From Candidatus Thorarchaeota archaeon (GTDB lineage Archaea; Asgardarchaeota; Thorarchaeia; Thorarchaeales; Thorarchaeaceae), in assembly GCA_019057595.1 (NCBI GenBank), contig DXJI01000003.1, positions 42,641 to 106,640 of the forward strand: 64,000 nt of DNA, read 5' to 3'. The translations under genes were made by a program, and so were the position numbers. This document shows positions 1-64,000 of this stretch, one piece after another (the first letter of the stretch is position 1; each line of letters starts with the position of its first letter). Under the pieces are notes generated by a model. It did not search any database and was not told the DNA's origin. It saw only the letters and a program-made list of their open reading frames with translations.

Positions 1-1489
1 CAGTCAGGTTCTTAGTAATCGATTTTGGTTCATACTTCCTCTGACGAATTTTGACAAATGTTGGAACAGAAACTGTTTCGCCAACGAATAGAGCCTCACC
101 TATCTCAAGTGTTGTAATTGCATCAAGAGACGAACGATCGATTCCTTCACTGGACCGACCTATGTGGTCCAAGTCATATGGATTCGTACATCTGAGAATT
201 GCTTGGTTGCTACACTGACTCAATACAGTGGTGGAGAGTTTTACCGGTCTCTGCGAAATCAGACAGAGAAGGGCATAGAACTTTCTTCCCTCTCGAGCAA
301 TTGTTTCGATGCGGCTCTTGGGTAATGCCAGCTCATGGCGACTCTCTGGACAAAATTGGTGAGCCTCTTCTAAAACAAGGAGAAAAGGTGGGATTTGTTC
401 TCGTCTTCTTAGATGGAGAAGCTCACTGGCCAAAAATGAAACCACAATCTGTTTCTTCTTGAGACTGATGAAGTCACTCAGATCTATCAGTGTGATTTTT
501 CCAGGTCGGACAATGTTTTTGACGCTGGGAACAGCAGTCTTTCCAAAGAGGCGTGTTTGGTTTAGATTGACCAGCCAGCCAGCTAGAGCCTCACGAGTGT
601 TCTTACTGATGGAAGTGTCTTCACGGATGTGTTCTACAAGATCAACCAGGGTGTACCCATCTTTCATTGTCTTCTTCATTTCAGATATGACTCGTCGTAA
701 ATCACGAACTTGGATTGAGCTCATATCAGCTACAAGAGAGCCTAGTGCTTCAGCTGAAAGCATCTGAACGGGAATCTGAAAATGTGATCCTCGGATGTGT
801 TCTATATCAAAGTGTCCTGCTGGCAATCCCAATTCTTCTGGTTTTAGGTCCTTGAGGTATGTGTACTCTCCATGTACATCAATCACAACCACTGAGAGAC
901 GTCCTTGTTCCTTTGTGCGATTTACTAGTTCTTCTAACAGAACTGAAACAAAGTATGACTTTCCAGCTCCACTCATTGCAAGTATCGCTAGGTGTTTTGA
1001 TAATAGGCGATCTACTGAGGGGGCGAATTCAAGATTTTGGTAGGCCAAGTGACCAAGATGAAGTCCGTGTTTCATATCCATCTTCAAGAAAGCAGCTAGA
1101 GTTTCTTCGTCAGATCGGCGTACTATCGCTCCTGGTGAAACTGCGAAATAAGGACGGACAGTCCGGTCATTGGACCAGAGACCTAGAACCCGTGCCATTG
1201 CAATAGTGTACTGCCACCTATCTGTTGGGAATATTGATCGTAGAGGCTCACCCCTGGATTGGTATTCACGCACAGCTTCTGCATGCTGATAATATCGGTT
1301 AGTGCGAACCAAATCTTGAACTCTAGCGATTACTGTCCCCGCATCGGTCACTACTGATATGAACTCACCACGACGAGCGACAATTTCACTTGGACTACCT
1401 TCTAGAACGAATGAGAACTCCATAACATTTGGACCTGAGTCAGTGGAAACAACTGTACCTAGACGTGTATTGGGGGGAAATTCTGTCAT
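1..1489 (-). CDS. herA: HerA-type DNA translocase ATPase (partial, C-terminus beyond window)
   Basis: HerA is a hexameric DNA-translocating ATPase that works with the NurA nuclease in resecting double-strand DNA ends. The frame starts with ATG at 1489 and is still open at base 1, so about 496 residues are visible and the C-terminal end is missing. I see an N-terminal barrel-like region, a Walker A loop (AMSGAGKSYF, near residue 170), a Walker B strand (FLLVLEEAHQF, near residue 370) and a REGRKF...LISQRP segment near 395-410 typical of the HerA/FtsK family. The ribosome binding site GGAGGT sits in the last codons of nurA, and only three bases separate the nurA stop from this start, so the two are translationally linked. 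Confidence 0.9.
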   Translation of the reverse strand, partial: MTEFPPNTRLGTVVSTDSGPNVMEFSFVLEGSPSEIVARRGEFISVVTDAGTVIARVQDLVRTNRYYQHAEAVREYQSRGEPLRSIFPTDRWQYTIAMARVLGLWSNDRTVRPYFAVSPGAIVRRSDEETLAAFLKMDMKHGLHLGHLAYQNLEFAPSVDRLLSKHLAILAMSGAGKSYFVSVLLEELVNRTKEQGRLSVVVIDVHGEYTYLKDLKPEELGLPAGHFDIEHIRGSHFQIPVQMLSAEALGSLVADMSSIQVRDLRRVISEMKKTMKDGYTLVDLVEHIREDTSISKNTREALAGWLVNLNQTRLFGKTAVPSVKNIVRPGKITLIDLSDFISLKKKQIVVSFLASELLHLRRREQIPPFLLVLEEAHQFCPESRHELALPKSRIETIAREGRKFYALLCLISQRPVKLSTTVLSQCSNQAILRCTNPYDLDHIGRSSEGIDRSSLDAITTLEIGEALFVGETVSVPTFVKIRQRKYEPKSITKNLT

Positions 1490-1492
1490 TGT

Positions 1493-2656
1493 TTAACCTC
1501 CAAATGGGTTGCGTGATCGTCTCTTTTCGAGGGACAAATAGGTAAGTCCGGAGAGTGCCATGAGTCTGTCAATGATGAGACTTGTTTCATTGGCTGTAAT
1601 CTTTGCTCTAGCATCTGCTTCAAGAATCGGGGTCGGAATACCATATTCAGGATGTTGAGAAGAGAGTGGAAGTATTGCAGATATTGCAGCATCAAGTTTT
1701 GCTGTGTCCACGCCATCCTCATCGTCCGAGAGATACTCTATTCGCAGGGGAAGGTCATCCCGTGCAGTTTTGAGATAGGTGACCCAGATTGATGATGCCC
1801 AACCTGAGAGGTCTGTGGACAGATTGTTTGTGTTGAGTTGAATTTCAGAAGAGTAGCGAAATGCAAATGACCTCTCTCCCTCTTCCAGAAAAGTGTCGAG
1901 TAAATCACAGTCTCTTGAAATTTTCAACATCCATCTGTAATCAACACCCTGCATCATTTCAAAGATTTCAGGCTTGCGGATGATGTGTGGCAGTATCTCT
2001 CCCATGGTTGTTGCCACTCTGGTCGATCGGCTGTCCTTGACTATTCCTACTAGAATGGTCTGTTTCTGTCGTGCCTTGTTGTAGAGTTGTTTGTAGAGTG
2101 CTAGTACCTCTTGGAATTTCTCATAGACAATGGACCCACTTTGAGGCCTGTCTCGTGGATGGTAGATGAGCGATCCATCAAGCAAAATGAGGTATGGTCT
2201 GAACTTATCAAGGACTGAAAGAGTCACTCGAAGTTCTGCAGCAATTCGCTCAAGAGATGCTAGCTGGTCTAGCTCATTTCCAGAAAGTGTAAGCATCAGT
2301 AGTCTAATTTTTGGTTCTGGAAAGGCATCTGGAAAGAAATCAACAACGGGTCCTTCTTCTGGACCGAAATGAAATATGACTGCAATACCTCTCGTCAGGA
2401 CTAGATCCATGGATCTGAACCGTTTTCGAACAAGTCCTCCATCAACCCCAACAATCTTGAGTCCAGAGAGTGTGGTCGGTTCGATTTTTGTTGTTAAATG
2501 AGAATCAAGGATGTTAGATGCAACAGCTGGAAATTTGCCCAGGTCTATCTTCTTTTTGACATCTCGAAGCACTTCCCCAAAGCGTTTTCTCGTGACTTCG
2601 ATGTGTTCGATTTCCTCAACTAGCTTAGACAACATCTTATCGAGATTGCGCTCCAC
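1493..2656 (-). CDS. nurA: NurA 5'-3' nuclease
   Basis: NurA is the nuclease partner of HerA and degrades DNA ends together with Mre11-Rad50. The 387-residue protein has the family's acidic motif VGVDGGLVRK near residue 70, with its metal-binding Asp, and a second acidic strand LLDGSLIYHPR near residue 160. The start is GTG; its G is shared with the TAG stop of pyrG (TAGTG), and GAGAGGG lies about 8 bases upstream. The order pyrG-nurA-herA with these contacts makes a single operon likely. Pairing with herA is the usual archaeal arrangement and supports both names. Confidence 0.9.
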   Translation of the reverse strand: MERNLDKMLSKLVEEIEHIEVTRKRFGEVLRDVKKKIDLGKFPAVASNILDSHLTTKIEPTTLSGLKIVGVDGGLVRKRFRSMDLVLTRGIAVIFHFGPEEGPVVDFFPDAFPEPKIRLLMLTLSGNELDQLASLERIAAELRVTLSVLDKFRPYLILLDGSLIYHPRDRPQSGSIVYEKFQEVLALYKQLYNKARQKQTILVGIVKDSRSTRVATTMGEILPHIIRKPEIFEMMQGVDYRWMLKISRDCDLLDTFLEEGERSFAFRYSSEIQLNTNNLSTDLSGWASSIWVTYLKTARDDLPLRIEYLSDDEDGVDTAKLDAAISAILPLSSQHPEYGIPTPILEADARAKITANETSLIIDRLMALSGLTYLSLEKRRSRNPFGG

Positions 2657-4335
2657 TAGTTCTTCCCTCTCACCTTCTTGTATTCCAGTGCAGCCATTAT
2701 AAGGCCCAAGTAAAGGGGGTGTGGGTCATCTGGTCTTGATTTGAACTCTGGATGGTACTGAACTCCAATCCAGAAGGGATGATTTACGTGCTCGATTGCG
2801 TTTATGATGTGTCCTGTCGAGTCGTAGGCTGAAATTTTCAGACCCTTGTCGTCCATCTTGTTCAGATATCGGTCTATCAGGTGAAACCTGTGACGAAATC
2901 TTTCGTGGACTGTGTCAGTCTTGTATATCTCATGAAGTCGTGTACCCTTCACGATGACAACATCATGACCTCCGAGACGCATAGTGCCACCCTTGTCCTC
3001 CATTAGTTTCTGTTCGTCCATCAGATCGACAACTGGGTAGAGACTATCGACATCCACCTCGGTAGTATGTGCTCCTTTCCAACCCATTACTTTCCGAGCG
3101 AAAGCCACAGTGGAGAGTTGGGCTCCATAACAGATTCCTAGAAGAGGTATCTTGGATTCCAGTGTGACGTTGGCAGCACATATCATCCCTTCGACACCTC
3201 GTTCTCCAAAACCTGGTGTGAGTAGAACCCCGTCCACATCAGACAAGTCTTCTGTGAGACATTCCTCAGTGTCTCTCTCTTCTGTTTCAATCCACTTTAT
3301 CTCGACTTGAGCACCAAATGACGCCGCAGCATGTGACAATGCCTGATTGATACTCTTGTAAGAGTCACCGAGTGTAGTGTACTTGCCAGGCATGGCAATC
3401 ACCACTTTCTCAGAAACGTTTTCGAATGACTTGACCATATTTGCCCAAGTTTCTGTCTTAGGTTCTCTCGGTTCAAGTCCAAAATGATTCACAAGTGTTG
3501 TACCGAGACCCTCATCCTCGAAGGACAATGGAAGTTGATAGATTACCGGAATGTCCGGATTGGATATGACTCGCTCTTTGGGAACATTGCAGAAAAGTGC
3601 GATTTTCTCCTTTGCTGGATCTGGCAGATGTTGTTCTGCTCGGCATATCATGATATCAGGTTGGAGACCCAAGCTCTGAAGGGTTCTGACACTGTGCTGT
3701 GTCGGTTTGGTCTTGAACTCCCCGACTGATTTTATGTAGGGCACAAGGGTGACATGAACAACAGCGGTATTGTCGTGTCCCTGTTCACTGACAAGCTGTC
3801 TTACTGCTTCAAGAAAAGGACTGGCTTCAATATCACCAACAGTACCACCAATCTCTACCAATAGAACGTCTGGTACTGGTTCCTTCTCAACAACTTCCCA
3901 GATTCTTTGTTTGATTCTTTCTGTGACGTGTGGAATGATCTGTACCGTCCGACCAAGAAAACCTCCCTTTCGTTCTTCAAGAATAACGGATATGTAGATT
4001 TGTCCAGACGTGATGTTCTGGGAGGGATGGACTTCCATTCCGGTGAACCGTTCATAGGTTCCAAAGTCTAGGTCAATTTCAGATATTTGAAAATCAAAAT
4101 CACTTACTGGTTTGAATGTCCAGGTCTGGTCCGTCACAAAGACTTCTCCGTGTTCTATGGGATTCAGTGTGCCTGGATCGATGTTCAGATACGGGTCGAT
4201 TTTGATTATCCGAATGTCATACCCCCGAAACTGGAACAACTTCGCGATAGAGGCTGTAGTTACTCCCTTGCCGATTCCTGAGAGTACACCACCTGTTATG
4301 AATACAAAATTTGTTTTTTTTCGACTTGAACTCAA
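2656..4335 (-). CDS. pyrG: CTP synthase (glutamine-hydrolysing)
   Basis: Converts UTP, ATP and glutamine to CTP, the last step of de novo pyrimidine synthesis. The N-terminal synthetase domain opens with the nucleotide loop GGVLSGIGKGVTTASI, and the C-terminal class I glutaminase domain has the nucleophile motif LLGICYGAQL and the partner motif YHPEF. The frame is open further upstream, but that part overlaps the GTPase gene and is not CTP-synthase-like. I choose the TTG at 4335, just before KKTNFVFITGG, with GAGG upstream; this gives 559 residues, close to the family length. A TATA-like box at 4411-4418 gives it its own promoter. Confidence 0.93.
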   Translation of the reverse strand: MSSSRKKTNFVFITGGVLSGIGKGVTTASIAKLFQFRGYDIRIIKIDPYLNIDPGTLNPIEHGEVFVTDQTWTFKPVSDFDFQISEIDLDFGTYERFTGMEVHPSQNITSGQIYISVILEERKGGFLGRTVQIIPHVTERIKQRIWEVVEKEPVPDVLLVEIGGTVGDIEASPFLEAVRQLVSEQGHDNTAVVHVTLVPYIKSVGEFKTKPTQHSVRTLQSLGLQPDIMICRAEQHLPDPAKEKIALFCNVPKERVISNPDIPVIYQLPLSFEDEGLGTTLVNHFGLEPREPKTETWANMVKSFENVSEKVVIAMPGKYTTLGDSYKSINQALSHAAASFGAQVEIKWIETEERDTEECLTEDLSDVDGVLLTPGFGERGVEGMICAANVTLESKIPLLGICYGAQLSTVAFARKVMGWKGAHTTEVDVDSLYPVVDLMDEQKLMEDKGGTMRLGGHDVVIVKGTRLHEIYKTDTVHERFRHRFHLIDRYLNKMDDKGLKISAYDSTGHIINAIEHVNHPFWIGVQYHPEFKSRPDDPHPLYLGLIMAALEYKKVRGKN

Positions 4336-4410
4336 ATCCTCTAGCCTCAGATATTGTGAATCAATCGGACATCGTACAGTCCTGAACTGCGGCTCCACAC
4401 ACCTTAGGTC

Positions 4411-4418
4411 GTATAAAT
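4411..4418 (-). promoter_or_regulatory. TATA box of the pyrG-nurA-herA operon
   Basis: On the minus strand the sequence reads CATTTATACGA, a good archaeal TATA box, about 75 bases upstream of the chosen pyrG TTG start. It lies in the gap after the GTPase stop at 4457, so pyrG can be transcribed independently of the GTPase operon. Confidence 0.5.
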
Positions 4419-4456
4419 GGTTTGATTGAGACGGTGTAAAATGATAGATTCCACAT

Positions 4457-5038
4457 TCATGAGAGGGGTTGAGCAAGGACACTGGCGCGCATTGCATTCT
4501 GAAACAGATATTGAAAGGCTTCCACAATATTGTAGCCCTCTCGTGCAATGCTCATAAACACAGGTACTGAACTAGGGATTTTCAAATGTGTCCTGAGATG
4601 GTCTTCCCTTATTGCGCCTGGAATGTCTTGTTTATTTAGACAGACAATCAGTGGAAGTGGTCGTTCTTCCTCTTCTATCATTGACATGAGCTCGTTCCAA
4701 CTGGCTAGATTCTCTTCTTGTAGATGTTCTTGAGAGTCAGCAACGAAAATCACACCATCGGCCCCGACCAGCACGACTTCTCTAGTGGATCTATAGAAGT
4801 CCTGGCCAGTCGCAGACCAGACATGGGCATTTATCGTCCAGCTGTTACTAAGTGAGAATGGAATAGTCCCAAAATCACAGAACATTGTGCGGCCCACAGT
4901 GTTCTCAATAGATGTGAGTTTCTCAGCATAGTCAAGTGTCGAGAACAACCAGCGTATGGAAGTTGTTTTTCCACTCATAGCTGGCCCAAAGAAGACGATT
5001 TTCAGTCCTACTGTTCGATTTCCATAGTCAATAATCAT
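4457..5038 (-). CDS. MglA/Arf-like small GTPase
   Basis: A Ras-superfamily GTPase of 193 residues. The G1 loop is GPAMSGKTT (about residues 18-26) and G4 is NKQD (135-138). The G3 position reads WSATGQ (74-79), without the usual DxxG aspartate; MglA-type GTPases also deviate here (TPGQ-like). SIAREGYN near the end could be G5. No lipidation cysteine is visible at either end. It is the last gene of an operon with a double Roadblock protein and an unrecognised protein, a context in which Roadblock partners usually control a GTPase. Which cellular process it serves cannot be read from the sequence. Confidence 0.82.
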   Translation of the reverse strand: MIIDYGNRTVGLKIVFFGPAMSGKTTSIRWLFSTLDYAEKLTSIENTVGRTMFCDFGTIPFSLSNSWTINAHVWSATGQDFYRSTREVVLVGADGVIFVADSQEHLQEENLASWNELMSMIEEEERPLPLIVCLNKQDIPGAIREDHLRTHLKIPSSVPVFMSIAREGYNIVEAFQYLFQNAMRASVLAQPLS

Positions 5039-5053
5039 GTTCTGACGTCCCTC

Positions 5054-5974
5054 CTATGTCCCCCACATACTGTCTACCCATGCACCAAGACCTGATAGTG
5101 CGCCACTCTTGACACAATCGGAGAAATCCTCATGCCACTCAGCTCTAATGAATTGAATGAGAGCTGGTAATCCTCCACCCTCCCATCCAATGGCTTCATA
5201 GAGGTTCCTCTCTGTGAGTATGGTCGATGCACCAAGTTCTCGTGCTAGACGGATTCGTGATAATAGAGTGACAGCCCTTCGGGCAGCGTGAACATAGTTG
5301 CTTATCTCTTCCTCAAAGACATCCTGTGTAAGCTTTTCGGATTCATCATCCAGTTTTAGTACCGCAGTCATGATATGATCAGACATTTTGAGTCCACGAA
5401 GTGACTTTGTCAAAAGTCGTCTTATTCTCTCAAGTGACTGTTTCTTGCGGACTAGTATTTTACTCACAATCTTCTTTTCAACCTCAAGACTATTGTTTGA
5501 AGGTCTGACGAGAGAGAATGTTATTGACGATGGTGAACTCACTCTCAAAATCCCGCAGTTCCTTGAGTTCTTGAGGATGTGAGCTGTGACGTCCTGAAGT
5601 GTGTTCTCCGTCACTTGGACTCCCAAAACTGTGAATCCAATGGGGACTGCTAGTACCCATCCTGCAAAGTGTGTGATTCTATCCATTGCAAGCCTGAGAT
5701 TTCCTGAAAGCCCACAGACAGCTGTTCTGTTAACCTCATAGTTGTGCTTCTCTTCTTCCCAGACTGAGAAAATCTCGGTTTCAGAGGTAAAGTCCCGCCA
5801 GAAAACCAATTTGTGACGATGTGGACTCAATGTAGTAAGACTTTCAGTGATATCATCTACTATCTCAATATCTTCCCCGGCTACAATCACGGGCATTCGT
5901 TCCAAAATCGTGTTTAATAGAATTGGGAACTGATCACCCATTATCTCGATCATTCGCATGATTGAATATGTCAT
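5054..5974 (-). CDS. Unrecognised protein in Roadblock-GTPase operon
   Basis: I do not recognise this 306-residue protein. It has no signal peptide or clear membrane segment. The N-terminal half looks like an alpha/beta domain, with hydrophobic strands such as MPVIVAGEDIEIV and WVLAVPIGFTVLG. The C-terminal part from about residue 165 is basic and helical. Its ATG overlaps the stop of the upstream Roadblock gene by four bases (ATGA), and the GTPase gene follows after 15 bases, so the three proteins are probably made together and may form one complex. A regulatory role toward the GTPase is only a guess. Confidence 0.6.
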   Translation of the reverse strand: MTYSIMRMIEIMGDQFPILLNTILERMPVIVAGEDIEIVDDITESLTTLSPHRHKLVFWRDFTSETEIFSVWEEEKHNYEVNRTAVCGLSGNLRLAMDRITHFAGWVLAVPIGFTVLGVQVTENTLQDVTAHILKNSRNCGILRVSSPSSITFSLVRPSNNSLEVEKKIVSKILVRKKQSLERIRRLLTKSLRGLKMSDHIMTAVLKLDDESEKLTQDVFEEEISNYVHAARRAVTLLSRIRLARELGASTILTERNLYEAIGWEGGGLPALIQFIRAEWHEDFSDCVKSGALSGLGAWVDSMWGT

Positions 5975-6921
5975 GGTTCTCTCCTCCTCGTTAGCATCAA
6001 ACCGCCATCAGAACCCCCGGACAATAGCAGTTCTTTCAAATCGTCTGGGACAGCGGGTTTAACCGCCGCCGCCGCTGCTAGAACTCGTCTTATCTCCTCA
6101 ATATAGTGTTTTAATAGAAGTCTCATGAGACCAAGCTTCTGACTGTCTTTGTCTACCCACAGACTGAACACACCGTTAGGGACAGCGTAGATAAAGTGGC
6201 GTGTGTCTTCAGTTTCACATAGAACCGTCTGAAGAGAGCTGTTCCGCAGCGTTCGTACCACCCTATCTGAGGCGTCGTGAAGTGCAAAAGACATAGCAGC
6301 CAGTCTATCGTTGGTGAAGCCTTCCAATGAAACCCGGACACCTCCACTCAGAGACAAGAACACCGAACCAATGCTTGGGATACAGTCATGAACTTGACGT
6401 AAAAGGGCTCTCAGGCTCAGTGCCTGTGAGCGGTCCAATGAAATCATTGAACGTGAAACACCGTATGTGGTATCGCGACCTTCAGCTACTGCAAAACCTT
6501 GGAGAACTTGTTTGGTTTCATCTCGACTATATGATCGTAGTGGAGGAAGTCTACCGTCTACGTGTTCTCTCAGAAGGAAGGTAAGTCGTGATAGACTGTC
6601 TTTCATTTCTATAAACAATGCAGCGAGATTAACTCTTGGTGCAGTGGTCACAGTCAGGAAATAGTCGGGGTCATTTGGAAGCGACGCAAGAAACACTTTG
6701 GAGGTATCGGATTCCATGAGAAGGTAATTGAAGTCCCCATGGATGAGTTTGGCAACACCAAAAATAGCGCAAGTCGAAGATGCTACAGCGAAGACTTCTT
6801 CCTTACTAAACCATACTCCAGCACTTGCTACAGGAAGTCCATCCTTTTGTATTAAGACAACATTCTCAACGCCAGTGATGGCCTTAACATTCTGTAGGGT
6901 TTCTGTTAATTCGTCGCTCAA
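5971..6921 (-). CDS. Protein with two Roadblock/LC7-like domains
   Basis: Roadblock/LC7 domains bind small GTPases and act as their regulators or scaffolds. The N-terminal domain (about residues 1-115, from TETLQNVKAITGVENVVLIQ) has the typical first helix and strand pattern. A second, more diverged copy seems to span about 165-290 (VHDCIPSIGSVFLSLSGGVR). An alanine-rich stretch follows near 280. It is the first gene of the operon with the unrecognised protein and the MglA/Arf-like GTPase. A TATA box lies at 6971-6980. The assignment of the first domain is firm and that of the second is probable. Confidence 0.75.
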   Translation of the reverse strand: MSDELTETLQNVKAITGVENVVLIQKDGLPVASAGVWFSKEEVFAVASSTCAIFGVAKLIHGDFNYLLMESDTSKVFLASLPNDPDYFLTVTTAPRVNLAALFIEMKDSLSRLTFLLREHVDGRLPPLRSYSRDETKQVLQGFAVAEGRDTTYGVSRSMISLDRSQALSLRALLRQVHDCIPSIGSVFLSLSGGVRVSLEGFTNDRLAAMSFALHDASDRVVRTLRNSSLQTVLCETEDTRHFIYAVPNGVFSLWVDKDSQKLGLMRLLLKHYIEEIRRVLAAAAAVKPAVPDDLKELLLSGGSDGGLMLTRRREP

Positions 6922-6970
6922 GTCCTCAGCCCCGGACGGATTGTTGGGTTCAATGTAGAATCCATCTCGC

Positions 6971-6980
6971 GACTATATAA
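6971..6980 (-). promoter_or_regulatory. TATA box of the Roadblock-GTPase operon
   Basis: The minus strand reads GATTATATAGTC about 50 bases upstream of the Roadblock gene's ATG at 6921. It is the strongest TATA-like match in the gap to the HD gene. Confidence 0.5.
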
Positions 6981-7008
6981 TCACCACACAGATTTCGAAA
7001 CGACATTC

Positions 7009-8304
7009 CTACATGTGAATCATAGCTGTGTCTGGGACTTCCTGAAAGACCGCACGTGCTGCTTTCCCAACTTTTACCCTATTCTTATCAAAGGTGTACA
7101 CGCGAATTACATCCAGGTATGTCTTCATCATCTCAGCAATATTGGAATAATCTGAGAGATTATGCGGAATCCTCTTCCCCTCAATGATTTCAAAGATACT
7201 GATTTCCATCGGGTCAAGCTGATGAGGATTGTAAGGAACTGATGGTAGTGTGGGGACATCAACAATTACCTCTTCCTTCTCTACACCTGCAATTGAGGCG
7301 ATTTCCTCTTGGATACTCTCACGGACCTTGCTCTTGGTGAGAATCTTGGATACGAATCTATCTTGTGTGTGAAGCACTTTCTCAAATGCAGACTTGTATA
7401 GAACGCGTGAGTCGAGGAGATCGACCATTCTCACAGCCTCTGCAGCATCCTCAGACTCGGAAGGATCAATATTTCGAATTCTGGATATCAGTGACATATC
7501 ATCTAGTTCCAAGAATTCTTCCGGTGATGAGAAACTCGTCAGTTTTAGTGTGTTATCAGCAGCATTGATGAGCTTGACTAACATGACCTCAACGCTTCGT
7601 ACAGTCTTGTGATAATAGACATTGAGAAACATTTCGTATCTAGCAACGAGAAAAGACTCCAGTGCCCCTCTGGCTGCAATGTCAAATTGCATCTGATATT
7701 CTTTTGAGATTTCGATACTATCAATCAAGCGATGAATGTCAACCAGTCCATAGTTAACTCCACAGTAGAATGAGTCACGAATCAAGTAGTCCATTTTGTC
7801 AGAGTCTATCTGACCAGCGACAATCCCTGCAATAATTCTGTCCTTCTTGGTTTTTTGACGACCGCGGACAAGGTCTCCAATACGTTTCTTGGATATACCC
7901 TCGGCCTCTATCAGATCTCCAACTTCACTCGTGAGGATTATCCACTCTGTCACATCCTCGTGGTTCATTTCCCGTTTCTCTAACAACACTTCCTCAAACA
8001 CATGGCTGAATGGTCCATGTCCAATATCATGGAGCAAGCCAGCTAGCCTTACTTCCTGTAGTTTCTTGTCTCCAAGCCCCATTCGATCTAAGAGCCTCTT
8101 GCCACTTATTCCTGCGAGGTACATCACACCGATACAATGCCCGAATCTTGTATGCTCGGCTGTTGGATACACGAAGTGTCCACCCGAGAGTTGCTTGATT
8201 CTTCGTAGTCGCTGATAGGGTTGTGAATTGATTATCTTGGCCTCGATATCTGTCAGACCGATGAATCCATGAATAGGGTCGTTGATTTCCATAGAAAATT
8301 TCAT
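7009..8304 (-). CDS. HD-domain phosphohydrolase, SAMHD1/dGTPase-like
   Basis: Member of the HD family related to SAMHD1 and bacterial dGTPases, which cleave triphosphate from dNTPs; the substrate here is not known. The metal site is visible as H56 (RFGHCIGV), the H92-D93 pair in LLHDIGHGPFSH and a later aspartate in QIDSDKMDYLIRD. The N-terminus (NDPIHGFIGLTDIEAKIINS) also matches this family. At 431 residues it is full length. GGTGA six bases before the ATG at 8304 supports that start. It follows the XRE regulator gene by 25 bases, so the two are probably co-transcribed. Confidence 0.88.
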   Translation of the reverse strand: MKFSMEINDPIHGFIGLTDIEAKIINSQPYQRLRRIKQLSGGHFVYPTAEHTRFGHCIGVMYLAGISGKRLLDRMGLGDKKLQEVRLAGLLHDIGHGPFSHVFEEVLLEKREMNHEDVTEWIILTSEVGDLIEAEGISKKRIGDLVRGRQKTKKDRIIAGIVAGQIDSDKMDYLIRDSFYCGVNYGLVDIHRLIDSIEISKEYQMQFDIAARGALESFLVARYEMFLNVYYHKTVRSVEVMLVKLINAADNTLKLTSFSSPEEFLELDDMSLISRIRNIDPSESEDAAEAVRMVDLLDSRVLYKSAFEKVLHTQDRFVSKILTKSKVRESIQEEIASIAGVEKEEVIVDVPTLPSVPYNPHQLDPMEISIFEIIEGKRIPHNLSDYSNIAEMMKTYLDVIRVYTFDKNRVKVGKAARAVFQEVPDTAMIHM

Positions 8305-8329
8305 TGAAGGTCACCACATTGGATAATTG

Positions 8330-9073
8330 CTACATCTGAGGGTCAAACTGTCGAATTTCACGAATCAGTTCCTCCGCTGGTTCGATCTCTGACACACACA
8401 GAGGGATGTGAATACTGTCTGCTATTTTCACAGCAACAGAATCTATCTCTTTTACTCCTTGTAATATGACAACTGCTGGTTTTACAGCGACAGATGTTCC
8501 AATCTGGCTGGCCTTTATAGCTACCATTGGAGACCTTCCTGTTGACACATTGGTAAGTATTGCGCCTCGTTGGGTTGATCCCCCATAAAGACGAAGTAGC
8601 TGCTGGGGTGTAAGGTTCACTATAGCCTTTATGCTGTCAAGCGCGGTATACCCGTAGATGTCCCTGTCCAGTAAATTTCGATGAGTGAGTACTTTGCAGT
8701 CAAGATGGTCCACAAGCAGACGTGCAGGAATTGGAACTCCAAACTCACGGCTGTCAAGAATTGCATCGGAGGCGATTTCTGGTGTAATCAGCTTTTCAAG
8801 CGCCATTGCCACTCTACCTCCGTCGGCAGCATCCATCTCAATTAGGCCTTCAACAAAACGCTTGATAGTTTCTACTCGGGGAGACTTCCTTCTACCACTC
8901 TCATAATCGCTGATGACTGACGGAGAAACGCTGAGATGTTTTGCAAGATTCTTTTGTGAGATATGAAATTGCTCACGCCAGCGACGCATAATTGATCCAG
9001 GATCGTGTTCTGTGAGGCAAATTTCACCAGCCATTGCCTCCGCAAGCCTCCGGAGTGCCTCACTGTTGTCCAT
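8330..9073 (-). CDS. Archaeal XRE-family transcriptional regulator
   Basis: A 247-residue regulator. Residues about 25-85 form a helix-turn-helix of the XRE/Cro type (FHISQKNLAKHLSVSPSVIS, then DYESGRRKSP). The C-terminal 150 residues form a domain with repeated strands such as SPMVAIKASQIGTSVAVKPA, typical of a large archaeal regulator family (COG1709-like). There is no obvious ligand signature. The start at 9073 is preceded by AGAGGGCAA, which is repeated in inverted form in front of the divergent GPN gene and might be its operator or simply a ribosome binding site. It probably forms an operon with the HD hydrolase. Confidence 0.8.
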   Translation of the reverse strand: MDNSEALRRLAEAMAGEICLTEHDPGSIMRRWREQFHISQKNLAKHLSVSPSVISDYESGRRKSPRVETIKRFVEGLIEMDAADGGRVAMALEKLITPEIASDAILDSREFGVPIPARLLVDHLDCKVLTHRNLLDRDIYGYTALDSIKAIVNLTPQQLLRLYGGSTQRGAILTNVSTGRSPMVAIKASQIGTSVAVKPAVVILQGVKEIDSVAVKIADSIHIPLCVSEIEPAEELIREIRQFDPQM

Positions 9074-9079
9074 AAATGG

Positions 9080-9194
9080 TTGCCCTCTGGATTCGCTGAT
9101 AAGAGTTGCGTATACGCCGATTTAGGATTCGTTGACTGCCGACTGGAATTTGATTAAATGACTTGAGTGATACCGAAGAACTCAAAGAGGGCAA
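9080..9194. repeat. Inverted 9-mer pair in divergent promoter
   Basis: TTGCCCTCT at 9080-9088 and its exact complement AGAGGGCAA at 9186-9194 face each other near the two divergent start codons (XRE regulator and GPN GTPase). Each contains GAGGG on the sense strand, so part of the match may just be two ribosome binding sites. The full 9-base identity suggests a possible operator. No clear strong TATA box stands out between them. Confidence 0.35.
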
Positions 9195-9220
9195 TCTGAT
9201 ATCTCATGTTGGGGCTTCAG

Positions 9221-9985
9221 ATGTTCTTCACATTTATTGTCGGTACAGCAGGATCAGGGAAATCCTTACTTACGTCTTCATTAGAAAAGTGGCTAGTGGG
9301 GTCAGACCTTAGCGTTACTGTGGTCAATCTTGACCCAGGTGTTGAATCGCCACCATATACAAGTGACGTGGATATCAGAGAATATGTTGACTATGGAGAA
9401 GTGATGAAATCTTTCAGTCTGGGACCGAATGGCGCTCTCGTTGCTTCATTAGACATGGCAATTAGCCATGTCAATGATTTGAGAGATGAGATCATCGAAA
9501 CCGAACGGGATTATGTTCTTGTAGACTGTCCTGGACAGATGGAACTCTTCGCTTACCGAAACTCTGGACCCTTGATGGTATCCAGTCTCAGAGGGGATGA
9601 TCCAGCACTCTCTCTCTATTTGCTTGATTCCAATATAGCCCGTACTCCAACCGGATATCTCTCATCCACACTCCTTGGAATTTCTATCAGTATTCGTTTT
9701 GGGCTACCACAATTGAATGTCCTGAGTAAACCTGATATTCTGAATGAAACTGAACTGGAAGAAATTGTGGGATGGGGTTCAGAACTGTATATGCTTGAAG
9801 ATGCGCTTGACGCGTCCGCAGAGGGACTGCGTCGAGAGTATTCAAGGTCAATTCTTCAGATGTTAGAAACACTTGATACAGCCACCGGTAGTGTACCAGT
9901 TTCAGCCAAGGAGATGACTGGAATTGATATTTTGTATGGGGAGATGCAACGAATCTTTTCAGGCGGCGACAATCTATACGAGTAG
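9221..9985 (+). CDS. GPN-loop GTPase
   Basis: GPN-loop GTPases are dimeric and are linked in eukaryotes to RNA polymerase assembly. The protein shows the Walker A loop VGTAGSGKS close to the N-terminus, the diagnostic GPN insertion (SLGPNGALVA), the switch motif DCPGQMELF and an SKPD base-recognition motif (NVLSKPDIL). I place the start at the ATG at 9221, preceded by GGGG; an in-frame ATG at 9206 would add five residues. The tRNA methylase gene follows after 10 bases, so both are likely in one operon. Confidence 0.88.
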   Translation: MFFTFIVGTAGSGKSLLTSSLEKWLVGSDLSVTVVNLDPGVESPPYTSDVDIREYVDYGEVMKSFSLGPNGALVASLDMAISHVNDLRDEIIETERDYVLVDCPGQMELFAYRNSGPLMVSSLRGDDPALSLYLLDSNIARTPTGYLSSTLLGISISIRFGLPQLNVLSKPDILNETELEEIVGWGSELYMLEDALDASAEGLRREYSRSILQMLETLDTATGSVPVSAKEMTGIDILYGEMQRIFSGGDNLYE

Positions 9986-9995
9986 TGATGATTAG

Positions 9996-11018
9996 TTGAC
10001 CAGATATTTTGTCTATACATCTGGCGAAAACAACAATGTAGCTCAGGCAGAGGTTAGTGCCCTTATCCGCCTCTTGGAATTGAATAGAGCATCATGGAGG
10101 GGTCGTATAGGATTGGTTGACAGTTCAGTAAATCCTGTTCCTTTCCTGTTGGATAGAGCAGCCATGGTCAAAGAAGCTGGGATTGTTCTAGTTGAGTCAA
10201 CAGACCCAGATGCAATACTATCAAATTTGTCTGATGACGATTTGAAACGAGCAATTCAGCCTACTGACTCCTTCTCTGTGAGGACTATACCATTAGGAAA
10301 GAAAGGTGGATTCAAGAAGAAACAGGAAATTGAAACAAGGCTGGGTGCTCATATCAAACAAGTCACCGGAGCTCGTGTGTCCCTTAATGATCCTCAGGTA
10401 CGAGTACTTGCGTTCCTCTCCCCAAATTTAGTCTTGATTTGTACATCAACTGCTTCCGAGCTACGTGTTAATCTTCGAAATCGTGAACCAGGAAAAAAAC
10501 CATTCTTCCACCCAAGTATGATGAATGCCTCTCTTGCCAGAGTGATGTGTAATCTTGCTGGTGTAATGCCCGGTGAGATTGTACTTGACCCGTTTTGTGG
10601 AGGAGGAGGAATCCTATGTGAAGCCTCTCTGATTGGTGCTAAAGTAGTAGGTATTGACTTGAATTGGAGGCTACTTGTAGGAGGCATGAAAAATCTGGCT
10701 GCAATTGGTAACAGGCACTCCTTTGTTCAGGGTGACACCCGAATGATACCAGTCCGTGAATGTGATTGTATTGTAACCGATCCACCGTATGGTAGGGCAA
10801 GTTCAACTAGAGGAGCTCACGCTGTTCGTCTTGTCGAGAGTCTATTAGCGAATATTGACTCGTTGCTCAGTAGACGTGATGATAGTCTCTGTATTTGTGG
10901 AGACAGTAAGATGAACATCCAGGACATCGCAAAAGAATACGGTCTCATGGTTGGTCAAACGCTTCATATCAGGGTGCATAGTGGACTAGTCAGAGAGGTG
11001 CTGACTATAGGATTTTAG
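9996..11018 (+). CDS. tRNA guanine-N2 methyltransferase, TrmG10/Trm11 type
   Basis: Methylates a guanosine of tRNA (G10 in characterised archaeal members). The N-terminal half, about residues 1-165, is THUMP-like. The C-terminal half is a Rossmann methyltransferase with DPFCGGGGILCEA as the S-adenosylmethionine loop (about residues 198-210) and the catalytic N6/N2-methylase motif TDPPYGRAS. The length of 340 residues fits the family. The start is TTG at 9996, ten bases after the GPN gene. The 3' end overlaps the convergent UPF0201 gene by four bases. Confidence 0.88.
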   Translation: MTRYFVYTSGENNNVAQAEVSALIRLLELNRASWRGRIGLVDSSVNPVPFLLDRAAMVKEAGIVLVESTDPDAILSNLSDDDLKRAIQPTDSFSVRTIPLGKKGGFKKKQEIETRLGAHIKQVTGARVSLNDPQVRVLAFLSPNLVLICTSTASELRVNLRNREPGKKPFFHPSMMNASLARVMCNLAGVMPGEIVLDPFCGGGGILCEASLIGAKVVGIDLNWRLLVGGMKNLAAIGNRHSFVQGDTRMIPVRECDCIVTDPPYGRASSTRGAHAVRLVESLLANIDSLLSRRDDSLCICGDSKMNIQDIAKEYGLMVGQTLHIRVHSGLVREVLTIGF

Positions 11019-11437
11019 ATGATTACGCGCCCATTCTTTGTTGGAGGTGTAAACCAATGAAGAAACTCCTCAAATTGAGTTTCATTCTCGAAAACAAGAA
11101 CAATCTCAATGGTCCCTAGAGGAGGTAACCCAGTGCTGTCATCAATAACTCTCAATTTCCCAAATGCTGCAGCTTGTTTGTCAAAGTGAATCTGAGTAGA
11201 TGTGCCATTCCAGTTCGATAGCAGCCGCTTCCGAGCTGCGTCGATGATCCTTTCCTCGTGAACCGTCTGACGCACAAAACCCAGAGATTCTTGCTCAGAA
11301 TCACTGAATACAAATTCAGATATTTCGCTGTGGTCCTCGCGTGTGAATTTCTGTGGTCCTATGATATTCTCGAGTGCTCGTTCAATCTTTTGTGTGTCTT
11401 CTGTTGGATTAACTGAACATCTGATCAGAATGTCCAT
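11015..11437 (-). CDS. UPF0201 family protein
   Basis: A 140-residue member of a small archaeal family of unknown function. The recognisable parts are the N-terminal CSVNPTEDTQKIERALENII, the central FVRQTVHEERIIDAARKRLL and QIHFDKQAAAFGKLRV. In several archaea this domain is fused to, or adjacent to, the UPF0200 kinase-like domain, and here the UPF0200 gene lies directly upstream with only one base between. A joint role with that kinase-like protein is likely, but the reaction is unknown. Confidence 0.8.
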   Translation of the reverse strand: MDILIRCSVNPTEDTQKIERALENIIGPQKFTREDHSEISEFVFSDSEQESLGFVRQTVHEERIIDAARKRLLSNWNGTSTQIHFDKQAAAFGKLRVIDDSTGLPPLGTIEIVLVFENETQFEEFLHWFTPPTKNGRVII

Positions 11438-11438
11438 C

Positions 11439-11978
11439 TTAGGTCAGCCTCTTGACGAGCTCCACAGACTGATTCTGAAAATCTGCCAATGTTCCATCAT
11501 TGACAATCATTATGTCACTTAGTGCTAATACGCCACCTAGACCCACTGAGATTTCTCTGATGTCACGTTCTCTGAAGATTTCCCAACTTAGAGGCGCATC
11601 ATCTCTGTTACGTTCTCTAAGACGATTGAACCTCTCTTCTGGAGATGAGTGGACACATACTATTACAACATCATCAGCATAGTCATCAAAGACTTCAATT
11701 TCCGCTATGCTCCTGCACCCCTCGATAACAACTATGTTTGTTTGAAGCCCTTTTAGTTCGTCAACGCAGAACGATGCGACAGCTCCAGGACCACCTTTCT
11801 CTCTCAATTCGAGCATGACCCTCTTGGTGTTTTCCGGGTTTGGATCTAGGCCTCGTTTCTGTGTTTCTTCGCGAATGACATCCCCCATCACAATTACCGG
11901 AACTCGGGCATCATTGAACGCCTCTGCAATTCCACTTTTACCTGCTCCAGGCATTCCTGTCACGATTATCAGCTTCAA
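11439..11978 (-). CDS. UPF0200 family nucleoside-kinase-like P-loop protein
   Basis: A 179-residue P-loop protein resembling adenylate and dephospho-CoA kinases. Walker A is VTGMPGAGKS (about residues 5-14), followed by VIVMGDVIREE, a lid-like RLRERNRDDAPLSWE and the family block RDIREISVGLGGVLALSD. The natural substrate is unknown. The start is TTG at 11978 with GAGGAG seven bases upstream. It is followed immediately by the UPF0201 gene, the usual partner. Confidence 0.85.
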   Translation of the reverse strand: MKLIIVTGMPGAGKSGIAEAFNDARVPVIVMGDVIREETQKRGLDPNPENTKRVMLELREKGGPGAVASFCVDELKGLQTNIVVIEGCRSIAEIEVFDDYADDVVIVCVHSSPEERFNRLRERNRDDAPLSWEIFRERDIREISVGLGGVLALSDIMIVNDGTLADFQNQSVELVKRLT

Positions 11979-12114
11979 TCCGTTTCTCCTCGGTCAGATT
12001 TTGTTTTGTGTCAAGGCTTTCGTTCTTGATGGTCCTTTAAGAATTCCCGTACCTCTATCAAGCGTTACGATAATATTGGTGATAATGCATCAAAATTCGT
12101 AGCGGTGGTACATT

Positions 12115-12675
12115 GTGAATGACCTTGTCAGAGCTTTTCTGAGCATCGATATAGACGATCAATCATTACTCACTCACATTAAACAAATTCAACAACAACT
12201 GGATCTACAGGCTGCCAAGATGAAACTCGTAGAAATCGATAACATACACTTCACGCTACGTTTCTTTGGTGACACTAAACTAGACAAAATCAGTCAAATC
12301 AGGGAACGTCTCAAGGAAATCGAGATTGAACCTTTTGTAATCAGAGTTGCAGGGGTGGGAGCTTTTCCAAACAATCGAAGACCTAGGGTGATTTGGATTG
12401 GAGTTAGTGAGAAGGGACAACAGATGCGTAATCTGAAGCTGGAAATCGATTCATTGTTACAGGATATTGGATATCAGGTTGAGAAAAGAAAGTATACTCC
12501 TCATGCGACGATAGCACGAGTACGACACGTCAAAGACTCTAGAAGGATTGCTGATAACCTCGAAACGCTTGTCAATAAGCCGATAGGAGATATGACTATC
12601 TCAGGTTTCACCATGAAGAAGAGTACTCTGACTCCCACAGGTCCGATTTATGATAAGATGTGGAGTTTACCATAA
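12115..12675 (+). CDS. thpR: RNA 2',3'-cyclic phosphodiesterase
   Basis: A 2H-family RNA phosphodiesterase/ligase-like enzyme (ThpR, LigT) that opens 2',3'-cyclic ends to 2'-phosphate in characterised members. The two catalytic HxT motifs are clear: NIHFTLRFFG near residue 45 and TPHATIARV near residue 130. At 186 residues it is full length. The start is GTG at 12115 with GGTGG upstream. Such enzymes are often linked to tRNA processing, and an intron-containing tRNA follows on the other strand. Confidence 0.9.
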   Translation: MNDLVRAFLSIDIDDQSLLTHIKQIQQQLDLQAAKMKLVEIDNIHFTLRFFGDTKLDKISQIRERLKEIEIEPFVIRVAGVGAFPNNRRPRVIWIGVSEKGQQMRNLKLEIDSLLQDIGYQVEKRKYTPHATIARVRHVKDSRRIADNLETLVNKPIGDMTISGFTMKKSTLTPTGPIYDKMWSLP

Positions 12676-12680
12676 ATTAG

Positions 12681-12789
12681 TGGTGGGCCGGGGGAGACTT
12701 GAACTCCCGGTCTCTTGCATTCTGTGACTTGAGGCTTGAATTCCTCAGTCGCCCCAAGCAAGAATCATACCAAGCTAGACTACCGACCC
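12681..12789 (-). tRNA. tRNA-Pro(GGG) with canonical intron and encoded CCA
   Basis: On the minus strand the acceptor GGGTCGG (12783-12789) pairs with CCGGCCC, followed by discriminator A and encoded CCA (12681-12683). The anticodon stem CTTGC/GCAAG and loop TTGGGG..T give anticodon GGG. A 32-base intron (12720-12751) interrupts position 37/38. The intron folds on itself (GACTGAGG with CCTCAAGTC), as expected for a bulge-helix-bulge substrate. The T arm is GGGAG-TTCAAGT-CTCCC. A TATA-like TGTTTATC (about 12814-12822) lies at the right distance upstream. Confidence 0.9.
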
Positions 12790-12813
12790 GTGACTGATTG
12801 CCGTAACTCAGAC

Positions 12814-12822
12814 TAAAGATAA
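12814..12822 (-). promoter_or_regulatory. TATA box of tRNA-Pro
   Basis: The minus strand reads TGTTTATCT centred about 29 bases before the tRNA 5' end at 12789, the expected archaeal spacing. Confidence 0.45.
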
Positions 12823-12840
12823 ACATTACCACTCAGACTC

Positions 12841-12858
12841 TTAGAACACGTGTTCTAA
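12841..12858. promoter_or_regulatory. Perfect 18-bp palindrome with GAACACGTGTTC core at HDAC-family promoter
   Basis: TTAGAACACGTGTTCTAA is a perfect palindrome over all 18 bases. Its right end merges with the TATA-like AAATATATTC (12857-12866) that should drive the downstream histone-deacetylase-family gene, so a protein bound here would overlap the TFB/TBP site. The 12-base core occurs four more times in this window at 45.87-46.48 kb. The tRNA-Pro promoter lies on its other side. I interpret it as an operator; no binding protein is known. Confidence 0.7.
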
Positions 12859-12921
12859 ATATATTCATCTAGTGGACTTTAGACTTATCAGTATCTTTCC
12901 ATTCTTCACGGTGGACTGTCT

Positions 12922-13968
12922 ATGACCGATTTAGTATATCACGAAACATTTGTTGAACATGTGATGTCTCCTGGACATCCGGAAAGTCCAGATCGGTTGA
13001 GAAGCGCGATGAGATCTTTCAAAACTGTAAATCTGTTGGATAGTCCAACAGTAAATCTCCTCACACCCCAGAAGGCTTCTCTAGAAAAGATATACCCTAT
13101 CCATGGAGAGAACTACCTAGATGGAATAAAAGCGAAGTCGGAGAAGGGGGGCGGATTCTATACAATGGACACAGCGGTTAATCCGTATACTTACGATGCA
13201 GCGCTCTTGGCTGCGGGCGGTGGAATCAATGCTGTCGATAGAATCATGCAGGGTGATTCAGACAATGCATTTGTACTATGCAGACCTCCAGGTCATCACG
13301 CTGAATATGAACGAGCCTTTGGTTTTTGTTTCATCAACAACATCGCAGTAGCTGCTGAACACCTTTTGACCGAGTACGACATGAAACGGATATTGATAAT
13401 CGACTATGACGCTCATCATGGAAATGGTACCCAAGACACATTCTACTCCTCGGACAAAGTGCTGTATGTTGGACTACACCAAGATGGTAGAACTCTCTTC
13501 CCAGGTTCAGGATTTCCTGATGAAATTGGTGAAGGTGAGGGTGAGGGATATACGGTCAATCTCGCGATGTATCCAGGTGCAGGGGATGCATCATACAAGC
13601 TCGCGTTCGATCATGTACTTGACCCTCTGATGGAGTCATATAAACCGGAGTTCTTACTGGTTTCAGTAGGATATGATGGACACTTTAGGGACCCCTTGAC
13701 CTCTCTCGGTCTCACCACTTCTGGCTTTGCGATGATGAATTTGCGATTGAACCAGATGGCCAAGTCATACACTTATGGTAGAATTGCATGTTTTTTGGAA
13801 GGGGGGTATGATCTAGATGTGATGGGCAACTGTTCATTGAACCTCCTTCAAGAATTAGCTGGAGTAGATGTTTCAAAATTTGATAATGGATATAATGAAA
13901 GTGAAACAAGCTTGAAGTATACTGAGGAGCTGATTAAGAGAGTTGTTCAGGACTCTCCTTTACTGTGA
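12922..13968 (+). CDS. Histone deacetylase superfamily protein (AcuC/class II-like)
   Basis: Zinc-dependent deacetylase family; the substrate could be histone or other acetyl-lysine, acetylpolyamine or acetoin-related compounds. The active site is intact: the tandem His in RPPGHHAE (about residue 118), the zinc ligands in DYDAHHGNGTQ (about 156-166) and the third Asp in VGYDGHFRDPL (about 245). At 348 residues it is full length. GGTGG eight bases before the ATG supports the start. The promoter carries the palindromic element described at 12841, which suggests dedicated regulation. Confidence 0.92.
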   Translation: MTDLVYHETFVEHVMSPGHPESPDRLRSAMRSFKTVNLLDSPTVNLLTPQKASLEKIYPIHGENYLDGIKAKSEKGGGFYTMDTAVNPYTYDAALLAAGGGINAVDRIMQGDSDNAFVLCRPPGHHAEYERAFGFCFINNIAVAAEHLLTEYDMKRILIIDYDAHHGNGTQDTFYSSDKVLYVGLHQDGRTLFPGSGFPDEIGEGEGEGYTVNLAMYPGAGDASYKLAFDHVLDPLMESYKPEFLLVSVGYDGHFRDPLTSLGLTTSGFAMMNLRLNQMAKSYTYGRIACFLEGGYDLDVMGNCSLNLLQELAGVDVSKFDNGYNESETSLKYTEELIKRVVQDSPLL

Positions 13969-13973
13969 TGTGC

Positions 13974-16226
13974 CTAGTTTCCAAAATCCTCTAGCAGGGT
14001 CTGAATGGAATCTCCTTCTTCGTCATCTATCTGTTGTTCATCCACTATCGTTGTTCCTGGCTTAACATCGATGCCTAACTGCTTCTTGATAGATTCAGCA
14101 ATTGAAGAGCCAATAGTCGGTATCCTTGCTAGTTTTTCGATGGGAACCTTATAGAGATCTGAAAGGGAGATAAGGTCATGATTGTGAAGCATCCGACCCC
14201 TAACGCGTCCTACACCTCTAAGACTCACGAGCTCGAGGATGTTCGCCTTCGCCCCATAACGAAGTCTAGATCGCAATTCATGGAGGAGAGGTATGTGGTC
14301 TGGAGCGTCGACAATTCGTGCAATCTCTGATGCGGCGTACGCTAGCCATTCTGCAGATCGTACAAATCTGTGAACATCGCCCATTCCGACGTTATATTGT
14401 TCTGTTATGTTCTTGTCAGTCTTTTCAGAAATCCAGTCATGAAGTAGTTTCGCCGTCTTCAACTGTGCTAGAAAGTCTGCGTATCCGCGAGATCCTTCTT
14501 CTTCCATTGGTGGTTCAATCATGAGCTCGTTTGCGACATCATAGAGCAGGTTTTCGTATTCTTCAGCCTCGGATTGAGTGACATATGTAACCGGTTGATC
14601 AGGAGTGTGGCAGATGAGATGTAAGAGTCCTAGTGTGCTATGTTTCTTTGTTTCTGTGAGAACATCTCGAAGAAGAATTGCAGTATAGGGGTCAATATAG
14701 AGCCGTGAAGCTCTCTTACCGAGAGGTGTAGCTGACAACCTAGATGATGACGATTCAATGAGGCCGCCAGTTTCAAGAAACTCTAGAGCAGCAGAGATAT
14801 GGTAGTCTATTTCTATTTGTCCATTTTGATGAAAAAAGAAGGTTCCTTCAATTAGTGAGTTAATCTCGTCATGATTTTGGGTCATCTCAGCAGCAATCGA
14901 TGCTAGTAGATGAAACCGTACTGCCTGAGGCGATGCAAGTTTCGAGGTGATCTCCTCTGGTTCTGATAATGTGTAATTGTCAATCAAAAAATCGTGTTCA
15001 GGCTCAGTCCGTGCGAATAACACTGCTTCTCCATAGTCGTCATATTTAGGTCGACCAGCACGACCAGCCATCTGTTTGTACTCCAAGACTGGGATGGGGT
15101 AGCTTCCCCGATTTTGTTCGAACCGACGATAATCACGAATGATTACGCGTCTTGCTGGCAAGTTGACCCCAGCGGCGAGTGTCGGCGTGGCAACAATTAC
15201 TTTCAGAAGGTTGTCTTTGAAGTAGTCCTCTACAAGCGCTCGTTCCTTGTTATCGAGTCCTGCATGATGGAATGCTACGCCATTGGATATCAGACGAGCT
15301 AGAGTTTTGGAGGCTTCTGGTGCAGAGGGGGTCGATGCAATTTTCTTGGCACCCTTGGCTAAGAGGAGCATTGATTCCTCTGGAATATACCGACGTAGCG
15401 ATGAGGCAAGTTTCTTTGCTACTGCAACAGTGGAACGACGACTCGATACGAAAACGAGAACCTGTCCATCTTCTTCAAGTGTGTCACAGACAATGTCAGC
15501 CAATTCCTCTTTTCGTTCTCTGGGTACCTTCCTTGAACTGCTTCTACCTCCTTGATAGAAGCTGATCCTACCATCTAGATAGACTCCTTCATTGAGGGGG
15601 ACAGGTCGCCAAGTACTTTTCACCAATTCGGCATCAAGCCACTCTGCAATCTGGTCAGCATTTGATATTGTAGCACTCAGGGCAACAATTTGGATGTTCT
15701 CAATGATTTGCATTAGTTTAGCTAGTACCATCTCTAGAGTTGGACCGCGATGTGAATCATTGATGAGGTGGACCTCATCCGTAACAACAATTCCAACATC
15801 TTCTATCCACTCTGTCTTATTACGGACTAGAGAATCAGCTCGCTCAGTTGTCACCACAACTATGTCAGCATCCTTCAGAGTTCTTCCTGGAGAGTCATAG
15901 TCCCCAACTGACATGGCAGTGGTTATACCCAGCTCTTCGTATTTCTTGAAGTCAGCATACTTCTCTCGTGCAAGCGATCTTAGAGGAACAAGATACAGTG
16001 CCTTTCCGCGTCCATCAAGGATTGTCTTTAGCATGCAAATCTCGGCGACTAATGTCTTTCCAGAGCTTGTAGGAATTGCAAGAACTAGATTTTTCTCGTC
16101 AAGAACTCCTGTTTCAAACGCTTTCTGTTGCGGTTCAAAGAGCTCTGAAATCCCATGTTTTTGAAGATGCGAGATTATCTTCTTGTTGATTTCCAGCTCT
16201 TCCAATCGAATGATTTCCAGCTCCAC
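13974..16226 (-). CDS. hel308: Hel308-type superfamily 2 DNA helicase
   Basis: A 3'-5' DNA helicase acting at stalled replication forks. Motif I is AIPTSSGKTLVAE (about residues 50-62), motif II is the DEVH box (VVTDEVHLI, about 147-155), and motif VI is YKQMAGRAGRPKYDD (about 377-391). The C-terminal part contains the ratchet domain and helix-hairpin-helix repeats (LRGVGRVRGRMLH, RIPTIGSSIAESI). The length of 750 residues is normal. The gene lies 23 bases downstream of mcm, suggesting co-expression with the replisome genes. Confidence 0.93.
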   Translation of the reverse strand: MELEIIRLEELEINKKIISHLQKHGISELFEPQQKAFETGVLDEKNLVLAIPTSSGKTLVAEICMLKTILDGRGKALYLVPLRSLAREKYADFKKYEELGITTAMSVGDYDSPGRTLKDADIVVVTTERADSLVRNKTEWIEDVGIVVTDEVHLINDSHRGPTLEMVLAKLMQIIENIQIVALSATISNADQIAEWLDAELVKSTWRPVPLNEGVYLDGRISFYQGGRSSSRKVPRERKEELADIVCDTLEEDGQVLVFVSSRRSTVAVAKKLASSLRRYIPEESMLLLAKGAKKIASTPSAPEASKTLARLISNGVAFHHAGLDNKERALVEDYFKDNLLKVIVATPTLAAGVNLPARRVIIRDYRRFEQNRGSYPIPVLEYKQMAGRAGRPKYDDYGEAVLFARTEPEHDFLIDNYTLSEPEEITSKLASPQAVRFHLLASIAAEMTQNHDEINSLIEGTFFFHQNGQIEIDYHISAALEFLETGGLIESSSSRLSATPLGKRASRLYIDPYTAILLRDVLTETKKHSTLGLLHLICHTPDQPVTYVTQSEAEEYENLLYDVANELMIEPPMEEEGSRGYADFLAQLKTAKLLHDWISEKTDKNITEQYNVGMGDVHRFVRSAEWLAYAASEIARIVDAPDHIPLLHELRSRLRYGAKANILELVSLRGVGRVRGRMLHNHDLISLSDLYKVPIEKLARIPTIGSSIAESIKKQLGIDVKPGTTIVDEQQIDDEEGDSIQTLLEDFGN

Positions 16227-16249
16227 TGAGATTATTGCAGGTGTCCTTT

Positions 16250-18328
16250 CTAACTCTGGGAGTGTCTGATTTTACCTTCTCTAGGACTATAGAGTATCCC
16301 GTCTTCGCGTAGCTTCTCAATGACCTTTTCAGCTCTTTCACGAGAGAGTCCCATTGATACGGTTCTCTGAATCAAAGCATCGATGTTCACTGTGGATGTA
16401 CCTTCAGCCTCCATGTCACGAAGTGCCTTGATGATGATATCAGATGAGCTCCTCTGCTCAGCACTCATCTTGGAAACCTGACGATCGATGTCAATTCTAC
16501 CTGTTATTCTGTCAAGGGCCACCATTCGTAGAGATTCTTCCATGAGACGGACCGCTGCTCTGGCATCTTCTTTGTTGACTTCGGACCGAAGTCCCATCTT
16601 TGCTCGTGCCTCTGCCAAACGGACAAGGGATTCAAGTTGTCGAGCCGTAATCGGAATTGCTCCTCCACCTTCTGCACTCTTTCTCAAATCCACATAGAAA
16701 TTCTCTATTACCTCCGCTGCTTCAGCAGTGAGTTGCGGAGTCACGTTAAGATTGGCATATCCAATGTATTTCTTAAGAAAATCTGGGGATATAGGGGGTA
16801 TTGCGGCTACATCTTGTATCTTCTTCTTCTGGTGCATGTCTAAAATGAATTTGGCCAGCTCTCGGTCTTGCTCGACATTCACAGTATCGACCATAATCCA
16901 AATCAGGTCAAATCTTGAGAGAATTGTAAAAGGCAGTCTGATGTTGTCTTGGAGTGTGAGAGAGTCTTCATAACGGCCTAGGGTTGGATTCGCAGCTGCT
17001 AGAATTGAAGTTCTTGCATTTAGTGTAGCCACAATACCTGCCTTTGCAATACTAACCGTGTGTTGTTCCATGGCTTCGTGTATTGCTGTGCGGTCATTGG
17101 GGTCCATCTTATCGAACTCGTCTATGCAAGCTATTCCTTGGTCAGCCAGTACTAGTGCTCCAGCCTCAAGAGTCATTGCGCTTGATTCCGTGTCATGAAC
17201 GACTGCTGCAGTAAGTCCAGCAGCGGTTGTACCTTTCCCAGAAGTGTATAGTCCTCGAGTAGCAAGTCCAGAAACAAACTTGAGTATCTGGCTCTTTCCT
17301 GTCCCAGGATCACCAATCATCAATATGTTAGATTTCCCCCTCAAACGGGTATATCCTTCATCATCTAGCATTTTTTGCACTCCACCAAAGAGGAGAAGGG
17401 CAATTGATTCTTTGATATCGTCATGACCTTTAATAGCCGGTGCTATGGATGCATAAATCCTCTCGTAGACTTGAGGGTGTTCTCCCAGTTCCTCAATGCG
17501 CTTTTGATCTTCTTCAGATATCTGTAGTTGTTCATACTCTTTCTCAGAGATTTCGACACCGTTTGCTTCGATGAACACGTTGAATGTGGCTAATTTGCCA
17601 CCCCTTCGCGAGAAATCAGGAGTGGTTTGTAGAATTCCTGTGACCTTGACAAGATCTCCTGGTCGGGATATATCGACAATGTCGCCTTCTAGAATGACAT
17701 CGACTGAACGGGGCATTTGTCCTGGTGGAAGTTCTTCAGGTGCTTCCTGTATCCTGACTTTCTGCCAGTCCTTGAACTGTGATTTTTGGAGTATTAGTTG
17801 TATTGGTGTCTTCTTTGTACAGACTGGACATAATGCGGGTTCTGTATATTTCCCTTCATCTTGATCTTGAGGGATTTCTGCTTGACAGATTCGGCAGAGG
17901 AAGACAGCTTTCACTAGGAGGGGTTTGACCTCACTGGCACGCATCAAGATGCCACTGATGTGGATTAACTTTCCAATGTGACGGGAACGAATTGTACGAA
18001 GCGGGACATGTTCAGTATCTTCATATCCAACGAAACGGATTTTTATGATACTTGTGTCAGCGAGCCCAGTGACATAATCGATGTCCTCGGCACTCAACGC
18101 GGCTATTAATGCACTACTTGTCATTTCCAAGAATTTCTTTGGGTCTTCAGCTGCGAGGGCTGTGAACACATTATCGAAGCTAACAAGATCTTTAAAATTC
18201 ACGGTGAGTGAAACTTCATCATTGAGAGACATCTGTTGAACTCGTCGCCAATAAGTGGCAGCACCATCTTCATCTTTGTAGGTCCTCAGAAACTCTGCAA
18301 ACCGATCCTGTTCGTCATACCCAGACAT
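16250..18328 (-). CDS. mcm: MCM replicative helicase
   Basis: The hexameric 3'-5' replicative helicase. The N-terminal domain carries a zinc finger of the C-x2-C type (FLCRICQAEI ... LCPVCTKK, about residues 145-185). The AAA+ part has Walker A GDPGTGKSQ, Walker B CIDEFDKM and the arginine-finger strand LSRFDLIW. A winged-helix end follows. I use the ATG at 18328 (692 residues), preceded by GAGG at about ten bases; a TTG at 18346 would add six residues. It lies 81 bases after gins23, a common archaeal pairing, and hel308 follows. Confidence 0.95.
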   Translation of the reverse strand: MSGYDEQDRFAEFLRTYKDEDGAATYWRRVQQMSLNDEVSLTVNFKDLVSFDNVFTALAAEDPKKFLEMTSSALIAALSAEDIDYVTGLADTSIIKIRFVGYEDTEHVPLRTIRSRHIGKLIHISGILMRASEVKPLLVKAVFLCRICQAEIPQDQDEGKYTEPALCPVCTKKTPIQLILQKSQFKDWQKVRIQEAPEELPPGQMPRSVDVILEGDIVDISRPGDLVKVTGILQTTPDFSRRGGKLATFNVFIEANGVEISEKEYEQLQISEEDQKRIEELGEHPQVYERIYASIAPAIKGHDDIKESIALLLFGGVQKMLDDEGYTRLRGKSNILMIGDPGTGKSQILKFVSGLATRGLYTSGKGTTAAGLTAAVVHDTESSAMTLEAGALVLADQGIACIDEFDKMDPNDRTAIHEAMEQHTVSIAKAGIVATLNARTSILAAANPTLGRYEDSLTLQDNIRLPFTILSRFDLIWIMVDTVNVEQDRELAKFILDMHQKKKIQDVAAIPPISPDFLKKYIGYANLNVTPQLTAEAAEVIENFYVDLRKSAEGGGAIPITARQLESLVRLAEARAKMGLRSEVNKEDARAAVRLMEESLRMVALDRITGRIDIDRQVSKMSAEQRSSSDIIIKALRDMEAEGTSTVNIDALIQRTVSMGLSRERAEKVIEKLREDGILYSPREGKIRHSQS

Positions 18329-18409
18329 CTTTCCTTGCCTCGACAACCGTTCTATGTACGATTCTTAGTTCCTCAAGATTCGTATTTAATGGACACTATT
18401 ACGCCTAAC

Positions 18410-19030
18410 CTATTCCAAAATCTTTTGGCGCCATCCAGATAGCAGGTCAATAAGTTCCTCACAGAGCCATCGTTCTTCATGGGCCATTTGTTTCCGTTTT
18501 TCTTGATATGCACCTGATTTAGCTACACGTAAGATTTTGGATAGTCTGGTTTCCACCAGAAAAGGAACCATTCGCTGTAGTTTTTCAATCTCTTCGTATT
18601 TTCGCGGATCTATCGATGTTTTGTCACTTTGAAGACGTAGCAACTTCCTTCCGAACGCAGTGTAGAGGAATGGTTGAAATGTCTGCAGCTTATGTGGTTG
18701 TTTCTCTTCTTCTCGATAGAGGTTCTGAAGACGTCTGACAGAATCATATGCATCCTCTGGAGTAACATCAACTATATCATTGATTAAAAGCCTCTCAATA
18801 ACCCAATTGGGTAGGTTTGCTCTATCACCCTTTTTGAATGGACCCAATTTATGTCCACTCACATTGAGTTCTGGAAGTGGTTTTTGGAAGATACATTCAC
18901 GGACCTCATTGAGGAACAGTATATCGAACCGTTCCATCACATCATTTGCTTCACTACACAGCTTCATGAATTCCCACACCACAGCCAGTGTTATTGGAAA
19001 TAAAGGCCTTGCTCTTTGACGACGAGCCAA
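18410..19030 (-). CDS. GINS subunit, Gins23 (Psf2/Psf3) type
   Basis: GINS joins MCM and the Cdc45/RecJ protein in the replicative helicase complex. The small B domain comes first (KLGPFKKGDRANLPNWVIER, about residues 62-81) and the helical A domain follows, which is the Psf2/Psf3-like order; Gins51 proteins have the reverse order. The protein is 206 residues long and starts with TTG at 19030. Position directly upstream of mcm is as in many archaea. The exact subtype is inferred from domain order. Confidence 0.82.
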   Translation of the reverse strand: MARRQRARPLFPITLAVVWEFMKLCSEANDVMERFDILFLNEVRECIFQKPLPELNVSGHKLGPFKKGDRANLPNWVIERLLINDIVDVTPEDAYDSVRRLQNLYREEEKQPHKLQTFQPFLYTAFGRKLLRLQSDKTSIDPRKYEEIEKLQRMVPFLVETRLSKILRVAKSGAYQEKRKQMAHEERWLCEELIDLLSGWRQKILE

Positions 19031-19078
19031 TAGTGATTAAGTCCGGAAACGATTCATATTGTGTCGAATTGTCAGAGA

Positions 19079-19089
19079 ATCTTTTAAGG
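19079..19089 (+). promoter_or_regulatory. TATA-like box of rfcS-rfcL
   Basis: ATCTTTTAAGG lies in the divergent gap between gins23 and rfcS, about 70 bases before the chosen rfcS start. It is the best TATA-like match on this strand in the gap. Confidence 0.4.
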
Positions 19090-19156
19090 GGTCATGGATG
19101 TGTCGTGCCATATTCTGACAACTTAACTAATGTATCTGATAATGGAAGGAATACCA

Positions 19157-20116
19157 ATGGATCTTGATTTATGGACTGAGAAGTATAGACCGCCAACATT
19201 GAGTGGAATAATTGGTCAGGAATCGGTGATTGACAGCCTGAAGAAATTCGTTGAGAACAAGGTTGTGCCACACTGTCTGTTTTCAGGACCGCCAGGAACT
19301 AGTAAGACCACTGCAGCAATGGCGATGGCGAGAGACCTCTTTGGTGAAACATTTAATCGAAACTTCATGGAGCTCAATGCCAGCGATGAGAGAGGAATTG
19401 ATGTTGTCAGAAACCAGATCAAGAACTTTGCTAGAACAATGCCTTCCGGAGACGCGCCGTTTAAGATACTGGTTCTTGATGAGGCGGATCACCTTACTGC
19501 AGACGCTCAGCATGCTCTTCGGCGGACCATGGAGTCGTTTGCAGCCTCATGTAGAATGGTATTGATTTGTAACTACTCAAGTAGGATTATACCCCCAATC
19601 CAGTCCAGATGTGCAATCTTCCGTTTCTCAAGATTAAGTGAAGAGGATATTTCCGGCCGACTTAAGTTTGTCGCAAAAAAGGAAGGTGTAAACCTTACAC
19701 CAGCAGGTATCAAGGCAATTCTATACCTTGCAGAAGGTGACATGAGAGCAGCTCTGAACCTTCTTCAGGCCGCATCATCTACTGGTGAAAAGGTGACAGA
19801 TGAGATTGTGTACTCAATTTCAGGAAGAGCAAGTCCAGAAACAATTAGAAAGATGTTAGTTGACGCGCAGGAGGGAAGATATGTCGACTCTCTTGATAGT
19901 CTCAGAAACCTGATCTATCAACAAGGTGTTTCACCTGTTGATCTTGTGAAACAGATGCACCGCGAAGTTGATGGTCTGGGTCTTGAACCTCACAAAAGGA
20001 TGGACATACTGGAGCACACTGCAGAGATAGAGTTTCGTGTTGGGGAGGGTGCAAATGGAGAGATTCAGTTGGCATCACTATTGGCAAGGATTGGAACTGG
20101 TAGTGAGTCTGTATGA
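19157..20116 (+). CDS. rfcS: Replication factor C small subunit
   Basis: Clamp-loader small subunit that loads PCNA onto DNA. It begins MDLDLWTEKYRPPTL, the typical RFC box. Walker A is GPPGTSKTTAA, Walker B is LVLDEADHL, and the sensor 1/SRC region is QSRCAIFRFSRL. I chose the ATG at 19157 because GGAAGGA lies six bases upstream and the encoded start matches family members; upstream ATG codons would add nine residues. The length is 319 residues. Its TGA stop overlaps the rfcL start by four bases (ATGA), so the subunits are translationally coupled. Confidence 0.95.
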   Translation: MDLDLWTEKYRPPTLSGIIGQESVIDSLKKFVENKVVPHCLFSGPPGTSKTTAAMAMARDLFGETFNRNFMELNASDERGIDVVRNQIKNFARTMPSGDAPFKILVLDEADHLTADAQHALRRTMESFAASCRMVLICNYSSRIIPPIQSRCAIFRFSRLSEEDISGRLKFVAKKEGVNLTPAGIKAILYLAEGDMRAALNLLQAASSTGEKVTDEIVYSISGRASPETIRKMLVDAQEGRYVDSLDSLRNLIYQQGVSPVDLVKQMHREVDGLGLEPHKRMDILEHTAEIEFRVGEGANGEIQLASLLARIGTGSESV

Positions 20117-21327
20117 GTGAAAATCTACCATGGGTTGAAAAACATCGACCGAGAAGCCTCAGAGATTTGGTTGGAAATCCAGAAACAGTCAAGGCATTGA
20201 AAAGCTGGATTGAGTCTTGGCTTTCAGGAACACCGAGTAAGAGTGCAGCTCTTTTAATTGGTCCACCAGGTACAGGAAAGACCGCATCGGTGGGAGCTAT
20301 TTCCAATGACCTGGATATGGAATTGGTTGAGTTCAATTCCAGTGACAAGAGAAACAAAGATAGTATTGAAACTCTTGTGTGGCGATCTGCATCACAAATG
20401 ACCCTTGATGGTCGAAACAGGCTCATACTCTTGGATGAGGTCGATGGTCTTTCGGGTACTAGTGATAGAGGGGGAGTCGGAGCAATCTTGAAGGTAATCA
20501 AGGATGCTGTGCATCCCATTGTCATGACTGCAAACGATCCTAATAGTCCAAGGCTCAAGGACCTATTCAAAGTGTGCAAGGTATTCAATTTTGGGCTCAT
20601 TGAGAACGATGATATGACTGTGGTTCTAAAGCGCATTCTATCAAAGAACAAGGAAAGTGTGACTGCTGACGTTCTTGAAGAGATAATCGAGAATGCAGGA
20701 GGAGACCTACGAGCAGCGGTTTCAGATCTAGAGTCACATGTCCGAGGTGGTTCGACATCTCAGGTCACTGCATCTTCTAGGGATGTCAGACGCGGCACTG
20801 AAGAAACTCTACGGCATCTTTTTGCATCTAATGATCCGAAGATAGCTAGAAGAATATTGTCTGAATCAGAACTTGCTCACGATTCATTGGTTCTATGGCT
20901 TGAAGAGAATCTGCATCTCCATCTTCTTTCATCAAAAGAATTGAATGATGGGTTGGAGGGGTTATCTCTTGCGGACGTATCACTTGGAAGAATCATGAGA
21001 AGTCAAAATTGGAAACTTCTTGCGTATGTCTATGAGTTTCTAGCTACTGGAGTAGCAATGAGTAGAACAATTACTCCTTTTCGGAGAGTTGAATACTCGC
21101 AGCCCACTTGGCCGCTTCTTGTTTGGCAGGGCAACAGAGAACGGGACAAACAATCCTCGATAAGATCTTCTCTTGGAACTCATACTGGGGTGTCGAAAAG
21201 GCGTGTTCGACAAACCCATCTAGATACCATTCAACAGATTATCAAGATTAATCCAAGGGCTCTGAAGGATTTTGCTTCTTGGTTGAATGTCGAGGAGTCA
21301 TCCCTGGTCCAGAGAAAAAATCGATGA
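20113..21327 (+). CDS. rfcL: Replication factor C large subunit
   Basis: Clamp-loader large subunit. The N-terminus LPWVEKHRPRSLRDLVGN, Walker A IGPPGTGKTAS and Walker B LLDEVDGL are all present. It has 404 residues, at the short end for this family, and the C-terminus (LVQRKNR) shows no recognisable PCNA-interacting QxxLxxFF motif, which many archaeal RfcL proteins carry. The last 80 bases overlap the 3' end of the convergent truA gene. Confidence 0.93.
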   Translation: MSENLPWVEKHRPRSLRDLVGNPETVKALKSWIESWLSGTPSKSAALLIGPPGTGKTASVGAISNDLDMELVEFNSSDKRNKDSIETLVWRSASQMTLDGRNRLILLDEVDGLSGTSDRGGVGAILKVIKDAVHPIVMTANDPNSPRLKDLFKVCKVFNFGLIENDDMTVVLKRILSKNKESVTADVLEEIIENAGGDLRAAVSDLESHVRGGSTSQVTASSRDVRRGTEETLRHLFASNDPKIARRILSESELAHDSLVLWLEENLHLHLLSSKELNDGLEGLSLADVSLGRIMRSQNWKLLAYVYEFLATGVAMSRTITPFRRVEYSQPTWPLLVWQGNRERDKQSSIRSSLGTHTGVSKRRVRQTHLDTIQQIIKINPRALKDFASWLNVEESSLVQRKNR

Positions 21328-22117
21328 CATTGTCCAGAGTTCTTATCGACCGGTTGTGATGTTCGAACCTTTCTTTGAGATGAGCCGAAATCCTGCGAAT
21401 TGCATATTTGTTGGTTTTCAACCTCAGTGGGACTACAGATTCTAATAGAACGAGATTCTCGGGGGGAGCAGGCATTATTCCACTTGGGATTGACACACGT
21501 CCAGTGAGTATATCATTGATTTCGTCAAATCTGATTTCTCCGGACCCGACATCTGATAGTAGGGTGACAACCTTTCGAACCAATTTCCAGAGAAAACGGG
21601 TCCCGATTATATCGAGCCAGAACCTTCCATTAGTATCTTGGAGAGAAATATTCAGAATTGTGGTCATCGTGTTTCGACTATTATCAGGTTTTGATAGATG
21701 ATTGTAATCATTGGAACCAATCAGTAGATTGATGGCATTCTTCACTGCAGTGCGATTGATAAACTCCCAGGATTTTGGAAGATAATATCTATAGTGGCGC
21801 ATTAGCACACTGTAGCGTGGTTTGAAATCAACAGGAGCTTTTGCTGACGCCCAAAGTTGAATATCTTCTGGAAGGTGTCTATTGATTTTATCAACATCGA
21901 TACGTTTGCTCGTACTCACCATCACTAGCTGTCCTAAACTATGAACTCCCCGATCAGTTCTTCCTGAAAGTTGGATTGTTTGAGGTGAATGGGTTTCTCC
22001 ACTCCAACTAGCTAGTGCATCAATTAGCTTTCCTTGAACGGTATCAATTCCTGGTTGGTATTGTGATCCATGGTATCTGTCGCCAAGATAGAACAGACGT
22101 GCTAGGTAGTCTGTCAT
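21248..22117 (-). CDS. truA: tRNA pseudouridine synthase TruA
   Basis: Converts uridines at positions 38-40 of tRNA to pseudouridine. The catalytic aspartate lies in LSGRTDRGVHSLGQ (about residues 49-62), and other family blocks include FKPRYSVLMRHYRYYL and IIGTRFLWKLVRKVV. The protein has 289 residues. Its C-terminal 26 codons overlap rfcL on the other strand, so this end may be less conserved than the rest. The small HTH gene ends one base upstream of the start, suggesting a cdc6-HTH-truA operon. Confidence 0.92.
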   Translation of the reverse strand: MTDYLARLFYLGDRYHGSQYQPGIDTVQGKLIDALASWSGETHSPQTIQLSGRTDRGVHSLGQLVMVSTSKRIDVDKINRHLPEDIQLWASAKAPVDFKPRYSVLMRHYRYYLPKSWEFINRTAVKNAINLLIGSNDYNHLSKPDNSRNTMTTILNISLQDTNGRFWLDIIGTRFLWKLVRKVVTLLSDVGSGEIRFDEINDILTGRVSIPSGIMPAPPENLVLLESVVPLRLKTNKYAIRRISAHLKERFEHHNRSIRTLDNVIDFFSGPGMTPRHSTKKQNPSEPLD

Positions 22118-22118
22118 A

Positions 22119-22403
22119 TCATGACTCCCATAGATTGAACAAACTCCTCAGAGACCGTGCTCGTAGATCCTCAATCCTGTATCGATAGATTTTGATTCTC
22201 CCAAACTTCTTCTCTTCTATAAGGCCTGTTTTCAACAAGACTGCAAGATGAGCTTTTGTAGAGCTATGATTCAGATCAACTCGTCTACAGAGCTCAGATA
22301 TGTTTAGTTCATTGGAAATGGCTAGCTCTTTGAGTATCTTTATCCGACCTCGTGATGAGAATACATCCTCTATTGGAACGGTGTTGTTGGTTTCAGCGCT
22401 CAT
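22119..22403 (-). CDS. ArsR-like winged helix-turn-helix protein
   Basis: A small DNA-binding protein. The body is one winged helix with recognition region NISELCRRVDLNHSSTKAHL and a wing KKFGRIKIYRY, resembling archaeal ArsR/MarR-like regulators. I place the start at the ATG at 22403, giving 94 residues and overlapping the end of orc1/cdc6 by 11 bases; the frame is open 11 codons further upstream. No metal-binding cysteine cluster is visible apart from one Cys. The position between cdc6 and truA suggests co-transcription. Its target is unknown. Confidence 0.75.
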   Translation of the reverse strand: MSAETNNTVPIEDVFSSRGRIKILKELAISNELNISELCRRVDLNHSSTKAHLAVLLKTGLIEEKKFGRIKIYRYRIEDLRARSLRSLFNLWES

Positions 22404-23622
22404 TTTGTTTTCGAGTTGCCTCCTTTGTTGTATCAAGCAGACTTGATAGGAACTGCTCTAACATTTCTGCAGGAACTTCTGAGAAACCAATGAGGGTAGT
22501 CTGACCTCTCTGACCGGTACCAGATTTTTTCGCATCGATTATTCCATGAGCGTTGAGGTCCTGCACCCACTCCCATATCTGGGTGTGGGCTCTCGGTTCT
22601 TCATAGTATTCTTCACAAATTGACCGATACATCTCCTCAACCTCACCTATTGTGATATAGGCACTACGGATTTCTTTGAGTTGTCTCGCTGCAGCCAATA
22701 GAAGTAGCTTGTGTTGGGTGGGCAGAGTGGCAAAAATTTCCTTTCTCAATTCAGGATGAGTATCGGTTTTGGCACGTCTAGCGTAATCTGGAATCAGTAT
22801 GTCTTTCTGATCGCGATCTGCACTCTTTCCGGCCCTCCATAAGAGTTCAATTGCATATCGTGCGTCACCGTGTTCTGACGCAATGTCACAAATGACCTGA
22901 ATTGTTTCATCCATGACTGCGTTTTTCATAAAAGCCATTTCAACACGGTCTCTAAGAATGTCATAAAGGGCTTCTCGGTTGTATTTTGTGAACCGTAGAA
23001 TATTTCGTTGGAGTGTACTAAGTGTACTTGCATCGAGAATATCTTCATCAAGGGGAATTTTCCGCCCGATTCCAATGATGGATAGTCGCTGGGTTGCATT
23101 CAGTCGATCATCCATAATCCGGGTCAGGTCATAGAGAATATCTGCACCTCTCTGTCTGATGAAATAGTCTAGTTCATCAAGAATCAATAGAAGATATCTG
23201 TCCTCCTCATCAAGGACTTCGACTAGTATTTGAAGTAATTCATCAGGAGAATGTCCACGTCTGGGAAACTTTGGTTTAAACTCTCTCAAGGCTCGAAGAA
23301 AAACAAGATATGCAGTCTTATTGACCCGGCAATTGATATGGATACTATGAAGTCTGATGTTGCGTCGTTTGGCAGCCTGAATCATCTGTTCCGAGAATCG
23401 TTTAGCAACCGCAGTTTTTCCAGTTCCTACTGGACCTTCAATGATGAATTTGTGACTCGTGCGACCTGGTGAACTAATCAATGTCTTGAAGCTTTGAACC
23501 AAGGCTCGAATCTCAGACTGTCTATGTGGAAGATTCTCTGGCACGTAGTCAATGGATAAGAACTGTTCTGACTTGAAAACACTACTTTTGCTGAGCTCAT
23601 CTTCTATATAGTCGTGCGACAT
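22393..23622 (-). CDS. Orc1/Cdc6 replication initiator
   Basis: Origin-recognition AAA+ protein. Walker A is EGPVGTGKTAVAKR, Walker B is LLLILDELDYF, sensor 1 lies in SIIGIGRKI, and the C-terminal 90 residues form a winged helix. The ATG at 23622 (409 residues) is preferred over an upstream start 24 codons earlier, because a TATA box (CCTTTTAAGG, 23652-23661) lies inside that longer frame and predicts transcription from about 23631. I see no ORB-like repeat around this gene; the ORB-like elements in the window are at 42.17 and 46.28-46.45 kb. Confidence 0.93.
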   Translation of the reverse strand: MSHDYIEDELSKSSVFKSEQFLSIDYVPENLPHRQSEIRALVQSFKTLISSPGRTSHKFIIEGPVGTGKTAVAKRFSEQMIQAAKRRNIRLHSIHINCRVNKTAYLVFLRALREFKPKFPRRGHSPDELLQILVEVLDEEDRYLLLILDELDYFIRQRGADILYDLTRIMDDRLNATQRLSIIGIGRKIPLDEDILDASTLSTLQRNILRFTKYNREALYDILRDRVEMAFMKNAVMDETIQVICDIASEHGDARYAIELLWRAGKSADRDQKDILIPDYARRAKTDTHPELRKEIFATLPTQHKLLLLAAARQLKEIRSAYITIGEVEEMYRSICEEYYEEPRAHTQIWEWVQDLNAHGIIDAKKSGTGQRGQTTLIGFSEVPAEMLEQFLSSLLDTTKEATRKQNER

Positions 23623-23651
23623 GGAATTCAAGAACCAGCTCTGGTTATGTG

Positions 23652-23661
23652 CCTTAAAAGG
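23652..23661 (-). promoter_or_regulatory. TATA box of orc1/cdc6
   Basis: The palindromic CCTTTTAAGG is centred about 35 bases before the ATG at 23622, giving a predicted transcript with a leader of about nine bases. It decides the start choice for this gene. Confidence 0.55.
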
Positions 23662-23835
23662 ATTTGCGGAGGGTACGATTAAACGAACAAACATAGGGTA
23701 GGTTGCCGAAAGTAATGGCGAGCTCCTAACTCAAGATCCATATCATCGTCATTTCTGACTCATTGGGGTCATAGCAATCATCACTCGCCAATTATTGTAA
23801 TTGTCTCTTCTCCCTTAAAGTTGACGAAAATTGGT

Positions 23836-23912
23836 TGGTGCGACCGCCGGGATTTGAACCCGGCTTGAAAGCTTGGGAAGCTTCCGTCCTAACCAGACTA
23901 GACAACGGTCGC
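23836..23912 (-). tRNA. tRNA-Gly(CCC) with encoded CCA
   Basis: The acceptor GCGACCG/CGGTCGC, D arm GTCT/GGAC, anticodon arm GAAGC-TTCCCAA-GCTTT and T arm CCGGG-TTCAAAT-CCCGG all pair. The anticodon is CCC (Gly). No intron. CCA is encoded. TATA-like TTTTATC about 30 bases upstream (near 23937-23944). Apart from this gene and the promoters, the gap 23695-24019 shows nothing I can assign. Confidence 0.95.
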
Positions 23913-24019
23913 TGAACAACTCATCCGAGATATATTTGATAAAAGACTATCGGCAAATATGACCGTAAGAGTATACTTATCTTGAACAGCTAGCCATCGC
24001 TAGTCCGGAGACCTGAATC

Positions 24020-25135
24020 ATGACTAAAACCATCGGATTTTGGCAGGGAAATCAAGCCTGTGCTGAGGCTGCCATAGTCGCAGGGTGTAGATTCTTTGCA
24101 GGTTATCCAATCACCCCCGCTTCTGAAATTGCAGAGATAATGTCGAGAGAACTACCAAAAGTAGGCGGTGTATATCTCCAGATGGAGGATGAGATTGCAG
24201 CAGTTTCTGCAGTCATTGGCAGCTCGTGGGGAGGAAAACTTTCTATGACCGCTACCTCAGGACCAGGTTTTAGTCTCATGCAGGAGAATCTTGGGTATGC
24301 AGTAATGACTGAAACACCATGTGTCATTGTGGATGTTCAAAGAGCAGGCCCTAGTACTGGACAGGCCACCAAGGCAGCTCAAGGTGATTTCATGCAGACA
24401 CGATGGGGATCACACGGAGATTATGAAAGTGTGGTTTTGGCACCAAATTCTGCACAGGAAACCTATGAGTTGACGATTCGAGCTTTTTCACTCTCAGAAA
24501 GACTGAGACATCCAGTGATTCTGTTATCTGATGAGGTGGTTGGACACTCTCGGGAGAAAGTCATTGTTGATCAGTCATTGGATGTCACTGTGAAGAGACG
24601 GTTTGCAAAATCTGGAACTCAGCCCTTTGGTGGTGTTGATTCCGAGGGACATGCTCTGATGCCGAAATTTGGCGATGGTCATGATTTGCTCGTTACTGGA
24701 TCCACTCATAACAAGCAGGGATTCAGAAAGACTTCAGACCCCGAAGTGCACGATGGGCTTGTCAGAAGACTCTCCAAGAAGATTCATGATGCTCACGATA
24801 TCATTGAAGACTATCTTATTTCAGGACCAAACACAGCCGAATGGGGGATTGTGTCATTCGGCTCTACTTCTCGATCAGTAGAGGAACTCATGGCTACCAG
24901 TTCTGGCTCAAAATTCAGATCCATGAGACTGAGAACTCTCTGGCCATTCCCTGATGACGCAGTGGCGGGATTTGGAAAATCTGTCAATCACATATTGGTT
25001 CCCGAGCTTAATCTTGGACAACTGTCAAGAGAGGTTGAACGAGCAGTGAAAGGTTCAGCTGAAGTTGTTCCACTCCGGAAAATTGGAGGAGGCCGAATGA
25101 TAGAACCAGGCGAGATTCTCCAATCAATGACTTGA
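24020..25135 (+). CDS. korA: 2-oxoacid:ferredoxin oxidoreductase alpha subunit (KorA type)
   Basis: Alpha subunit of the 2-oxoglutarate/2-oxoacid:ferredoxin oxidoreductase group, which makes acyl-CoA, CO2 and reduced ferredoxin. The N-terminal block GNQACAEAAIVAGCRFFAGY and PITPASEIAEIM, then the acidic QMEDEIAAVSAVIGSSWGG, are typical of KorA. At 371 residues it is complete. GGAG precedes the ATG. The TPP-binding beta subunit expected next to it is not in this window; the downstream gene on the other strand is a secreted protein. Substrate specificity cannot be told from the alpha subunit alone. Confidence 0.88.
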   Translation: MTKTIGFWQGNQACAEAAIVAGCRFFAGYPITPASEIAEIMSRELPKVGGVYLQMEDEIAAVSAVIGSSWGGKLSMTATSGPGFSLMQENLGYAVMTETPCVIVDVQRAGPSTGQATKAAQGDFMQTRWGSHGDYESVVLAPNSAQETYELTIRAFSLSERLRHPVILLSDEVVGHSREKVIVDQSLDVTVKRRFAKSGTQPFGGVDSEGHALMPKFGDGHDLLVTGSTHNKQGFRKTSDPEVHDGLVRRLSKKIHDAHDIIEDYLISGPNTAEWGIVSFGSTSRSVEELMATSSGSKFRSMRLRTLWPFPDDAVAGFGKSVNHILVPELNLGQLSREVERAVKGSAEVVPLRKIGGGRMIEPGEILQSMT

Positions 25136-26799
25136 TCTTGAATATTCTCGTGGTTAGGTGTAATCACGATGGAAATGTTTGTTCTCATCCAGACTTGGAC
25201 AATAATCATTCGATTGATTTGTTGATAGAAAGCACTTTCAACTCTGATTGTGATGTTGTGTAGACCGGGGAAAATCCAGACAGGAAGTATGAAAGACTGC
25301 AGCATACTTGAGTTTGCATCACTGAGTGTCGCGAAAGGTACCAAAATATCATCACAATATACGTAGATGTCAATCAGACTGACTGTTTCATTTGCATCAT
25401 CGAAGATATCGAGGGTGAAATTCAGTGATTCTCCATAGAATGCCGAATTGATTGATGTGTTCATGTTCATTGTTCCTATGATTTCCAAAGCAATCTGAGG
25501 GTGGTTTTGAAATGCATAGTAGACGCTGTTTGTAGATACATTCACCGTATGAAGTCCAATTGAAAAACCTGATGAGGTCGGGATTTCAAGATAGCCAGTA
25601 GTTTCAGGATAGATATCTGATTCCAGTGAAAACTCGTTGTATTCATCAGTGAACTGCACTCGTACCGATTGATTCCAATCAATTTCTGATTCAACAACAA
25701 AACCAATTGTGATATTCAGTCCTCTTGTCACACTCCATGAGGTTTGAAGTGGTGTGAACAGAAGAGAATTGGCCAGAACATCAATGAGAACTGTTTCTCG
25801 GACTGTTTGATACCGGGAATTTGTAGCAGTGATATTGATCGAATGACTTCCTGAACTTGTCTGAAATGGGATAGAAACTGAGTATTGTCCACTTCCTTGA
25901 TTAGTCATCGGACCAGTCCCAAAACTCGTTGCCCAAGTGATTGAACTATCGTTCACAGGAACAGAATCCAGATTCATGTGTTCTACAATGATATCAGCTT
26001 GTTCAACGTAACTTCCATCAGGTGATTGGCAGTGAATAGATGAGGGTGAAGAAATTATAGACAAGTTCGATAGGGCTGGGAGTACAGTGACTTGAAATGA
26101 TTCTGAGAAAGGTAGAAAGTCTTCATTTCCACTACTGGAAACCGTAACATTGTACACTCCTGGAGGTCCTAGGGATTCATTCCAGTTCAATGATGCCTGT
26201 CCTCCAGTATTTGTTACTGTGTTGATATCAAGGATAATCTGCGAACTTGAGTTTTCTATGTGAAGGTTAACTAGATTGTTGGCGTAGGCTATGCTACTGT
26301 TGTGAACACTCTCCACATTGAATATGAGTGTGGTATCAATCCCTGATTGAACTATCAGTGGCGTTTCGGGGACTACATCGAGGTGACCTCGGGTTATCGT
26401 GATTTCGATATTGTTTCCTGCACCTTGTGAAACAGTATCAAATATCTCAACATTGAAGAGAACAAATGCTTGAACTCCAGTGATATTCGGAGTAGTATGT
26501 TCTGGTAAAATGGTGTATGAGGAATTCAAGTAACGAACATCAGGGGACGGTTGGATGAAGTATTCATCCGCAAACGCTGGACCAAGATCTGTCACCGCAG
26601 CAAACGACACGTAACACCAACCCTGAGGGCTGAAATCTGCAACTAGTTTTGCCACCATGTTTATTGTTTCGCCAACTTCGTATACAAGTTTGTCAGTTTC
26701 GAAATACTGGAAATCAAAATAAAAGGCAGAAACCGGTATTACTAAACATACTGTAAGTAACAGGGATATTGGGAATAGGGCGCGCTTCCTTCTCTTCAC
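24988..26799 (-). CDS. Secreted Ig-like repeat protein, 3' end abnormal
   Basis: A 603-residue extracellular protein with an N-terminal signal peptide (basic KRRKRA, then a hydrophobic stretch ending VSA near residue 25). Repeated beta-strand units follow, with many Asn-x-Ser/Thr sites typical of archaeal surface Ig-like proteins (for example GPPGVYNVTVSSSGN and SGSHSINITATNS). Unlike its neighbour at 30706-32379 it has no C-terminal membrane anchor. Instead the frame reads through into the antisense of korA for 148 bases, and the last about 50 residues are not Ig-like. I infer that the native end was lost. The start is GTG at 26799. Confidence 0.7.
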   Translation of the reverse strand: MKRRKRALFPISLLLTVCLVIPVSAFYFDFQYFETDKLVYEVGETINMVAKLVADFSPQGWCYVSFAAVTDLGPAFADEYFIQPSPDVRYLNSSYTILPEHTTPNITGVQAFVLFNVEIFDTVSQGAGNNIEITITRGHLDVVPETPLIVQSGIDTTLIFNVESVHNSSIAYANNLVNLHIENSSSQIILDINTVTNTGGQASLNWNESLGPPGVYNVTVSSSGNEDFLPFSESFQVTVLPALSNLSIISSPSSIHCQSPDGSYVEQADIIVEHMNLDSVPVNDSSITWATSFGTGPMTNQGSGQYSVSIPFQTSSGSHSINITATNSRYQTVRETVLIDVLANSLLFTPLQTSWSVTRGLNITIGFVVESEIDWNQSVRVQFTDEYNEFSLESDIYPETTGYLEIPTSSGFSIGLHTVNVSTNSVYYAFQNHPQIALEIIGTMNMNTSINSAFYGESLNFTLDIFDDANETVSLIDIYVYCDDILVPFATLSDANSSMLQSFILPVWIFPGLHNITIRVESAFYQQINRMIIVQVWMRTNISIVITPNHENIQDQVIDWRISPGSIIRPPPIFRSGTTSAEPFTARSTSLDSCPRLSSGTNM

Positions 26800-26923
26800 C
26801 TATCTACACCAAGAAACTGTCATTTCCTTTCCTAAAAAACAGCACATGGTTTCAACGGTAGGTTTAATTCACATCGGCTAGCCGTCAGTCAAAGATTCTA
26901 ACAAGTTAGAGTGTGTATTTCAA

Positions 26924-27289
26924 ATGGTAATTCGACTCAAGAATGCAGTCATTGACTCTGTTGAAGAAACAGAAACTGGAAGATTGAAGTTGTTGAAGGT
27001 ATCTTCGAAAAGTGAAGGTGCTACATTCACATTGGAATTACCTGAAGCACTTTGTGACACATTGAATACAAATGATTCTATCAGTGTCATCATTGATTCA
27101 AAACCCATTCTTAAAGGAGAACAAGCCAAGCTCTATGTGGAAGGCGGTATCTTCAAGAAGAGTACAAAAGATGGCTTAGAGGTTATTGGATCTGTGGGGG
27201 GACTAAGGCTGATTCTTTCTCTTGGAAAACCAACTCCAAACCAGAGTAGTACGTTCAGCTCTGACAAATTCTTCCTGGCAATAATGTAA
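26924..27289 (+). CDS. RNA polymerase subunit Rpo8 (Rpb8/RpoG-like)
   Basis: A 121-residue protein that I read as the archaeal Rpb8 homologue. It has the beta-rich pattern of Rpb8 with an N-terminal strand (KNAVIDSVEETETGRLKLLKV), a middle strand region and the characteristic C-terminal EVIGSVGGLRLILSL, comparable to the SYGGLLMRL-like end of Rpb8. Rpo8 is found in TACK and Asgard archaea and not in Euryarchaeota, so it also speaks to lineage. The gene stands 132 bases before tfb on the same strand. The identity rests on short motifs, so moderate confidence. Confidence 0.65.
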   Translation: MVIRLKNAVIDSVEETETGRLKLLKVSSKSEGATFTLELPEALCDTLNTNDSISVIIDSKPILKGEQAKLYVEGGIFKKSTKDGLEVIGSVGGLRLILSLGKPTPNQSSTFSSDKFFLAIM

Positions 27290-27421
27290 AACAAGAATAC
27301 TTTCGGTTATCTCTTTCTGACCAAGCCGATAGGACCTGTTCTATACCAGCAGAAGTTCACTCAGATGAATTGGTATTCCCTGTGAGTGTATACGGGGCAT
27401 CTGAAAGTTAGTTAGGAGTGA

Positions 27422-28483
27422 TTGTCTACCTCTTTGATGGGTGTGGTTTTGACTAATGGAATATGTGAATCTAAAACAATAGGTTTGAAATCTTGTCCAG
27501 ATTGTAGTGGTTTTCTAATCACCAGTCAAGGACATATAGTATGCGGTGAATGTGGCTTGGTGCTCTCAAGAGAGTATGTTTTACCAACATACCAGATGGG
27601 GCAGCGGCCTAATGCCAATTCTCCTGACGCCAGCGTCTATGTATCACTAGGAAATCGGATGCATATCGTAGATGGACTTGGTAGCTATATTGGTTTTCAT
27701 AAGGACAGATACTTTCAAGATTCTCAAGGACAAGCATTGTCAGGAAGGATGCAGAAGAAGTTCAAACGATTGAAGACAATCTACAGTACCAGAGTCAGAA
27801 TTGGAAAGAACGAGGCAAAGTATCGAGCTCTCCGAACGCTGAATCATGTATCCAAGCTTCTTATGCTCAATGAGCAGGTTCGTGATCGCACAGCATATCT
27901 CTACAAGAAAGTGGTATCCGAATCTCCTCAAAGAATAAGTAACAATATACTGTTAATCGCAGTATGTCTCTTGATGGCTGTCAGAGAGTTCAAGGATGAG
28001 GCTCCAATAACTCTGGATGAGATAGCTGATGTTTTTGAGAAATGTGGACATCGAGTCAATGTGCGAGCCATTGTAAGGGAAGCGCTCAGACTGAAATCAT
28101 TGACTGGATACTCGCCTAAAATTCGAAGGCCCGAGGATTACATACCAAGAGTGATATCAATGCTGATGAACAATCCAAAAGTGGTCAGTAAAGTACAGGC
28201 AAGAGGATGGGAAGCAAAGGAATACGAGAGTGCTCTTCGAAACAAGGTGGTGGAGGTTCTCGACATGATACCAGCATCCAAACGAGGTGGACGGAATCCT
28301 TTCATATTCACTGTTTCGGCAGCATATGCTAGTGATCGAGTAATCGCGGTTCAACACAATAAGCGTGCAGTTCTCACTCAAAAGCTTGCATCAAATGCCA
28401 CAAAGGTTGCAGAGTACAGTATCCGTGACCATTTTGGAATGATGAAGAAGATAATTGAGCTGTCTCAAGAAGTTGTACAATGA
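27422..28483 (+). CDS. tfb: Transcription initiation factor B (TFB)
   Basis: TFIIB homologue that bridges TBP, promoter and RNA polymerase. The zinc ribbon is KSCPDCSGFLI...HIVCGECG (about residues 23-44), followed by a linker and two cyclin-like repeats (first from about 130, second from about 240). The protein has 353 residues. The start is TTG at 27422 with GGAGTGA immediately upstream; an ATG at 27437 would remove five residues. The cyclin repeats are rather diverged from standard TFB, so it may be an alternative TFB paralogue. Confidence 0.88.
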   Translation: MSTSLMGVVLTNGICESKTIGLKSCPDCSGFLITSQGHIVCGECGLVLSREYVLPTYQMGQRPNANSPDASVYVSLGNRMHIVDGLGSYIGFHKDRYFQDSQGQALSGRMQKKFKRLKTIYSTRVRIGKNEAKYRALRTLNHVSKLLMLNEQVRDRTAYLYKKVVSESPQRISNNILLIAVCLLMAVREFKDEAPITLDEIADVFEKCGHRVNVRAIVREALRLKSLTGYSPKIRRPEDYIPRVISMLMNNPKVVSKVQARGWEAKEYESALRNKVVEVLDMIPASKRGGRNPFIFTVSAAYASDRVIAVQHNKRAVLTQKLASNATKVAEYSIRDHFGMMKKIIELSQEVVQ

Positions 28484-28556
28484 TTCTCAATTTGCTATGA
28501 GATTATCTTTGAACCATCTGGATAATAGCTGGAATCCTAATGAGGTGACTGACTAG

Positions 28557-30245
28557 ATGAACTCAGAAACCAGCTTAGTTCGATGCCCCGTAGGAAGATG
28601 TGAGAATTGCCCCGATAGAACTGATTCAGGATGTCACATTTTGGAACAGGTTGGGAAGTCTTCATCAAGCCAAAATCGTGTGATGTTGATCGAGGCAGAA
28701 CGAGGCTTTCTCCACTTCTGTGACTTTGGTAGACTGTATCAGACCAGTCCTCCGTGGTATGTCGATGGATGGGAAACTGTGTTCATGGAGGGGAACAATC
28801 CTCTTTTCGAGGAGTTAGATGATATTCTTGAAATCTATAAAGTGAAGTCATACTTGGCTCTGTTTAAGAGTGCAGGAAAACGGGTTCAGTACCACTCAAT
28901 TCCCATCGTACGAACCGCGCTTGAGTTCTCCTTGGTCGATGAGTTGAGTAATTCAACGATTAAATTTGAGAATGGCACAGTTTCCATAAGGGAAGGAGTA
29001 ACTCAACGACTTGAGCAAGCTACTGATATTGTTTCCCAGCACATCTTGAAACTAATCCCTGAAATCAATGAAACCACTAGGAAGACTCTCTCAGAGATTA
29101 TAGCTCAACGTAGAAGTATTCTTGGACCACTATTACCGATTTTACTGGATGATTTGGTGGAAGAGGTTTATCTCGACCATCCAGGTGCTTGTGTATATTT
29201 TGATCATCAGAGATTGGGAAGATGTGACACAGCAATTACTTTCAATGAGTGTGATGTACCGAAGATTGTCACACTGATTCGAGCTGAGAGTAATCTCCAT
29301 CTAGATAGAAGCAATCCTTCTCTTAAGATGGAACTACAGGTTCTTGGAGCGTCATTACGTTTCTCAGTTAGCATTCCTCCCCTTAGTCCGGATGGACTGC
29401 ATCTTGAGATTCGTCGTGCACGAAATCGCCCCTTTACAGTAACTGATTTGATTGATAATGACACAATTACTCCCGAATTGGCTTCGATATTGCTTCTTGC
29501 GGTTGCGTGTCGGTTTAATATAACCATTACAGGGGGACCAGGTACGGGTAAGACCACACTTCTCAATGCTTTAGATTTGACTACGCCACGCTGGTGGAGG
29601 AAAATCTACATTGAAGATGCTGTAGAGAGTAGAAATCAGGAGATGCATCATCAGGTGCGGTTCAGAGTGGATCCTGTGGACGAAAAATTGAGTAAATCCG
29701 ACAAAAGCAGTGAGATTGTCAAATGTCTACATAGGTCTCCAGACTATCTAATTCTTGGTGAAATACAAACAGCTGAACACAGTAATGCTCTCTTTCAAGC
29801 GATTGCAGCAGGTCTACGAACATTACAGACCTGTCATAGCAGCTCTTCATCTAGCCTTGTTTCTAGATGGAAACTCAACCACGGTATCCAGGATTCCAGT
29901 CTCGCAATGATGGATTTGATAGTTACCTTGGAAAGACCAATACCTGGTGAGTCTAACCGCAGGGTGAAAGAAATTGTCGAAATTCGAAGAAAGAAAGTTG
30001 ATGGGCTATTGCAATTCTCTGGACTCAATATAGTTTATGATGTCAGAAAGGGTCATAGTAGTTGGGCTCACGATGGTGCATTTCTATCCTATGCGAGAGA
30101 TTTAGGGTTCGAAAGCCATATCCCAGCTCTTGGAAACCTTACAGAAATCATGGCTACCAAGTCTTATCAGTCCAAGTTAGAACAGCTGAGTGAACAGCTG
30201 TGGGCAAAAGGTCATCCATTGAACTTTGCCAAAAGTGAACCCTAG
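28557..30245 (+). CDS. Type II/IV secretion (pilus/archaellum-like) assembly ATPase
   Basis: A 562-residue ATPase of the TadA/FlaI/GspE superfamily that powers pilin assembly at the membrane. Walker A is TGGPGTGKTTLL (about residues 324-335), Walker B is DYLILGEIQTAE (about 398-409), and the His-box-like LQTCHSSSSSS follows. The N-terminus carries four cysteines in 17 residues (C10, C15, C18, C26), which could bind zinc or an iron-sulfur cluster. A pilin-like gene follows after 50 bases. No membrane platform protein (TadC/FlaJ) is in the window. Confidence 0.88.
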   Translation: MNSETSLVRCPVGRCENCPDRTDSGCHILEQVGKSSSSQNRVMLIEAERGFLHFCDFGRLYQTSPPWYVDGWETVFMEGNNPLFEELDDILEIYKVKSYLALFKSAGKRVQYHSIPIVRTALEFSLVDELSNSTIKFENGTVSIREGVTQRLEQATDIVSQHILKLIPEINETTRKTLSEIIAQRRSILGPLLPILLDDLVEEVYLDHPGACVYFDHQRLGRCDTAITFNECDVPKIVTLIRAESNLHLDRSNPSLKMELQVLGASLRFSVSIPPLSPDGLHLEIRRARNRPFTVTDLIDNDTITPELASILLLAVACRFNITITGGPGTGKTTLLNALDLTTPRWWRKIYIEDAVESRNQEMHHQVRFRVDPVDEKLSKSDKSSEIVKCLHRSPDYLILGEIQTAEHSNALFQAIAAGLRTLQTCHSSSSSSLVSRWKLNHGIQDSSLAMMDLIVTLERPIPGESNRRVKEIVEIRRKKVDGLLQFSGLNIVYDVRKGHSSWAHDGAFLSYARDLGFESHIPALGNLTEIMATKSYQSKLEQLSEQLWAKGHPLNFAKSEP

Positions 30246-30265
30246 AAATCATGATTCTTTGGGGG

Positions 30266-30275
30266 CCTTAAAAGG
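30266..30275 (+). promoter_or_regulatory. TATA box of the pilin-like gene, leaderless transcript predicted
   Basis: CCTTAAAAGG is centred 25-26 bases before the ATG at 30296, so transcription should begin at or next to the start codon. This gives the pilin gene a promoter of its own despite the upstream ATPase gene. Confidence 0.55.
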
Positions 30276-30295
30276 ATGAAAACAAACAAGACTCT

Positions 30296-30505
30296 ATGAC
30301 AGAGGATACTGGATTGATCCGAAATGAGAAAGGTGGGCCACTAGTAGAAGAAAGTCTTCTTCTGGGTCTTGCTGTTGTGACAGTTTCTATTGTGATTGCT
30401 GTTATCCTCCAAGCAACAGGATGGGCGCAGGATGTCGTAGAAGGTTTACTTCAGCTCTTGCAGGACAGTTGGAGTAGTCTAACTCAGTTGTTTGGTTCAC
30501 CATAG
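30296..30505 (+). CDS. Type IV pilin-like small protein
   Basis: A 69-residue protein with a class III (prepilin-type) signal: a short charged N-terminus RNEKGG, then PLVEESLLLGLAVVTVSIVI with a glutamate in the first mature residues and a hydrophobic helix of about 20 residues. The remaining 30 residues are amphipathic. This is what a minimal archaeal pilin of a Tad/Flp-like system looks like. Its location behind the secretion ATPase supports this. It probably needs a prepilin peptidase and a membrane platform encoded elsewhere. Confidence 0.7.
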   Translation: MTEDTGLIRNEKGGPLVEESLLLGLAVVTVSIVIAVILQATGWAQDVVEGLLQLLQDSWSSLTQLFGSP

Positions 30506-30589
30506 TTGAGATTGAATTTCTTCGTGGGGAAAGGCTTATTTGTTAGAGTCTGGAGGGACCTCTCGCTCCGGACTGGCATACCATTCTTG

Positions 30590-30698
30590 GCTCCGGTAGA
30601 ATGCTGTAGAAGTTCTACGGCGATACCGAATGTAGTCCGGCCCAGCATGGGGGGTTCTCGACCCCTCGACCCGGGTTCGAATCCCGGCCGGAGCACCA
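30590..30698 (+). tRNA. tRNA-Glu(CTC) with non-canonical intron near the D arm, encoded CCA
   Basis: The acceptor GCTCCGG (30590-30596) pairs with CCGGAGC (30688-30694), followed by A and encoded CCA. The anticodon arm GGGGG-TTCTCGA-CCCCT gives anticodon CTC. The T arm CCGGG-TTCGAAT-CCCGG is perfect. Between TAG (end 30599) and TGTAGTCCGG (from 30631) lie about 31 extra bases with a self-complementary GTAGAA-GTTCTAC hairpin. Removing them restores a normal D arm (GTGT/GCAT), so I read this as an intron at about position 10. The exact splice points may shift by a few bases. A second GCTCCGG copy lies 25 bases upstream. Confidence 0.82.
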
Positions 30699-30705
30699 CT
30701 TCTTT

Positions 30706-32379
30706 TCACCCTACAAGATATCTGCGTCTAATGACTGGAACAGCCACTAGTCCGATTGATGCACACAGGACGAAAATCATACCAGTAATCCCAACACCTT
30801 CTGTCGACATGATGTCACTTGACGTTATCTCAATCAATATTGAACCTGCGGCGGATTCAACAAAGCTTGTAGGTTCTGACTCATAGTATAGAAAGTATCT
30901 ACCACTTACAGAAGGGATTGTGAGTTGAAGTATTATCAGACCCTCATCGTAACTCTCAGTGATTGAATTGGAAGATAGCCAATTGAAGTTCACCCGTATA
31001 CCATTCAGGAGGGATCCATTTAGGCCTCTTACTATGAGCTGTACTGAAATCTGATACAAAGGTGCAACCACTTCATACGAATCCAGTTCGATTTCGATTG
31101 GCATCAAAGTAGTGACGATTAGATTGTAATCATACTTGGTAGGGAGCTCGAACCTACTGATGTTTCCAAGATAAACAATAGATATGTTGTACTCTGTTTC
31201 AATAATGGGAGCTAGAAGCGTGAATGTTGTAAGCCCTTCACCGTTAGTGGTTGTTGAGGTATATGCCTCACTATTAATGAATAGATGAAGATATTTCAAA
31301 GAACTATTTCCATTCCAGTCAACAAGTCTGACCTCAAGTGTGACCTCTTGATTTGGGAAAGCATACTGATCTACTCCAGAGTTCACAAGTACAATTTCAG
31401 ATTTTGACCAAGCAGTGAAGTTCACGGTGTTTTGATTATTAGAAATGAATGGGTTTTCTAGGATTTCTATGATAAGATTATGTGTTCCTGGAGGTCCTTG
31501 TAGAAGGTACTGGAAATCGATTGTTGTTTCACCATTTATGGGGACTGAAAAACTCTGACCAGAAGTCATATCTAACATGGAAAGAATGGAATTTGAAAGA
31601 GCGCGGTTGAGTAGATCTGTTATCGTGGCTTCGACTTGCAGGTTCGATCCAATTATAGCATTCTCTGACACTTGAATGGAAATCGATATTGGACTGTTTA
31701 TTTCTATAATTGTTTCTAACAATGATTGAGAGTAGCTATGAGAGCCGTTATAGTGTATCTTCAATGAGTGTATTCCTAGGGAAAATCTCTCATCAATTTG
31801 AGTGTTGAAATCGGCCATTCCCGAGCTATTGGTTGTGATGAATGCAAGGTGAGATTCATCTAGAGTAATCTCAAGAATTTCATTTGAGATTGAAAAATTT
31901 GAATCATCCACTAGATGAACATTGAATGATAACAGGTCTCCCGGGGCAAGCTTTGCAGCAATCTGGTCGACTTCTATGAAAGTGCGAGACTGTACTAGAA
32001 TGGATATTCGTTGGAATGAGGGTGACAAAGAGAGAGATTCATTCCCGTAAAAAGTTGCATTGAGAACTGTTATTCCAAGGAGATGTTCGATTGGTATTTC
32101 CCAATCAATGGATGCAATACCATTCTGGTCAGAAATTGAAGAACCTAGAAATGTATTGAATGTCTGATCAAAATAGTGGATACGCTGATTTTGGACTGGA
32201 TCCCCATAACTGCCGTTTTGAAGAATCGTGACTTGTATCGTGATTATACTACCTCGGAGGACCTGAATTTCATTTTCAGCTGCCACAATATCAGATGTTA
32301 GCGAAACAAAGAGGAGAGGAATGATTATTGCTATCAATGCTGGAAACCAGTAAGACTTCCTGATATTTGACACCCCCAA
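30706..32379 (-). CDS. Membrane-anchored secreted Ig-like repeat protein
   Basis: A 557-residue surface protein. The N-terminus has a signal sequence (PALIAIIIPLLFVSLTSDIV). Several Ig-like beta-sandwich repeats follow, with phrases such as SISDQNGIASIDWEIP and LGIHSLKIHYNGSHS, and many N-glycosylation-type sites. A C-terminal transmembrane helix (TGMIFVLCASIGLVAVPVI) with a basic tail RRRYLVG anchors it. It resembles the protein at 24988-26799 in architecture. The start is TTG at 32379 or GTG at 32373. It ends just after the tRNA-Glu gene on the other strand and sits among pilus-type genes. Confidence 0.82.
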   Translation of the reverse strand: MGVSNIRKSYWFPALIAIIIPLLFVSLTSDIVAAENEIQVLRGSIITIQVTILQNGSYGDPVQNQRIHYFDQTFNTFLGSSISDQNGIASIDWEIPIEHLLGITVLNATFYGNESLSLSPSFQRISILVQSRTFIEVDQIAAKLAPGDLLSFNVHLVDDSNFSISNEILEITLDESHLAFITTNSSGMADFNTQIDERFSLGIHSLKIHYNGSHSYSQSLLETIIEINSPISISIQVSENAIIGSNLQVEATITDLLNRALSNSILSMLDMTSGQSFSVPINGETTIDFQYLLQGPPGTHNLIIEILENPFISNNQNTVNFTAWSKSEIVLVNSGVDQYAFPNQEVTLEVRLVDWNGNSSLKYLHLFINSEAYTSTTTNGEGLTTFTLLAPIIETEYNISIVYLGNISRFELPTKYDYNLIVTTLMPIEIELDSYEVVAPLYQISVQLIVRGLNGSLLNGIRVNFNWLSSNSITESYDEGLIILQLTIPSVSGRYFLYYESEPTSFVESAAGSILIEITSSDIMSTEGVGITGMIFVLCASIGLVAVPVIRRRYLVG

Positions 32380-32523
32380 GGGATATACTCAGATATTCAC
32401 TCTGGTTTCGGGTTTTTATTCTCCTACAGTATTTGGACGTCTGTTTGGATTTTTGAGGGGTGTTCATATGGTGAGCACAAGTACGATGTTTTGGTTCCAG
32501 AGGCCATCAAAGAGGAATAATTC

Positions 32524-35500
32524 ATGCCACTTCCCTTATCGCGTGCAGATGAATCGAAAACGGATTCTTCTTCAAAACAGACTAGATTTTGGTTCTGGAT
32601 AAGGCTGGGTTGGATGAGTGGGATTATTATTGTCCTACTCTATTTGCTTCTGGTGTATTTACTACCTCTAGTTGGATTATTCAACCAACCTCAAATCCCT
32701 CTAAAGATGCCCATAGAAGTGATAATTTGTTCAATTCCAATCCTCATGGGTTCTTTACTGACTCTTCGTAAGATTCGTTTTCAGACACCAGTCATTACTG
32801 TCGATGGAAATGTGTTACTGGTTCAGTTGGACGATTATGTAATTGGTACGTGCTGTTTGGATATTGTGTCTGTTTCAGGTTCGGTTTATGTTGATGATAA
32901 TGGTAAACCAAGTTACAACGAAAGTATGCTATTGGCAATGCGTGCAGGAATGAACAAGTCAGTTAACATGGCCTTTGAAGCGGGTGTTTCTAATGGAGAG
33001 CCATATCTACGTATCTTCATCACAACGACTGGTCAATCTATCAAGCAAATTCATGAAATTCTGAAAAGAGAAGCAACTCGAACTGAAGCAATTCTATTAG
33101 CATCCCTAAGTAATGTCGAACTCAATCTACTTGATAGTGATAATTTACCAGAAGTGGCACTTGATCACATTAATGACATGGACATGAACATTGAAGACCA
33201 TGGGTCTATGAACGGTGAAGGAAAGTCTACTTTACTACTGTTACAAGGAACACCTCGATCTTCTCCATCCCATGACGCTTCACAAGTTGGAAATTTCATC
33301 TTTACGGCACTCAGACAAGGCTACAATGTAAGTATGACTTGTGTTTTTTCAACTGCCAAACCTAGCAAAGAAAAAAGGAATTTGGAGGGGCAATGGAAAA
33401 CCATCCAAGAAAAGGAAAGAAGAAAAGAAGAATCATTGCAGGACCACGCAGCCAAAAAGAAACTTCTGACAAGATATGAGGAAATCCAAGATAGAGTAGG
33501 CTGGTTTGACGCGACGGTATATTTTGTGGTAAAATCTCTTCCTGATAAAAAACCCGTGCATGATTTGGATGGGGTTATAGGGCTAGTACATTCTATCTGG
33601 GGTAGTGATTCGATAAAACTTGCAACCAAAGGGATTGGGAAACGTACCGCATACAGATTACTCACTAGAAGACATTTGAAGAGTCAGCGGACGCATATAG
33701 CTAAACTGACACCTTTTGTTAATACTCCAATTCAACAGTTACCAGTTATCACACCAACTCTATCTCCTACATTTCCTGTTCCTGCAAAGGAATTGATGGA
33801 CAATGACTTGGTCATCGCTGAAACTGTCTTTGGGGGTCGTAGGTTGTCCAGTGTTGGTTTGAACATAGACTGGCTGAGAGAACATGTTGCAATCTTGGGA
33901 GCTACTGGAACTGGAAAGACTACACTTGTAAAACATCTCATGGCACAATTGAGTGAACAGACTGACATACCTTGGTGGATTTTTGATGTCAAAGGTTCGG
34001 AATACTATGACCTAGTGAGCTTTAGCGACTCTGAAATCTTGGTACTTAGACCAGGAATTGACACTTCATTCACTATGGACCTCATCGATCCTGAGCTGAA
34101 GGGTGACGAAAATTGTGCTCATTCGACCTTCATTATTTTGAAAGAACTCCTTAATGAGAGAGGAGATTCTTCGGAGCTATCTCCAGCAATGGAGAAACTC
34201 CTCAGAGAATCTGTCGCACATGTTGTAGATTCATTGGATGAGAATAACTCCGTACACGCTCTTACTCGCAAAATTACAGAAATGGCAAATAAAGACCGGA
34301 TTGGAAATATGACTCGAGACGCACTCCTGAATCGTCTTGAGATTCTGAACAGAGAGCCACTGGGATCAATACTGAGTGGGGGACCTAAAGCTGTAAGGAT
34401 TTCGGACCTCCTAGGAAAACGAGTAATTCTTGATTTGAGTTATATTGCAAGAACTGGTGGAATGGATACTGCACGACTATTCTATAATCTCGTGGCAAAG
34501 CGTATCTTTGATAGTTCAATGAAACGAGGAATATCAGAAGGATTGCACCATGTACTAGTTCTTGAGGAAGCTAGCAATCTTGTACCTGAGAGTTACACAA
34601 GGCATTCTGCTGCAGATATTACGACTGGGGAGTCCATGGTGATGCTGCAACGGGCAACTGGACAAGGTGTGATTGTAGTATCAACACGACCCAACATTTC
34701 ATCTAACATCCTAGCGAACACTTCCACGAAGATTGTGTTCCGACTACCTTACGACAGTCAGGTTGGCGGCAGGTTCTTGTCAATAGATGAACAGCAAGAA
34801 CGTTATCTGCGGGTTTTGAAACGTGGAAGGGCATTAATGAGTATTCCACATGCTGAAACATTTGAGATTGCCACAAAACCATTCATCGCTTCATCTGAGA
34901 TGAAGTCATTGACTGTGGTTCAACCACAGGTTGAAGAATCAGTCTTACAGAAAGATGAACCTGATGCTATTACTACAGACACAATAAAGGTAGAAGATTC
35001 TAAACCAGTTCGTGTTGTCGAACCACAGACACTTGTATTCAACAGACTTGACAAGTTGGGAAGACATGTTGTGGCTTTCTTGGCGGCTGAAGGATGGGCA
35101 ACGGAAGGTGAGATTCGAAACCTTCTCTCAACATTGGATCCCAGTAATTTAGATGATGATATTTCAGAAGTGATTCGAAATCTCGTTTCACTAGGAACCA
35201 TAGAAAGAGAAGCTTTAGCACTCGTTCCTGGAGGATTTGTATTCACTCTTCCAGGGAATTCACTGGATGCAGTAAGACGTGTGATTGTTGAGTATATCTA
35301 TGACAAACTTGGGATGGACGATATTAGATCATCTGAAATACCAGAATTTCCAGATATTGTCATTGAAGAAAAGGCAATAGTAATCATTCCAGAGCACTTA
35401 CGAGCCTCTTCAATGGAAACCACTCTAGATAAGATAAAGACCCAGATGAAAAAATTGCAGAATGGTGTGAGAGAATTATTCGTCGTTGTTAGGGGTAGTG

Positions 35501-36306
35501 TAGCAGCAGCAAAACTGAGGGAATTGATGGACACCTCTGAAGAGTTCAATGATGTCGGTGTCGTTTCTGCTTTCCCAAGCTCTCTAGATTCCATTATTGA
35601 GAGTTTCAGTAATACAGCTAATCTGTCTAGTGATTCTTCAGTGCAGTCCAAATTGACTGAAGACTCTGAGCCTGTCGTTAGAAAGGATTTGATTGGAGCT
35701 ATGCATGAAGTTGGTTCTGCCACTAATCGTGCAATTCAGATAAGACTCTGGTTTGGTCTGATTCAGGATTTGGTAGATATCTCGAACGGACAAGTAAAGT
35801 GGGAGGACTTATTGGAGTTTATCGAAACAACTGCATTACAGTCTCTTAAAGGCAGAGCAGCTCCATTAAACATAGAGGAGGGAAAGCGAGCTCTGACCGA
35901 GCTTTTGGCTGATGAGGTGTTGATTGCACTACGGGTTGAAGGTGACTCGCAGGTTGTCGAACTCGAGGATGGTCTCTGGTTGGTCAATTCTTCAGTGTTG
36001 CAGGATTTGAAGAAGAGTGCTGTGAACGCTATTGAAGGAGCGCTAGAGAAACGGAACGAGGAGGTATCTCGAGATCATGGGTATTATGACCTCTGCGTTG
36101 GTGACACGTCTTATGTTATCTTTCCCAATCAGCAGCAGCTAAATACACTACTCCATCTCCATAGTGATGTGGCTTGTAGGACTTGTAAATCAACACAAGT
36201 TGTCTGTATTTTAACAGCATCAGAATACCTTGAAGACGATATTACTACACCTAGCAATCTGATTGTAAAAACTATGGATGACAAAGTTTCTGCATTGATG
36301 TCTTAG
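32524..36306 (+). CDS. Membrane-anchored HerA/VirB4-like ATPase
   Basis: A 1260-residue protein. Two N-terminal transmembrane helices (about residues 22-52 and 62-84) are followed by a soluble region and a charged coiled-coil segment (about 282-325). A HerA/DUF87-type ATPase core comes next, with Walker A ILGATGTGKTTLVKH (about 456-470) and Walker B HVLVLEEASNLVPE (about 680). The last 400 residues contain winged-helix-like segments and an acidic linker. The membrane anchor distinguishes it from the recombination HerA at the window start and resembles DNA-transfer ATPases (VirB4/CedB type). GAGG precedes the ATG. The function is unknown. Confidence 0.78.
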   Translation: MPLPLSRADESKTDSSSKQTRFWFWIRLGWMSGIIIVLLYLLLVYLLPLVGLFNQPQIPLKMPIEVIICSIPILMGSLLTLRKIRFQTPVITVDGNVLLVQLDDYVIGTCCLDIVSVSGSVYVDDNGKPSYNESMLLAMRAGMNKSVNMAFEAGVSNGEPYLRIFITTTGQSIKQIHEILKREATRTEAILLASLSNVELNLLDSDNLPEVALDHINDMDMNIEDHGSMNGEGKSTLLLLQGTPRSSPSHDASQVGNFIFTALRQGYNVSMTCVFSTAKPSKEKRNLEGQWKTIQEKERRKEESLQDHAAKKKLLTRYEEIQDRVGWFDATVYFVVKSLPDKKPVHDLDGVIGLVHSIWGSDSIKLATKGIGKRTAYRLLTRRHLKSQRTHIAKLTPFVNTPIQQLPVITPTLSPTFPVPAKELMDNDLVIAETVFGGRRLSSVGLNIDWLREHVAILGATGTGKTTLVKHLMAQLSEQTDIPWWIFDVKGSEYYDLVSFSDSEILVLRPGIDTSFTMDLIDPELKGDENCAHSTFIILKELLNERGDSSELSPAMEKLLRESVAHVVDSLDENNSVHALTRKITEMANKDRIGNMTRDALLNRLEILNREPLGSILSGGPKAVRISDLLGKRVILDLSYIARTGGMDTARLFYNLVAKRIFDSSMKRGISEGLHHVLVLEEASNLVPESYTRHSAADITTGESMVMLQRATGQGVIVVSTRPNISSNILANTSTKIVFRLPYDSQVGGRFLSIDEQQERYLRVLKRGRALMSIPHAETFEIATKPFIASSEMKSLTVVQPQVEESVLQKDEPDAITTDTIKVEDSKPVRVVEPQTLVFNRLDKLGRHVVAFLAAEGWATEGEIRNLLSTLDPSNLDDDISEVIRNLVSLGTIEREALALVPGGFVFTLPGNSLDAVRRVIVEYIYDKLGMDDIRSSEIPEFPDIVIEEKAIVIIPEHLRASSMETTLDKIKTQMKKLQNGVRELFVVVRGSVAAAKLRELMDTSEEFNDVGVVSAFPSSLDSIIESFSNTANLSSDSSVQSKLTEDSEPVVRKDLIGAMHEVGSATNRAIQIRLWFGLIQDLVDISNGQVKWEDLLEFIETTALQSLKGRAAPLNIEEGKRALTELLADEVLIALRVEGDSQVVELEDGLWLVNSSVLQDLKKSAVNAIEGALEKRNEEVSRDHGYYDLCVGDTSYVIFPNQQQLNTLLHLHSDVACRTCKSTQVVCILTASEYLEDDITTPSNLIVKTMDDKVSALMS

Positions 36307-36307
36307 A

Positions 36308-37102
36308 TTAGGGCATTATTTGGGTGCAGGTAACAGACTCTCCTGATAGCAAGGAGGTAAGACGACCTGGCACAGTCAAATTGAATATAACGATATCAAG
36401 GTCTTGTTTTGCCAGCTCAAGTAACTCATTGAGCTTTTTTGACATACCACCTGTAACATCAGTGTTCTTGGAAGGACCTGTTTTTCTTAGGACATCCTCT
36501 CTGTTAGTGTGATCAATAACAGGAATATGTTTTGCAGATGGATTCAATGTTGGATTGTCATCTAGAACTCCATCAACATCTGTCCCAATGTAAACTGATT
36601 TTACATCAAGCTTCTTCGCAAGATAGACTGCAATTGTGTCCCCACTTAGAATTGATGCGCCTCTTTCTTCATCAAAGCAGACGTCTCCGTGTGTTACCAC
36701 AACACACCCACTTTCTAGTGCTCTCTCCATTATCGTTGTCGAGAATGATTGAATTTGCTTGTTCTTTAATGTCGATATTGAAAATGGAGAAATTACAACT
36801 GTTGGTATCCCCCCTTCGTTTAGTGCGGATTCAACTTCCAATGCTAGAATCGACATATTGTGACGAATGTGTGGAATTCCCATCAGCAGTCGTTCTTTAT
36901 TGGTAGTGGGATCCCCAAAACCGTATGAATGAGCTGCTTGATGCCCATGAGCTCCTCCCCCTAAGACTACAACAATACCACCTTTGTATGTCTTGAGTTC
37001 CTTTGTAATCCGATGAATGTTCTCATCGTTTGTTGCCGGTGGTGATGTCCCTTTGTGGGTTATAACTGACCCACCAAGTTTCACGAGGATAGGACTTTCC
37101 AA
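36308..37102 (-). CDS. ipk: Isopentenyl phosphate kinase
   Basis: An amino-acid-kinase-fold enzyme that phosphorylates isopentenyl phosphate in the archaeal mevalonate pathway. Diagnostic features are the N-terminal LVKLGGSVITHK, the glycine-rich GGGAHGHQAAHSYG with the catalytic-site histidine near residue 53, VVTHGDVCFDEERGASILSGD and the C-terminal DVTGGMSKKLNEL. The 264-residue length is right. The start is TTG at 37102. It faces the membrane ATPase gene and is divergent from rpsJ. Confidence 0.93.
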   Translation of the reverse strand: MESPILVKLGGSVITHKGTSPPATNDENIHRITKELKTYKGGIVVVLGGGAHGHQAAHSYGFGDPTTNKERLLMGIPHIRHNMSILALEVESALNEGGIPTVVISPFSISTLKNKQIQSFSTTIMERALESGCVVVTHGDVCFDEERGASILSGDTIAVYLAKKLDVKSVYIGTDVDGVLDDNPTLNPSAKHIPVIDHTNREDVLRKTGPSKNTDVTGGMSKKLNELLELAKQDLDIVIFNLTVPGRLTSLLSGESVTCTQIMP

Positions 37103-37222
37103 TTACGTCACCAACCGGTCCAGCTGTGAGACTTCCTTATGGACATTGCTTTTCTAGGAAATCTGTGTGTCTCCTACACAAGACAAGGTTTTTATCCAGT
37201 TCACATTTGGAAAGCTTCGGAC

Positions 37223-37239
37223 CCCCTTACTGTGAGGGA
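37223..37239 (+). promoter_or_regulatory. Short hairpin covering the rpsJ ribosome binding site
   Basis: CCCTTACTGTGAGGG (37224-37238) can pair as a six-base-pair stem with a three-base loop, and the 3' arm contains the GAGGG ribosome binding site of rpsJ. It could allow translational control, but so short a stem can arise by chance. Confidence 0.25.
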
Positions 37240-37247
37240 CTTTCTAG

Positions 37248-37559
37248 ATGACTCAAAGAGCACGAATCAGACTATCAAGCACAAGTACTGAACACCTGGA
37301 TGGTGTGTGTAATCAGATTAAGAGGATTACTCGCAAGACTGGTGTCCGAATGGCAGGTCCAATTCCCCTTCCCACTCGTAGAATGGTAGTTCCTACTCGA
37401 AAAACACCATGTGGACAAGGTTCTGAGTCTTGGGACAAGTGGGAGATGAGAGTTCACAAGCGTCTGATTGATATTGATGCCGACGAGAGAGCAATTCGAC
37501 AGATAATGCGGGTTCGAATCCCTGACTCGGTGTACATAGAAATCGAGCTGACTGGCTAA
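37248..37559 (+). CDS. rpsJ: Small ribosomal subunit protein uS10
   Basis: 30S ribosomal protein S10. The sequence contains the archaeal/eukaryotic S20e-like features [16 protein letters not shown], the loop [20 protein letters not shown] and the end [14 protein letters not shown]. It has 103 residues, the family length. In many archaea it follows EF-1 alpha, but here it stands alone between ipk (divergent) and glmS. The ATG at 37248 is preceded by GAGGGA at about nine bases. Confidence 0.95.
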
Positions 37560-37629
37560 TTTTCACTGATACAAAGGCTTTTTGCACTATTCTACAAGGG
37601 ACTTCTATTGCTTATGAGGTAGCCTGAAG

Positions 37630-39453
37630 ATGTGTGGAATAATTGGTGTAGTTCAGAAACGGGGTGTTGTAGCACCTTTTCTACATCAAGCGCTGAAGCG
37701 TCTTGAATATCGAGGTTATGACTCGGTCGGAGTAACTACTATTTCAGATGGTAAGTTACATGTCAAAAAGGACCAGGGAAAAATTGAGGAAGTACACAGA
37801 AAACTGAATCTTGATGAAATGCCCGGATCTATTGGTATTGGTCATACACGATGGGCCACTCATGGAATACCTTCGATGTTGAATTCTCATCCACACTTCG
37901 ATTGTGATAATGAGATTGCTGTTATTCACAATGGTGTTATTGATAATTTTATGAAACTCAGATTGGAACTTAGTAATAAGGGTCACAAATTCGAATCAGA
38001 AACTGATACTGAGATAATTCCACATATGCTTGAAGATTACATGAAAGATGGACTAAGTCTGGCTGAAGCACTGAAAGAAGTTTCTAAGAGAATAGAAGGG
38101 ACCTATGCAATAGTGGCCATGTCAACAAAAGAACAGGGGAAGATAGTATGTACTCGTGATGGTAACCCTCTTGTCATTGGTACAAAGTCTGGGGTTTCAT
38201 ATGTGTCTTCAGACATTCCTGCTTTTCTTCCGATGACTAACGATATGATTCTACTATTGGATGGTGAAATAGCGAGTCTGACCACAGATGAAATTCAAAT
38301 CGAGAAACTCTCTGATGGGTCATCAGTAGAACGTGATACCATCAAGATAAGTTGGACTGCAGATCAAGCAGAAAAGAGTGGATATCCTCATTTCATGTTG
38401 AAAGAGATTCATGAACAACCTGAAGCAATTAGGAATACGCTCAGGCTTCGTCCTGAAACTATCAAAGAAGCTGCTGAGATAATCAAATCATCTGATAAGG
38501 TGTACATGTTGGCAATGGGCACTTCTGGTCACGCAGCAATGGCTGGAAGACATATGTTTGCATCATTAGCGGGTATACTCCCTTTCTTTGAGTTGGCAAG
38601 TGATTTCGCAGATACTGTCTATGGTGCTCTGTCAGACAAGGACTGTATTATTGCTATTACACAATCTGGTGAAACAACGGATACGATAAGCGCTGTTAAA
38701 TTCGCTAAGGAATTTGGTACGAGAGTCGTAGCAATTACAAATGTTGTTGGAAGCTCAATCACTCGATTAGCAGATCACACAATAATTACACAAGCTGGAC
38801 CTGAGATTGGAGTAGCGGCAACTAAGACCTTCATGGTGCAGTTGAGTTCTCTGGCTTTGATTGCCTTGAAATTGGGAGAATTGACTGGGTTCAAGGATAT
38901 TGCAACCATACAGAGAAAACTCGAATCTTTGCAAAAAATGCCCGAATTGGTTTCGGATGTAATCTCACGAAATGAAGAAACGGCAAGAAGCCTTGCGGCC
39001 CTTTACTATGATAGTCCAAGTCTTCTCTTCTTGGGTCGAGGAATTTCGATGGCGACAGCAGAAGAAGGAGCTCTCAAACTCAAAGAGATTGCATACAATC
39101 ATGCTGAGGCATATTCTGCAGGAGAGTCAAAACACGGACCTATAGCACTTGTTCAGGATGGATATCCGGTTATATTCGTGGCTCCTACTGATGAAACTAG
39201 AAGTAGATTGATTGGAAACATAATGGAAATGAAAGCCAGAGGGGCATCTATCATATCAGTGATTCAGAAGAACGATAATGACATGGCGAGTTTAGCAGAC
39301 CACTCATTTACGGTTCCTGATGATGTAGAACCTGAATTTTCCATAATGCCCTATGTAGTTCCGCTACAATTGTTTAGTTATTATATGGCACTAAGAAAAG
39401 GTTATGATCCGGACAAGCCCCGTAACCTCGCAAAATCAGTGACCGTTCTTTGA
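37630..39453 (+). CDS. glmS: Glutamine-fructose-6-phosphate aminotransferase (isomerising)
   Basis: Makes glucosamine-6-phosphate for glycan and N-glycan precursors. The protein starts MCGIIGVV, so the N-terminal cysteine nucleophile is exposed after Met removal. The glutaminase domain (to about residue 230) is followed by two SIS isomerase domains (for example ITQSGETTDTISAVKFAKEF and GAATKTF-like GVAATKTFMVQ). The end RNLAKSVTVL matches the conserved DxPRNLAKSVTVE tail. The length of 607 residues is normal. Confidence 0.96.
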   Translation: MCGIIGVVQKRGVVAPFLHQALKRLEYRGYDSVGVTTISDGKLHVKKDQGKIEEVHRKLNLDEMPGSIGIGHTRWATHGIPSMLNSHPHFDCDNEIAVIHNGVIDNFMKLRLELSNKGHKFESETDTEIIPHMLEDYMKDGLSLAEALKEVSKRIEGTYAIVAMSTKEQGKIVCTRDGNPLVIGTKSGVSYVSSDIPAFLPMTNDMILLLDGEIASLTTDEIQIEKLSDGSSVERDTIKISWTADQAEKSGYPHFMLKEIHEQPEAIRNTLRLRPETIKEAAEIIKSSDKVYMLAMGTSGHAAMAGRHMFASLAGILPFFELASDFADTVYGALSDKDCIIAITQSGETTDTISAVKFAKEFGTRVVAITNVVGSSITRLADHTIITQAGPEIGVAATKTFMVQLSSLALIALKLGELTGFKDIATIQRKLESLQKMPELVSDVISRNEETARSLAALYYDSPSLLFLGRGISMATAEEGALKLKEIAYNHAEAYSAGESKHGPIALVQDGYPVIFVAPTDETRSRLIGNIMEMKARGASIISVIQKNDNDMASLADHSFTVPDDVEPEFSIMPYVVPLQLFSYYMALRKGYDPDKPRNLAKSVTVL

Positions 39454-39497
39454 GGTCCTTAAATTCACGAGGACTAGTAGATTATTGTGTAAAATCA

Positions 39498-39746
39498 ATG
39501 TGGTCGTATATGATTCTAAGCCCTTTGACTGATTTCGCTAATCTGATAGCGGGATACTTCATGGAGATTTGGGATTTCCTGATTTTCATTGGGAACATCT
39601 CTGCTTTTGTAGTAGTTCTTGTAGGAGCAATTCTTTGGTTCACAGGGGTGAATGATAAGAGAGGAAAGGGATTGGTCCTTAGTGGAATTCTTCTTGCGGT
39701 CATCGTGCAGTACTTTGTATTCTATCCACCTGCGTTCTCGTTATAG
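39498..39746 (+). CDS. Small two-helix membrane protein
   Basis: An 82-residue protein if started at the ATG at 39498; the frame is open back to a TTG overlapping the glmS stop. It has two transmembrane helices (about FLIFIGNISAFVVVLVGAIL and GLVLSGILLAVIVQYFVF) joined by a short basic loop NDKRGKG. This layout resembles small VirB2/TrbC-like pilins or holin-like proteins, but also many unrelated membrane proteins, so I do not name it. It overlaps the convergent desulfurase-like gene by six bases. Confidence 0.6.
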   Translation: MWSYMILSPLTDFANLIAGYFMEIWDFLIFIGNISAFVVVLVGAILWFTGVNDKRGKGLVLSGILLAVIVQYFVFYPPAFSL

Positions 39747-40949
39747 CAACTGGTCTGTTATTGTTGCAAGTGTTTCAACTAGATGATCGATGTCTTTGAT
39801 TGAGTTATAGGCATGAAGTGATGCCTGGATTATTCCCTCGTCTGCCATAGCTTGAACTGAGGGATGAGCGCAGATGAGACCGCTTCTGACAGCCACGTTT
39901 GACTCGTCAAGGAACAATGCGATATCATGACAGTTTACAATCTCTGGATTGAGGTTGAAACCAAAGATGGTGGTTTTCTCACTGGGTTTACCATAAATGA
40001 CGATACTAGGAAGTTCTGTCAGTCTTTTGTGCATGTACTTTGACAAGGTTTTCAGATGAGTATGGAATCCATCTTGATACAGATTGGTGAGATATTCCAA
40101 GGAAGCACCTAGTCCAGCTACTGCAGGCACGTTCAAGTAACCTGGCTCGAATTTATCGGGTTGTAAGGCTGGTTCGAACGATCCTTCTTGAACATCAGAA
40201 ACTGCAGAACCACCAAGTATTCCAGGGCGGAATTTTTCCCCTAATGATTTTTCGATCCATTGAAGAGCTAGACCAGGGGGGCCCATGAGTCCGACGTTGC
40301 CTGAGAAAACCAGTATATCTGAACCTAATGATATGATGGAATTGTCGAATCCTGTAGAACGAGTTGCATCCGTCAGTAGAAGTGCATCTGTTTTGTGAGC
40401 AATCTTAGCCACTTTTTTAATAGGATTGTAAAGTCCAAACCCTGGTGTCACATGACCGACTGCTACAAAACCAGTTTCATCATCTATTGAGGTTTCAAGT
40501 ATTTCGAGTGACAGAACCCCATCGACATCTATGGGTACAGTTTCAACAGTAAGTCCAAGTACTTCAGCAACTCGTAGTATTGCAACAAGAACAGAGTTCT
40601 CTTCGCTCTGGGCAACAACGATTTTGGTCTTGTTCATTGTTTTCCAATCATAACCATAGATCAATGATGCAATAGCGCTGGGAATGGACTTTTGGAATGA
40701 TATCTGTGATTTTTCAGTATTCAGAAATTGTGCCAGAGATTCTCGGACATCTTCGACAATGGCACCACCTCTTACTGCGAGTCTGTGTGCTCCTCGACGT
40801 GTGGATGCAATTACAGAATTCAGGAAGCTGCTTGTGGCAGCAACTGCGGGTTTTGGAACAAGTGTGGTGCTTGCAGAATCCAGGTAGACCAAGTCTGGGT
40901 TCTGCTCGAAAATGACAAAGTCTTGTTTGATGTCAAGTCTATCAGTCAT
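39741..40949 (-). CDS. Cysteine-desulfurase-like class V aminotransferase fold protein lacking the PLP lysine
   Basis: Resembles SufS/Csd and the EF2568 group: LVYLDSASTTLVPKPAV at the start, LLLTDATRSTG with the pyridine-binding Asp, and NVAVRSGLICAHP carrying the loop cysteine. At the Schiff-base position, where the family has SGHKGLLGPQG, this protein reads SGNVGLMGPPG, so both His and Lys are replaced (Asn, Val; codons aac gtc). It should not form a normal internal aldimine. I choose the ATG at 40949 (402 residues), right at the predicted transcription start; 15 more codons are open upstream. Confidence 0.82.
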   Translation of the reverse strand: MTDRLDIKQDFVIFEQNPDLVYLDSASTTLVPKPAVAATSSFLNSVIASTRRGAHRLAVRGGAIVEDVRESLAQFLNTEKSQISFQKSIPSAIASLIYGYDWKTMNKTKIVVAQSEENSVLVAILRVAEVLGLTVETVPIDVDGVLSLEILETSIDDETGFVAVGHVTPGFGLYNPIKKVAKIAHKTDALLLTDATRSTGFDNSIISLGSDILVFSGNVGLMGPPGLALQWIEKSLGEKFRPGILGGSAVSDVQEGSFEPALQPDKFEPGYLNVPAVAGLGASLEYLTNLYQDGFHTHLKTLSKYMHKRLTELPSIVIYGKPSEKTTIFGFNLNPEIVNCHDIALFLDESNVAVRSGLICAHPSVQAMADEGIIQASLHAYNSIKDIDHLVETLATITDQLL

Positions 40950-40971
40950 GATGATGTAACATAAGACAAGC

Positions 40972-40983
40972 GGCTTTAATACC
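40972..40983. promoter_or_regulatory. Bidirectional TATA element
   Basis: GGCTTTAATACC reads as a TATA-like box on both strands (GGTATTAAAGCC on the minus strand). Counting about 26 bases in each direction lands near 41004 (TTG of the nucleotidyltransferase at 41003) and near 40951 (ATG of the desulfurase-like gene at 40949), so both genes would be leaderless. Confidence 0.45.
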
Positions 40984-41002
40984 ATGCTATACATTAGATG
41001 CG

Positions 41003-42001
41003 TTGATTACAGTGCTAGAAGGTCCTATCGAAGGTTATTTTGTCATAACCACAGATGGTCTTGTCTTTGAAGTGAAAGGTGTGGTCCATCCAGAAGATCG
41101 AATCATTGCATATCTCCGGTATGTCCCATCATCTGATTCGAATACTGGATTCAGAAAAGTGTACAATCTTAGTGAACGTGAAATCTATCTCAGAGAGAAA
41201 TATCCCGAGTATCTGTGGACTAGTAAACCTCATGGAAGAGTTGTGCAGTCAGTGTCTGGGCAAAAGACATCGAAGATTCTCAATCCTGTTGACTTTCTAA
41301 CCCGATTGCGAACCTCAGATGATCTCACACCTTTGCAACACCATACTGTTGCATTGGTAGAGAAACTGGTGAAAGCAACTGAGATTGAATGGAGTGATAT
41401 TGGACTTACAGGGTCTCAGCTTGTGGGTGTGGCACGTGAGGATTCGGATATCGATTTAGTGGTGTATGGATTGAAGGCCTGCCGGAAATTCTATTCTAGA
41501 CTTAATTCAATGATTGATAATATTCCTGAGATCAACAGGTATTCAGGACAACTACTTGAGGAACATGTTTCATTTAGGTGGGAGAAACAATCTGATTTTC
41601 GTCCTCTTCTCCTAAAAATAGAGAGAGAGAAGTTGTTACAGGGCTTAGTTGGGAGATATCACTTTTTCATCAGGTTGGTAAAGAATCCGCATGATCTTGA
41701 TCTTGTCTATGGCGATTTGTCATATCAGATGATGGGATATCAGAAAGTGGCTGGGAAAATATTGAGCAGTCAAGATTCAATATTCACACCTTGTGAATAC
41801 CAAGTTGAGTGTGATGATGACTCTACAGAAATTGAGAAACTCGTCAGTTACCGTGGGAGATTCACTGAGCAACTTTCTACAGATGACCAGTTTGAGGCAT
41901 CTGGGAGACTGGAGGTGGTCACAGATCACAAAAAGAATAAGCAGTATTCACAGCTTGTTTTGGGTGAACGTCCTGAAGATTATCTGATTCCTTTGGAGTA
42001 A
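41003..42001 (+). CDS. Nucleotidyltransferase-fold protein (COG2413-like)
   Basis: A 332-residue protein with a polymerase-beta-type nucleotidyltransferase motif, GLTGSQLVGVAREDSDIDLV (about residues 133-152), that is the GS...DxD signature. The first 95 residues form a separate beta-rich domain (PIEGYFVITTDGLVFEVKGV). Archaea have a family of such predicted nucleotidyltransferases; the substrate is unknown. The start is TTG at 41003, at the transcription start predicted from the TATA element at 40972. It is followed by a long intergenic region with a candidate ORB. Confidence 0.78.
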   Translation: MITVLEGPIEGYFVITTDGLVFEVKGVVHPEDRIIAYLRYVPSSDSNTGFRKVYNLSEREIYLREKYPEYLWTSKPHGRVVQSVSGQKTSKILNPVDFLTRLRTSDDLTPLQHHTVALVEKLVKATEIEWSDIGLTGSQLVGVAREDSDIDLVVYGLKACRKFYSRLNSMIDNIPEINRYSGQLLEEHVSFRWEKQSDFRPLLLKIEREKLLQGLVGRYHFFIRLVKNPHDLDLVYGDLSYQMMGYQKVAGKILSSQDSIFTPCEYQVECDDDSTEIEKLVSYRGRFTEQLSTDDQFEASGRLEVVTDHKKNKQYSQLVLGERPEDYLIPLE

Positions 42002-42164
42002 TCGCTTATTTTCGGAATTCACACTTGTTCATGTTTACATCAGTTCACACTGTTCCCTTGTGAATGGCGCCAATATTGTGAATACTCTGGAGAGAATAGA
42101 CATCTTATCGCTCTAGGAGTAGAACGGAGGGCCGATATATGCGGTGATACCTGTGAATAAGCAC

Positions 42165-42190
42165 ACCCCTCCGTTTCCAGTGGAAACAGG
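42165..42190 (-). other. Origin recognition box (ORB)-like element A
   Basis: The minus strand reads GTTTCCACTGGAAACGGAGG followed by GGT. The dyad GTTTCCA-n-TGGAAAC (42173-42187) followed by a G-rich tract is the classic archaeal ORB layout bound by Orc1/Cdc6 proteins. It lies in a 480-base AT-rich gap between the nucleotidyltransferase and a winged-helix-like gene. Only one clear copy is present here. Confidence 0.55.
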
Positions 42191-42285
42191 TAAGAAGACA
42201 TATGAAATGCTTACATGCTCATTCACAAGACCCATATATTTGTGAATAACAAAACGAATGGAGAATCCTGTTTATTTATCCAAAT

Positions 42286-42306
42286 AAGGGTTCATAACCC
42301 TTTTTT
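42286..42306 (+). terminator. Hairpin with T-run
   Basis: AAGGGTT-CAT-AACCCTT (42286-42302) is a perfect seven-pair hairpin followed by further T residues. It could end transcription from the nucleotidyltransferase gene, although it lies 285 bases after its stop, or it could be a structural element of this intergenic region. Confidence 0.35.
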
Positions 42307-42482
42307 ATGGTCAAATGGACATGACAGGACGTCAGCACAGTAAATACAGGGTGGACGAGTCCCATATGTGTATAGACGCATTATGTAGCTCTTATCTCGG
42401 TATAGACAATTCACATACTCACACTTATTTGCAGAGTGAGTGTAATTAATTGTGAACAGTCAAGAGTAAGGAGACACAATGT

Positions 42483-43109
42483 TTGACAGAAGACCGGACT
42501 AACTATGTATACGAATTCACTTATAGCTCAGCTCCTGGTCTACGCGAGATCTTCCAGTGTAAGTATGTCAAAGCAGATGAAGCTCTGAATAGGTTCAGAA
42601 AGATAATGGCTTTGACCGAATCACCATTTGATTTCAAGATAGTTGTTTCTGACGAAACAATGGGAGAAGAGTCCAGTTTTCAGGTCAAAGGCGGAAGTAT
42701 CGAAGAGATGTTTGTCAAGTTCAAGGTCTTCCTAGAAACAAGCACTGGGTACGTCTTTGAGCCCATTAGTGAAGAAATCACAGAGGTCGGACTGGATGAC
42801 ACTCGGTTCGAGTCAATGAGTAATTATGACAAGATGCAAGTGATCATTTATGCATCCTTCAAGCATGGAAAATTCTCATCACTAGATGTGACTGAAATCT
42901 ATCAGGATTCATTCAGTGAAGACTTACCTAAGAGTACTGCATCCACCTACCTAGCTAGAATGTGGAATAATGGTAAGGCTCACCTAGAACGGTATGGAAA
43001 CCGTTCAGGATACACCTACAGGCTTAGAACTGAGATTGCAGAAGTTCAAAAAGAGACTGAGAGGGCTGAGGAACTCTTGGCGGCTATTCAGATGCGAGTC
43101 GGGGAATGA
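42483..43109 (+). CDS. Putative winged-helix protein next to repeat cluster
   Basis: A 208-residue protein I do not recognise by name. Residues about 120-180 (VIIYASFKHGKFSSLDVTEI, then TASTYLARMWNNGKAHLERY) look like a winged helix-turn-helix, and the C-terminus is a short coiled coil (EVQKETERAEELL). The N-terminal 110 residues form an alpha/beta domain. The start is TTG at 42483 with GGAG nine bases upstream; an ATG four bases earlier opens only a seven-codon peptide. It lies directly after the TTGTGAAT repeat cluster, which could be its binding sites. Confidence 0.65.
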   Translation: MTEDRTNYVYEFTYSSAPGLREIFQCKYVKADEALNRFRKIMALTESPFDFKIVVSDETMGEESSFQVKGGSIEEMFVKFKVFLETSTGYVFEPISEEITEVGLDDTRFESMSNYDKMQVIIYASFKHGKFSSLDVTEIYQDSFSEDLPKSTASTYLARMWNNGKAHLERYGNRSGYTYRLRTEIAEVQKETERAEELLAAIQMRVGE

Positions 43110-43152
43110 ACACAGGTATTAGATCCGTGCCCAGTCCCCATCGTTTTGACTT

Positions 43153-44469
43153 TTACAAATCAAACGTTTTCTCATCCATCTTGATATCGAGTGATTCTAG
43201 CTCCTTGAGAATTGGTTCATATATCTCAGGGATAATGGGTCTGTGAACCCCGGTTATGTTAATCTCTCCATCAAGAATCATCTTGCTAGCTATAGCCACT
43301 GGAAGGGCCACGGTCCTAGACATGGAACTATCCCCATTTGGAATACCATAGTCGATGAGTGTGGAAGTAATTTTCTGTTTCTTGTCTGGAAATTCTGCCA
43401 CGAACTCGTGGTGCATGACTATCATATCACGTTCACCAGGAGCATACTGCATCTTTTCCTCGAAGAGGCTACAGAGGGCATCCAAGATTGTGTTGATGCC
43501 AGAAGGAATCTGCTTCTCCTCAAACAAGCCCAACCACTCAAAGCGTGAGATGATTGGATTACTGGGTTCAACACCACAGGCTTTGGCCACCCCAGATTTG
43601 ACATCTGAGTCATCGGTCGATACTAGTTCTCGCATGAGAGCAGCATATGTCATACCTTCGAGAGATCGTTCCTCTATGCTTAGAAGACCCAAGTCTGCAA
43701 TTTTGTCCAGTGTACCACACCACCCAGTATTCCTGAAAGTCCCACGCAACATTGTTTTTGTTTCAGAGATATCGTATATGTTAATGTAAGAAAGACTGTC
43801 ACGGTTCGGATATCCTTCGAATGTGCCTATACCTGGAACTTCCATAGGTTCACAGTTTTCAAAAAGCTCTGATCCAGGGATTTTGACTTCATTTCCATCG
43901 CGAAGGAATTGTGCATCATTGCGACCAGCCAAAAGTACTCCCCGTGGACTCCAAGACAGTTTGTAACCATAAGGATTGTTGTTTGAATCAGGTGCTGGAA
44001 GACCTCCCGTGAATGAGGTGAAGCTCACAATCTTGCCATTGTCGTTATGAACTTCATCGATGATTTTCATTGCACTCATATGATCGATACCTGGGTCGAC
44101 TCCACATTCATTTAGGAGTAATATGCCCGCATTCTTTGCATCGTCTTCAAGCGCCTTCATATCATCCGAGATGTATGATGTGGTGCAGAAGTGTGTCTTG
44201 TGTCTAATAGCAACTTTTGCAGCCTTCACGTGATATGTATAGGGAAGAAGTGAGCAGACAAGATCGACCTTTTCGGTGAGCTCTTCAAGAAGTGCATCAT
44301 CTTCTGCTATGTTGAAGGCCACGGCTTCAGCATTCTTACAGCCTTCAATCAGACGTTCAGCTTTGCTAATGGTGCGACTCGCCACAATGACGTTGAAATC
44401 ATTGTCCGATAGATATTGGATGTATGGGCGGGCTACTAGACCTGCACCCAGACATAGTATTTTCTTCAT
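43153..44469 (-). CDS. Saccharopine dehydrogenase (glutamate-forming, Lys9/SDH type)
   Basis: Splits saccharopine to glutamate and 2-aminoadipate 6-semialdehyde, or the reverse. The NAD(P)-binding Rossmann motif CLGAGLVARPYIQYL is at the N-terminus, with VDLVCSLLPYTYHVKAAK and the conserved LNECGVDPGIDHMSAMKIID block following. Length is 438 residues. Its ATG follows the TGA stop of the upstream LKR gene without any gap, so the two are coupled. Together they reproduce, as separate proteins and in the same order, the two halves of the eukaryotic bifunctional enzyme AASS. Confidence 0.9.
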   Translation of the reverse strand: MKKILCLGAGLVARPYIQYLSDNDFNVIVASRTISKAERLIEGCKNAEAVAFNIAEDDALLEELTEKVDLVCSLLPYTYHVKAAKVAIRHKTHFCTTSYISDDMKALEDDAKNAGILLLNECGVDPGIDHMSAMKIIDEVHNDNGKIVSFTSFTGGLPAPDSNNNPYGYKLSWSPRGVLLAGRNDAQFLRDGNEVKIPGSELFENCEPMEVPGIGTFEGYPNRDSLSYINIYDISETKTMLRGTFRNTGWCGTLDKIADLGLLSIEERSLEGMTYAALMRELVSTDDSDVKSGVAKACGVEPSNPIISRFEWLGLFEEKQIPSGINTILDALCSLFEEKMQYAPGERDMIVMHHEFVAEFPDKKQKITSTLIDYGIPNGDSSMSRTVALPVAIASKMILDGEINITGVHRPIIPEIYEPILKELESLDIKMDEKTFDL

Positions 44470-45768
44470 TCATAGTTCTCCTATGTATTGCTCTAGATAC
44501 TGATAGGTTTCAGTTAGTTTACCCTGGTATACAATAACGGCATCTTTGAGCTCCCGGGGTAGGTCAAGCTCAGAGAATTGAACAGTGAAATCAGCTTTCG
44601 CCAAGGAAGGTATGAAATCAAGCAATGTTTCACTGAAAGATGTAGATGATTCTCGTGGTAGCTCGGATGGAAGATTGTCAACTGCCATCACGACAGGACC
44701 TTCGCCTACGACACCTAGCTCAGCTCGATCCTCATCAATTAGATAAGTAAAAGCAGGTTTGTTTGCTTTTGTACAGTCAAGAGTAAATTCAATCGCACCC
44801 TCAACATCACAGGAAATGTCTCCTACAATCTGGAGTCTTCGAGATTCTTGTTTCCAATGATTTTGGATAAACTCCTTTGTTATCAAGCGTGGGTACTTGT
44901 CTGTCCAGTAGATACAGTTCATTAACACGGTAATGTAAGGAATGTACTTGTGAAACACACCAGTGTACTTGGTTTTTCCATGCTTGTAATAGTCCTGCAG
45001 GTCGAACTGATCAGAGGGTTTTGTCGGCTCAACCATGTGTTCTTCCTTGAAGACACATTTGTGAATCAAGTGTGATTCTGGAGAAATGTGTTCGATTTCT
45101 TCTGGGTCTATGTCTGTGTGAGGAAGTATATCGAATATCTCTTGGGCACCTCTTGACACATTACCATAGCCAGCAAAGCCGATTACAAATGGTGTGAGCT
45201 CCTGTGGAAGTCCTTGTTCTTTGATTCGTTGACCAAGAATTGTAAACTCCTCTTTTAGCTCTGCAAGTCCACCCAGTTCATACGTCGGTTTCATTTCAGC
45301 AAATGGATTAGGTGTGACTCCTTGTGCTTCCAAACGGTCACCAAGCATACGGAATGTATCAGAAATACCCGCCATTCCAGCCCAGTTTCCAAAGTAGATC
45401 AATCTTCGGCCCTTGTCGTCGACAACGCGTTCGTAGTCAATCAATGTGGCTCCTACATCCATGATTCGTTTGAGCATGGGCATATTGTAATCTTGGCCTT
45501 TGATAGTGTGGCTGAAGAAAATATAGACTATATCTTTCTCAAAGAAGTCAGTGGGCATCTCTTTGATCCCCAAAACAACGGATGTATTACTGCCCTTCAG
45601 GGGTAATACTTCAGCTTGGTACTCGTCTTCTTTGAATGCACGTTGATCGCTTGGTTCAATTACAAACTCGATACTATGCTTGTCATGTAGTAATTTGACA
45701 TGAGTAGGTACAACAGGTACTCGAGTTTCGAATGCTTTCTCTTCCTTTCTAAGTCCAATCCGGTTCAC
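44470..45768 (-). CDS. Lysine-ketoglutarate reductase (LKR)-like protein
   Basis: Resembles the N-terminal LKR half of eukaryotic alpha-aminoadipic semialdehyde synthase, which condenses lysine and 2-oxoglutarate to saccharopine. Supporting blocks are GLRKEEKAFETRVPVVPTHV at the start, YIFFSHTIKGQDYNMPML, IDYERVVDDKGRRLIYFGNW followed by AGMAGI, and the dinucleotide loop GFAGYGNVSRGAQEIFD. It has 432 residues. It precedes the saccharopine dehydrogenase gene directly. Whether the pathway runs toward lysine breakdown or synthesis is not shown; breakdown fits the fermentation genes nearby. Confidence 0.85.
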   Translation of the reverse strand: MNRIGLRKEEKAFETRVPVVPTHVKLLHDKHSIEFVIEPSDQRAFKEDEYQAEVLPLKGSNTSVVLGIKEMPTDFFEKDIVYIFFSHTIKGQDYNMPMLKRIMDVGATLIDYERVVDDKGRRLIYFGNWAGMAGISDTFRMLGDRLEAQGVTPNPFAEMKPTYELGGLAELKEEFTILGQRIKEQGLPQELTPFVIGFAGYGNVSRGAQEIFDILPHTDIDPEEIEHISPESHLIHKCVFKEEHMVEPTKPSDQFDLQDYYKHGKTKYTGVFHKYIPYITVLMNCIYWTDKYPRLITKEFIQNHWKQESRRLQIVGDISCDVEGAIEFTLDCTKANKPAFTYLIDEDRAELGVVGEGPVVMAVDNLPSELPRESSTSFSETLLDFIPSLAKADFTVQFSELDLPRELKDAVIVYQGKLTETYQYLEQYIGEL

Positions 45769-45871
45769 TGGCTTGCCTCCTGGATATGCACTCTATCGAC
45801 GATGTCGTGGGCCGAACTACCTAGGCTTTAACCTTTCCGTGCAGGCCATGTATTACTAGCACTCAAAATCA

Positions 45872-45883
45872 GAACACGTGTTC
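45872..45883. promoter_or_regulatory. GAACACGTGTTC palindrome, copy 2
   Basis: A perfect 12-base palindrome (AGAACACGTGTTCT over 14 bases) directly in front of the TTG at 45885 that may start the small ORF. One of five identical cores in the window. Confidence 0.7.
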
Positions 45884-45884
45884 T

Positions 45885-46193
45885 TTGATTTGGTTGATCT
45901 ATTTGACTGAATATCTGTATCTCTATGATTGTCATCAGGCACGGCGTAGCAATGCAAGACGAGTCGCTTTTACAAAGGAGCTCTATGGCTTTGTATATTC
46001 ATGGAGGACCAAATCTGGAATCAAGCAGAAAAGAAAACAAGGTCTGTTAGATGAGTGTCCAGGTGCCCAGGCTGTTGCTGATTCTGCGATATTGGTTCCT
46101 TCTGAGCATCGTATCATTTTTGATTCACTGTTTCAGATGTATGAAGACATTCTTAAAATCAAGATCTATGAAGTGGCCCAAGAAATCTATTAG
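45885..46193 (+). CDS. Small basic protein of unknown function framed by palindromes
   Basis: An open frame of up to 102 residues, probably shorter, since TTG codons at 45885, 45894 and 45903 are all possible starts. The C-terminal 85 residues look like a real conserved-type domain: RRVAFTKELYGFVYSWRTKS, then KRKQGLLDECPGAQAVADSA and ILVPSEHRIIFDSLF. It is basic and could bind nucleic acid, but I do not recognise the family. A GAACACGTGTTC palindrome precedes it and another begins within its TAG stop codon, so the gene is exactly bracketed. It lies next to the candidate origin. Confidence 0.55.
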   Translation: MIWLIYLTEYLYLYDCHQARRSNARRVAFTKELYGFVYSWRTKSGIKQKRKQGLLDECPGAQAVADSAILVPSEHRIIFDSLFQMYEDILKIKIYEVAQEIY

Positions 46194-46204
46194 AACACGT
46201 GTTC
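46193..46204. promoter_or_regulatory. GAACACGTGTTC palindrome, copy 3
   Basis: A perfect 12-base core whose first base is the last base of the TAG stop of the small ORF. The wider match to copies 4 and 5 is AGAACACGTGTTCCAA. Confidence 0.7.
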
Positions 46205-46254
46205 CAACTTCTATTACTTGTAATACAGTTAGTACGCGATCTCGAAAATAGGCA

Positions 46255-46266
46255 GAACACGTGTTC
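46255..46266. promoter_or_regulatory. GAACACGTGTTC palindrome, copy 4
   Basis: A perfect 12-base core, 12 bases away from ORB-like element B. Its extended form AGAACACGTGTTCCAAAC is shared with copy 5. Confidence 0.7.
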
Positions 46267-46278
46267 CAAACGCAATCG

Positions 46279-46303
46279 AACCCCCTTGCTTCCACTAGAA
46301 ACT
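46279..46303 (-). other. ORB-like element B
   Basis: The minus strand reads TTCTAGTGGAAGCAAGGGGG then TT: the dyad-like TTCnAGTGGAA followed by a G-tract, as in archaeal origin recognition boxes. It faces element C in inverted orientation across an AT-rich core. Confidence 0.5.
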
Positions 46304-46425
46304 ATTTAAAAACGTCTAACCGGTAAAATATCCAAAAGTATTTATAATCGTTTTTCTAGCCTGTTCTTATCTCCATTTTTATAATGCATACACACACGCC
46401 CGCCGCTAGAATTCTCCATTGATCC

Positions 46426-46446
46426 TTCCAGTGGAAATGAAGGGGT
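46426..46446 (+). other. ORB-like element C
   Basis: TTCCAGTGGAAATGAAGGGG then T matches the archaeal ORB layout closely (TTCCAGTGGAAAC-type dyad plus G-tract). With element B it forms the inverted pair of the candidate origin. Confidence 0.6.
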
Positions 46447-46468
46447 CTTACCCGTACAATACTAACTA

Positions 46469-46480
46469 GAACACGTGTTC
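46469..46480. promoter_or_regulatory. GAACACGTGTTC palindrome, copy 5
   Basis: A perfect 12-base core 22 bases beyond ORB-like element C and about 90 bases before the iorA start. Copies 4 and 5 thus bracket the inverted ORB pair. Confidence 0.7.
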
Positions 46481-46567
46481 CAAACATTTTGAATGCGCGT
46501 CAAGACCACAAGACTGATACCTCGTTCATATTCTCACTCGAAACATCCAAGCATGGAGGATCATTGA

Positions 46568-48460
46568 TTGGCTAGACCCAAGGAACTTCTTGAGGATAAA
46601 CCAGGAAAGAAGGTTCTTCTTCTCGCTAACGAAGCAATTGCAAGGGGTGTGCTAGAAGCAGGAGTCCGACTTGTTGCTCTCTATCCTGGTACGCCTAGTA
46701 GTGAGATTGGAAACAACCTGACGTTCATGGCTCCCCACATTCCTAACTTCTACTTTGAATTTAGTACAAATGAGAAGGTAGCTCTGGAAGTGGCAGGGGC
46801 CGCTGCAGTTGCAGGAGTGAGATCTATGATGGTCTGTAAAGGTCCGGGTCTCAATGTAGCTGCTGATCCGTTCTTTTCGTTGGCCTATGTGGGTGTCCGT
46901 GGAGGAATGGTGATAGTCGTTGCCGATGATCCAAGTATGTGGAGCTCACAGAACGAGAATGATAGCAGATACTATGCACTGATGGGAAACATGCCAATGA
47001 TGGAACCCGCTGATCCTATAGAAGCAAAATCTATGCTACTCGAGGCTTACAAATTCTCAGAAAAGCTAGAACTTCCAGTGCTTTTTCGTACCACCACAAG
47101 AGTAAATCATTCAAGGGCTCCTGTAAAATTCGGGAAAATCCCCTCACGTCCAGATAAGGTCGAGTTTGTAAAAGAACCATTCCGGTTTGTCCCCATTCCA
47201 TCTGTCGCACGCAAAAGACATCCATGGCTTCTCGGACAGATAGATATTGCACGTGAGTTATCAGAAAAAAGTCCATTGAACTTCACCGAAGGTAAGGGTG
47301 ATCTTGGAATAATCACCTGTGGTGTTTCATACAATTATGTTGTTGAAGCATTATCATCTATGGAAATTAAAGCAGAAGTCTTGAAGCTCGGAATCACTCA
47401 TCCTGTTCCGGAGAAGATGATTACTGATTTTCTGGGCCGTCATAAACAAGTACTGATTGTTGAAGAACTCGAACCATTCCTTGAAACACATGCAAGACGA
47501 CTGGCTCAACTCAGTAAGATCACCGTAGACATTCTTGGTAAGGAACAGGGAATCTTCTCTCGCACCTATGAGTATAGTCCGAGGATTGTGATGAATGCAT
47601 TAAAAGAAATTACTACACGTAATACACCTATTAACTGGGAAGAAATCGATAAGAAAGTCCAAAAGTTGCCAGAAATGCCTCCGAGACCTCCGCTCCTCTG
47701 CGCTGGATGTCCACATAGAGCAACATACTATGCAATCAAAGCTGCAACAAGAGGGAAAGCAATCTATCCAACTGATATTGGCTGTTACACCCTAAGTATT
47801 GCTCCACCATTAGAAACCGCAGACATACTATTCGATATGGGATCTTCAATAACTACTGCGTGTGGTCTTGCTGAAGTCACAGACCAAGATATTGTTGCTA
47901 CAATTGGTGATAGCACGTTCTTTGCATCTGGTCTTCCTGGTATCACAAATGCGGTTTACAATCAACATCGTATATGCGTAGTAGTGCTTGACAATCGAAC
48001 TACTGCTATGACCGGTCATCAACCACACCCTGGAACTGGACTGACTGGAATGCAGAAAGAAGTCCCACCTCTAGACATAGAAGAAGTATGCAAAGGTCTG
48101 GGTGTGAAATATGTCAAGACTGTTGAACCGTTTGAATCAATGGCAGGTCTGGTTGCTGAGGTACGTGAGATGGTCAAGTGGGCCAAGGAGAATCACAGTC
48201 CTGCAGTACTAGTTTCAAAGGAGGCATGTGCACTTCTCACTGCTGCTGATCGTCGTCGCGCTGGTGAATTCCCACCCAAATACTACGTTGATTCAGAGGT
48301 ATGTAATGCGTGCAAACGATGTCTCAATCGTCTCTCTTGTCCTGCTATGTACTTGGACCCAGAAACAGAACAGGCTGTAATTGATGAAACCCAATGTAAC
48401 CTCTGTGGAACTTGTGTTTCTGTATGTCCACAAGGTGCAATAAAACAGGAGGATGCATAA
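46568..48460 (+). CDS. iorA: Indolepyruvate:ferredoxin oxidoreductase alpha subunit
   Basis: Oxidises arylpyruvates from aromatic amino acids to aryl-acetyl-CoA, reducing ferredoxin. The N-terminal pyruvate-oxidoreductase-like domain contains LYPGTPSSEIGNNL. The TPP-binding domain has GDSTFFASGLPGITNAVYNQ, with AGCPHRATYYAIKAA before it. Two C-terminal ferredoxin clusters are visible (CNACKRCLNRLSCPAMY and CNLCGTCVSVCP); the first has an atypical spacing. The protein has 630 residues. The start is TTG at 46568 with GGAGGA seven bases upstream. iorB follows directly. Confidence 0.95.
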   Translation: MARPKELLEDKPGKKVLLLANEAIARGVLEAGVRLVALYPGTPSSEIGNNLTFMAPHIPNFYFEFSTNEKVALEVAGAAAVAGVRSMMVCKGPGLNVAADPFFSLAYVGVRGGMVIVVADDPSMWSSQNENDSRYYALMGNMPMMEPADPIEAKSMLLEAYKFSEKLELPVLFRTTTRVNHSRAPVKFGKIPSRPDKVEFVKEPFRFVPIPSVARKRHPWLLGQIDIARELSEKSPLNFTEGKGDLGIITCGVSYNYVVEALSSMEIKAEVLKLGITHPVPEKMITDFLGRHKQVLIVEELEPFLETHARRLAQLSKITVDILGKEQGIFSRTYEYSPRIVMNALKEITTRNTPINWEEIDKKVQKLPEMPPRPPLLCAGCPHRATYYAIKAATRGKAIYPTDIGCYTLSIAPPLETADILFDMGSSITTACGLAEVTDQDIVATIGDSTFFASGLPGITNAVYNQHRICVVVLDNRTTAMTGHQPHPGTGLTGMQKEVPPLDIEEVCKGLGVKYVKTVEPFESMAGLVAEVREMVKWAKENHSPAVLVSKEACALLTAADRRRAGEFPPKYYVDSEVCNACKRCLNRLSCPAMYLDPETEQAVIDETQCNLCGTCVSVCPQGAIKQEDA

Positions 48461-48461
48461 T

Positions 48462-49079
48462 ATGGGTGGTAATAATGGTAATACAATAAATGTTGCAATC
48501 ACTGGAGTAGGTGGTCAAGGAGTTCTATCTCTCGCAGAAATTTTGGCAAAAGCAGCTCTCCAATGTGGTCTCAATGTTCGTGTAGGAGAGATCCACGGAA
48601 TGGCTCAACGAGGAGGTCATGTTGTCTGTACAGTACGTATGGGAGAGAATGCCAAGGGTCCAATCATAGACCCAGGTTCTGCTCATCTTCTTGTTGGCTT
48701 TGAGCCAGTTGAAACTCTTAGAGAGATTCAACTAGTGAAACAAGGTGGTTGTGTTCTGATGAGCTCTCATGTTCAGTATCCTGTTGCTGTTTCAATGGGA
48801 CAGGCTGAGTATCCTAACCATGAAGAGATAATCAAAGCCATGAACAAGTACACTGACAAGATAATTGAATTCGATGCGTTGGAGCTTGCAGTGAAAGCCG
48901 GAAGCTCCCGATCACTCAATATGGTAATGTTGGGAGCTATCATAGGTACTGGTTTAGTACCAATCACTGAAAAGACTGCAATTGAAGTTGTCAGCTCTAC
49001 CTTTGCAAAGAAATTCGAGAAAATCAATGTTGGTGCTACTAAACTAGGATTTGAAATGGCCAAAGCCTGCAAGGAATAG
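48462..49079 (+). CDS. iorB: Indolepyruvate:ferredoxin oxidoreductase beta subunit
   Basis: Gamma-type (KorC-like) subunit of the IorAB complex. Typical motifs are NVAITGVGGQGVLSLAEILA and VGEIHGMAQRGGHVVCTVRM. I use the ATG at 48462, one base after the iorA stop codon, because AGGAGGA lies seven bases upstream; an ATG at 48453 inside iorA would add three residues. The protein has 205 residues, as expected. Confidence 0.94.
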   Translation: MGGNNGNTINVAITGVGGQGVLSLAEILAKAALQCGLNVRVGEIHGMAQRGGHVVCTVRMGENAKGPIIDPGSAHLLVGFEPVETLREIQLVKQGGCVLMSSHVQYPVAVSMGQAEYPNHEEIIKAMNKYTDKIIEFDALELAVKAGSSRSLNMVMLGAIIGTGLVPITEKTAIEVVSSTFAKKFEKINVGATKLGFEMAKACKE

Positions 49080-49107
49080 ATATCTAATACTAGTATTACT
49101 ATTACAA

Positions 49108-51486
49108 TTATGAATCTGCTAATCTCGCACCAGCAATAGCTACCTGTCCAATTGAGATTCCACCATCACCCGGTGGAACATTGGCGTGAATGAGTGGTGT
49201 GAGCTGCGCTTTGTGCACCTGATCAATCACTGCTTTTGTAATGATGTTATTGAGTGCAACTCCTCCAGAGAAACCAACATGTTGTATCTGATTTTCTTCA
49301 GCTACCCCACGTGCAATATGTGCCAATGATTCTCCTAGATACCACTGCGCAGCATACGCTATCTCCTGCTTGTTGACACCTTCTTCGATTAACTCGAGAA
49401 CTCGCATCAGACCGTTTGATGTATCCAAAACCAATCCATTTCTCGACTTTTTGAATAATGGTTTGATTCGTAATTCAGTAGTTTTCGCCAGTGCTTCGAG
49501 CTTCATCGGGCATTCTCCATCATAGGAGTTCTCCGAACAAACACCAAGTACCATGGCCACAGCATCAAGAAACCTTCCAGCGCTTGTACTATTCATTGTA
49601 CTAATTTGACGACCAAGTGAATCAATCAGGATATCTAGTATGTCTGAGGTCATCTTGGTGTCAGGTCCGATAGGTGCTGAATTGACTATTCGAAGAAGGT
49701 TGTCCTTTTCCAGTGAATTATCCAAGATTCCAACTACAGATCTTGCAGCATAGACAGCTGTGAGGTCTCCACCAGGATAATTCACACCCTTGAGACCGCC
49801 TACTTTCCTGAAATCACTAAGACCACCAAGTAGTATCTCGCCTCCCCACGCTTTCCCATCTTGTCCAAATCCATACCCATCGGCTGTAATACAAACAATA
49901 CTTGTATCATGTGGTAGAGAATGGTCTACAATCATTGAAGCAAGGTGCGCATAGTGATGTTGTATCCTAAAAAGAGGAATGTCTTGTTCATTGGCAATTT
50001 TTTCAGCCAGTTCAGTAGTCAGAAACTCTGGATGGAGATCACAGGCCACGCCGTCCAAATCATTGATGTCGAGAAGATGTAGCATATGGTCCAGTGCATC
50101 AGACAGAAAATCCAGACTCTCCACTCGATTGATATCCCCTATATGCTGAGTCGGATAAATTCGTTCAGATTTCAATACAGAGGCTGTTACCTTTTCTTCA
50201 GGACCTAATGCGATGGTCTTGATTTCTTTCCAGGGACCATCAAAACGGAGGGGTTCTGGTACATATCCTCTAGCTCGCCTGATGAACACTGGATTATCCT
50301 TGGGTAAAACCTTGATGACCGAATCATCAGCTCTCTGGTACACTCTACGATTATGCACGAGCGAATAATCAACAATATCCTCGAGTTCAGACACTACAAC
50401 TTCAGGTCTGATATACATTGGAACCCCAGTCGGATTAGCACTGGTCATCACCAAGGCTGGTTCTGAAGTGTAACGAAATAGAAGATGATGAACTGGCGCA
50501 TAGGGAAGCATGACCCCAATGGTATCAAGTCCAGGAGCAATTTGTTCTACAACATCATTAGATATTTTATCTGACACACTTTTTCTCTTAAGCAGAACAA
50601 TAGGCCGCCTCCAAGATGTAAGGAGACTTTCTTCTTTGGTAGTGAGATGCACAATTTCTTTGAGATAAGAGAGGTTCCTGACCATTATCGCGAATGGTCG
50701 CTGTGATCTCTTCTTCCTTCTCCGAAGAAGTTCTAACGGTTCAACACTGGAAGTCTTGGTCACAATGTGAGTCCCAGCAATTCCCTGTATTGCAACAATG
50801 CTTCCTCTTTCAATAAGTCCTGAAACCTGAAGTACTGGATCATTGCTTTCAACTGGCCTTCCACTGGCATCAAGTAGTCTGTAGGTTGGTCCACACATTT
50901 CACATGCTGTTGTCTGAGCATGATATCTTCTATCAAGAGGAGTTGTATAACCTGTATTACAAGTATCACATAATGGAAAGTCAATCATAGTAGTGTACGG
51001 ACGGTCATAAGGTAGACCAGTGATGGTAGAGAACCTTGGCCCACATGCTACACATGAAGTAAATGGATACAGATACCAGCGTGAATCCGGATTGGTCAAA
51101 TCTTCAATACAATCGCTGCATATTGCTATGTCAGGAGGCAATACAGGTATTGATCCTTCAGACCTAGTCAAGGTTGATTTCTTGATTTCAAAGGATGTGA
51201 AGGAGTTAGTTGACTCCTCCCAGACAATATCAAGTGTATCCACTCTTGATATAGAAGGAGGTCTGTCTTCAATTATGTCTACCAATGTCTTGATTTGATT
51301 CTCTTCTCCTTCTGCAATCACCTTAACTCCTGCATCACCTAGATTCAATACATATCCAGTGAGGGACAACGAATCTGCAACTCGATAAATGAAAGGTCTG
51401 AATCCAACTCCTTGGACAATACCTGTCACATGAATCACAGCCCGTTTCTTCAAAGAGTCAAACACCTTTGACGTACCCGTTGCCAC
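49108..51486 (-). CDS. hypF: Carbamoyltransferase HypF ([NiFe]-hydrogenase maturation)
   Basis: Makes the thiocarbamate on HypE that becomes the cyanide ligands of [NiFe] hydrogenase. Domains in order: an acylphosphatase (TGIVQGVGFRPFIYRVADSL, about residues 20-40), zinc-finger-like cysteine pairs (CSDCIEDL, CVACGPR, CDTCNTGY, CEMCGPTY, about 120-200), a YrdC-like domain (LLRRRKKRSQRPFAIMVRN) and a Kae1-like carbamoyltransferase domain (QHHYAHLASMIVDH, TADGYGFGQDGKAWGGEILL). Its 792 residues are full length. The start is GTG at 51486. No hydrogenase gene is in the window. Confidence 0.96.
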   Translation of the reverse strand: MATGTSKVFDSLKKRAVIHVTGIVQGVGFRPFIYRVADSLSLTGYVLNLGDAGVKVIAEGEENQIKTLVDIIEDRPPSISRVDTLDIVWEESTNSFTSFEIKKSTLTRSEGSIPVLPPDIAICSDCIEDLTNPDSRWYLYPFTSCVACGPRFSTITGLPYDRPYTTMIDFPLCDTCNTGYTTPLDRRYHAQTTACEMCGPTYRLLDASGRPVESNDPVLQVSGLIERGSIVAIQGIAGTHIVTKTSSVEPLELLRRRKKRSQRPFAIMVRNLSYLKEIVHLTTKEESLLTSWRRPIVLLKRKSVSDKISNDVVEQIAPGLDTIGVMLPYAPVHHLLFRYTSEPALVMTSANPTGVPMYIRPEVVVSELEDIVDYSLVHNRRVYQRADDSVIKVLPKDNPVFIRRARGYVPEPLRFDGPWKEIKTIALGPEEKVTASVLKSERIYPTQHIGDINRVESLDFLSDALDHMLHLLDINDLDGVACDLHPEFLTTELAEKIANEQDIPLFRIQHHYAHLASMIVDHSLPHDTSIVCITADGYGFGQDGKAWGGEILLGGLSDFRKVGGLKGVNYPGGDLTAVYAARSVVGILDNSLEKDNLLRIVNSAPIGPDTKMTSDILDILIDSLGRQISTMNSTSAGRFLDAVAMVLGVCSENSYDGECPMKLEALAKTTELRIKPLFKKSRNGLVLDTSNGLMRVLELIEEGVNKQEIAYAAQWYLGESLAHIARGVAEENQIQHVGFSGGVALNNIITKAVIDQVHKAQLTPLIHANVPPGDGGISIGQVAIAGARLADS

Positions 51487-51613
51487 TCATAATATTAATC
51501 CAGTGAAGTGACAAAAACCTCCACGATAGTAAATGTATTACAAAAAATACACCTTCAATCAAAACTTTATAGGACCTCTTAAGGTTCACAAAGGAGTGAA
51601 GTGTTGAACTGAC

Positions 51614-52024
51614 TTGACAAGCCGTAGTGTACGTACTCGACGACTCGTTCGCGAGCCAGAGGCAACCCCATCAATCTTGGCTTCGATACCTGAATGTCTT
51701 AGAAACGCACTCAAAGAGGCAGTCAATTCTCGAGGCAGAAAATCAGTACTGATCTCCAGTAATAGTCTCACTAACAAATTCATCTTTTCTAGGTGGGGAA
51801 TTCGACCTTCCCAGCGCCGAAGATACAAGAATCTCTTCGCCTCTGTTAGAAAACAGAGTCGTGTTGTGTTTCAACACTATCTATTACGAGGTCGAGTTGA
51901 ATGGACTGATGATTCAGGAAGGAATGTATTTGGAGTGTACAAGTTTGATGAGATTCGAGGAAATCTGATTTTGGGATTCGTCGCTATGACTCCTGAGTCT
52001 GAATGGACGCTCTCAAACAGGTAG
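51614..52024 (+). CDS. Unrecognised 136-residue protein
   Basis: I do not recognise this protein. The N-terminal half is basic and helical (CLRNALKEAVNSRGRKSVLI, then RRRYKNLFASVRKQSRVVFQ), and the C-terminal third is beta-like (GRNVFGVYKFDEIRGNLILG). No membrane segment or cysteine pairs. The start appears to be TTG at 51614. A TATA-like CTTTATAGG (about 51565) lies upstream. The basic character could fit a nucleic-acid-binding role, without further support. Confidence 0.5.
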   Translation: MTSRSVRTRRLVREPEATPSILASIPECLRNALKEAVNSRGRKSVLISSNSLTNKFIFSRWGIRPSQRRRYKNLFASVRKQSRVVFQHYLLRGRVEWTDDSGRNVFGVYKFDEIRGNLILGFVAMTPESEWTLSNR

Positions 52025-52185
52025 TTTATCATCTTAGTGTATTGAAGTGAAACCTACTTAAGCACGATATCCTATTCTTTGTATACGAAACTGTATCCGC
52101 CCATGAAGACATTCACTAGGTGCGAGAGAACGCATCCTATGCCATCTCTGTGGCCTAAGGAGCAACTAGGCATACAGAAATCGGT

Positions 52186-52752
52186 GTGACCCTAATTGAG
52201 AGTGATTTAGCTTTGAGCCCAGGAAAAAGTGAAAGCAAGGACAAAGTGAAGCAGCTAACATCTGGTGCGAAACAAGTACTGAAGGAACCAATCCTGAAGA
52301 AACTTCAGGAAGGATCCGTTTTGAGTGAGGCACAGATTGAAACACTCCTCATTGATCTGGTGGTGGAGGATAGCTATGGAGCTCACATTACATACGAAGA
52401 CAAGGCATCATACCGGTCTAAGGAGGGGACCAGATTACGGGGTGTTTCCAGGGGAGCATTCAACAGAACACTGAAACAATCTCGAAGAAATCTCACACGC
52501 TGTTTCTATACAATGCTACTTCTCGCTTACCTAGGTCTCTTTGAGTTCACAATCTTCCGACCGTTCGAAGAAGTTGCAGCTCGGATTGGTGACTATCGAA
52601 GAATCCGTGACATTTTGTCTGGAAAGAAAGATCTGACAACAGAAGAACTAGAGAGTATCAGGGTCACAGAACGAACAATCATGTCTGCTCTTGATGAACT
52701 CTCTACATCACTGTCGTTGAAGTCAGAGATATCTAAGAGAAAGTCAGATTGA
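52186..52752 (+). CDS. Uncharacterised archaeal-type helical protein
   Basis: A 188-residue, mostly helical protein. The centre is the most distinctive: EGTRLRGVSRGAFNRTLKQS followed by RRNLTRCFYTMLLLAYLGLF. The stretch CFYTMLLLAYLGLFEFTIF might be a buried or membrane-associated helix. I have the impression of a family shared among several archaea but cannot name a function. The C-terminus is charged (SEISKRKSD). The start is GTG at 52186. Confidence 0.6.
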   Translation: MTLIESDLALSPGKSESKDKVKQLTSGAKQVLKEPILKKLQEGSVLSEAQIETLLIDLVVEDSYGAHITYEDKASYRSKEGTRLRGVSRGAFNRTLKQSRRNLTRCFYTMLLLAYLGLFEFTIFRPFEEVAARIGDYRRIRDILSGKKDLTTEELESIRVTERTIMSALDELSTSLSLKSEISKRKSD

Positions 52753-52792
52753 ATATCTCAATAGAGAAACAAAAAATAAACGGCTCGAGCGT

Positions 52793-52980
52793 GTCGCACC
52801 GCGAAGTATTCCAACGCATGCGAGTGTAACCTTCTCCATCACTCAGGCAACCATTAGGTCATCCTGGAGGTTTGTTTGAGGAGATAGAGATGACGTCAAT
52901 GACGAACGCCTGACACGTCGGAGAGGTGTCCTCGTCGACGTCGGCCTACTTGCCATTGTACGACACACTCATATTTTACA
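52793..52980. other. GC-rich, structured intergenic segment; possible ncRNA
   Basis: The 394-base gap 52753-53146 contains a stretch clearly richer in GC than its surroundings and without an open frame. At 52916-52940 it can fold into a hairpin of ten base pairs (one of them G-T) with one A-G mismatch and a TGT loop (CGTCGGAGAGG / CCTCGTCGACG). The rest of the gap, from about 52970, is AT-rich and leads to the next gene. I could not match it to SRP RNA, RNase P RNA or a C/D box RNA, so it is a candidate only. Confidence 0.3.
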
Positions 52981-53146
52981 TGGTAACAATGATACATAGT
53001 TCTAATCTTAGAACAACTTTTTTGGTCGCTAGTTTGGCGCTTTTCCAAATTGTTTGTTACATGTAATACAAGAAATACAATTATTTGGACAATCCAAGAA
53101 ACCTTAATCGCTGTGTCGGGTTCAATGAACAAACACCTTCGAAGCT

Positions 53147-54397
53147 GTGATACTCTTGACTGACAAAACTAGCCGTGATCGAATCCTCAAGGCAATCAAA
53201 AGAAGACTCAAGGAATCTGATGAGCGTGATCGAATTCATCTAATCACAGATATAATTGGAGACCGTCGTGATAGAGACCTTGTGGATGTCATTGCACAGA
53301 TTGAACAGGATGAGGGATGGTCTTCAGCTCTTGAGTATATCTTGAAAGTGCGTGGTCGAAAATACTCTTCACCAATAACTATGGACAACAATGAAACAGA
53401 TCTGGAGGAGCTAAAGTACAGAGAGGTTGTGTTCAATCTTCTGTCATGCTCAGGCCTAGAACCAGTTCCGATTGATACAACAGCTCTACTTGAGGAACTC
53501 GATTCTGAAAATTCGTTGCTGGATGCATCACGTGTTCTCATTACTAAACTCGAAAACCTAGCAATTGATCAGATTAGGAATGGTGATACACTGTTCTTTG
53601 ATTTCTCAGGGAATATCTCAATCTCTCAAGAAACCTCAGATTTGCTTCGACGAATCAGAAGTAAGAGAATCCAAGACATCTCGCTCCACCGAGATGAATC
53701 AACTATCAACATAGATTCCTTATGGCATTGTGAGCTGGGCCGTCTAGCACTATCAGATCTTGGAATAAAAGGCACTCAAGTTACTCCTGACACTTTTAGT
53801 CATGTATTATCAGTAATACAAGAACCAATTTCTTTGCTGGAAGATCTGAATGTAGCATCTCGAAGTGATGACCCGCACCTTGGCCCTTCCAATAATGAAT
53901 ATAGAAAGTTGCTAACTCAGATAATTCAACAGGACATAGATGGACTTGGTCGTTTGGCAAGTAGACACGCCTTGCCCACGCTCAATACACTTCTTGATGA
54001 ATCGATATCCCAGTACAAAGACTCCCAATCAACTGCTGGTTTCAAGACAATGCTCCAGTACATCAATGCGCATATTGCTGTGCGTGCTATTGATTCCGTG
54101 ATTGTTCTTGAAAAAGCATCCAGGATGATAGATACACGTGTGGCAACAATGGCAATCATAGCAATTGGCAATTTTTACCATGAATCTGCTGTATCCACTC
54201 TAGTGGATATCCTATGCACCAATAAGAAACACGAGATTATGGACACCACAACTCGGTCGATAAGAACTGTTCACAAGCGATGTCCCGAGGCCGATCATGT
54301 AATAGATACACGACTCAATAGGGAATGTACGAATCGTGGGAAGTTATTGAAGCTCCAACGGTTGCTTCTCAAAGAAAGAGGTCTGTATTACCAGTAG
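53147..54397 (+). CDS. Uncharacterised protein with HEAT-like C-terminal half
   Basis: A 416-residue soluble protein. The N-terminal part (IKRRLKESDERDRIHLITDI, LVDVIAQIEQDEGWSSALEY) is charged and helical. The C-terminal half has repeat-like helices such as VATMAIIAIGNFYHESAVST and LVDILCTNKKHEIMDTTTRS, reminiscent of HEAT repeats, which usually serve as protein-binding scaffolds. No catalytic motif is visible. The start is GTG at 53147. The acyl-CoA synthetase gene follows on the same strand. Confidence 0.55.
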   Translation: MILLTDKTSRDRILKAIKRRLKESDERDRIHLITDIIGDRRDRDLVDVIAQIEQDEGWSSALEYILKVRGRKYSSPITMDNNETDLEELKYREVVFNLLSCSGLEPVPIDTTALLEELDSENSLLDASRVLITKLENLAIDQIRNGDTLFFDFSGNISISQETSDLLRRIRSKRIQDISLHRDESTINIDSLWHCELGRLALSDLGIKGTQVTPDTFSHVLSVIQEPISLLEDLNVASRSDDPHLGPSNNEYRKLLTQIIQQDIDGLGRLASRHALPTLNTLLDESISQYKDSQSTAGFKTMLQYINAHIAVRAIDSVIVLEKASRMIDTRVATMAIIAIGNFYHESAVSTLVDILCTNKKHEIMDTTTRSIRTVHKRCPEADHVIDTRLNRECTNRGKLLKLQRLLLKERGLYYQ

Positions 54398-54456
54398 TAC
54401 AACCACTTTCAGCTCACTCGACAGACATAAATCGACTTCACCTTTGGCGTGAACAT

Positions 54457-55842
54457 ATGACAGGTTCTGAGAAAATGGTGAAGAGCATTGATCCCTTCTT
54501 CAATCCCACAAAAGTTGCTCTCGTGGGAGCATCAGCAGATTATCGGAAACTGGGCAACTCAATCATGATGAACTTGTTGGCATCAGAGATAGAGGTCTAT
54601 CCAATAACCCGTAGTAGAGACCGTGTTCTTGGTGTGACTGCTTACAAAAGTTTAGCCGACCTGCCAGAACCTGTTGACCTTGTGATAGTCGTAGTGGCTG
54701 CAAAATACTGTCCTCCACTGATGTCTGAAATAAGGAAGGCTGGAGCCAAGAATGCTGTAGTCATCTCAGGAGGTTTCAGTGAAACCGGAGCCGCAGGGGC
54801 TGAGCTCGAAGATATTCTTGTCCAAGCTGCGAAGGACTCGGAAGTTCGTATCATCGGTCCGAACTGTGTAGGAGTGTCAAACAGCCGACTCTTCAATGGT
54901 ACATTCACCATGATGCCAGAAAGAGGGAACATTGCATTTGTGTCTCAGAGTGGAGCTCTTGGTGGAATGACTATATACACCACCAGATCAAAAAGAATCG
55001 GAATGAGCAAGTTTGCTAGCATTGGAAACTCTGCTGACGTGGGCTTTGTTGAAATCATCGACTACTTCCGAGAAGATCCAAAATCAACAGTAATCGCTGC
55101 GTATATTGAAGGCGTGGATGAAGGTCGAGAACTGTTCGAGTCATTAAACACTGCAGCAAAAGAGAAACCAGTTGTAGTACTGAAGGGAGGTCAAAGTGAG
55201 GCTGGTGGTCGTGCCACACAGTCCCACACAGGATCGCTCGCAGGAACGGCAAAGGTTTTCGATGGAATGATTCGTCAGGCTGGTTGTGTAACAGCTCCTT
55301 CTCTTGACACATTGTTCGAAATCTGCAAACTCTTTGATTATCAACCATTACCCAAGGGTCGACGTATTGGTATTATTAGTAATACAGGCGGCGCAGGAGT
55401 CTTGGCGACGGATGCAGCCTCAAAGATAGGCCTAGAAATTCCAACTCTGGAAGAAAATACCCACGAAGAACTGCGTCAAGTTCTCCCACCTATGGCCTCT
55501 GTGAACAATCCAATCGATGTAGTAGCGAGTGGCGGCAGACGAGAATACAAGGTGGCCACAGAGCTGTTGCTGGATGACAATAATGTAGATACTCTATTAG
55601 TCATATGCGCTGTCCCAACTTTTGCAGGAATGACACAGACTGAACATGCAGCTGGTACACTTGAAGGAGTACGCACAGCGGCATCAGACAAACCAGTAGT
55701 GGGAGTTTGGCTTGCAGGAGATGTCGGCAAACCTGGGAAGGATCTCTTGGAAATGAACAGGATCCCCTGTTATGATGATCCAGCATTAGCAGCCCTGTGT
55801 ATATCTCGAATCGTAGAGTATGCCGAATTTCGCACTCGGTAG
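54457..55842 (+). CDS. acdA: ADP(NDP)-forming acyl-CoA synthetase, alpha subunit
   Basis: Converts acyl-CoA, ADP and phosphate to acid, CoA and ATP, the energy-conserving end of amino-acid fermentation in archaea. The N-terminal CoA-binding domain has KVALVGASADYRKLGNSIMM, followed by GPNCVGVSN and a succinyl-CoA-ligase-like domain with FVSQSGALGGMTIY, where the phospho-histidine region reads TQSHTGSLAGT. With ATG at 54457 it has 461 residues; the frame extends upstream into the previous gene but that part is not family-like. The beta (ATP-grasp) subunit is not in the window. It would fit downstream of IorAB. Confidence 0.9.
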   Translation: MTGSEKMVKSIDPFFNPTKVALVGASADYRKLGNSIMMNLLASEIEVYPITRSRDRVLGVTAYKSLADLPEPVDLVIVVVAAKYCPPLMSEIRKAGAKNAVVISGGFSETGAAGAELEDILVQAAKDSEVRIIGPNCVGVSNSRLFNGTFTMMPERGNIAFVSQSGALGGMTIYTTRSKRIGMSKFASIGNSADVGFVEIIDYFREDPKSTVIAAYIEGVDEGRELFESLNTAAKEKPVVVLKGGQSEAGGRATQSHTGSLAGTAKVFDGMIRQAGCVTAPSLDTLFEICKLFDYQPLPKGRRIGIISNTGGAGVLATDAASKIGLEIPTLEENTHEELRQVLPPMASVNNPIDVVASGGRREYKVATELLLDDNNVDTLLVICAVPTFAGMTQTEHAAGTLEGVRTAASDKPVVGVWLAGDVGKPGKDLLEMNRIPCYDDPALAALCISRIVEYAEFRTR

Positions 55843-55878
55843 AGTTCTTCCTCTAATACTGTTATTACAGTATCACAC

Positions 55879-56178
55879 TCAACCTTCGAGAAATTCTTCG
55901 GCTATCTGTGGGAATTCCTGTGCAACTGCTTCACGAAGCTGTTTCTCAACCCACATGCTTAGGTTTATTGCCTTATTTTTTCGAATCGCCTTCAGACAGG
56001 CTCTGAGATCAGTCGGAATAGAGAAGGAAACGATAGGGCTCTTACGTTCCTTGTTAGGAACAGAAGATAAGAGCTCACTCTGTTTTGGTACAGAATCGGT
56101 TCCTCTGACTGCAGTTCGTGGCTTCGTTTCGTCGTCCTCTTTGTCTGCTTCTTTTCTATATTTTCCAAGTAGACTCAT
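55879..56178 (-). CDS. Ribbon-helix-helix-like protein paired with AAA ATPase
   Basis: A 99-residue protein when started at the ATG at 56178, one base after the upstream ATPase gene. The first 50 residues are charged and probably disordered. The C-terminal part VSFSIPTDLRACLKAIRKNK followed by AINLSMWVEKQLREAVAQEF has the strand-helix-helix pattern of RHH DNA-binding proteins. RHH proteins commonly repress their own operon; an inverted repeat at 57176-57200 in the operon leader is a plausible site. Confidence 0.6.
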   Translation of the reverse strand: MSLLGKYRKEADKEDDETKPRTAVRGTDSVPKQSELLSSVPNKERKSPIVSFSIPTDLRACLKAIRKNKAINLSMWVEKQLREAVAQEFPQIAEEFLEG

Positions 56179-56179
56179 T

Positions 56180-57154
56180 TCATTGAACCTCCCTGAGTAG
56201 AGTAGCATATGCTTCAGAAACAAGCGCAGCAATGTCTCTGGTCACATCTGGGTCACCAGCATTCCTAAAATTCTCAGCTGCAACTTGTTGACATCCGCGC
56301 GCTAGCATTCGTATGTCTCGTGGGTTTCCTTTTGCTGCAGTATTAATGACATCCACTGCACTATCTGAAAACGGATAGATACTGAAGTCCTCTGGATCAA
56401 AGCTGTCAATCTTATTCTGTGCATAGGCAATCCGACGACCTATGAACTCTCTAGCCTTTGCATCATTAAGCGGAGGGACATCAAGTGGTTCTGTCCGATC
56501 AGCTATCTGTGGTAAGAATGAAAGCATTGCATTCCAATATATCAAAGTCCCCGACATTACTAAGGTGAAAATAGGCTCATCAAGGACTCCCGAATATGTA
56601 TCAACCATTTCTTCGGTAGGTAAATCAGCAAGGAACCTTAGTTTATGAAAGGCAGCCTCTTGATTATCTGCAACATCCTCAATAAACAATGCAGTACGAC
56701 TCTTTTCTTCTATATATCTTCGAAGACTTTCCTTCGCAACTGCGTCAATAATTTGACTTGACTCCCAAGACCTTCTGTACTTTATCCTGAGAGAATCTGC
56801 AATTGCTGAGGCCATTTGCTTCTCATAGAGACCTGTCATCCCCACATATCCCGTGATGAATTTGTTACCCTCACGATCAGCAAGGGTTGGTAGGTCTCTT
56901 AATGCTAATAGCATCAGTGTACTCTTTCCAGACCCTACTGGTCCTCGAATGAATACATGTCTTTCATTTGTGATGATTAGGTCAACAATGGAATCAAGAA
57001 AATCGCTGTCCTCTATGTATAGACGACTATCAGGCATCTTGAAACCACGAAACGGTGAGAACCTAGCACCAATTTTCTCTTCCCAGGCTCGCAGGACTTC
57101 TTTACGAGTGTTGAAGTGACGAATTAGTGCACTCTCATAGATTGCAATCGTCAT
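56180..57154 (-). CDS. Orc1/Cdc6-like AAA+ ATPase of unknown role
   Basis: A 324-residue P-loop ATPase. Walker A is FIRGPVGSGKSTLM (about residues 68-81), the Walker B-like strand is TALFIEDVADNQ (about 153-164), and the sensor-like TLVMSGTLIYW follows. The end is helical. It resembles Orc1/Cdc6 or TniB/MuB-like ATPases in layout but I see no winged helix at the C-terminus, so it is unlikely to be a standard initiator. GAGG eight bases before the ATG supports the start. It forms an operon with the RHH-like gene. Confidence 0.65.
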   Translation of the reverse strand: MTIAIYESALIRHFNTRKEVLRAWEEKIGARFSPFRGFKMPDSRLYIEDSDFLDSIVDLIITNERHVFIRGPVGSGKSTLMLLALRDLPTLADREGNKFITGYVGMTGLYEKQMASAIADSLRIKYRRSWESSQIIDAVAKESLRRYIEEKSRTALFIEDVADNQEAAFHKLRFLADLPTEEMVDTYSGVLDEPIFTLVMSGTLIYWNAMLSFLPQIADRTEPLDVPPLNDAKAREFIGRRIAYAQNKIDSFDPEDFSIYPFSDSAVDVINTAAKGNPRDIRMLARGCQQVAAENFRNAGDPDVTRDIAALVSEAYATLLREVQ

Positions 57155-57175
57155 TTTGTGGACCTCTAGAGATTG

Positions 57176-57200
57176 GTATCACAAGTAGTGCTTGTAATAC
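57176..57200. promoter_or_regulatory. Inverted repeat in the AAA-RHH operon leader
   Basis: GTATCACAAG-TAGTG-CTTGTAATAC has ten-base arms matching at nine positions. It lies between the TATA box (57221-57230) and the ATG at 57154, covering the predicted transcription start near 57199. The position fits autoregulation by the RHH-like protein. Confidence 0.5.
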
Positions 57201-57220
57201 AATTTTCAAACACGCAGTTT

Positions 57221-57230
57221 GGATATAAAG
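57221..57230. promoter_or_regulatory. TATA box usable in both directions
   Basis: GGATATAAAG reads CTTTATATCC on the minus strand. It is well placed for the AAA-RHH operon and might also serve the small membrane protein gene to the right. Confidence 0.45.
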
Positions 57231-57313
57231 TGTGTGGTAAAAATTGTCATTGAGACACAACCTTTTTGAAGAGAATGAACTGGCTGTGAGTTCATCCCTA
57301 GGAGACAGATGAA

Positions 57314-57592
57314 ATGGATGTAGAACGAATAAAGCACATCATGAACTCACTAATGATGCTCTCCCTTCTAATCTGTGGTGGCCTTGCAGGAATCATACTG
57401 ATTACTGATGTTCCGTTGACCCGCACAACTGCAGCACTCCCCTTTGCATTCCTTTTCATATTCTCAATCAGTTTCATAACCACAGGTCAGATCAATGATA
57501 GACCTCACCTCACAGCAAAGTATCTTCGAGACTGGCTAATTATCTGCACTATTGGAATCATTGTCAGCGCACTTGCTTTCACATTCTATTAA
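57314..57592 (+). CDS. Small three-helix membrane protein
   Basis: A 92-residue protein with three likely transmembrane helices (about residues 12-31, 40-60 and 74-91), for example LMMLSLLICGGLAGIILIT and LIICTIGIIVSALAFTFY. The short loops carry few charges. No family recognised. GGAGA nine bases before the ATG supports translation. It lies just upstream of atpD, but nothing in it suggests an ATP synthase role. Confidence 0.65.
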   Translation: MDVERIKHIMNSLMMLSLLICGGLAGIILITDVPLTRTTAALPFAFLFIFSISFITTGQINDRPHLTAKYLRDWLIICTIGIIVSALAFTFY

Positions 57593-57663
57593 TCCAAAAC
57601 GTAAGAGTTTAGAACAGCTATTACATAATCCATAGACTAGTCCAGCTCGAAAACGTGATAATC

Positions 57664-58302
57664 ATGAGTAAGATCTTACCTGGTACAAAGACCACCCGCA
57701 TGGAACTCCTAGCCCTGAAGAATCGAATGCGGCTGGCAGAACGAGGTCACGATCTACTTCGAGAGAAACGAGACTCTCTCATAATGGAGTTCTTCAATGC
57801 CATAGCTGAGATCAAAGAGGCTCGAGAGAAGGTCGACTCTGCATTATCTGAGGCCTTCTCAGCACTCACCCAAGCTAAGATGGTCATGGGTCCGGCACGG
57901 GTTGTAGAGTTTGCGTATGCCAGTAAGTTCGAGGCAAACCTGAGCATATCTACTAGGTCCATGATGGGTGTCCGAGTTCCAATTCTCTCAGTCGAACAGA
58001 GATCTCCTGACCTTCCATATTCTTTGGCTGATTCTAGCACCAAATTTGATGTCATGGGGGAGAAATTCAAGGAAGCCCTAAATGCCATAGTACGCTTGGC
58101 TGAGATAGAGTCTACTGTGAAACGCCTGGCTCTAGAGATTGAACGCACGAAGCGTCGTGTTTCTGCACTGGAAACAGTTGTCATTCCTCGACTTGATGCG
58201 ACCGCACGATTTGTCAAGCTTGCTCTAGAAGAACGTGATCGGGAAGATTTCGTCCGACTAAAGATGGTCCGAGACTGGATTACTGCAGAAGAGAACCAGT
58301 GA
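57664..58302 (+). CDS. atpD: A/V-type ATP synthase subunit D
   Basis: Central-stalk coiled-coil subunit of the archaeal A-type ATP synthase. The start KILPGTKTTRMELLALKNRM followed by RLAERGHDLLREKRDSLIME is highly characteristic, and the C-terminal helix VKRLALEIERTKRRVSALET ends with the conserved region before VIPRLDATARFVKLALEERD. I use the ATG at 57664 (212 residues); a GTG three codons upstream is possible. It stands apart from other ATP synthase genes, unlike the complete operons of many archaea. Confidence 0.95.
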   Translation: MSKILPGTKTTRMELLALKNRMRLAERGHDLLREKRDSLIMEFFNAIAEIKEAREKVDSALSEAFSALTQAKMVMGPARVVEFAYASKFEANLSISTRSMMGVRVPILSVEQRSPDLPYSLADSSTKFDVMGEKFKEALNAIVRLAEIESTVKRLALEIERTKRRVSALETVVIPRLDATARFVKLALEERDREDFVRLKMVRDWITAEENQ

Positions 58303-58330
58303 CACGTATTATCTGTATTACATTCTTCTA

Positions 58331-58729
58331 TCAATGTCTAAGTTTGAGAATAGCAGCGGCTAAATCGCCCCCAGTTTCTTCGAGAGCCTGTTTTGCCACC
58401 TTGATATCCACACCTGTCTGACTAGCGACCAGAGCGGCATCTTCCATTGGAATCTCAATCTTCTCTTCGACTTCAGCTTCAGCAGCAGGTGCATCAGTCT
58501 TTGCAGGTGCACTGCCTGCTGTCAATCCACGTTCATTCTTAGTTCCAGACACCTGAAATGATTCACTACCTGCTTGCTTGATTACTGTAACTTGAGCATT
58601 CGCGATAATCCATTCTTTATCATCAAAGCGAATTATTACCTCTCGTACACCCTCAATTTCCTTTTGCTCTATACCCATCTTCTTCATCATTCGTGCCATT
58701 TGCTTTGGTGACATTCCTCTGAAACCCAT
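58331..58729 (-). CDS. nac: Nascent polypeptide-associated complex protein (alpha-NAC type)
   Basis: Ribosome-associated chaperone that binds emerging chains. The N-terminus GMSPKQMARMMKKMGIEQKE and the NAC core (EVIIRFDDKEWIIANAQVTV, QVSGTKNER) are typical. After an alanine/acidic linker (about residues 75-92) the C-terminal UBA domain follows (DAALVASQTGVDIKVAKQAL, then EETGGDLAAAILKL). I use the ATG at 58729 (132 residues); the open frame begins eight codons earlier. It is convergent with atpD. Confidence 0.93.
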   Translation of the reverse strand: MGFRGMSPKQMARMMKKMGIEQKEIEGVREVIIRFDDKEWIIANAQVTVIKQAGSESFQVSGTKNERGLTAGSAPAKTDAPAAEAEVEEKIEIPMEDAALVASQTGVDIKVAKQALEETGGDLAAAILKLRH

Positions 58730-58795
58730 AGAATCACATCTCTGATTGTTCACTTGCGTCTATAATCCAAGACCTCTTTTCTGTAGATAAAACGA

Positions 58796-59629
58796 TTACG
58801 CTTTGTCTAGTTTTAGAAGTATATCAAACACAAAGTGCTCGACACCTGGTGAGTAATTCTTGACTCGACGAACTTCTGTTGTAGATTGAAGACCATAACT
58901 CGCGCCTGTTTTACTAATTTCTTCAATGACTTGGCTTACTTCTGACTCAGGAGCGGACATGTGCATGTGAATCATGCCACCCTTCTCAGTCAGAGATTCA
59001 ATGGCAGATGGCAGATATGATATCGTATCGTGAAGATACCCCATGATGACTCGGTCTGCCACACTTTTTGGATGAACTTCACGACAATCGCCCAGTAAAG
59101 CAGTCACTTTCCCGTCCAATTCATTCAGGTTAATATTTGTAACTAGAAATTCAAAAGCTACCGGATTAATCTCTATTGCAGTGACATCCACATTGGAAGA
59201 TTTTGCAATATGAAGGGCAAATTGACCGACACACGAGAACATGTCTACAACAATCTCTCCTGGTTTCACAATCTTTGACATGTGAATGCGTTCTCCCTTA
59301 TTTCCTCCTGAAAATGTAAGGTGAACTGGATCCAGTCTGAACTTCACCCCACTTTCTATATGTGTAGTAACTGTATTACAGTCACCAGATACTAGAGAAT
59401 ACGATGGTAGTCTAGTCTTTCCCATTGTCGGTCCTGTTCTCACCGCGACTGACTTAACACGTTTGTCAAATTTTAGTGTCTTATCACCAATCTTTTTGGC
59501 ATACTTCATGGATCTAGAATTCAGATGCACTAGGGCAACATGTCCTACGAGATGAAAACCAGAAGGAAGTGGTAGATCAACTGGAATGTCATTACCAAGC
59601 TCTGATTTAAGGAACTCTCTATATCTCAT
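58796..59629 (-). CDS. Trm5/TYW2-family tRNA modification enzyme, probably Taw2-like
   Basis: A Met-10+ family enzyme acting at G37 of tRNA. It has the SAM-binding strand VVDMFSCVGQFALHIAKSS and the following acidic EINPVAFEFLVTNINLNEL. The family signature ADRVIMGYLHD carries Gly after Met, where Trm5 methylases usually have NLP; this favours the aminocarboxypropyl transferase Taw2 of wyosine synthesis over Trm5. The protein has 277 residues from the ATG at 59629 (GTG three codons earlier also open). The substrate call remains inference. Confidence 0.75.
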   Translation of the reverse strand: MRYREFLKSELGNDIPVDLPLPSGFHLVGHVALVHLNSRSMKYAKKIGDKTLKFDKRVKSVAVRTGPTMGKTRLPSYSLVSGDCNTVTTHIESGVKFRLDPVHLTFSGGNKGERIHMSKIVKPGEIVVDMFSCVGQFALHIAKSSNVDVTAIEINPVAFEFLVTNINLNELDGKVTALLGDCREVHPKSVADRVIMGYLHDTISYLPSAIESLTEKGGMIHMHMSAPESEVSQVIEEISKTGASYGLQSTTEVRRVKNYSPGVEHFVFDILLKLDKA

Positions 59630-59654
59630 TGAGTTCACGAATCTCTGAACTAGT

Positions 59655-60860
59655 CTAGCAGTAAATATTACCGGGTGCTCGGTCGCCGCCAGTACCTCGG
59701 GCCTGTACTTTCTCTATTGCCTTTCGAAAGTCATCTTGATTTACACAGATTCTTTTGTCACGAATGGCGAACATCCCTGCTTCAGTGCATATTGTCTTGA
59801 TATCCGCACCAGTTTGACCCTGGGTTGCAGAAAAAAGTCTGTCATAGTCAACTACGGTTTCTATGTTCATACCTCGTGTGTGTATCTTGAATATTTCTTT
59901 CCTACTCTCATCATCAGGTAGCGGAAATTCAATGATCCTATCAAATCTTCCAGGTCGAAGCAATGCTGGGTCTAAAATATCTGGACGATTTGTTGCGCCC
60001 AATACTGCAACCCGACCCCTAGATTCAAACCCATCCAACTCACTCAGAAGCTGCATCAGCGTACGTTGCACCTCTCTGTCACCTGAAGTAGCAATGTCCA
60101 ATCTATGGGATCCAACTGCATCAAGCTCATCAACAAATATGATTGCAGGAGCTTTTTCTTTCGCCATCATGAAGATTTCACGAACAAGTCGTGCACCTTC
60201 ACCTATGAATTTCTGAACAAGTTCTGAACCAATTACTCTAATGAAGGTGGCATTTGTTTCATGGGCAACTGCTCGCGCACAGAGAGTCTTGCCTGTACCC
60301 GGCAACCCAGTAAGAAGAACTCCCTTAGGTGGTTCAATGCCTACTTTCTCAAAGAGTTCTGGATTAAGAAGGGGATCCTCCACTGTTTCTCTGATCTCTC
60401 TAAGTTGGTCATGAAGTCCTCCAATCTCAAGGTAAGAAACTGGTGGTGCTTCCTCAATCTCCATAGCTCGAATAATTGGATCGCGCGATGGTGGTAATTC
60501 TTGAGTGATAGCAAATGATCTCTGATTGAGTGCTACCAAGGTACCAGGCTGGAGCTTGTCCTTTGGAATGACTGATGAAACATGAACCACAAAATTAGGT
60601 CCAGTGGAGCTTTTCACAATGGCTCTACCATCTTCAAGCATTTCTGTTATTGTCGCAGTGATCAATGGAGATTGTCTCAGTTTCTCGAGTTCTGTTCTCA
60701 GGGTCTGAGTTTCTTTCTCGAGTCGACTACGTTCAGCCTGAAGAATTTGTTTCTCAGTTTCGAGTGCACGAAGTCTACGTTCTAGATGCCGTGTGTAGCT
60801 CTGCGAGTATGCTGAATCATCAACGTTACCGTCGTCTTTAGCATCTGTAGTACCTGGCAC
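59655..60860 (-). CDS. pan: Proteasome-activating nucleotidase PAN
   Basis: AAA+ unfoldase that feeds the 20S proteasome. It begins with a coiled coil (about residues 20-66), followed by an OB domain (TATITEMLEDGRAIVKSSTG). The AAA domain has Walker A LTGLPGTGKT, Walker B IIFVDELDAVG and second-region-of-homology NRPDILDPALLRPGRFDR. The last three residues Ile-Tyr-Cys form the HbYX motif that opens the proteasome gate. The length of 401 residues is normal. The start is GTG at 60860 with GAGGTG seven bases upstream. Confidence 0.95.
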   Translation of the reverse strand: MPGTTDAKDDGNVDDSAYSQSYTRHLERRLRALETEKQILQAERSRLEKETQTLRTELEKLRQSPLITATITEMLEDGRAIVKSSTGPNFVVHVSSVIPKDKLQPGTLVALNQRSFAITQELPPSRDPIIRAMEIEEAPPVSYLEIGGLHDQLREIRETVEDPLLNPELFEKVGIEPPKGVLLTGLPGTGKTLCARAVAHETNATFIRVIGSELVQKFIGEGARLVREIFMMAKEKAPAIIFVDELDAVGSHRLDIATSGDREVQRTLMQLLSELDGFESRGRVAVLGATNRPDILDPALLRPGRFDRIIEFPLPDDESRKEIFKIHTRGMNIETVVDYDRLFSATQGQTGADIKTICTEAGMFAIRDKRICVNQDDFRKAIEKVQARGTGGDRAPGNIYC

Positions 60861-60987
60861 TAGATGGCACCTCAGGACATCATCAACTGCAGATGTTTTA
60901 AGGATTCCTTTGGCGGAGCCGACACAATGTGATAAAACCGCGGTATTACCATCAGATTCTACTCATACTAATGTGTATAGTCAATAA

Positions 60988-60998
60988 TCTTTATCAAC
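60988..60998 (+). promoter_or_regulatory. TATA-like box of the MBF1 gene
   Basis: TCTTTATCAAC lies about 40 bases before the GTG start at 61035, with the ribosome binding site AGAGGGA between. It sits in the divergent gap with PAN. Confidence 0.4.
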
Positions 60999-61034
60999 AC
61001 CCCACGAGTCATTATCAAAAAGAGGGAATCAACA

Positions 61035-61616
61035 GTGCCAAGTTGTGAGCTATGCGGTAGAGAAATGAAAGGTCGTGGCCATAACGTGGTGATTGAGGGT
61101 GCTTCAATGCTTGTTTGCCCTCAATGTGCTACCAAATTCGGAGGCAAGTCACCTTCTTCTGAAACGCGCGCATCATCTACACCACGGACAAAACCTTCTT
61201 GGATTGGTGGTCCGGAGAAACCTACACCAGCTCGACCCAGAAAAGTGTCTACGTCAAAACCCAGACCTAAACCAAGATCTGGTGGAGTACTTCTTGATGA
61301 TATGGAACTGATAGAGGACTATGCTAAGGCTATTCGAAGTGCAAGACAGAAAAAGAGCCTATCCCAAGAAGAGCTTGCCCAGAAAATTGGAGAGCGGATC
61401 TCAACATTACAGTCTATTGAATCAGGTCGATTAAAACCAACAGGTAAGACAATCCGAGGTCTTGAAAGAGAACTAGAAATATCTCTGCTAGAAGCTGTGG
61501 GAGCAGTTCCGATCAAGGTGGGTAAGGGCGGTTCTGGTGCCGGTCCCACTCTTGGTGATAGAGTAGTTGTTAAGAAAAAGAAGTCCCAGAAAGCGCGTCA
61601 AGATGATGCTGAATGA
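61035..61616 (+). CDS. mbf1: Archaeal multiprotein bridging factor 1 (aMBF1)
   Basis: Conserved archaeal/eukaryotic HTH protein linked to transcription and ribosome quality control. The N-terminus has a zinc ribbon (SCELCGREM ... LVCPQCATKFG, about residues 3-35). A proline/lysine-rich linker follows (about 40-85), then the Cro-type HTH domain (SARQKKSLSQEELAQKIGER, ISTLQSIESGRLKPTGKTIR) and a basic tail. It has 193 residues. The start is GTG at 61035. It precedes TFE on the same strand. Confidence 0.94.
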   Translation: MPSCELCGREMKGRGHNVVIEGASMLVCPQCATKFGGKSPSSETRASSTPRTKPSWIGGPEKPTPARPRKVSTSKPRPKPRSGGVLLDDMELIEDYAKAIRSARQKKSLSQEELAQKIGERISTLQSIESGRLKPTGKTIRGLERELEISLLEAVGAVPIKVGKGGSGAGPTLGDRVVVKKKKSQKARQDDAE

Positions 61617-61790
61617 AACTCTTGAACGATTTTAGTGATTGAGCTCATTCAGTCTAAGAACAGCTCTTATATACTATTTAGCTGTATAATACTACAGGTG
61701 TAAATTTCCAACTGCGGATGTTTTCGCTTTTGAAAAATTCAATTGATTAGCCAACTAGCCATCTATTACATACTTGGGTGATTACGTCAA

Positions 61791-62312
61791 ATGGTGCATA
61801 CTAACTTCAATCACGACCTCTTCCGACTTGTTGTAGAAGAAATAGCAGGAAAAGAAGGGGTTGATGTATCGACCGTTTTGGTCAATGCAGAAGAAACCAC
61901 TGACGAGGAAATAGCCACTAAGACCGATCTCAAACTGAATATAGTCCGAAGAATTCTGTATAAACTTCATGACAACCACCTCGCATCATATAGACGAATT
62001 CGGGATGTAAACACAGGGTGGTTCCTCTATTATTGGAAAATCGATCCCAAGAAAGCACAAGCCCTGGTCAACAGAAAAAAACGGATGGTACTCAACCTGC
62101 TTGAACAGCGGTTAGAGCATGAAAGCAACAATGATCTCTATACCTGTGTCAACCGCGACTCTTCACCTGTACCATTCGAAGAGGCAATGAATCTTTCATT
62201 CCGTTGTCCAACATGCAATGGTCAACTCGAATTTGTTGACAACGAAAGGGCAATCTCATTCTTGAGAAAGCGAGTTGAAGAGCTAAAAGCCGATTTAGAA
62301 GCTTCTTCCTAA
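61791..62312 (+). CDS. tfe: Transcription factor E (TFE alpha) with incomplete zinc ribbon
   Basis: Homologue of TFIIE alpha, helps open promoters with RNA polymerase. The winged helix covers about residues 8-90 (EEIATKTDLKLNIVRRILYK, then WFLYYWKID), a coiled linker follows, and the zinc ribbon lies at about 120-152. Only three of the usual four cysteines are present: the first knuckle reads YTCVNRD, with Arg (codon cgc) where the second Cys (tgc) is expected, while the second knuckle RCPTCNG is intact. The length is 173 residues. The next gene, DUF2110-like, is a usual neighbour. Confidence 0.9.
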   Translation: MVHTNFNHDLFRLVVEEIAGKEGVDVSTVLVNAEETTDEEIATKTDLKLNIVRRILYKLHDNHLASYRRIRDVNTGWFLYYWKIDPKKAQALVNRKKRMVLNLLEQRLEHESNNDLYTCVNRDSSPVPFEEAMNLSFRCPTCNGQLEFVDNERAISFLRKRVEELKADLEASS

Positions 62313-62384
62313 TTCTTTACTTCTCAATTCCTACTGCAAAAGGTACTTAGCACATATCATTGGACCCACGGCAGAGGTTCCCAG

Positions 62385-63152
62385 TTGAAGATCACATTAC
62401 TATCAAAGGCATATGGAGCATATAGAGGAAGATTGCTAGAAACCATAAGGTCCGAAATCACTTCAATGATTGCAGAGCTTGATGTGCGTTTGAATAGTAT
62501 CGGTACTGACAAAAAAGAACGAATTGTAGCGAATATCGAGGGCGCAGATGAGGAGTTTGTGGCCAACGCTCTTGCTAAAGAGTATGGAAAATCACTATCT
62601 TCAGAAAATCTTCTTCCTAATACCACATATCCTGGTCGCCTTTTGGATATTGGAAAAGTTGGGTATGGCCTCTATGTTGACATTGGAGTTGTAGATTCTC
62701 CACGTATGGATGCCCTAGTTCCGCTTCACAAAATGCGAGAACAACTCGAATTTGTTGGTCCCTTGAAGACAATCACCGAGGCATTCGTACTTGTAGACTA
62801 TCTTCCAATCAACGCAAAAGTGACAAATATCGACCTATACAATAGTCGAATCGAAGCTGAATTTGATCAGCAATTATTGTCACGTTTGAAGGCGTGGATC
62901 GAAGATGACCATGAAAGACTTCTCGTGTTTGGCGCCAATCATAGACAGATCGAGAGCTCACTCAAGAAATCTGGTCATAGAGAGGATATCTACGAAATAG
63001 AGCAACTAGGAAAGTTCGAATTTTCATTGAGATGTAAGCGAAGCACACGGGCATCGGGAATACTTGCCGCGATTGGTCCCCGTTTGAGAGGAGTCCCCAT
63101 GCACCTTTTCATACCAAAAGAACTTGAGGCGAAACAAAATGCCAAGGCTTGA
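62385..63152 (+). CDS. DUF2110-like archaeal protein
   Basis: A 255-residue soluble protein I place in the archaeal DUF2110 group because of its position between tfe and an rRNA-methylase-like gene and its sequence pattern (YPGRLLDIGKVGYGLYVDIG, an S1/OB-like strand set, and RLKAWIEDDHERLLVFGANH). It may bind RNA through the OB-like part. The function is unknown. The start is TTG at 62385. Its end overlaps the downstream gene by 14 bases. Confidence 0.65.
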   Translation: MKITLLSKAYGAYRGRLLETIRSEITSMIAELDVRLNSIGTDKKERIVANIEGADEEFVANALAKEYGKSLSSENLLPNTTYPGRLLDIGKVGYGLYVDIGVVDSPRMDALVPLHKMREQLEFVGPLKTITEAFVLVDYLPINAKVTNIDLYNSRIEAEFDQQLLSRLKAWIEDDHERLLVFGANHRQIESSLKKSGHREDIYEIEQLGKFEFSLRCKRSTRASGILAAIGPRLRGVPMHLFIPKELEAKQNAKA

Positions 63153-63819
63153 TGTGTGGCTGGTAGAGACAGGACAATTCTCATCTCGCCAGGCTGCGAA
63201 ACGAGCTATCAAAGATGGTCTAGTCATAATTAATGGCAAAGAAAGCAAGCCATCAAAGCAGGTTTCTGAGAGAGATGTAATCGAAGTAATGAGTCACGAT
63301 GCTGACTTCCCGTTGGGTTTCAAAAAACTGAAAGATATTGACGAAAAACTCGACAACTCTTTGGCTGTTTCTCCATGTTTGGCTCTTGACATCGGTAGCT
63401 CTGCGGGAGGGTTTCTAGCTTACCTTGCAACAAAGGGTGCAGATGTCGTAGGAGTTGAGGTTTCTAAGAGATTCTCTGAGGATTTGCACGCACTAGTAGA
63501 TAGGTATCCCCAGATTTCAGTGATTTTTACTGATGCCTTCGATATGGATCCTACAATCATAACCAAACAAAACAATCTCGACGTTTTGCTCGTGGATGTC
63601 ACAACAGAGCCCGAAGGTACATTGAAGCTCATTGAAAAATTCACGATTCTCCTCAAAAAAGAGGGGCGGATGGTGGCTGCTTTCAAGTCAAATCCTGATG
63701 ATGTAAAAAATACAGAAGTGCTCAAAAAAGCAATCTCTCAGATGGGTTATGAAGAAATACAGGAGATATGCCTTGATGAATCACGTCAGGAAGTCCATAT
63801 CGTCGCACTTCGTTCGTAA
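63139..63819 (+). CDS. TlyA-like S4/FtsJ-domain rRNA methyltransferase
   Basis: The N-terminal S4 RNA-binding domain (MPRLDVWLVETGQFSSRQAA followed by KRAIKDGLVIINGK) is joined to an FtsJ-like methyltransferase domain with LALDIGSSAGGFLAYLATKG as SAM loop and VLLVDVTTEPEGTLKLI after it. This is the TlyA layout (2'-O-methylation of rRNA in bacteria). It has 226 residues from the ATG at 63139, slightly short for the family. It overlaps the DUF2110-like gene, so the two are probably co-translated. The rRNA target in archaea is not established. Confidence 0.85.
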   Translation: MPRLDVWLVETGQFSSRQAAKRAIKDGLVIINGKESKPSKQVSERDVIEVMSHDADFPLGFKKLKDIDEKLDNSLAVSPCLALDIGSSAGGFLAYLATKGADVVGVEVSKRFSEDLHALVDRYPQISVIFTDAFDMDPTIITKQNNLDVLLVDVTTEPEGTLKLIEKFTILLKKEGRMVAAFKSNPDDVKNTEVLKKAISQMGYEEIQEICLDESRQEVHIVALRS

Positions 63820-63856
63820 GGCAACTTTTTATTGGAATAACCAGAGCCACTGTTCA

Positions 63857-63934
63857 GGGCCGCTAGTCTAGCCCGGCTATGATGTCTCCTTTACACGGAG
63901 AAGGTCGCTGGTTCAAATCCGGCGCGGCCCACCA
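63857..63934 (+). tRNA. tRNA-Val(TAC) with encoded CCA
   Basis: The acceptor GGGCCGC/GCGGCCC, D arm GTCT/TGAT, anticodon arm TCTCC-TTTACAC-GGAGA (anticodon TAC) and T arm GCTGG-TTCAAAT-CCGGC form a complete tRNA without intron. CCA is encoded at 63932-63934. TTTTT follows and may end transcription. A TATA-like TTTTTATTGG lies about 30 bases upstream. The remaining 66 bases of the window hold nothing I can assign. Confidence 0.95.
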
Positions 63935-64000
63935 CTTTTTATCTCAATACCATATACTAGGCACATCAATCATCTTGCTCAATCCAATCTAGATGATCAA

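Follow-up and report, generated by a model that had tools for sequence, protein, structure and literature searches.

The 64-kb stretch of DNA analysed here (hereafter the window) carries copies of a 12-base palindrome, GAACACGTGTTC, one of them upstream of a histone-deacetylase (HDAC)-family gene and the others clustered between a divergent AlaDh/PNT-domain gene and an iorA-like gene. We refer to the AlaDh/PNT-domain gene as LKR, as we infer it to be lysine-ketoglutarate-reductase-like. Within the cluster lie a small gene and an inverted pair of Orc1/Cdc6 boxes (ORBs) on either side of an A+T-richer stretch (Table 1). Elsewhere in the window, mcm, two RFC-type genes and orc1/cdc6 fall within 8 kb (16250-23694), about 22–30 kb from the predicted origin described below.

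Table 1. Palindrome copies, origin elements and genes of the window.
Feature	Position	Strand	Description
Palindrome copy 1	12841..12858, core 12844-12855	.	18-bp perfect palindrome TTAGAACACGTGTTCTAA, upstream of HDAC-family gene
HDAC-family gene	12922..13968	+	PF00850 (Pfam)
mcm gene	16250..18346	-	
orc1/cdc6-family gene	22393..23694	-	Cdc6_C, Cdc6_lid; ~22 kb from predicted origin
Third ORB-like box	42166..42183	-	within intergenic stretch 42002-42482
LKR	44470..45768	-	AlaDh/PNT domain (Pfam); divergent
Palindrome copy 2 (P1), core	45872..45883	.	5' of the small gene's likely start
Small gene	45903..46193	+	96 aa, basic N-terminal half; TTG start, from alignment with relatives
Palindrome copy 3 (P2), core	46193..46204	.	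first base is last base of small-gene stop codon
Palindrome copy 4 (P3), core	46255..46266	.	
ORB 1	46281..46298	-	CTAGTGGAAGCAAGGGGG on minus strand; 3 mismatches to YCAGTGGAAAYRAAGGGG
Inter-ORB region	46299..46427	.	66% A+T, putative unwinding element
Second conserved inter-ORB element	46366..46382	+	TTTATCTCCATTTTTAT type, 1 mismatch
ORB 2	46428..46445	+	CCAGTGGAAATGAAGGGG; 0 mismatches to YCAGTGGAAAYRAAGGGG
Palindrome copy 5 (P4), core	46469..46480	.	
iorA-like gene	46568..48460	+	TPP_enzyme_C, POR_N, Fer4 (Pfam)
iorB-like gene	48453-49079		after iorA-like gene

The original prediction, made from the letters of the window, had listed five exact copies of GAACACGTGTTC. We found all five and no other, and the chance expectation given for them, about 0.004, was reproduced with a dinucleotide model (0.0039 exact copies). 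Elsewhere in the window there are no one-mismatch versions and two two-mismatch versions, and among the 11 palindromic 12-mers present, GAACACGTGTTC is the only one that occurs more than once. Copy 1 is, as described, a perfect 18-base palindrome, and an inverted ORB pair does lie between copies 4 and 5. Three further details needed correction. The shared flanks, including the CCAA continuation, hold for copies 3–5, but copy 2 runs on as TTTG rather than YAA; beyond the palindrome and short flanks, the copies diverge in sequence. The small ORF is bracketed to the base at its 3' end but not at its 5' end, where 19 bases separate copy 2 from the gene because the start that fits the relatives is the TTG at 45903, not 45885. 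Finally, a TATA-like run does lie beside copy 1 in the window, but it is inconstant upstream of the HDAC genes of relatives.

We fetched 59 LKR-neighbour loci from public genomes and used 21 of them (L001-L020 and L040), which come from 20 genomes; 20 of the 21 are from Thorarchaeota or Lokiarchaeota. In 18 of the 21 loci, LKR has two to four palindromes upstream of it, each exact or changed to CACATG in the centre. Two of the three exceptions stop short of the region (L012, L018), and in the third (L040) the sites lie ~5 kb away on the other side. Genome-wide, the core GAACAYRTGTTC produced 198 matches in the 20 related Asgard genomes (3–17 per genome), compared with 5 in total (0–2 per genome) for a reversed-pattern control.

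For sites not in the LKR clusters we then retrieved 128 surrounding regions, two of which (L096 and L206) turned out to be origin loci. In these regions we called ORFs by a simple longest-ORF rule and scored the flanks of each site out of 6 for TTR...YAA, with 5 or 6 counted as strong. The 106 strongly flanked dispersed sites comprise 76 intergenic sites, 13 near a predicted ORF 5' end and 17 in coding sequence; coding sites make up 3 of the 6 with a score of 4 and 18 of the 21 with a score of 3 or less. This split suggests that the site is approximately TTRGAACACRTGTTCYAA and that weakly flanked matches are chance-like. The strongly flanked sites number from 0 (G020) to 10 per genome, with a mean of ~5 (105 in the 20 genomes and 1 in the window). 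Across 227 Asgard genomes, TNRGAACACGTGTTCYNA is present in 47, of which 42 belong to a single 47-genome block of the listing, the one containing the 20 Thor-type genomes (hereafter the Thor block); allowing YR in the centre, the flanked site is present in 61 of the 227, again with 42 in the Thor block. These genome counts are not independent, owing to shared ancestry.

The most recurrent target of the dispersed sites, found in 15 of the 20 genomes, is an uncharacterised gene of ~120–165 aa, and the HDAC-family gene has the palindrome upstream in 13 of the 20 as well as in the window. Pfam annotation of representatives identified less frequent targets: polX, HdrA-like, MetRS, ZIP, flavodiiron, radical SAM and FGGY genes, and an F420 ligase with topoisomerase VI B. 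A TTTATA box lies 48–54 bp beyond the palindrome upstream of the 120–165-aa gene in 15 of 15 cases; upstream of the other targets the distance from the palindrome to a TATA-like sequence is variable and thus does not point to one mode of control. Many loci of the 120–165-aa gene (L080, L089, L115, L142, L173 and others) have a leader with GGCCGGGAGGCC after the TTTATA box, and an Rfam search of 11 loci of this gene produced no match. In the three genomes checked (G005, G201 and G209), an ORB stands at the start of the same gene. The polX coding region keeps the palindrome to the base in six loci (L088, L093, L105, L126, L143 and L144), and the polX site, over LRTRVP codons, makes up 6 of the 17 coding strongly flanked sites.

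The sites are thus not scattered at random, as most of the strongly flanked ones are intergenic, and they are not missing from the orthologous intergenic regions of relatives, as the LKR and HDAC counts indicate. A conserved palindromic operator-like site in the intergenic regions of orthologous genes is what a regulon would present, and by sequence conservation the palindrome is almost certainly a protein-binding site.

The inverted ORB pair flanking A+T-richer DNA has the arrangement of an ORB-type origin. The window has three ORB matches, against a mean of 0.41 in 100 shuffles, 3 of which reached three; by itself this count is modest, and the case rests on conservation. Both ORBs (at most 3 mismatches) are present at 19 of 29 Thor-block loci and one ORB at the other 10, where the 29 include L005 and L206 and count G003 twice. 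Start-to-start spacing of the ORBs is 142–150 bp in the 19 two-ORB loci and 147 in the window. The original prediction proposed looking for palindromes at the ORB pair in relatives, and there the layout recurs together with the small gene, in the order small-gene stop, palindrome, ORB(-), ORB(+), palindrome. The distance from stop to palindrome is mostly -24 to 41 bp, reaching 151 bp in L008 and ~1.5 kb in L009; in L282 no palindrome was found after the stop.

In an alignment of 20 loci, the most conserved blocks are the ORBs and the palindromes. The inter-ORB element of the TTTATCTCCATTTTTAT type is present in many of these loci, in direct or reverse orientation. Its core, TATCTCCATTTT, occurs once in the G005 genome, between the ORBs, twice in G209 (one at the origin) and twice in G194 (neither at the ORB pair), and is absent from G095, G201 and G204. 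G005 (CP070658) is one 2.58-Mb scaffold with some N runs and contains four ORBs at 2 or fewer mismatches. Three of them are concentrated at the small-gene/LKR locus, and the fourth (position 1698183) is 122 bp downstream of the 120–165-aa target gene's palindrome (1698049-1698060). Strand composition lends the origin no support: GC skew sampled in 20 stretches of G005 showed no clear switch, and cumulative skew in the window peaks, rather than bottoms, near 46 kb. We conclude that the four-copy cluster probably belongs to a replication origin. The conserved, fixed-spacing ORB pair and the orthologous sites support the reading in the original prediction of a putative DNA-binding-protein site common to a candidate origin and the HDAC-family gene and linking the two.

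Two other features of these loci stood out. The intergenic stretch 42002-42482 of the window holds, besides its ORB (42166, minus), nine TTCACA/TGTGAA hexamers in 481 bp, compared with a window average of 1.06 per kb. In each of 19 related stretches checked, there are 7–10 such hexamers per 700 bp around the ORB versus 0.3–1.0 elsewhere in the locus, with L040 and L206 in this comparison being the same region. The window stretch may be another repeat cluster associated with an ORB, ~4 kb away from the origin. In G003, two small-gene/ORB/palindrome loci (L003 and L096) lie on different contigs, indicating either two origins or two strains in the bin.

The small gene is present in 52 of the 227 Asgard genomes. 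A flanked site occurs in 46 of these 52 genomes versus 15 of the 175 without the gene, counts that are inflated by shared ancestry. Gene and site occur together in 11 outgroup genomes, where 15 of the 20 flanked sites are no more than 2 kb away from the gene. No match was obtained in a Pfam search of the longer frame (45885-46190) or in an NCBIfam search of the small protein, and its database matches (the best 120 of 252, the best 120 of 233 and all of 40) are hypothetical proteins, from Asgard archaea where named. Eleven residues are invariant in 28 of 28 aligned small proteins: Y8, D9, R20, F23, K25, G29, Y32, W34, G47, S61 and F77. An AlphaFold2 model built with 18 sequences (mean pLDDT 92) has a ferredoxin-like order of strands and helices. 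Comparison of this predicted fold with PDB structures yielded no clear relative and no recognised DNA-binding fold, and a viral structure library returned one weak papillomavirus E2 row (E 0.33, TM 0.29). We consider the product of the small gene the best candidate for the protein that binds the palindrome, at slightly better than even chances.

Sites and small gene do not always go together. Seven Thor-block genomes (G204, G207, G212, G213, G217, G220 and G225) have 1–7 flanked sites, and no credible small gene was found in them; G213 has one 20-residue match that contains a stop (E 0.86). LKR also gave no match in any of the seven, with a query that was positive in all five control genomes. 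The single 3.16-Mb contig of G204 has seven flanked sites yet neither small gene, LKR nor ORB pair. With no LKR in any of the seven and no ORB pair in G204, the whole origin locus appears to be missing from these genomes. Outside the Thor block, eight genomes have one or two flanked sites and no small gene.

In the stretches fetched from outgroup Asgard genomes (G092-G095, G097-G099 and G193-G198), neither LKR nor iorA was seen beside the small gene. In the longer of these stretches an orc1/cdc6-type gene lies within a few kb of the small gene. Pfam identified Cdc6 domains in G095 (L266), G194 (L298) and G198 (L296); the cut-off orc1/cdc6-type genes of G093, G098 and G099 have AAA domains only, and their N-termini resemble those of the former three. 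Palindrome, ORB pair and small gene occur near orc1/cdc6 in Jordarchaeales-type genomes (G093, G095, G098 and G099). The palindrome begins exactly at the small-gene stop, followed by the ORB pair, in G092, G093 and G095, and 7–9 bp past the stop in G097-G099; the core in G097 and G098 is a variant one. In G193 and G194 the small gene has a perfect ORB pair next to it but no palindrome nearby; in G195-G198 no ORB pair was found, and palindromes lie 0.6–1.1 kb from the small gene. The orc1/cdc6-type gene is followed by a DP1-like DNA_pol_E_B gene in G194 and G198, so that in G194, an Odinarchaeum-type genome, ORB pair and small gene are near both orc1/cdc6 and a DP1-like DNA polymerase subunit. 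Both ORBs of the 1418269-bp G194 contig (2/2), perfect and inverted, fall at this one locus (C1:622652-622884). The pair is not at position 1 of the Odinarchaeum genome, which, according to an excerpt of the genome report, was chosen by skew as a potential origin (PMC9246712).

We propose that the four clustered palindromes are accessory elements of a chromosomal origin in Thorarchaeia-type and some other Asgard archaea, with a dedicated binder whose site was also recruited to promoters, an explanation that as a whole we judge moderately probable. The origin core would consist of ORB(-), the A+T-richer stretch with the second conserved element, and ORB(+), and Orc1/Cdc6 would bind the ORBs, as their match to the ORB sequence suggests. 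Just outside the ORBs are the palindromes, one over the stop of the small gene and another shortly before its start. They would be bound by a dedicated protein, in all likelihood as a homodimer given that the site is an 18-bp inverted repeat; if this is the small-gene product, for which the chances are a little above even, it would also regulate its own expression. Within the Thor block, the palindrome may have been recruited upstream of other genes or may serve as a distributed binding or titration site. From the combination of origin sites with dispersed sites upstream of genes, the binder may couple replication initiation with gene expression. A search of the open-licence literature found no described Thorarchaeota replication origin. 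The locus offers a candidate origin that is precise, conserved and of defined architecture, together with a sequence element and a small protein family that are both new, in archaea near the ancestry of eukaryotes.

Three other explanations have to be weighed. The system could be the same, joining origin and promoters, with some other protein (a winged-helix, XRE/CBS or LexA-like protein or an Orc1/Cdc6 paralogue) as the binder and a different origin function for the small protein; we think this rather unlikely, although several observations point toward it. No DNA-binding fold is recognised in the small protein, and seven genomes retain sites without it. Near the small gene, G195-G198 and G193-G194 encode an HTH-plus-CBS protein and a winged helix of the TrmB-like type, but neither HTH gene was found by tblastn in the fetched Thor-block or Jord/Frey-type stretches, both occur in the Odinarchaeum-type genome, which is without the palindrome, and it is the small gene that is the shared neighbour. 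The case for a LexA-like protein starts from the palindrome itself: in Gram-positive bacteria the LexA box consists of this core, GAAC-N4-GTTC, and a search of the open-licence literature found the exact 12-mer in 2 of 5.39 million papers, one of them a review of the S. aureus SOS response, where it stands within CGAACACGTGTTCT upstream of umuC (PMC11442139). Among genomes with core or flanked sites, 20 of 24 have a LexA_DNA_bind (PF01726) match, versus 2 of 8 other Asgard genomes. These 22 matches in 32 genomes are, however, weak and partial (20.8–27.2 bits, with 11 over the cut-off), and the domain also matches in four archaeal controls. The archaeal site shares the core with the LexA box but extends to TTR...YAA, and its annotated targets do not resemble the SOS set.

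Alternatively, the palindrome could be a mere transcription operator of an amino-acid/redox regulon (LKR, iorAB, HDAC, HdrA-like, flavodiiron and others) and the ORB pair an independent origin that shares the intergenic region by chance. Many dispersed sites do lie upstream of genes with no evident link to replication, and in Thor-block genomes the cluster is flanked by LKR and iorA. However, the flanked sites of Jord/Frey-type genomes are few and for the most part adjoin the small gene and ORB pair, with LKR and iorA not seen there, and the fourth ORB of G005 likewise stands beside a palindrome; we regard this explanation as improbable. Chance, or repeat expansion by a mobile element or assembly artefact, would explain the repetition itself and nothing more. 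With 0.004 copies expected against five, sequence differences outside the palindrome and short flanks, and positions that are fixed across many genomes, such an origin of the copies is contradicted by conservation and has a negligible probability.

The arrangement of the predicted origin resembles known archaeal ORB-type oriC regions in its inverted ORBs about an A+T-richer stretch, and oriC1 of Sulfolobus is described, in the excerpted text, as an AT-rich DUE flanked by inverted ORBs (PMC12141716). With the CTT upstream of it, ORB 2 of the window reads CTTCCAGTGGAAATGAAGGGGT, compared with the archaeal ORB consensus CTTCCAGTGGAAACGAAAGGGGT given in an extract of PMC4153887. There are also differences. 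The orc1/cdc6 gene, which would be expected beside such an origin, is 22 kb off in the window; in outgroup genomes it is within a few kb of the corresponding elements. The window in addition has palindromes outside the ORBs and a small gene with a palindrome at its ends; among the papers listed by searches of the open-licence literature, none describes the origin palindrome or the small protein in its title or the opening of its abstract.

The closest described system is ucm and its binding protein UBP of Sulfolobus. In the excerpted text, UBP is a small basic protein of 111 aa that binds the origin motif ucm, positioned between the ORBs, as a monomer, gives 329 ChIP peaks that are enriched in intergenic regions, and affects gene expression (PMC12141716). 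A small basic protein (here a candidate), an origin motif and further intergenic sites are common to both systems as far as that text describes ucm/UBP. Where ucm lies midway between the ORBs, the Asgard palindromes are outside the pair, symmetric and present as 3–17 core copies per genome; in placement, the Asgard inter-ORB TATCTCCATTTT element is more alike. Profiles of the small protein searched against PDB sequences, a set that may not include UBP, retrieved no UBP-like entry.

The viral origin-binding proteins E2 and EBNA1 form ferredoxin-like dimers and recognise palindromes of 12–18 bp, located at an origin as well as in promoters. The small protein is predicted to have a ferredoxin-like topology and showed no sequence match to either, and neither is among the PDB fold rows listed for its model. 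Tentatively, and with somewhat less than even confidence, we suggest that an origin-encoded regulator of initiation is common to several Asgard lineages. It would be a small ferredoxin-like protein that acts as a dimer on an 18-bp palindrome flanking Orc1/Cdc6 boxes and autoregulates, and whose sites have spread in Thorarchaeia to promoters such as that of the HDAC-family gene. If true, its logic would make it the cellular equivalent of E2, EBNA1 or DnaA, tying replication to gene expression.
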